From a virus: a DNA stretch of 21,947 bases. The DNA lies in IMG/VR virus record IMGVR_UViG_3300047557_000717, positions 1 to 21,947 of that record; one strand, given 5' to 3'. Positions 1 to 21,947 of the stretch are shown here, piece after piece (the first letter of the stretch is position 1; each line of letters opens with the position of its first letter). The notes beneath the pieces are model-generated. The model worked only from the letters and a program-made list of their open reading frames with translations. It had not been told where the DNA came from and made no database searches. A program made the translations under genes and the position numbers.

Positions 1-111
1 CGTTGCGGACTTGGCCCGCAGGGCCGCGAGGACCCGGTCGAAGTCGGCCCGGTACTGCGGGTCTTTCAAGTCCTCATCTAGTTCCTGCATGATCCGCAGC
101 AAATCAGACAT
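1..111 (-). CDS. Partial small phage protein, runs off left edge
   Basis: Only the first 37 codons are present. The ATG is at 111 and the reading frame stays open to base 1, so the rest lies outside the window. The visible part is charged and probably helical (MSDLLRIMQELDEDLKDPQY at the start, then an Arg/Ala-rich stretch). An AGGGG sequence about eight bases upstream of the ATG could serve as the ribosome binding site. It is separated from the preceding gene by about 118 bases that contain a GC-rich hairpin, so it may be expressed at a different level from the structural genes. I do not recognise the family, and the fragment is too short for a function. Confidence 0.6.
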   Translation of the reverse strand, partial: MSDLLRIMQELDEDLKDPQYRADFDRVLAALRAKSAT

Positions 112-208
112 GGCGTTAACCCCTAGGTTCAGGACAGGGCAACGGGGCTAGGATGCGCGGCGGGTTATTTCGTCCCCCCGAAACGGCCCCGCCCCATCGG
201 AGCCTCCC

Positions 209-223
209 CGCCCCGGTGGGGCG
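209..223 (-). terminator. GC-rich hairpin just after the 65-aa gene
   Basis: A six-base perfect stem (CGCCCC / GGGGCG) with a three-base loop begins seven bases after the stop codon of the 65-aa gene, in the only sizeable gap at the left end. It may end or attenuate the late transcript. There is no T-tract after the stem, so a classical intrinsic terminator is not shown. The rest of 112-208 holds nothing I can assign beyond the SD of the next gene. Confidence 0.3.
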
Positions 224-229
224 CTTGCC

Positions 230-427
230 TTAGGCCATGTCGTGCCAGATGTCAGGCTCCATCGTCTGCACCTCGGCATCCGTTAGCCCTTGCGACTCTA
301 GGAACGAGTCATACACGGGGTTCCCGACCTCGGCAGGGAATGAGGTGAACTGGTCGGGGCCGTCCTCCCTGAGAACGTGACGCTGTGCCCCCGACATGGA
401 TTCGGTGACCATGATCTGATAGCGCAT
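230..427 (-). CDS. Small hypothetical protein (65 aa) behind the tail fibre
   Basis: This 65-residue ORF starts with ATG two bases after the stop of the tail-fibre gene, so it is probably translated by coupling within the same transcript. The protein is acidic, with several Glu/Asp in its second half and aromatic residues near the C-terminus (PDIWHDMA). There is no signal peptide or membrane segment. Small genes directly behind fibre genes are sometimes fibre chaperones, but nothing in the sequence shows that here. I do not recognise the family. The coding call rests on the tight spacing, the common strand and an open frame of plausible composition. Confidence 0.6.
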   Translation of the reverse strand: MRYQIMVTESMSGAQRHVLREDGPDQFTSFPAEVGNPVYDSFLESQGLTDAEVQTMEPDIWHDMA

Positions 428-429
428 TT

Positions 430-1956
430 CTACAACTCCGCATCAAGGGCAAGGAAGGCTGAGGTGTTGTTGTCGCCGCCCGCGTAATAGGGACGATGCT
501 GCGTCAGACTTGACGACGTGAGGTCAATTCCGACTTGGTCAGGTCTGCGGTCTATTAGTGCCGCCGCCGTGATTGCGTAAGAGTTAAGCGCTGCGTCGAT
601 GGCCTTAATGTTACCGATGGCAACGCTGGAAGGTATCGCCCGCATGGTCACAGGCGGAGCCACCACGACCGACAGAACCGTCGTGCTCTTGGCTGCGCCA
701 AAGATCGTCACGGGCGCGAACGAGGACGTTGGGCTGGGCGCGCTCCGGTAGTAGTACCGCTGGCATTTCCGTAGCGTCGCCTCATACGGCTCAAACTCAA
801 ACGGGGTAGCCACCGGGCCAGTCTCCAACTGGACAGCCGTGACCTGCCAGTAGTTGTTAGTGGCAGCGGCGAGGTTGGTCTGGCCCGGTGCGATGTTCGC
901 ATTTACCTCTGTGCCCCAAGTAGTTTGCAGCGTGCCAGAAGTGCGATCGGAACCAGCACCAAGCCACAAGTTTACGCGAAGCGATCCCGCATTATCGTTA
1001 TCAAATGCGCCAGTAGTGTCAGCCGCAAACGTGATTGTCTTCTTCTCCCACGTTGCACTAGCCGACACGCTGTAGGTAGCAGAGATCGCGCGACTATTGT
1101 CAAGGTCGGCCAATTGGGCGACGTAAGTCCCAGTGACGTTGGACTTCACCCAGAATGAAATCGTCAATTGCTGTGCCGACGCCGTACCCTTAGCGACGCG
1201 CTGCAAGTCTTGGCCCTCAATTGGTTGAGTAAGAACCAAATACCCGCCTGCTGACGGAGAAGCGGCAGCAGTCGTGCAAAGCATTTTCAGAGACTTGCGT
1301 AGTCCGCTGCCAGTCGGTGCGTCGTTCTCCACGCTTTGGGTCCATGTGCCCACACCACTCGCGTCAAGCCTCCACCGATCAGCGGTGTTGTAAGAGGACG
1401 TGCTGCTAAGGCTTGTCGTGCTTGTGCCGCGTTGCGCGACCTGCATGGCTCCGTTGATGATCAGGTTCCGGTTGGTCGGCGGGTCCACATAGCGCAGCCC
1501 AGCCGTAGCGCCCGAGTCAGCCATAAGCATCTGACCGTTGCTGCCCACAGGCAGATCGGCAGGCACATCATTAGCCGTTGCTGCGATTAGTGAACCCTTG
1601 CCGCTAACTAGGGCTTTAGTGACATACTGGGGATGAACGTCCGTAGTGGAATCGTTTACGTGCGAATTGGGCTCATCGAAGTCACGAGCCGACACTCCAT
1701 GATTCACCGTCGCACCCGAAGAGTGCGACACGCCAGTCGTGCCATCAACGCCACGAGTGACCGTGAGGGTAGTACCGGACCCGGCAGTGACTGTCACTAC
1801 CTCTTCGGTGGACTGATCCTGGTCAATGATGAGCGTGTACGGATACGAGCCAGGGAACCCTGACGTGGAAGCCACCGTGATCGACGTGGCAGTTGAGTTG
1901 ATGCCACTGCTGAGAGTAGTCCGCGCAGCAGTGCTTGAGTAGTATCTACGTGGCAT
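430..1956 (-). CDS. Tail fibre / receptor-binding protein (508 aa)
   Basis: Probable receptor-binding fibre that contacts the host surface. Residues 15-90 form a small module, opening with SGINSTATS and ending with an RGVDGTTGVSHSSGATV-type segment, that is common at the start of phage fibres. Around 97-112 there is a short linker (HVNDSTTDVHPQY). From about residue 163 the protein has the typical start of a carbohydrate-binding jelly-roll fibre domain: NLIINGAMQVAQRGTS, then ADRWR near 192-196, TISFWVKS near 265-272, and VQLETGPVATPFEFEPYE near 375-392 followed by LRKCQRYYYR. This order is a well-known phage fibre pattern. The C-terminal hundred residues are less conserved-looking and may carry receptor specificity. 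The ATG is preceded by GAGAGG at suitable spacing and lies 12 bases after the adaptor gene. Confidence 0.85.
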   Translation of the reverse strand: MPRRYYSSTAARTTLSSGINSTATSITVASTSGFPGSYPYTLIIDQDQSTEEVVTVTAGSGTTLTVTRGVDGTTGVSHSSGATVNHGVSARDFDEPNSHVNDSTTDVHPQYVTKALVSGKGSLIAATANDVPADLPVGSNGQMLMADSGATAGLRYVDPPTNRNLIINGAMQVAQRGTSTTSLSSTSSYNTADRWRLDASGVGTWTQSVENDAPTGSGLRKSLKMLCTTAAASPSAGGYLVLTQPIEGQDLQRVAKGTASAQQLTISFWVKSNVTGTYVAQLADLDNSRAISATYSVSASATWEKKTITFAADTTGAFDNDNAGSLRVNLWLGAGSDRTSGTLQTTWGTEVNANIAPGQTNLAAATNNYWQVTAVQLETGPVATPFEFEPYEATLRKCQRYYYRSAPSPTSSFAPVTIFGAAKSTTVLSVVVAPPVTMRAIPSSVAIGNIKAIDAALNSYAITAAALIDRRPDQVGIDLTSSSLTQHRPYYAGGDNNTSAFLALDAEL

Positions 1957-1968
1957 TACATATACCTC

Positions 1969-2862
1969 TCAGCGGGTGTAGTGACTACGAATCGGGAACA
2001 GTTCCTGCAGACGCTTCACTTCCTCCTGCAAACGCATCTGATACATCTGCAGCATGTAACGGCCCAACTGGCTAGAGCCACCCACAGGCCGCATGTTGGA
2101 AGAAAAGTCAGCCTCAGCACTGAAACCAGACAGGTGCGGTGCATCAAAGAACGGCACCAGCCGGTACGCCGCCCCCAGGCGGATCACATCCTCACTGGAA
2201 GCCGGCAGGCCAGTGACCGTCACAAAGTCGTCACTGTCATTGACTAGCGGTGTCGGCTGCTTCGTGAATATGACCCGGATAGGACGACCCGGTACAACCA
2301 TGTCGTACACGGACAGGCTGACACCCGACGCAAACACGGTCGGTGCAGCATGCCGATCGACACGCCACCGTCGCAGCGGAATCCACTCCCGAGTGGGGCC
2401 AATCGTGCGCCAAGAAGCCTGCAGCACTTGCTGAGTACCAGCCGGCAAAGCGTAAGTGAGAACCGCAGGGTTGAACGTGATCGACGTTTCCCCGATACCG
2501 AAGAGGTCCGGGTAGACCGCGCGGATCGACTCATTCAACACCTGCTTGATCAGAGTGCGAGGGAACAGGGGAGAAGTAGCAACACGGGCGTTAGCCGAAT
2601 GGCTCGTGGCAGTAGTGCCACGGTAGCCACGGCCATACGGGGCCACAGTCACCAGATTGTTAGCGGTGTCCACTGTGTCCACCCACATCAGTTCGGAGCC
2701 AATCTCAATGATTCCCCGGCTGATCGCGGACGCATCAGAAACCGCCAGTGTCGTGGCCGTGGAGTTGATGCCCGACGTGATGTGCGTGGTCTGATCCTGC
2801 AGCGTCGTGAACCCCGACAGGTACAACAGGGTCTGATCGCACATTTCACTGAACGTGCTCAC
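1969..2862 (-). CDS. Head-tail adaptor / connector-like virion protein (297 aa)
   Basis: Probable head-completion protein joining portal and tail. The N-terminal helix (MSTFSEMCDQTLLYLSGFTT) is followed at residues 28-95 by a beta-rich module (SGINSTATTLAV ... VAPYGRGYRGTTATSHSANA) that resembles the module in the downstream tail fibre. The remainder resembles T7-gp11-type adaptors in layout: FPRTLIKQVLNESIRAVYPDLF, then a beta region, then a helical end (YMLQMYQMRLQEEVKRLQEL). The assignment is by layout and context, not by a diagnostic motif. The GTG start overlaps the TGA of the upstream gene by four bases (GTGA). The neighbours are a small structural gene upstream and the fibre downstream, which fits a connector role. 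Confidence 0.65.
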   Translation of the reverse strand: MSTFSEMCDQTLLYLSGFTTLQDQTTHITSGINSTATTLAVSDASAISRGIIEIGSELMWVDTVDTANNLVTVAPYGRGYRGTTATSHSANARVATSPLFPRTLIKQVLNESIRAVYPDLFGIGETSITFNPAVLTYALPAGTQQVLQASWRTIGPTREWIPLRRWRVDRHAAPTVFASGVSLSVYDMVVPGRPIRVIFTKQPTPLVNDSDDFVTVTGLPASSEDVIRLGAAYRLVPFFDAPHLSGFSAEADFSSNMRPVGGSSQLGRYMLQMYQMRLQEEVKRLQELFPIRSHYTR

Positions 2863-3176
2863 GAGTCACCTGCCTTCACAAACGCAGCCGCAGCCTTCGT
2901 GGTGATCAGGCTTGCGGGCGGGTCCTTCTCAGCGTTGTACGCACGACCCAGCCGCTCAGTTGCCTCACGGGCCGCAGTGATCTTCTCCATCGTGGTGCCT
3001 TCCGGCTGAATACCGTCAGCACGCAACTGCCGATACGCAGACAGTTCCTTCTTCGTCTGCTCAAACATGCCCTGCTTCGGGCTGTTGATGGTCGCAGTCA
3101 CACTAATGTTCGATGCTTTCGCGCACGCAGCCCACGACTCGTGATCCTGGGTGGGGCAGCCGGAACGGCACGCCAT
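2859..3176 (-). CDS. Small conserved phage protein with N-terminal cysteines (105 aa)
   Basis: The protein starts MACRSGCPTQDHESWAACAK, with Cys at 3, 7 and 18 plus a His in the same segment, a layout that could bind a metal. A helical part follows (QTKKELSAYRQLRADGIQPEG) with a Thr/Met-rich turn and a second helix (ITAAREATERLGRAYNAEK). I recall this MACRSGCPTQDH type of start from other phage structural operons, where it is uncharacterised. The ATG overlaps the previous stop as TGATG, showing translational coupling. It sits between a fibre-like repeat protein and the adaptor, so it is probably a minor head or assembly factor. That role is inference. Confidence 0.7.
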   Translation of the reverse strand: MACRSGCPTQDHESWAACAKASNISVTATINSPKQGMFEQTKKELSAYRQLRADGIQPEGTTMEKITAAREATERLGRAYNAEKDPPASLITTKAAAAFVKAGDS

Positions 3177-4030
3177 CAGTCCTCCTCAATGTACGAGCCG
3201 TAACCGGCAGCAATCAGCACCGCCCGCTGAGCAGGCGTGATCGGGTTATTGCGGCCACCCAAGAAGTAGTAGTCAGCCTCAGCCAGTTCCGTCTGCGACG
3301 GAACCTCCACCTCAGTGACCGTTGAACCCGTCACCAGCAGCGACAGGCCCACGTCGATCGGGTAGCGGCGCAGCAGCCAGTCATCCGTGAACGACCGCTT
3401 AGCGGTCGCCATGCGCAACCGGAACACGGGGCTCGTGGTGCCTGTCATGCTCGTAGCCGAACCAGCCAAGGCAGCCTGCCCGAACTTTCCGACATAGGCG
3501 GTAGCCGTCACCACGGCCACATCCCCAGTCATGGCTGCCTCACCGAAACGGATACGCACCGGGGCAACCGCCAGGGCGGCAGCCACATCCGACGACAGGG
3601 CCACGGTGCCCACGGCCACACGAGTGGCCCGCGAGCCCAGCCGCATGTCACTGGTCAGTGCCGCAGCACCCACCGCTTCACGCACCCCAGCCGCCGTAAA
3701 GGCGGACTGGCTTGACAGGTCGGCTGAGCCACCAAACAGCACCGCTCCATCGGCAGCCACAGCAGTTTCCGCCGTGAGCGCAGACGCAGGGTTGCGGTAG
3801 GTGGCGTTTCCTGTGCCCGTGAACGCAGTCTCAAACGTCACCGTGATATCGACCTGCAGCGTGGCACGGCCAGTAGCCTGCAAATCACTCTCAACTGTCA
3901 GGGCAGCAGCAGCCGGAGCCTTACGAGTGCCGGCAGCAGTGACACCAGTATCCGCTGACAGGTCCGCTGCAGCAGAAACAGTGAGGCCGACACCCAGCAG
4001 GTCAACAACCCTACTGGTGATGTCGAACAT
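3176..4030 (-). CDS. Repetitive Ala/Thr-rich virion protein, fibre-like (284 aa)
   Basis: Residues about 20-200 are nine imperfect repeats of 20-22 residues. A hydrophobic anchor residue recurs at positions 24, 44, 66, 85, 105, 125, 145, 167 and 188, usually in the form [AS]-[AD]-L-[ST]-x-[DE], followed by a V-T-A-x-G-type turn. Such regular short repeats usually build a beta-solenoid or fibrous shaft. The last 80 residues differ: RLRMATAKRSFTDDWLLRRY, then an acidic end (GYGSYIEED). The ATG overlaps the previous stop (TGATG). Its place between the capsid cluster and the adaptor suggests a head fibre, decoration or tail-associated protein. I cannot decide between these from sequence alone. 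Confidence 0.7.
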   Translation of the reverse strand: MFDITSRVVDLLGVGLTVSAAADLSADTGVTAAGTRKAPAAAALTVESDLQATGRATLQVDITVTFETAFTGTGNATYRNPASALTAETAVAADGAVLFGGSADLSSQSAFTAAGVREAVGAAALTSDMRLGSRATRVAVGTVALSSDVAAALAVAPVRIRFGEAAMTGDVAVVTATAYVGKFGQAALAGSATSMTGTTSPVFRLRMATAKRSFTDDWLLRRYPIDVGLSLLVTGSTVTEVEVPSQTELAEADYYFLGGRNNPITPAQRAVLIAAGYGSYIEED

Positions 4031-4413
4031 CAGGACAGGCTGAGCGTGATCGACGAAGCAGCAAACTCAAGAGTGTCGCCCGACGTGAGCGACTTGTTAG
4101 CGGTCAGCCCGCCATACGCCAGACGCTTCGGCGTGCCCGCCGAATCCCACAGTTCAATGCCCACCACAGTGCACGTCGGCATGTTCGTGAACGAAATAGT
4201 GGATGCGTTAGAGATAGACCCGCCAGAGGCGGCACCAAACGTGATCGTCTGCCGGGCATACGAGCCCCCCGACACCTCAGTGCCAGCAGCACTATCGGAA
4301 CCGGCAGCAGTCACCAGCGCCAACTTGATCGGCGTGTCAGCCGTGTAGGAGGCTGTGCCGACAAGCGCGTCCAGCATCTTGTTCTCAGCATCATTCGTAA
4401 GATTGTCGGCCAC
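4030..4413 (-). CDS. Small conserved structural protein, ADNLTN type (127 aa)
   Basis: Start chosen at the GTG at 4413, giving (M)ADNLTNDAENKMLDALVG. It has GGGAG five bases upstream, whereas the ATG four codons earlier has no SD, and relatives I recall from other phages also begin MADNLTN. The protein then has a beta-rich body with the motif GTEVSGGSYARQTITFGAAS (about residues 44-63) and a segment VVGIELWDSAGTPKRLAYG. This pattern recurs in phage late operons, where it is annotated loosely as a tail or head protein. It lies directly downstream of the major capsid gene, so head decoration or fibre attachment are both possible. It is coupled to the repeat protein by a TGATG overlap. Confidence 0.7.
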   Translation of the reverse strand: MADNLTNDAENKMLDALVGTASYTADTPIKLALVTAAGSDSAAGTEVSGGSYARQTITFGAASGGSISNASTISFTNMPTCTVVGIELWDSAGTPKRLAYGGLTANKSLTSGDTLEFAASSITLSLS

Positions 4414-4462
4414 TTCAACTCCCATTCAGCCGTACAGGATTAGGTGCAGTGCAAATGCAGCA

Positions 4463-4488
4463 GGGCCGGGCCCCGAAGGACCCGGCCC
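4463..4488 (-). terminator. 11-bp hairpin with C(UUCG)G loop after the capsid gene
   Basis: On the minus strand an 11-bp stem (one G-T pair, the rest Watson-Crick, nearly all G/C) closes on TTCG flanked by C and G, the extra-stable C(UUCG)G tetraloop. It starts 17 bases after the capsid stop codon. There is no T-tract, so it may act as a partial terminator or as a 3' barrier that protects capsid mRNA from exonucleases. The next gene has its own SD further on. Confidence 0.65.
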
Positions 4489-4505
4489 CACCAGCGGGGT
4501 GTTGC

Positions 4506-5441
4506 TTAGGCGATCGAAGAAGACGACTCAATGCGGTACAGAGCCGGCTCGCGGTAACGAGCCCACCCCTGCAGTGAGTACCATCCAATCGGGCGGAACC
4601 TCATCAGGCGGTCCACGACCGGGCCGATCACGATGCCGGGCTCAACAGCGGTCGCCTCAGCGAGCGCCTGCTGGCCAGCAACAATCGTGCGGTACACCTT
4701 GATGCTGGAAGCACCATCGTTCGCCGTGAACGCACGAGGCGTCTCCACGAAGTACGCGCCGTGCATGACACCGACAACACCACCAAGGATGTTGCCGACG
4801 TTGCCCTCGGTGTACTTACGGATGTCATCGAACGATCCGCTCCCGGTCTCGGCACGAAGGTCGTGCGTAACCTCGGGATGCGCGTAGGCGGCGTACAGTT
4901 GGCCCTCACGAGGAACAGCCTTGTTCGCACGCAACTTCGCAACAACCTTACGGATGTCCGCAGCAGCGATCGTGTCCTCAGCGGCAACAGAGACCGTGGA
5001 GGTCGGGGTGGTGGAGCCACCCGTGCCGTACTCCACGTTCGTGCCACCCGTGAGAACCGTGTTGACAACAGCATCCAGGCTATCCGCCATGTTGAACGCC
5101 ACAATGTTGGCAACAGCCGGGTCGATGTCGCTGAACGCGAACTCGCCCAACTTGCGGGTCTGCAGCACAGTGTTGCCGTACTCGTTCAGAGTGACAGAAA
5201 CGGTGCTGATGTCCGACAGTGCCACCGCATCAGGATCAGTAGTCTCAGTGAGAGTGCTGGTCGCCGTAGCGAGGTCATTGTAGATGGAGAACACGACAGA
5301 CGAGCCGGGCATAGCCTGCTGCACAGGGCGCTTGTCCGCGAGGGAACGCATGAGCGGCTGAGAACGCAGAGCGAACTCAACGTAGCGATCATAGGCCGCC
5401 TTCACCAAGCCAGCGACAGCAGTAGTTGATGTATAAGCCAT
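4506..5441 (-). CDS. Major capsid protein (311 aa), N4-gp56 / P22-coat-like
   Basis: This is the main head subunit, which assembles around the scaffold into the icosahedral shell. The protein starts MAYTSTTAVAGLVKAAYDRY, followed by a helical N-arm with LMRSLADKRPV, and then a beta segment GSSVVFSIYNDL (47-58). DPDAVALSDISTVSVTLNEY (69-88), VLQTRKLGEFAFSDI, and a later segment with YAAYAHPEVTHDLRAE give the pattern I associate with the N4-gp56 family of coat proteins. The length of 311 fits. There is no protease upstream and no obvious cleavable propeptide. It follows the scaffold gene, has a perfect SD and a very stable 3' hairpin, all fitting the most abundant virion protein. Family naming is by pattern recognition, not by a search. 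Confidence 0.88.
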   Translation of the reverse strand: MAYTSTTAVAGLVKAAYDRYVEFALRSQPLMRSLADKRPVQQAMPGSSVVFSIYNDLATATSTLTETTDPDAVALSDISTVSVTLNEYGNTVLQTRKLGEFAFSDIDPAVANIVAFNMADSLDAVVNTVLTGGTNVEYGTGGSTTPTSTVSVAAEDTIAAADIRKVVAKLRANKAVPREGQLYAAYAHPEVTHDLRAETGSGSFDDIRKYTEGNVGNILGGVVGVMHGAYFVETPRAFTANDGASSIKVYRTIVAGQQALAEATAVEPGIVIGPVVDRLMRFRPIGWYSLQGWARYREPALYRIESSSSIA

Positions 5442-5447
5442 GTTTCT

Positions 5448-5456
5448 TCACCTCCT
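5448..5456 (-). promoter_or_regulatory. Perfect 9-base ribosome binding site of the capsid gene
   Basis: AGGAGGTGA matches the 16S anti-SD over nine bases and ends six bases before the ATG. It is the strongest SD in the window and fits very high capsid synthesis. The surrounding 45-base gap (5442-5486) shows no clear promoter. Confidence 0.75.
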
Positions 5457-5486
5457 AACAGTGAAGTAGTGAGTCAGATAAACGAA

Positions 5487-5987
5487 CTAGAAGGCGTCCG
5501 GACCTGACGTGGTACCGAAGATCACCTTGTTCAACTCCTCCGGCGAACGTGCCGAACGAATCAGCGCAGCCACCTGATCCGAGTCACCGTCAAACGGCTG
5601 ACCCGTTGCTTGAATCTGGCTAATCTGCGTAAGCCCCGACAGGTCGGGGCCAGCCTCACCGGAATCATCCAGCGGCTGCGACGGAGCACCACCGAAAATC
5701 TCGGCGTTCTCCTCAACCCAAGCCGACACTTCCTCCTCAGAAGTCATGTCCTCGGGAATGAACTTTGCGATCTTCGGGCTCAAGCCCTTAGCCGCGAGAA
5801 CATCCTTGACGCTACGTTCACGAGCCTGCTGAGCCAGCCCAGTAAGCCGCTCAGTCAACTCCTTTATCTGCTTCTCCTTCGCACGGTTCTGCTTACGCAG
5901 TTCCCGAAGGACGTTGTTATCGGAGCCGCGAGCGTCCCCGCCGAACTCGTCTTCGTAATCGTCGTAGTCGTCCTCAATGCCTGACAT
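5487..5987 (-). CDS. Scaffolding protein (166 aa)
   Basis: Likely internal scaffold that guides capsid assembly and then leaves the head. It lies directly upstream of the major capsid gene, the classical place. The N-terminus is very acidic (IEDDYDDYEDEF, 4-15). Residues about 26-60 are a charged predicted coiled coil (LRELRKQNRAKEKQIKELTE). The middle is acidic with TSEEEVSAWVEENAEIF, and the C-terminus (RSARSPEELNKVIFGTTS) is a short helical end that could bind the coat. Scaffolds diverge quickly in sequence, so the call rests on charge, coiled coil, size and position. The ATG has AGGGAG six bases upstream. Confidence 0.82.
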   Translation of the reverse strand: MSGIEDDYDDYEDEFGGDARGSDNNVLRELRKQNRAKEKQIKELTERLTGLAQQARERSVKDVLAAKGLSPKIAKFIPEDMTSEEEVSAWVEENAEIFGGAPSQPLDDSGEAGPDLSGLTQISQIQATGQPFDGDSDQVAALIRSARSPEELNKVIFGTTSGPDAF

Positions 5988-6103
5988 GGCACTCCCTAAC
6001 TGTTGGTGTGATGAACGCAGACCACAGAACCCACTGGGGGGTGGGGCTGGCTTCTGCTACCGGGCTCATACACATGCAGGGGCCGGTCGGTCCTGCTATG
6101 GAG

Positions 6104-6177
6104 TGGAGGTGCCAGGAATCGAACCTGGGTTGGCCATCGGCATCGTGTGCCTAAATGGCCCTTGCCAATTCACCCCC
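6104..6177 (-). ncRNA. tRNA-like element of non-canonical fold (74 nt)
   Basis: The two ends pair as a full seven-base acceptor stem (GGGGGTG with CACCTCC, one G-T pair) followed by a single unpaired A in the discriminator position. A perfect T arm precedes it (CCAGG-TTCGATT-CCTGG), including the GGTTCGATTCC box typical of tRNAs. CCA is not encoded. The inner 42 bases do not form a normal clover leaf. Competing helices are possible: TGGC/GCCA with a four-base loop as a stunted D arm, GGCCAT/ATGGCC, or TTGGC/GCCAA. One fit gives an anticodon loop ACACGAT (ACG, Arg) with C instead of U before the anticodon and a mismatched stem. It may be a degenerate tRNA, a D-armless tRNA or a tRNA mimic. It lies in a 255-base gap between two structural genes. 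Confidence 0.5.
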
Positions 6178-6179
6178 GA

Positions 6180-6195
6180 GGTCGCCTCAGCGACC
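6180..6195 (-). other. Perfect hairpin beside the tRNA-like element
   Basis: GGTCGC-TGAG-GCGACC forms a six-bp stem with a four-base loop, ending two bases before the acceptor stem of the tRNA-like element. The TGA in the loop is the stop codon of the micro-ORF upstream. It could pause ribosomes, help processing or simply insulate the tRNA-like fold. Confidence 0.5.
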
Positions 6196-6228
6196 GACGT
6201 GCCAGCGATACCAGTCGTAGGTATCCAA
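6187..6228 (-). CDS. Candidate 13-codon micro-ORF (TTG start)
   Basis: A very strong SD, AGGAGGA (6235-6241), lies six bases before a TTG that opens a 13-codon frame (LDTYDWYRWHVGR) ending at TGA in the loop of the adjoining hairpin. The SD begins right at the stop codon of the 392-aa gene and has no other start at a suitable distance. The peptide is rich in Tyr and Trp. It could be a leader peptide, a ribosome-loading decoy or a relic of a deleted gene. No homologue is known to me, and translation is not proven. Confidence 0.3.
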   Translation of the reverse strand: MDTYDWYRWHVGR

Positions 6229-6242
6229 GATGTGTCCTCCTA

Positions 6243-7421
6243 CTAAACGCCACCACCCGAGAGGGTGGAGGAAGTGGTGGCGGACTGCCCGGAGAACCGG
6301 GCCCGCTCACGGGACTGCAGACGCTTCGTGCGGTTACCGGCAGCCTGGTCGATACCGAACTCGCCCTTCACCACGTCACGGTCAGTGATCGCCTCGTTGT
6401 CGATAGCGGACAGGCGGCGCGTGGACCGGGCCGTGTCACCGATGTTCGTGAACTGGGCCCGCAGGGTCCGCTCATCACCGAACGTGAGGTCACCGATCTG
6501 CTCCGATAGGTCACGGCCCAAGTCAAGGCCCTGGCCGAGAGCAACGCCGGAGGCGAAGCCTGCGTTGACGCGGCGCTGCACCACCTCAAGGGCAGTCTCT
6601 GGTGCCAGCACGTAGCCGAGCATGTCCGACATGCTCGCCCCATACAGGGACACGAGACTGTTCTTGATGTTCACGTCAGCGTTGTCGATGACCTTCTTCG
6701 CCTGACCGATACGCCCATCCACCTCAGTGGCAGACACATCCCCACCGATCAACTTGGCCAGTTTGTCCCGGCTGAAATAGTCGGACGTAAGTCCGTACTT
6801 CCGCATCGTGGACTTGATCGCATCCTCAGCCGACAGATACTCAGCCTCACTGAGAGCGTTGTAACCATTCTTGATGCGATCTGCGTTACCGGAGAAACGC
6901 ATCTTGTAGGCGTCCGTCTGGCGCAGTTTGGACACGATGATGTTCTCGTTCGTGCCCCACTCACGGACCAGATCGGTCACAGTCGGGATGAGTTCTTCAA
7001 GCCCATACATGGTGAGCAGGCTCGTCAGATAAGCCGAGGCCGACTCACGATCATCCTTCTCGCGGGCCTCACGCTCCCGCCTCTCACGCTCAGTCTCGCC
7101 CGCGTCCTCAACCTTGACCAGTTGGCACGTGTCCGACACTGAGCCGTCAGCATTGACTATGTAGGAGCCCTGCCACTGGAAGCCCTGCGGGGCCGCACCC
7201 TTGACCTCAGAACACGCACGTGCCTGACCCTGGCCCTTGCCGGTATCCGTCACAGGCGGGTTGATAGAAACCCGCCCGTCTTGCCCCATCAGCCAACGGC
7301 CACTCGCGTCCTGATACCAGAAGAAACCAGGCGGTGCTTGATATGGAGGCTGGCTGGGCGTAGGTGCCGGTGTCGGTACAGGCTTAGGGGCTACAGGCTT
7401 CGGTTCTCTCTTCTTAGCCAC
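6243..7421 (-). CDS. Virion-associated protein with Pro-rich N-terminus (392 aa)
   Basis: The start is the GTG at 7421, with AGGGGG upstream and a two-base gap after the preceding stop. Residues 7-31 are Pro/Lys-rich and probably extended. Two short related motifs follow: GFFWYQDASGRWLMGQDGR with VS (32-52) and GFQWQGSYIVNADGSVS (80-96), with Cys at 70 and 99. Residues 107-127 are a highly charged stretch. From 128 on the protein is helical, with a segment near 141-176 (LEELIPTVTDLVREWG...KLRQTDAYKMRF) that resembles a segment of the upstream 413-aa protein. The C-terminus is Ser/Gly-rich. It is probably an internal head or ejection protein by position between the giant protein and the scaffold. 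No enzyme motif is visible. Confidence 0.65.
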   Translation of the reverse strand: MAKKREPKPVAPKPVPTPAPTPSQPPYQAPPGFFWYQDASGRWLMGQDGRVSINPPVTDTGKGQGQARACSEVKGAAPQGFQWQGSYIVNADGSVSDTCQLVKVEDAGETERERREREAREKDDRESASAYLTSLLTMYGLEELIPTVTDLVREWGTNENIIVSKLRQTDAYKMRFSGNADRIKNGYNALSEAEYLSAEDAIKSTMRKYGLTSDYFSRDKLAKLIGGDVSATEVDGRIGQAKKVIDNADVNIKNSLVSLYGASMSDMLGYVLAPETALEVVQRRVNAGFASGVALGQGLDLGRDLSEQIGDLTFGDERTLRAQFTNIGDTARSTRRLSAIDNEAITDRDVVKGEFGIDQAAGNRTKRLQSRERARFSGQSATTSSTLSGGGV

Positions 7422-7423
7422 GC

Positions 7424-8665
7424 CTACCCCCTAAACCCGAAGGAACGCAGGATGCCCTCACCGATATCCGTGTACACACTCATCGCGTTCGTCGTCTTAT
7501 CCCACTCACCCGTGGAACGAACCTCACGCTCAAACTCATACCGGGTCATCGGAGCCGGCTTACCGTCAACACCGCGCCGCTGCATCGCCCGCTGCACAAG
7601 CGGGTCATCGAAACTCACGTCCTCAATGTTCTTCTCAAGCAACTGCGCCATCGTGTCCCGGTAACTCAACGCAATATCGGAAATGTCCCGGCCACGAGCG
7701 AACTCGTCAGCAAACCCGGCATAGTCCACGCTGAACTTCTTGTCCCGATACCACTGCTTCACCTGATCCATCGACATGGTGCCGTCCAGCAACTGATCCA
7801 GCCAACGGTCCACATCACCCTGAGACACGACCAGTCCGTTAGCGCCGAACCACTGCATCAGCATCGTCGTGTACCGGCCACGCTCACCACCGATGACAGT
7901 CTCGGGCTCATCGCCCGTGTCATCCAGACCCGGCTCAGTGCCGGCGTCAGGCTGCTGGCTCGTTTCCCGCCACGACTTGAACCAGTCCCGCGCCTTCCGG
8001 CGCAACGCATCAGGATCATTCTCCTGACCGGCATAAATCAGTTCGATAGCGAGGCGCTGAGCATCAGCATCCGACAGGTTTCCGGCAGCATCCTCACCCA
8101 CGTCACCACGAATGAACTCGGTCAGCGTGGTAACTAGCCGCTCAACACGCTGCTCCCAGTTGTTCTTACCGCCACGCTTGTACCGGTCAAGGTCAGCCGA
8201 AATCTCACTATTCGTCCGCTTGCCGAAATCAGTGTCTTCCAGCAGTTCCTTGAACTTGTTGTAGATGACAGTGGGGTCTTCGGTGATCTTGCCGCGAGCC
8301 AGCATGTCCGACAGACGACGGAACACATCCCGCAACTCCGGATACGCCTGGATAAGCGCCATGCTGAAACCCGAGTCAGCAACAATCTCCCTGACCGTAG
8401 CCTCATCAGCGACATACACCTCGTCATAAGCCTTCTTGGCTTCCTTACGGGTGTACTCCTTGCGCACCGCCTCATAGAAGAGTTTGCGCTTGGCCGCAGT
8501 CTTTAGATCGTCCTCGTTGTACCCGTACTTCTGCAGAAGCCGCTTGCGCTCAGCCTCATCATTCAGTACGTCAGGAACACCGTCTCCGTCACGATCCCAC
8601 TTAGGTCCCTCATTTGTGGTGCCACTCGCGGCACCACGGCCTGCGCCGAAAGGGGGGCTAGCCAC
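7424..8665 (-). CDS. Helical virion-associated protein with Ca-loop-like motif (413 aa)
   Basis: The start is taken as the GTG at 8665, which overlaps the previous stop as GTGGCTAG, exactly like the junction of the upstream pair (GTGGCTAA). A GTG three codons earlier (8674) is possible, but the SD (AGGAGAGG) would then be too close. Residues 24-32 read DRDGDGVPD, an EF-hand or thrombospondin-type calcium loop pattern. Most of the rest is charged and helical, including AYPELRDVFRRLSDMLARGK (about 107-126) and a long Lys/Glu region. The end (MTRYEFEREVRSTGEWDKTT) repeats the pattern of a short domain near a virion-protein C-terminus. No catalytic motif is seen. It is probably part of an internal or ejection complex with its neighbours, by position. 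Confidence 0.65.
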   Translation of the reverse strand: MASPPFGAGRGAASGTTNEGPKWDRDGDGVPDVLNDEAERKRLLQKYGYNEDDLKTAAKRKLFYEAVRKEYTRKEAKKAYDEVYVADEATVREIVADSGFSMALIQAYPELRDVFRRLSDMLARGKITEDPTVIYNKFKELLEDTDFGKRTNSEISADLDRYKRGGKNNWEQRVERLVTTLTEFIRGDVGEDAAGNLSDADAQRLAIELIYAGQENDPDALRRKARDWFKSWRETSQQPDAGTEPGLDDTGDEPETVIGGERGRYTTMLMQWFGANGLVVSQGDVDRWLDQLLDGTMSMDQVKQWYRDKKFSVDYAGFADEFARGRDISDIALSYRDTMAQLLEKNIEDVSFDDPLVQRAMQRRGVDGKPAPMTRYEFEREVRSTGEWDKTTNAMSVYTDIGEGILRSFGFRG

Positions 8666-9554
8666 GGAACACACCCCTCTCCTGCAGGTAGCGACTCATC
8701 AAGTCCACAGCCTGCGAACCGATCGTCTGCTCGTTGAAGTCCTTAGCGGTACGCAACTGCTCCTGCAGCAAAGCCGTGCGGCCCTCAGCACCCAGGCCAC
8801 CCTCCACCACCTGCACCGGGTTGCCCTTGTCATCGACATCCATGCGCACCGTCTGCGGGCTAGACATTTCCAGTTCATTCAATGCCTGGTAGTACCGCTT
8901 GAACTCGCGGTCTGACACGGTGCGGCCCAGCATCTGCACCGCCAACTGGTTGATCACGGCACGAGCATCCTCAGGGTTCGTCAGGTTGACCGAGCCAACT
9001 GAGGCACCGCCGTACCCGCCACCACCGTAGGAGTAGCCGCCGCCACCGCTAGAGCCGTCGTCACCGATTGACACCTTGCCATCAGCCAAGTCCATGAGCA
9101 GCAGGTCAGTGGGGGACACGTTCCTGCCAAACCCTGACTCGTAAGCGGAACGCTGAGCGTACTCATCCCACACCGAGTTGACGTTGGACAGTCCGCCACG
9201 TGCACGAGCCACCGAATCAAACAACTCCCACTGCCAGCGCGGCAGCGTATTCACATAGTTGCCGTCAGTAGCGTTCGTGACCGGCACATAGTGGTAATAC
9301 TGGGAGTAGTACGTGTACATGCCCGGCTGAGCAGCACCCTTGGGCCAGGTGCGCAGCACCTCACCCATCGGAGTGCCGATAGCCACCTGGCCACGGTTAG
9401 CCCCGGCGCTCTGCGTAGACGTGGGCGTATAACCGCCACCTACGGGGCCGTAAGTGGACGCCACCTGACGGTTCTGCCCAGCCGCTAGAGCCTGCCGGTA
9501 AGCAGACTGCCCTGCCGTGCGGTCACGGCCAGTGGGAATCGGATCGTTAGCCAC
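8658..9554 (-). CDS. Gly-rich virion-associated protein (298 aa)
   Basis: The GTG start at 9554 overlaps the giant gene's stop by eight bases (GTGGCTAA) and has GGAGG six bases upstream. The N-terminal 55 residues are Ala/Gln/Thr-rich. A Tyr/Trp-rich segment follows (MYTYYSQYYHYV at 79-90, PRWQWELFDSV). Residues 168-186 are almost pure Gly/Tyr/Ser, a flexible linker. After it comes a helical domain, LTNPEDARAVINQLAVQMLG, then RTVSDREFKRYYQALNELE (191-229). I recall that pattern, an 'LGR..sd.E...y...LN..E' helix pair, from other phage structural proteins. The family has no assigned function. It is likely a minor virion protein made together with the giant protein. Confidence 0.65.
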   Translation of the reverse strand: MANDPIPTGRDRTAGQSAYRQALAAGQNRQVASTYGPVGGGYTPTSTQSAGANRGQVAIGTPMGEVLRTWPKGAAQPGMYTYYSQYYHYVPVTNATDGNYVNTLPRWQWELFDSVARARGGLSNVNSVWDEYAQRSAYESGFGRNVSPTDLLLMDLADGKVSIGDDGSSGGGGYSYGGGGYGGASVGSVNLTNPEDARAVINQLAVQMLGRTVSDREFKRYYQALNELEMSSPQTVRMDVDDKGNPVQVVEGGLGAEGRTALLQEQLRTAKDFNEQTIGSQAVDLMSRYLQERGVFRG

Positions 9555-12500
9555 CGATTTCCTCCAAAGTCCAGCCCGTAGACAGGGCCTTGGTCAACGT
9601 GTAGGCAAGAGTGTTCGCCGTGTCACGGTCAATCGTCTGCAGGTCACCCATCCACACGCTCACCGCGTTCTCCCAGGCATCCTTGATCGGTGCCGACTCA
9701 TCCGAGTAGGAAGCGTTCGGATCACTGCGGACACGGCTCATGTCAGCCGAAGCATCCAGATACGACTGGATCAGGCCCATAGCCTCCTGCGCCTTCGCGT
9801 TCCCACGCTGGCTCAGCACTGTCGCAGCCTGCACAATCTGATCCGCGTCAGCGTTCCAATTGTCCCGGTTGTTCCGCTCACCAATATTCAAGCGATCCTC
9901 AAGACCGGGGAACTGCTCAAACAGGACACGCTTCGCCTGAGCGAAAGCCTCCTCAGCGACCGTGTACTGCGGATTCGCCGAACCATCCGGCAGGTACTTC
10001 GGCATGTTGGCCGTGTCCTGCTCAAACTGGGACCTATTCAGAATGTACTGCTGGTAGCCATGCACGTTCACAAGTTCCGTACCGAAGTTCTCAAGGGACT
10101 TGAACTGGCCGGCATTGAACATCTGCATGGCCTTGTACGACTTGTACGATTCTTCACCCGTGTTAGGGGCAAACATGGTCACACCCACCGGGGACGTTTC
10201 CCACAGGTCTTTGTTCTCCCGCAGGAACTCCACATTCCCCGACAGCGGTTCGATGTAGCCGTACTCCGAGCCCTTGCGGCGTGTCACCACGAAAGCCGCT
10301 GACTGCGGGTTGCCCTGCACCCACGAAATGTAGGCATCCTCCCAGGTGCGACCGTTCTCCGTCGATGACCGGATGGCATCCCGCAGGGCCGGCACAATCG
10401 ACTCCCAGGCTGCCTCACGGGCAGCCAGCGTCAGATTGTCGTCCATGTACTGCGGGCTAGACGGAGCGGCCAAGCCAAACAGCAGGGACAGTGCAGCCAC
10501 GTTGATGGTGTGCCGGTCAAGGTCGGCAAGGAACTTCTGAGCCGAAGTTCCGTCCACCCACTCCTCGCCCGTAGGGGCCAGGCCGGAAGCCGCCATCATC
10601 ATAAATGTCTTCATGGCGATCTTGTTGCCGAACGTGCCCGGGGGCTGCCCGCCATAGATCGTGCCGCCGAGGGCGATCAGTTTCTTGAAGTTCGCTGGCA
10701 GCACCGAGTACAGGCTGGAAGCAAACTGTCCACCGATACCGGTGTACGCGGACTCCGTGGTCGTATCAGCCGAAATGTCACCAAAAACATTTGACTCAAT
10801 CGTCTTAGCCGTGTCTTCCGACACCTGCGCCCACTCCGGCAGATTCAAGAACTCCGTGAACACCGGCAGTGAACGAATCAGCGGCTGCAACGACACTGCC
10901 GCCCACGGGCTAGACAGGGTGGGAATCCACTGCTCCGGGTCCGCCGAGGGGCTGATCCACTGCACGTTGCCACCGAACGCCATCGGCAGTTCCGCGAATT
11001 TCGCATCCACGCCGATAGCAGCCAGGTGCGTGATAGCCGCACGAGTGAACGGGTACATGAAGTACGAGTTCCCGTACTGATCCTGATGCACGAAGCCGAA
11101 GTCTTGACTGGCCTGCCACGCCAACGTGGCCTTCCAGTAGGCAACCGGGTCATTCTTGCCGACACGGATCAGGCGGCGACCGAAGTCCTCCACTGCCCGG
11201 TAGTAGCGGGCAATATTGCGAACATGCCACGCCAACTGTGAACGCACCGCAGGGTTGTCCACGTAGGACATTGTGAGGTTGTAGGCACGCTCAGCAGCCA
11301 TATCCGTAATCATCCGGTCAGCCTGAGACTCACCGAAAATCTTGGCGTACCTGAGGCGCAGCGGCTCCAACTGGTAGGCGGCATCAAGGTAGTTGCCGTA
11401 CCACAGGGGCTCACGGGTCATGCGCGCAAGCGAGCGGCCCATCGTTTCCCACGCCCAGTTCGTGAACCGCTCGTAACCTCCGGCCGTCGCGGGCAGTAGG
11501 GCAGGCTCACCCCGAAACACAAGAATCGACTCGGGTGCCTCAAAGGTTCCGTCCATGAAGTCCATGTCGTGCACCACAGAACGCTCACTGGCGTCATCCC
11601 AAACACGGAAGTACGGTGCGCCCTTGTCGTCCGTAGCCCGAAGCGCGGTCCACAGGTTCTCATTCCAGGCACCACGGCGTGTCGTGAACGTGGCAGCCAT
11701 ATCCATGAGCATGTCTTCCACGAACTTCAACTCGCCGTCCGTCTGCATCTTGCGGAACCGCGAAGCAAACATGGGCCACTCACGGCCACGCTTCGCCTCG
11801 TTCAGCACCTGCTCAGCGATAGCCCGCATCGCGGCGTTGTCCGACGAGCCTACCGCATTGTAGGCAAGCCAGAACTCCGGAAGTTTCTCCAACGCAGCCT
11901 GACCCAGCCGGCCATTTCCCACAATAAACTGCAGGTGCTGCATCATCGCCCGAGCCTGGGCCTCATTCAGCCGGCCAATTCCGGTGCGCTCCGTGGTGTA
12001 CGCGCTATCAAAGAAGATGCGCCGATACACTTCACCCTCAATGAGCGTGAAGTCACCCATGTCATCGACAGTCGGGAACGTACCGTCCGACAGGTGCCGA
12101 GAAGTCTCAGCCGCGTTATCGCGGTAGATTGTCCCGTACTCAGACTTGAGTAGGCGTTCGGTAGCGGACATGGCCTGCTGCTGCCGGGCTGACAAGTCCT
12201 CAATGGACGCGCCACGGCGCAGCCGGATCGGGATACCCCGAAGTTCCGGGTCATTCACCAACACCAGTTTGTTCCGCAGGATCGCCGTCACCTGCAGGTC
12301 AGCCACAGCCTCACGGCCCGCCTCAGCGGCCAGTAGCCGCTCCTGCCGGGACGTAGTAGGCACCAGCCACTGCGAGAACCGAGAAATCATGTTGTCGTTC
12401 ACGCGGCCCGTCACCGCGTCACGGGACACCCGATCAGACAGGCGCACAAACGAGGTGCGAACGAAACCAAGTTTCTGGTTCCGACCGAGAACCTGGCGCT

Positions 12501-15500
12501 TCTCAAGGGCAGCCAGCACATTCGATGCTCGTGTAAGTTTCTGCTCAGCGCGACGCAGGTCACGCTGGCTGGACTCGCCGTTAGCGAACTTGATCTGCTC
12601 CGCATCGAACTCTTCGCGGGCAGTCTTCTTGTCCAGAACCGCAGCACGCATCTTCTGATCGTCACGTGCGGTAGCCTCACGAACCGCCTGACTGACCTTG
12701 CGGCCACGGTAGAAATTTCCCACCGTTCCGCCCGTGAGGGCATAAAGGCCCACGTCTTCCACGCCGTTACGCAACTGGAAGCGCGGACCACCCAGGGTGC
12801 CGAGCACCCACGCATCCACAATCAGGGAAGACAGGTTGTTGTTGAACAGAAGCATGTTCAACATGGACTTGCGGGCCGTGTACCGATCCAGGGCCGGGAA
12901 GTTCGGCATCCACGCCCGGTCACTGGTCTGCCCGTAATACTGGGCAGACGACAACTCGCCACCATTGTGCATTGACGGCGACACGTAAGTGCGCAGAGGA
13001 CCGCCAGGCTGGCGTGCGATCTTCTCTAGGCGGCGTGAAATCGTGGCCACCGACTCCACAAGGGGAATCTCCTGGCCTGCAGCCTGAGCAGCCTGAGCGG
13101 CAGCCCGCTGCTCTGCGTGAATCCGGTTTGCCTCACGGCTAATGTCCTGCATGACACCGCCATGCCGGGCAATAGATATCGGTGCATGTAACTCACGGGA
13201 AGCAATACCCGTGACTCGCTCCAACACCTTGGCCTCTTCCTCCGGGGCCACAAGGTGCATGCCAGTGGCACGCAGCATGCTGCGCACGATGCCGCCGTAG
13301 GCCACCATGCGGGCACCCTCAGGTGCGGTCATCCAGAAGTCACGGAACAGTGAGGCGGCGGCAGAGTCCACGCCACCCCAGCGCATGATCTGATAGATCG
13401 TGGCCGCACCGGAAGCGTCAGCCGTGGGCATGCCGAAACGCGAATCCGGCAACTGGGCACCCAGCCGGGACCACCGATCCAGCCGGGCCGCAATCGCCTC
13501 ACTAAACGTCAGGTCACCCCTGCCGAAGTACCAACCCTTGCGGCGGAAGCCTTTACGGTTCGTGCCCAGGAACGCCGTGGTCTTCTCACGAGTGTTGTAG
13601 CCCGTGACGAAACGATCAAGGAAGCGAGCCACGAGAGTACGTCGGCCACCCTGATCCATCTTGGTGAAATCGCTCAGACGGTAGCCGATGAGGTTCGCTG
13701 TCTCCTCGTTGCCGAGGGCCGTGAACACGGCATCAGCACGCTCGTCACCGGACATGGTTCGCCACTCGGGCGCGATGTCGTCCAGCAGCAACTCAATGCG
13801 GCGAGAACTAGCAGACCGAACGGGCGCGGCTACTGTGCCTAGGATGCTGCCGGCGAGGCGACCGAACGACTCAGATGCCCAACTCATGTGCGGCATCATC
13901 ATCACGCGCTTCGCGCCCTGAGCCACAGCGAACTGCTGATCCTGAGCCTGAGCCGCGTCGTACACGCGCACCGGATCAGGACGGCCAGCGCGGGCAGCAC
14001 GAGCCGCGTCACGGCGGGCCTGCGGGGTGTACTGGCTTAGGAACTCCATACCCTCACGGGTCGGGTCAATCCTGGGAAACGCCACGGGCCTACCGTTGGC
14101 CAGTTTCTCCGCAACCTCAAGATCGTCGTAGAAGCGTGCCCACTGCTCAGCCGTGTACAAATTGTGCTTACGCCCGATAGACGCAAGTTTGTCCGTGCCA
14201 AACGGTGACTCGCGCTTCACGAACCTGTTGAGTCTGCGCTGCGCGTCCACCATCGCTTTAGCGTTGGCACCCTCACGGGCGTCATCAACTGCCTTGAGCG
14301 CCTGCCCGAAGGACTCGTACCACCGGCTCACTGACTTGTCGCCACGGATCGCTGCAGAAACGCTGCCACCGAAACGGCGAGAATTGAGCCCCCAGCGGAG
14401 AGCCTGCACCGCCTTCGTAACCTTGCTTCCCCATACCAACGGATCGAACACGAACCACGACAGCACGTTCTGGCCATCACGAACGGTGGAAAAGATCAGG
14501 TTGTTGATGTCGCTATCAGGGTCGGCGTCAAGCCCGAATGTTTGAGCAAACAGGTTGCCCCAGTTGCCCTGATCGGCTGCAGCAACCTGCACGTACAGGG
14601 ACGCCGCCGTGCGGTCTCCACCCGTGTCGGTGCCGTTGATCATCTGGTTGATGAACGCTTGAGCATTAGGGTCGGACTCCCAGCGACGCAGGAAGTTCTG
14701 CATCGCGTTCTCATCCTCCGACTGTGTGGCCAAGTAGTAGTCCACAGCCAAGTCAGTGGCGAAGTCGCCGTACTCCTCGCGCAGTTCTTCAATGCGCACA
14801 GGATTCAATGTGCCCGGAGCGGTAGCCGACCACAGTGCACCCAGGTACTCGGGCAGCCCACTGAGGCCCTTGTCGCTCACGACATCAGCAAAACTGATGC
14901 CCTCCGAAGCGGTGAGCGTTTGGTCAATGAGGCCGCGCATGCCAATGTTCTGTGCGCGAGCAAGGTGCGTCACCTGCTCAAGCGGCCACAGCAAGCCATC
15001 CAGAATGAAGTTGAAGCCCGCAACAATAGGGCTCTCACCTTCACCCTCCACAGGCGAAGCAGGCACGGCAACCGCGCCGGGGCTCTCACCGCGCACCACG
15101 TCGGGGGTGCCACTGCGAGTACCTGCCGCACCGCGCCGCTCAGCAGCCTGACGGGACGCATCCATGTACTGCTTGCGCTCCTCATCCAGCAGCGCCGACA
15201 CGAGGATGCGCTGACGAGGGGGAAGGATCGCCACGATCTGCGCTGCCTTGTACTGCAGGCCCATCGTGAGAAGTTCCGCCACGGTCTGCGACGTACGCTT
15301 TGCGTAGAACACCTCAGTGGCGTTGGCGACATCGCTGACCGTCATGCCCTCTTCGGCCAAGGCCGACAGGGCACTAGGGGCATTTTTCGCCAGCCACGCC
15401 ACCTGCTCCCAGTAGCCCTTCGGGCCACCAATGCCACCCCAGTTCGGGTAACGCCCCGGAGTGGCAGAGTCATAACCGGCTGCAGCGTCCTCAGCGGAAC

Positions 15501-15963
15501 GGCGTGTCTCACCGGAATAGTAGGCACGCTCCGTGGCCGACAACTGATCCGGCACCACCATGCCGTCCTCAGTGCGCGTGCCATTCAGCAACCCCTGCAG
15601 GAACTGGGCGCGACGCTCAGCCGAATCAGCAAGAGCCAAGCCGTTAGGGCCATACGAGCCCAGCATGCTCGCTGCACGCTGCGCCTCACGCTGACGCTGC
15701 TCAATGCGATCCACTGTGGACAGGTTCATTGTCCACGGGTCCGAGTACACCATCGGTGTCAGGGAACGCGGAACCCAGCGGGCAGGGGCAGCAGTGAACG
15801 ATCCACCCGGGGTGAACACCGGGTCAACAGACGCGGTGGGGTTCTCCATGCTGGAAACAGCGTTGATGTTGCCCACCACGCCAGCAGTGGAAGAACCCGT
15901 CATGTACGCGGGCGGATTCTTCGACTCCTGATTGGCGCGTTCGCGCCTCGTGTATTCAGCCAC
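9547..15963 (-). CDS. Giant internal virion / DNA-ejection protein candidate (2138 aa)
   Basis: This is one uninterrupted frame covering about 29% of the window. The GTG start shares one base with the previous stop (TAGTG). The N-terminus is Ser/Thr/Pro-rich. Roughly residues 270-315 are a Pro/Ala/Gly/Glu low-complexity linker, followed by a hydrophobic helix (FNFILDGLLWPLEQVTHLAR). Residues about 1090-1160 are a charged predicted coiled coil (REEFDAEQIKFANG and flanks). Around 1575-1750 is a well-ordered aromatic region, including AWHVRNIARYYRAVEDFGRR and later FGGNVQWISPSADPEQWIP, that resembles regions I recall in very large phage head proteins. I see no Walker A, no polymerase motif and no clear muramidase motif. 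The size, the helical make-up and the neighbours suggest a T7-gp16-like ejection role, but this is inference. Confidence 0.75.
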   Translation of the reverse strand: MAEYTRRERANQESKNPPAYMTGSSTAGVVGNINAVSSMENPTASVDPVFTPGGSFTAAPARWVPRSLTPMVYSDPWTMNLSTVDRIEQRQREAQRAASMLGSYGPNGLALADSAERRAQFLQGLLNGTRTEDGMVVPDQLSATERAYYSGETRRSAEDAAAGYDSATPGRYPNWGGIGGPKGYWEQVAWLAKNAPSALSALAEEGMTVSDVANATEVFYAKRTSQTVAELLTMGLQYKAAQIVAILPPRQRILVSALLDEERKQYMDASRQAAERRGAAGTRSGTPDVVRGESPGAVAVPASPVEGEGESPIVAGFNFILDGLLWPLEQVTHLARAQNIGMRGLIDQTLTASEGISFADVVSDKGLSGLPEYLGALWSATAPGTLNPVRIEELREEYGDFATDLAVDYYLATQSEDENAMQNFLRRWESDPNAQAFINQMINGTDTGGDRTAASLYVQVAAADQGNWGNLFAQTFGLDADPDSDINNLIFSTVRDGQNVLSWFVFDPLVWGSKVTKAVQALRWGLNSRRFGGSVSAAIRGDKSVSRWYESFGQALKAVDDAREGANAKAMVDAQRRLNRFVKRESPFGTDKLASIGRKHNLYTAEQWARFYDDLEVAEKLANGRPVAFPRIDPTREGMEFLSQYTPQARRDAARAARAGRPDPVRVYDAAQAQDQQFAVAQGAKRVMMMPHMSWASESFGRLAGSILGTVAAPVRSASSRRIELLLDDIAPEWRTMSGDERADAVFTALGNEETANLIGYRLSDFTKMDQGGRRTLVARFLDRFVTGYNTREKTTAFLGTNRKGFRRKGWYFGRGDLTFSEAIAARLDRWSRLGAQLPDSRFGMPTADASGAATIYQIMRWGGVDSAAASLFRDFWMTAPEGARMVAYGGIVRSMLRATGMHLVAPEEEAKVLERVTGIASRELHAPISIARHGGVMQDISREANRIHAEQRAAAQAAQAAGQEIPLVESVATISRRLEKIARQPGGPLRTYVSPSMHNGGELSSAQYYGQTSDRAWMPNFPALDRYTARKSMLNMLLFNNNLSSLIVDAWVLGTLGGPRFQLRNGVEDVGLYALTGGTVGNFYRGRKVSQAVREATARDDQKMRAAVLDKKTAREEFDAEQIKFANGESSQRDLRRAEQKLTRASNVLAALEKRQVLGRNQKLGFVRTSFVRLSDRVSRDAVTGRVNDNMISRFSQWLVPTTSRQERLLAAEAGREAVADLQVTAILRNKLVLVNDPELRGIPIRLRRGASIEDLSARQQQAMSATERLLKSEYGTIYRDNAAETSRHLSDGTFPTVDDMGDFTLIEGEVYRRIFFDSAYTTERTGIGRLNEAQARAMMQHLQFIVGNGRLGQAALEKLPEFWLAYNAVGSSDNAAMRAIAEQVLNEAKRGREWPMFASRFRKMQTDGELKFVEDMLMDMAATFTTRRGAWNENLWTALRATDDKGAPYFRVWDDASERSVVHDMDFMDGTFEAPESILVFRGEPALLPATAGGYERFTNWAWETMGRSLARMTREPLWYGNYLDAAYQLEPLRLRYAKIFGESQADRMITDMAAERAYNLTMSYVDNPAVRSQLAWHVRNIARYYRAVEDFGRRLIRVGKNDPVAYWKATLAWQASQDFGFVHQDQYGNSYFMYPFTRAAITHLAAIGVDAKFAELPMAFGGNVQWISPSADPEQWIPTLSSPWAAVSLQPLIRSLPVFTEFLNLPEWAQVSEDTAKTIESNVFGDISADTTTESAYTGIGGQFASSLYSVLPANFKKLIALGGTIYGGQPPGTFGNKIAMKTFMMMAASGLAPTGEEWVDGTSAQKFLADLDRHTINVAALSLLFGLAAPSSPQYMDDNLTLAAREAAWESIVPALRDAIRSSTENGRTWEDAYISWVQGNPQSAAFVVTRRKGSEYGYIEPLSGNVEFLRENKDLWETSPVGVTMFAPNTGEESYKSYKAMQMFNAGQFKSLENFGTELVNVHGYQQYILNRSQFEQDTANMPKYLPDGSANPQYTVAEEAFAQAKRVLFEQFPGLEDRLNIGERNNRDNWNADADQIVQAATVLSQRGNAKAQEAMGLIQSYLDASADMSRVRSDPNASYSDESAPIKDAWENAVSVWMGDLQTIDRDTANTLAYTLTKALSTGWTLEEIGG

Positions 15964-16397
15964 TACAGGCCCCGCTGCGAAAGGATCATCGCAAGTGCCT
16001 GGAACTCACCCGTAGCGTCACGGGCAGCCAGGCGCTGCAGCACCTCACTGGGTCGCCTGCCCTGGCTGACCATCGCCGGGCCAGGGCCCGGGCCAAGCGG
16101 GGCACCCGACGTGACCGGCTCATCCGGTCGCTCAGTGGGGGAGTACAGCGGGGTCACCATCGCCGCAGGAGCAGGAGCCGCACCAGATTGCCGAGCCTGT
16201 CGGACACCTGCAGCCACATTGTTTGTCTCCGCCATCGGTGCAGAAGTCTGCATGTCGTAGAAATCCTGCCCATCCCCATACGGCATGCCGGAGGCATAAC
16301 GCGCAGGCTGCCCATCGGTGCGGCGCGACATCGCGCCCGGACCCGATACGGGTGCGGGGTTAGCGGGAGTGCGTGACCCACCATGACCGTTAGCCAT
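15963..16397 (-). CDS. Pro/Ala/Gly-rich conserved phage protein (144 aa)
   Basis: The start is the ATG at 16397 (MANGHGGSRTPANP), with GAGGGAG upstream and ten bases after the previous stop. The ORF is open further upstream, but that would overlap the previous gene by some 60 bases. The first two thirds are low-complexity, but contain a polar patch GQDFYDMQTSAPMAE (48-62). A recognisable block follows, LYSPTERPDEPVTSGAPLGP, and then a helical C-terminus (PSEVLQRLAARDATGEFQAL). I recall the block with TERPDEPVT-GAPLGPG from other phages, directly before large virion genes. Its role is unknown, but chaperone or minor head protein are plausible. The stop shares one base with the giant gene's start, so the two are coupled. 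Confidence 0.7.
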   Translation of the reverse strand: MANGHGGSRTPANPAPVSGPGAMSRRTDGQPARYASGMPYGDGQDFYDMQTSAPMAETNNVAAGVRQARQSGAAPAPAAMVTPLYSPTERPDEPVTSGAPLGPGPGPAMVSQGRRPSEVLQRLAARDATGEFQALAMILSQRGL

Positions 16398-16407
16398 GCG
16401 AACTCCC

Positions 16408-16647
16408 TCAGTCAGTAGTTTCTTCAACCTCTTCGGACGTGTCTGCGTCCTCGTCGTCGTCACCGGCACCTAGGTACACAAGTTCCCCATAGTCGGCAAC
16501 ATCGGACAGTGCCTGCTTGAACATGGCACCTGCTTGCTTGCCCATGTCATTCAGCACGTCCGGGTAGTAGGCCACGTTCTCCACGTGCAGTGAAACCATC
16601 GTGTCGGCCCACCTGATTTGCAACGCAATATCTCCACGCTGACTCAC
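16408..16647 (-). CDS. Small protein with acidic tail (79 aa)
   Basis: The start is chosen at the GTG at 16647, because GGAGG lies exactly five bases upstream. The frame is also open to a TTG at 16659, but that has no such SD. The body is mixed alpha/beta (RGDIALQIRWADTMVSLHVE, then a helix MGKQAGAMFKQALSDVADYG). The last 18 residues are almost all Asp/Glu/Thr (DDDEDADTSEEVEETTD). An acidic tail beside several very basic small proteins could mean a partner or chaperone for them. That is inference. I recall short proteins of this shape at the same place in other phage operons, without known function. Confidence 0.65.
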   Translation of the reverse strand: MSQRGDIALQIRWADTMVSLHVENVAYYPDVLNDMGKQAGAMFKQALSDVADYGELVYLGAGDDDEDADTSEEVEETTD

Positions 16648-16677
16648 CGTGGCCTCCAACCCATCGACGTTTACTTC

Positions 16678-16824
16678 TTAGCGGCTGCCCTTACCGGAGC
16701 CCTTAGTGCCACCCGGCTGGAAGCCAAGGCGCAGATCGCCGTGCTTCGGGGCAGCGGCCTTCTTATCCACCAGCGGCTCCTGCGTGTGCGGCTTGCCGTG
16801 GGTTCCCTTGTTAGGCTGAGGCAT
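16678..16824 (-). CDS. Small basic protein (48 aa)
   Basis: ATG at 16824 with AGGAGG seven bases upstream. The 48 residues start MPQPNKGTHGKPHTQEPLVD and end GGTKGSGKGSR, rich in Lys, Gly, Pro and His, with no hydrophobic core, so the chain is probably disordered. The SD is one of the best in the window and the gene fills an otherwise empty space between its neighbours, which supports real coding. It could bind DNA or the giant protein. I cannot assign a function. Confidence 0.65.
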   Translation of the reverse strand: MPQPNKGTHGKPHTQEPLVDKKAAAPKHGDLRLGFQPGGTKGSGKGSR

Positions 16825-16836
16825 TGTTCCTCCTAG

Positions 16837-17103
16837 TTACCATTTCACCTTGTCGGCCCAGTAAGCCGCTGACATCTTTCCTTTAGCAATATTCGCGGCA
16901 TGGCGTGCCTTGAACGATGCTTGACGTTTCGTGGGCTGCTTATCACCCGTCACACCCTGCTGCCCGAAACGGATCGTCTTCACCTTGTCGCCGTCTTTCG
17001 CAACAACAACGTGTGACTTCGTGGGGTGGCTGGGTGTGCGCTTCGGCTTGTTGTAGCCGTCAACCCCGGCCCGCTCTAGGCGGGGGTCCTTCTTACTTGG
17101 CAC
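16837..17103 (-). CDS. Small conserved basic phage protein (88 aa)
   Basis: The start is taken as the GTG at 17103, which lies inside the last three codons of the upstream 43-aa gene. The protein reads (M)PSKKDPRLERAGVDGYNKPKRT, then SHPTKSHVVVAKDGDKVKTIRFGQQG, and ends SAAYWADKVKW. I recognise this pattern (RL-RAGV-GYNKPKRTP-HPTKSHVV, FGQQGV, FKARHA, KMSAAYWADKVKW) from many marine and other phages as an uncharacterised family. The in-frame region further upstream is Arg-rich nonsense produced by the Lys/Ala gene in another frame, so I reject the longer start. The strong positive charge suggests nucleic-acid contact, possibly DNA in the head. The function is unproven. Confidence 0.8.
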   Translation of the reverse strand: MPSKKDPRLERAGVDGYNKPKRTPSHPTKSHVVVAKDGDKVKTIRFGQQGVTGDKQPTKRQASFKARHAANIAKGKMSAAYWADKVKW

Positions 17104-17224
17104 GCTTCTTCGCAGCCATCTTCTTCGGCGCGGCCTTCTTTGCGGCCTGCTTCGCTGCAGCCTTCTTCGCAGCGGCCTTACCGGCAGCCGTGTACGGGAA
17201 CTTCTTTCCACCGACCATTGGCAT
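17093..17224 (-). CDS. Tiny Lys/Ala-rich histone-like protein (43 aa)
   Basis: ATG at 17224, one base after the stop of the 114-aa gene. The protein starts MPMVGGKKFPYTAAGKAAAK and goes on with alternating Ala/Lys to the end (MAAKKRAK), like histone H1 tails. I recall short MPMVGGKKFPYT-AGK proteins from other phages, next to the 88-aa family that follows here. It most likely neutralises DNA charge or is packaged with DNA, but no direct evidence exists. Its stop codon TAA lies eight bases after the start of the next gene, so the two overlap and are translationally coupled. It is easily missed because of its size. Confidence 0.75.
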   Translation of the reverse strand: MPMVGGKKFPYTAAGKAAAKKAAAKQAAKKAAPKKMAAKKRAK

Positions 17225-17225
17225 A

Positions 17226-17570
17226 TCAGCGGCCCTTCTTCTTAGGTGCGGTCTTCTTCGCTACGGGAACCGACTTCTTCGGACCCTCGGAGCCCTTCGT
17301 GGCAGCAAACGACACGGCGGCACCTGCAGCAGCACCGGACACGATGCCGCCCGCAATCTTGCGCCTAGTGGCTGCCTTCGCTGCAGCGACGCGGGTCTCG
17401 TACGCCTTCTTGCCTGCCTCTACACGAGTCGGGTTCTTCGTGATGTAGGTGCGGGCTGCGGCGGACTGCTTGTTCTGTGCGCGGCTTGGGCTACCGCCAC
17501 GAGCACCGGAACCACCGGAGCCGCCGGCTCCACCGCTCATGCGACCTGACGAACTTCCCTTAGCGGGCAT
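17226..17570 (-). CDS. Basic protein with Gly-rich head and one hydrophobic segment (114 aa)
   Basis: The start is the ATG at 17570 (MPAKGSSSGRMSGG), preceded by GGGAG and ten bases after the portal stop. An in-frame ATG at 17612 would lie inside the portal gene. Residues 5-30 are Gly/Ser/Arg-rich. A basic helix follows (RVEAGKKAYETRVAAAKAAT, 49-68). Residues 72-91 (IAGGIVSGAAAGAAVSFAAT) are an Ala/Gly-rich hydrophobic segment with spaced glycines that could cross a membrane. The tail is Lys-rich (KKTAPKKKGR). A basic protein with a glycine-zipper-like segment behind the portal could be a DNA-associated or ejection-pore component. The function is not established. Confidence 0.7.
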   Translation of the reverse strand: MPAKGSSSGRMSGGAGGSGGSGARGGSPSRAQNKQSAAARTYITKNPTRVEAGKKAYETRVAAAKAATRRKIAGGIVSGAAAGAAVSFAATKGSEGPKKSVPVAKKTAPKKKGR

Positions 17571-17580
17571 AGGTGACTCC

Positions 17581-19470
17581 CTAGATCGGTAGACGCCGGG
17601 AAACACCGGCACTGAGATTCGGCTGGCCCCCAGCCGTAAGCGACGCCATCAGCATCTGCAGATCAGGACGGCCACCCGGGCTCATGCCCGCCTGGCCCGG
17701 CGCGACACCGCGCATCAGACCACTGCCTTCACCTAGACCTTCAAGACCACCGCCCGCCCCAGGCTGTACCTCACCGGGCACGCCCATCATGTCGTCGGCT
17801 GCACCTACGGGAGCCTCACCTGGGGCAAGCGGCTGCTCCTCGGGAGCAAACGCCTCAGCGACGACCTCTTCAATAGATCGTCCACGCTGCCGCCCAAGGA
17901 TGATTTCTGACAGGCGGGCAAGAATCTCGCCCGGGTCCTGCCCGTTCTGCGCGAGGACCGGGATCGCCTGCGCGTAGCCGGCCACAGCCTGCTTCAACGC
18001 ATCCCGCATTTCCTCAATATCCACCTTCGACTCTTCCTCGCTCGCATCAAGCGCGAACGGCATCTGCCGCCGAAGGAAATCCCTACTGATCAACTTGTCG
18101 CCACGAGCCTGCAGACCGAACACGAGTGCACGGTTCGGGTCCAGTCCCGCCATCAGGCCGTACTGCACGTCCACCGTGTAGTCGCCCTTGATGTCCTTCT
18201 CGGGCCGGTAGCGAATCTCGTACGGGGTGCCGTCCGCGTTACCGCGAATCGACTTCGTTTCCGAACCCCACAGCACCTCGTCCACGAACAGGGCCTTGCG
18301 GATCAGGTTCGTAAACCCCACCGCAAACATGGCCTGCGCGGTCCTGATCTGCGAATCGAACCCCGACATGAGGGCCTGCACACCGCGACCCGTCACGATG
18401 GACGCATCGACGTTGCCGCCCCGCGCCTCCGGGTAGCGTGACCCCTGCCGCAGTTCCATGTCCAGCACGGACTGCTGCGCGAAGGCCGCCTGCGGCACCT
18501 CAATCGGCACGCGGCGCACCTGCTGCCCGTTCGCGGTACGAATCACCGCATCCGGACCCAAGGCGAGTTCCTGCGCATCCGGGGGCATCACGATCGGGGC
18601 CTGCACCGACTTCTGCGCCGCCTCAAGGCTGAGCAGCGCGAAGCGGGCTTTCGCCACCTGCACGGCGAGCACGTCATCGAACTGGCCGTGCGGCTCATCA
18701 TCCACACCGGGACGCTGAATCCACTCCGCCAGCACCTCACCCACCGGGTTCGGCACCTTGCTCAGCACCAGGCCCTCGTTGGACGGCATGAACAGCATGT
18801 CCATGTGGCGGTCGTGGTAGCGGACCACTTCCACGAGGTCAGCGCCGCCGTTGCGGTTCTTCCCCATGATTGCGGACTCAAGTTCCGGGTAGGCGAACGC
18901 CAGTTCGTCACGGGACTTGTAGAACGAGAAGAACACGGCAGCCAGGCGTCCCCACCGATCGAACATGGGGTAGGTGCCGATCGCGTCAAGGAAACGGATG
19001 CGCGGCATCTTCTCGTCCGCGTCAATCTCCACCATGCCCGGCACGAAACCGTACGACACGTACCGGTCTGCAGCCGTGTACATTTGCCGCTGCAGGTCCG
19101 AATACGCCACGTACCCGTTCACGATCTTGGTGCGCTTCTCCGCGAACGCACGAGCCGTGTCACCCACGCCGGTCGCGGACGCGCAGTTGAAGGACGGCAG
19201 CGGGGCCATCACCTCAGCCAGATCACGTGCCGCCACGTCCACCATGTTCGCCACGATGCCACGATCGAACGGGCCCTCGGGGAACAGGTCAGGGTACACG
19301 TCACGCATGCGGCCCTGCCGCACCGCGAGCAGGTTCTGCATGCGACGGTCACGGTCAGCGAACCGCGACTTCGCTCGCGTGTACAGGCCACGCACCTCAC
19401 GCAAACCCTGATGGCGTGGCTCGTCATACATATCTGATGCGGAGTGGATGTCAGGATTCCACAAATCCAT
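17581..19470 (-). CDS. Portal protein (629 aa)
   Basis: Forms the ring at one head vertex through which DNA enters and leaves, and docks the terminase. The ATG at 19470 has GGAGGGA upstream and lies 15 bases behind the terminase. Recognisable portal-like stretches are RRMQNLLAVRQGRMRDVYPD with FDRGIVANMVDVAARDLAEV (41-84), then YVSYGFVPGMVEIDADE (134-150) with FLDAIGTYPMFDRWGRLAAV, and later QSVLDMELRQGSRYPEARG near the clip and wing part. The C-terminal 90 residues are Pro/Gly-rich, mostly disordered. The size fits podovirus-type portals. The terminase-portal order and the internal pattern make the call firm, although I could not run a search. Confidence 0.87.
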   Translation of the reverse strand: MDLWNPDIHSASDMYDEPRHQGLREVRGLYTRAKSRFADRDRRMQNLLAVRQGRMRDVYPDLFPEGPFDRGIVANMVDVAARDLAEVMAPLPSFNCASATGVGDTARAFAEKRTKIVNGYVAYSDLQRQMYTAADRYVSYGFVPGMVEIDADEKMPRIRFLDAIGTYPMFDRWGRLAAVFFSFYKSRDELAFAYPELESAIMGKNRNGGADLVEVVRYHDRHMDMLFMPSNEGLVLSKVPNPVGEVLAEWIQRPGVDDEPHGQFDDVLAVQVAKARFALLSLEAAQKSVQAPIVMPPDAQELALGPDAVIRTANGQQVRRVPIEVPQAAFAQQSVLDMELRQGSRYPEARGGNVDASIVTGRGVQALMSGFDSQIRTAQAMFAVGFTNLIRKALFVDEVLWGSETKSIRGNADGTPYEIRYRPEKDIKGDYTVDVQYGLMAGLDPNRALVFGLQARGDKLISRDFLRRQMPFALDASEEESKVDIEEMRDALKQAVAGYAQAIPVLAQNGQDPGEILARLSEIILGRQRGRSIEEVVAEAFAPEEQPLAPGEAPVGAADDMMGVPGEVQPGAGGGLEGLGEGSGLMRGVAPGQAGMSPGGRPDLQMLMASLTAGGQPNLSAGVSRRLPI

Positions 19471-19485
19471 ACGCTGATCCCTCCG

Positions 19486-21342
19486 CTATCTGAAAGTGGG
19501 CTGCCACTGGGAGCGTGCCTCCACGTCGATCAGGTTGATCACCTGCTGCTGGGAACGGTCCCAAGGGGTGTGAAACATGCTCATCGCGTGATGCTTCGTG
19601 AAGTTGCTGAACGCCATCACCCGGTCACGGCACGCCAGTTCGTAGAACCACAGCGCCATCACGAGGTCCGTCTTCGCTTTCTTGTGCAAGTCGGGGGACC
19701 ACGTGACTAACTGCTCCACCATCGACTTCGCGGCCTCGGAGATTGCCGTGCTGGGTAGTTCAATCAACTGGCGTTTGTCTTCCCAGTTGTTGAACAGCAC
19801 CGTCATCGACGCGACACCGAACTCGGCGTCATGCTTATTGCTGCCGGTGAAGTGGGGGCGAATCACGGTGCCGCGCTGCGCGCAGTAGTCGTTGATTTCC
19901 CGGTCATGCACGAGAAAGCCCTGGAAGCCGTTTTTCTCAATGCGCCACTCGGCGATTCGATACTTGTCGGTCCACCCCATGATGAGTTCACGAATCTCAT
20001 CCGGTTTCGTGCCCGGCTTGTTGAACACATCGAACACGTAACGTTTCTGCGTCTGCGGGTCCAAGCCCCCCACCACGGCAGGAATGATGAGGCCGTCGTC
20101 CCCGTTGGGTCGGCAGCCGTTCATGCCCCGTGGCATCAGCCCGGTCATGCGGTTGCCGTTCACGGCAGCGGCCACCGCACGCGGATCGAACACGGCGTCA
20201 TCAGACACCTGGGCCTGCATGTACACCATCGACCACGTGCGCGGGGTCATGCGAGCCCGCTTCTTATGCAGGCGCGGCCCATCCCACTTCGGGAACAAAC
20301 CGTCCTCGTCCGGTTCGGCGTCCTCGCCACGTGCACCCAGGTCGGGCACGTTCGACTTCGGCCACAACGTCACCCAGTCATCGGCCTTCTCGGTGAACTC
20401 CAACACCGCCGGCATCGCCAGGTATGACCACGGCGACTTCTCTTCCGGGTACCGGTGCGGGTTCCGCAACTCCAAATACAAATCTTTGGAAGCCAGGCGG
20501 GTGCCCACCACGAGCAGGGAGCCGCTGGGGGAGAGGCGGGAGATAACTTCGGACTGAATCCAGTCGATCTGCTTATCGAACTCGTGGGCGTTCGTGCCGT
20601 CCACCACGTCATCCAGAATGATCAGGTCGGCACGGGCACCATAAATATGCCCACGCACACCCAGGGCCTGCACGGTCGGGTCCTTCTCACCCGAATCCCT
20701 ACTCGCCCCGGACACGTAGATCATGTCCTGCGTCCACGACGCGCTATCAGAGTCATACCCGCCAGGCGGGCCATACTTCGTCTGCAGCCCCACATACTTC
20801 GGGTGCGTCAGCCGGGTCTTGATGCCGTACAGGAACTTGCGGGCCATCGCCATCGTCTTGGACACCACCATGACCCGGACGTTCGGGTTCATGGCGATCC
20901 GGTAGGTCACATAGTTCATGGTGACCGTCGTGGACTTGGCATGCTCGGGGGGCATGTTCACGATACACAGGTCCGGCTCGCCCGGCTCCCACGTCATGCC
21001 GGGATGCAGCCAGGACGGTTCGCGGCCTTCGATCATGTCGATCACGTTCTGCGCGTGCGGGAACACCTCGGCTTCAAGGTACTTCGCGCTGAACTCGGCG
21101 AACGATAGGTTGCGGGAGTCGGCGGCATCAACCTTCAACGACTCCGCGAGGTCAAGCCTCAGCCGGTCAATATCCCGGGCGAAATCCTTATCCCGCCGCC
21201 GCCACTCCTCATACGTCGGCCTAGACCGGCCAATCACTTCCAGGGCACGGGCAATCGTCTGACCGCCCGCCACCTGCTCAAGCAGCAGCCGCTTAGAATC
21301 CTCCACGGACCTGCCACGGGCCCGCACCTCACCTTTCGGCAC
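19486..21342 (-). CDS. terL: Terminase large subunit with N-terminal HTH (618 aa)
   Basis: Motor and nuclease that packages DNA into the head. Start chosen at the GTG at 21342, with GAGGGGG eight bases upstream. The frame is open to a GTG at 21417 that lacks an SD. Residues about 23-55 (LEQVAGGQTIARALEVIGRS, then TYEEWRRRDKDFARDI) look like the helix-turn-helix of small terminases. The ATPase part has a Walker A variant PPEHAKSTT (131-139, K136), Walker B LIILDD (240-245) and a coupling motif LLVVGT (276-281). The RNase-H-like nuclease shows Asp 428 (GGLDPQ), Glu 469 (RIEKNG) and Asp 559 (AKTDLVMALW). No separate small terminase gene is seen nearby. It is the first gene of the late block. Confidence 0.92.
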   Translation of the reverse strand: MPKGEVRARGRSVEDSKRLLLEQVAGGQTIARALEVIGRSRPTYEEWRRRDKDFARDIDRLRLDLAESLKVDAADSRNLSFAEFSAKYLEAEVFPHAQNVIDMIEGREPSWLHPGMTWEPGEPDLCIVNMPPEHAKSTTVTMNYVTYRIAMNPNVRVMVVSKTMAMARKFLYGIKTRLTHPKYVGLQTKYGPPGGYDSDSASWTQDMIYVSGASRDSGEKDPTVQALGVRGHIYGARADLIILDDVVDGTNAHEFDKQIDWIQSEVISRLSPSGSLLVVGTRLASKDLYLELRNPHRYPEEKSPWSYLAMPAVLEFTEKADDWVTLWPKSNVPDLGARGEDAEPDEDGLFPKWDGPRLHKKRARMTPRTWSMVYMQAQVSDDAVFDPRAVAAAVNGNRMTGLMPRGMNGCRPNGDDGLIIPAVVGGLDPQTQKRYVFDVFNKPGTKPDEIRELIMGWTDKYRIAEWRIEKNGFQGFLVHDREINDYCAQRGTVIRPHFTGSNKHDAEFGVASMTVLFNNWEDKRQLIELPSTAISEAAKSMVEQLVTWSPDLHKKAKTDLVMALWFYELACRDRVMAFSNFTKHHAMSMFHTPWDRSQQQVINLIDVEARSQWQPTFR

Positions 21343-21477
21343 GAGCACAACCCCCTCACGCGGGTAAACGGCAGACGCCAGTCGCGGAGGCAGACGCCGA
21401 AGCGACACAGGTAGCACAAAGACGTTTCAACAAAGGGGGCTAAGCAAGCCGGCTACGTGGAGAGGCTTGCAGTCAAC

Positions 21478-21498
21478 GGCTCGCCCTAGAGGCTCGCC
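21478..21498. repeat. 8-bp direct repeat upstream of terminase
   Basis: GGCTCGCC occurs twice (21478-21485 and 21491-21498), separated by five bases. The 13-base spacing is not an obvious helical repeat. It lies in the non-coding region before the late genes and could be a protein-binding site or a chance repeat. Confidence 0.3.
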
Positions 21499-21512
21499 TC
21501 AGTCAGCCAGCA

Positions 21513-21537
21513 CGCCACCCCCCTAGAAGGGGTGGCG
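21513..21537. other. 9-bp inverted repeat in the non-coding right end
   Basis: CGCCACCCC and GGGGTGGCG flank a seven-base loop. The stem is perfect. No T-tract follows on either strand. It may be an RNA hairpin in the late leader or a terminator for transcription entering from the right. Confidence 0.5.
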
Positions 21538-21552
21538 GTAAGCATGCTTGCT

Positions 21553-21586
21553 CTTCGGCGGCCTGAGGCGGCGTCAGCCGCCGAAG
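21553..21586. other. 10-bp inverted repeat in the non-coding right end
   Basis: CTTCGGCGGC and GCCGCCGAAG flank a 14-base loop. This is the longest perfect stem in the region. On neither strand is it followed by a T-tract, so it is listed as a structure rather than a terminator. It lies 16 bases from the previous stem, with the palindrome AAGCATGCTT (21540-21549) between the two. Confidence 0.55.
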
Positions 21587-21603
21587 TAAAGAACCCCTCA
21601 CTA

Positions 21604-21637
21604 TTTATATCGGGTTGAATTTCTGAGCATTTCAACC
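21604..21637 (-). promoter_or_regulatory. Candidate late promoter with operator-like inverted repeat
   Basis: On the minus strand TATAAA (21604-21609) could be a -10 element and TTGAAA (21630-21635) a -35 element, but the 20-base spacing is longer than sigma-70 prefers. GGTTGAA / TTCAACC (21613-21619 and 21631-21637) is a seven-bp inverted repeat with an 11-base spacer covering the same stretch, as a repressor or activator site would. This is the only AT-rich stretch close in front of the late genes. Confidence 0.3.
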
Positions 21638-21947
21638 ACGAACAGCCAAATTGCTCCAATTCCAAGGAAACTTGCCCTGATATGCACCACAATGCCCGAT
21701 TCTGGCCTGGCACAAGTAGCCATGCACCGGCAACCCCCAGTGGCATCCAACAAGTGCACTTCTGCAGGGGGATATTTATATATATATGTGTACATCTTTA
21801 TAAAGGACTGGGGTCAAGCGTGCACGATTCGGGCGATTCGTCGCCATGCCGGGGGCCCACATCGGCGCATTGGCCCACTAGTGCACCCCCCGGGGGGAGG
21901 GGGGCAGGCCGAACCGGGCCGGGCCGGGCCCCTCGTGGGTATTAGTG

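Follow-up and report, generated by a model that had tools for sequence, protein, structure and literature searches.

The window, by which we mean the whole stretch of 21,947 nt analysed here (IMG/VR record IMGVR_UViG_3300047557_000717), carries on its minus strand a late operon encoding a terminase, a portal, a protein of 2138 aa, a scaffold-like protein and the capsid. Ahead of the scaffold gene lies a tRNA-like element of 74 nt. The features of this region are as follows:

4506-5441, minus strand: major capsid protein gene (phrog_1357, E 5e-76)
5487-5987, minus strand: putative scaffold gene (phrog_7813; weak match to the head-scaffolding phrog_3760)
6016-6096, minus strand: leader RNA of the scaffold gene, a neighbour separate from the tRNA-like RNA, with a pseudoknot and a long hairpin, beginning 7 nt past the element
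6104-6177, minus strand: whole tRNA-like element of 74 nt, a putative tmRNA-like RNA consisting of the tRNA-like domain (TLD) only, delimited by the covariance model R1 and by its fold (z = -3.2)
6104, minus strand: discriminator base A73, an A in 71/71 sequences of the acceptor-unbiased set
6105-6111, minus strand: 3′ strand of the acceptor stem, CACCUCC, positions 66-72; U70 at 6107 forms the wobble pair G3.U70, the one G-U of this stem
6112-6128, minus strand: T arm, CCAGG-UUCGAUU-CCUGG, 5/5 paired; the stem covaries and G53-C61 is invariant
6132-6138, minus strand: 3′ strand of helix P2, GAUGGCC, from fold and covariation
6139-6151, minus strand: P3 hairpin, GGCA-CACGA-UGCC, with a loop of the conserved CAYGA type
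6154-6160, minus strand: 5′ strand of helix P2, GGCCAUU, pairing with 6132-6138; covariation at all 8 P2 pairs
6161-6170, minus strand: linker AAUUGGCAAG in place of a D arm, with a conserved GG found in 186/189 members collected
6171-6177, minus strand: 5′ strand of the acceptor stem, GGGGGUG, positions 1-7, G3 at 6175; 7/7 paired, pairs 4:69 to 6:67 covary in relatives
6243-7421, minus strand: gene upstream of the element, function unassigned (phrog_8424)

As minus-strand DNA, the 5′ half of the element reads GGGGGTG AATTGGCAAG GGCCATT TA GGCA CACGA TGCC and the 3′ half GATGGCC AAC CCAGG TTCGATT CCTGG CACCTCC A; the RNA runs from 6177 to 6104 as GGGGGUG-AAUUGGCAAG-GGCCAUU-UA-GGCA-CACGA-UGCC-GAUGGCC-AAC-CCAGG-UUCGAUU-CCUGG-CACCUCC-A. 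In its minimum-free-energy fold, a single-stranded linker of 10 nt connects the acceptor stem to one long central hairpin, which is followed by the T arm. With -33.8 kcal/mol (z = -3.2), this fold was equalled in stability by none of 200 shuffles; the plus strand was unremarkable (z = -1.2). The first-pass annotation of this DNA had described a complete 7-bp acceptor stem, a discriminator A and a perfect T arm around a middle without canonical D and anticodon arms, and both statements hold: all 7 and 5 pairs form, A73 is present, ARAGORN called neither a tRNA nor a tmRNA in the window, and folds and covariation agree on one long central hairpin where the two arms are absent. It had also proposed two rival helices for the middle, of which GGCCAT/ATGGCC is the conserved, covarying P2, whereas TTGGC/GCCAA needs the linker, a segment that most relatives leave unpaired in constrained folds. 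The tRNA-like element is real.

The leader of the scaffold gene combines an H-type pseudoknot (ACCGG with CCGGT) and a long hairpin with a TTCCCC loop. In 25 relatives, its 21 pairs were 96% paired and 14 of them changed on both sides, a result reached by 0/500 shuffles. The leader is common to many of the relatives L001 to L058 (e.g. L007:5328-5416), and Rfam gave no match to it in the window. It is possibly a translational operator of scaffold and capsid. A leader of similar look was seen by eye in Streptomyces Beephvirinae. On the other side of the element, directly before it at about 6190-6240 (minus strand), lies a short open reading frame of 13 codons, LDTYDWYRWHVGR, with a TTG start after AGGAGG, which is absent from the relative L001.

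Relatives at the same locus were gathered by their capsid protein, yielding 80 viral contigs. About half of them carry the same kind of RNA directly before the scaffold leader, and a scan for T arm and acceptor stem placed these elements at about -690 from the capsid start, with very different sequences. The covariance model R1, built from seven relatives with the window left out, found the window element at 6104-6177 (minus strand) at 60.1 bits and E 1.5e-12 in a search of 0.72 Mb; in all, 40 elements, that of the window included, passed E < 1e-4 there. Among the 30 distinct sequences of this capsid-locus set, 96.3% of the pair cells were standard and 18 of the 24 pairs changed on both sides. 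This covariation score was reached by 0/500 shuffles, and slid controls paired at 33-48%. Since the alignment was fitted to R1, these counts lean towards structure, and the covariation argument therefore rests on the size of the effect and on independent sets. The first-pass annotation had suggested looking for covariation in related phages; besides the 18/24 pairs seen here, 20/24 covary in a second set collected by a wide pattern (see below). It had further taken the acceptor/T half to be kept for recognition by tRNA enzymes and not for decoding, with the middle rebuilt, a notion that the covariation in relatives upholds, the middle being rebuilt but structured.

A telling comparison is offered by L001, whose capsid protein is 98% identical. 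Compared with the window, its element is unchanged in the acceptor stem, in the T arm and in the first bases of the 3′ flank, and differs in the middle, which stays paired. To judge from these sequences, this is the pattern of a structured RNA changing under selection, not of a pseudogene. In two other loci, the match to the capsid gene (L033:6001-7198 and L200:6001-7182) spans about 250-280 nt more than elsewhere, possibly because of an intron or intein.

In this phage group, the position serves as a slot for tRNAs, and in the window the element alone occupies it. This follows from isolated Streptomyces relatives, in which an island of 14-21 canonical tRNAs occupies the same place and ends just before the scaffold gene, and from L016, L022 and L038, in which the element adjoins one canonical tRNA in the capsid operon (Tyr, Ile or Trp; 5027-5319 in L016/L022, 5141-5308 in L038). 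The element of L038 is misread by ARAGORN as tRNA-Pro. In L021 and L077, a canonical tRNA-Tyr takes the element's place. The first-pass annotation had held standard tRNAs at this place to speak against the element; they do occur in L021, L077 and the Streptomyces islands, but they do not refute it, because the element belongs to an independent and widespread family. The gaps of the Streptomyces Beephvirinae were considered as sites of hidden members and rejected, as they hold canonical tRNAs only. Several capsid relatives have no element or a degenerate copy, so the element is dispensable. Degenerate copies lie in L029 (upstream of 2412) and L031 (upstream of 412), with a GGAGAGU/ACUCUCC stem, A3-U70 and a TTCACGA T loop, and look like elements that have lost the alanine code discussed below.

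Two wide patterns were used to collect members from other loci. The first fixed A8, G1-G3/U70-A73 and the T arm and left the middle free; nearly all of the resulting stretches (at least 120) were recognised by R1 with about 30-98 bits, canonical tRNAs scoring at or below about 26. The second fixed the linker motif GGUUUCGAY, GGAC and the T arm, left the acceptor stem free and gave 103 stretches, and R1 recovered 99 elements in the 100 loci searched from it. In this second set, 20/24 pairs covaried (0/500 shuffles), and 94% of the cells were paired versus 39-48% in slid controls. The full tmRNA of L137 and rows of canonical tRNAs were removed from the pattern set, and L082 was left out of the counts. 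The family then comprises at least 189 distinct members in as many loci of unrelated phages, many of them in tRNA clusters, a number that is not an unbiased sample because the pattern scans carried sequence constraints. Members examined adjoin helicase, primase, RNA ligase, polymerase, capsid or endolysin genes. An ARAGORN tRNA lies within 1.5 kb in 41 of the 118 rows of the first-pattern set A5, which still includes some canonical tRNAs, and in 32 of the 99 rows of the second-pattern set A6.

In the common fold, a 7-bp acceptor stem leads into a linker of about 10 nt with GG, followed by an 8-bp P2, which an A-rich bulge separates from a short P3 hairpin, and by the T arm. A73 is followed by C74 in 185/189 members collected, and the full CCA is encoded in 44. 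When 84,980 species genomes were scanned with a linker and T-arm pattern, nine matches were obtained: four permuted cyanobacterial tmRNAs, three family members in metagenome-assembled genomes and two chance matches (L310, L316). Since so few members (three) were found there, the family looks phage-borne. We also considered whether a UAA or UAG in the bulge between P2 and P3 might supply a minimal tag with its stop codon, and rejected the idea, as the bulge is A-rich and holds no codon; UAR is present in 25/30 sequences of the capsid-locus group versus 55/89 and 40/70 in other sets, where A-rich bulges without UAR are common. A GOLLD RNA was observed at L129:1467-1882, about 540 nt from a family member on the same phage contig.

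The acceptor end of the family is highly constrained at specific positions. In the acceptor-unbiased set of 71 distinct sequences, pair 1:72 was G-C, pair 3:70 was G.U and base 73 was A without exception, and pairs 4:69, 5:68 and 6:67 each occurred with four or more pair types. G3.U70 was likewise present in 29 of the 30 distinct capsid-locus sequences, the exception being G3-C70 in L024/L025, and A73 in all 189 distinct members collected, although the search pattern required it for part of them. Alanyl-tRNA synthetase recognises its substrates, tRNA-Ala and tmRNA alike, by the identity set G3.U70 plus A73. Of the 378 distinct canonical tRNAs in the loci collected, G3.U70 marked 15/15 tRNA-Ala versus 6/363 others. 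By its bases, the family carries the alanine identity code. This invariant code and the tmRNA-type linker, and hence the kinship to tmRNA, were lacking in the first-pass annotation.

The best Rfam match of the window element is tmRNA (35 bits, E 2.8e-12), short of the gathering score of 47. In 20 sister loci, 17/20 elements passed the Rfam gathering cut-off as tmRNA with 50-80 bits, despite deletions of about 300 model positions; no element there was called tRNA. The tmRNA D-loop signature GG..UCGA/UUGA occurs in the linker of 44 of the 89 members gathered without a linker constraint; the window linker has only the GG of the GGAUUCGAC-like tmRNA D-loop motif, without UCGA, and that of L034 has GGATTCGAC. 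The invariant G3.U70/A73 and the tmRNA-type linker argue for kinship to the tRNA-like domain of tmRNA (ssrA, RF00023). The likeness covers the acceptor stem with G3.U70 and A73, the missing D stem and anticodon arm, the GG..UCGA linker in about half of the members, and the topology of acceptor stem, unpaired GG linker, P2, 3-4 nt and T arm. The window element itself has the 7-bp acceptor stem with G3.U70, A73 and the T arm of such a domain, and no D stem. However, it has no mRNA-like domain, which would bring a resume codon, a tag and a stop: only a 2-nt bulge and the 13-nt P3 hairpin lie between the P2 strands. The whole family, at 71-97 nt versus about 350 nt for tmRNA, differs from RF00023 in having no mRNA-like domain, tag or pseudoknots.

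A few known RNAs invite comparison. In two articles, Mycobacterium phage DS6A is listed as a "TLD only" tmRNA (PMC4131195, PMC11915505; citing Mao et al. 2009), and a similar molecule is described as a strong inhibitor of tmRNA, chargeable or not, perhaps by SmpB titration (PMC4131195; PMC11915505). Like the family, the DS6A RNA is phage-borne and has little beyond the tRNA-like domain, with the mRNA-like domain missing; it is a single reported phage case. The member in the window is set by itself within a late operon of structural genes. Judged by its description, the DS6A RNA likely belongs to the same family. tmRNAs without the mRNA-like domain (MLD) are also reported from organelles, namely jakobid mitochondria and Mallomonadaceae plastids (about 65 bp; PMC11915505); these are likewise tmRNA homologues reduced to the tRNA-like domain, but organellar and not phage-borne. 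The tRNA islands of Streptomyces Beephvirinae (Stella, FlowerPower, Manuel, Zeigle, Abafar) share the homologous place before the scaffold gene and differ in being canonical decoding tRNAs, with R1 scores of at most 25.5 bits. The stable RNAs C and D of T4 resemble the family as tRNA-cluster RNAs of unassigned function, RNA C ending in a T-arm-like hairpin; they were rejected as relatives, as they gave no match to the family model. We found no description of a broad phage class of such RNAs in the open-access literature, DS6A being the sole phage case found.

Given a covarying fold that is conserved widely in phages, carries the alanine code and lacks an mRNA-like domain, and given that many relatives have a tmRNA-type linker, we consider the element to be probably a working phage tool that acts on the host ribosome-rescue system, and not a broken tRNA. 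The reading that we favour, and hold with moderate confidence, is an alanylated, MLD-less tmRNA that would act on SmpB and stalled ribosomes and would damp or replace tagging. The product would be a small stable RNA, a tmRNA tRNA-like domain closed by its own hairpin, with neither an mRNA-like domain nor an anticodon. Host tRNA-processing enzymes would cut it out of the late transcript, CCA would be added to its 3′ end, and the host AlaRS would charge it with alanine through G3.U70. The charged RNA would bind EF-Tu and presumably SmpB and compete with host tmRNA at stalled ribosomes; late in infection, this might damp rescue by tagging or put in its place a form that leaves no tag and ends in drop-off or a dead end. 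Beyond the alanine code, the steps of this scheme are our inference; least certain among them is whether the RNA inhibits rescue or offers an alternative to it. Against the reading as a whole weigh the window's tmRNA score under the gathering score, its linker without UCGA and the several relatives that do without an intact element. Simple titration of SmpB does not explain the selection, because the published inhibition is independent of charging, yet G3.U70 is invariant. As the charging determinants are invariant although the published effect needs no charging, the RNA is probably taken into ribosomes, where nascent chains are transferred to it.

Other explanations have to be weighed against this rescue RNA. 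The first-pass annotation had raised the idea of a cleavage mark that separates the capsid mRNA from the long upstream message. In this view, RNase P and RNase Z/E would cut at the borders of the element and free a scaffold-capsid mRNA with a defined 5′ end at the structured leader. The conserved pseudoknot leader does begin 5-8 nt after the element's end in relatives, no promoter was predicted near the element, and tRNAs can fill the same place (tRNA-Tyr in L021 and L077, the island of 14-21 genes before the Streptomyces scaffold gene). However, G3.U70 and A73 are invariant though not known as needs of RNase P or RNase Z, most members lie elsewhere, by helicase, primase, RNA ligase, polymerase or endolysin genes, and the leader is kept in relatives without any tRNA or element. 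As the main function, such punctuation is thus unlikely; as a second role beside a rescue RNA, it is compatible with our reading. We regard it as less likely still that an alanine-charged RNA works outside rescue, be it as an alanine donor in a non-ribosomal reaction, as a decoy for tRNA-cutting defences of the host or through another host factor that reads the acceptor and T arms. The strict alanine code in a molecule without an anticodon arm, the location of part of the family in phage tRNA clusters and the co-occurrence with a full tmRNA in Streptomyces phage Jay2Jay would agree with such a role, but the tmRNA-type linker in about half of the members and the strong tmRNA model scores point back to rescue, and anticodon-loop tRNases would not recognise the element as a decoy.

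Two further alternatives are very improbable. The element might be one piece of a two-piece (permuted) tmRNA with its coding half elsewhere, considering that permuted tmRNAs share the linker and T-arm pattern and that a pseudoknot leader begins 7 nt downstream. Yet here a single strand of 74 nt closes both the acceptor stem and P2, as one strand also does in the other members, the permuted model scored 20 bits versus 47, no Rfam tmRNA coding part was found in 5700-6600, and the leader persists where the element is absent. The least credible alternative is a decayed tRNA or tRNA pseudogene, which the first-pass annotation had named as the plain alternative. ARAGORN indeed finds no tRNA, and two relatives (L029, L031) carry degenerate copies with A3-U70 and a changed T loop. 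Against decay stand at least 189 distinct members in as many loci, the middle of L001, rebuilt with intact pairing beside an unchanged acceptor stem and T arm, and above all the covariation in all four helices, which rules it out for practical purposes.

A broader and clearly more tentative proposal is that these RNAs form a large unrecognised phage class (at least 189 distinct) of alanylated, message-less tmRNAs that would take over rescue, the nascent chain being passed to alanine and released untagged; in this phage group, the RNA would in addition be joined to the 5′ end of the scaffold/capsid leader with its pseudoknot. Should the class prove general, a chargeable rescue RNA without a message would have been retained by phages time and again, and it would become a testable question why a phage would want ribosome rescue without tagging. 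Rescue of this kind might serve as a counter-defence, shield truncated phage proteins or help the phage to manage ribosomes at a late stage.

ARAGORN misses the family, and members lie unannotated in cultured phages such as Jay2Jay, so laboratory tests are possible now. The Jay2Jay member is located at 87505-87581 (L308:1506-1582), between tRNA-Val and tRNA-Leu, and the same genome encodes a full tmRNA at 97949-98231. This pair complicates plain inhibition, because an all-purpose inhibitor would hit the phage's own tmRNA; the actions of the two RNAs may be separated in time, or the small RNA may serve some purpose other than blocking tmRNA. Family members occur in 85 Streptomyces phage records, and many Jay2Jay-related Streptomyces phages match both the small-RNA region and the full-tmRNA region.
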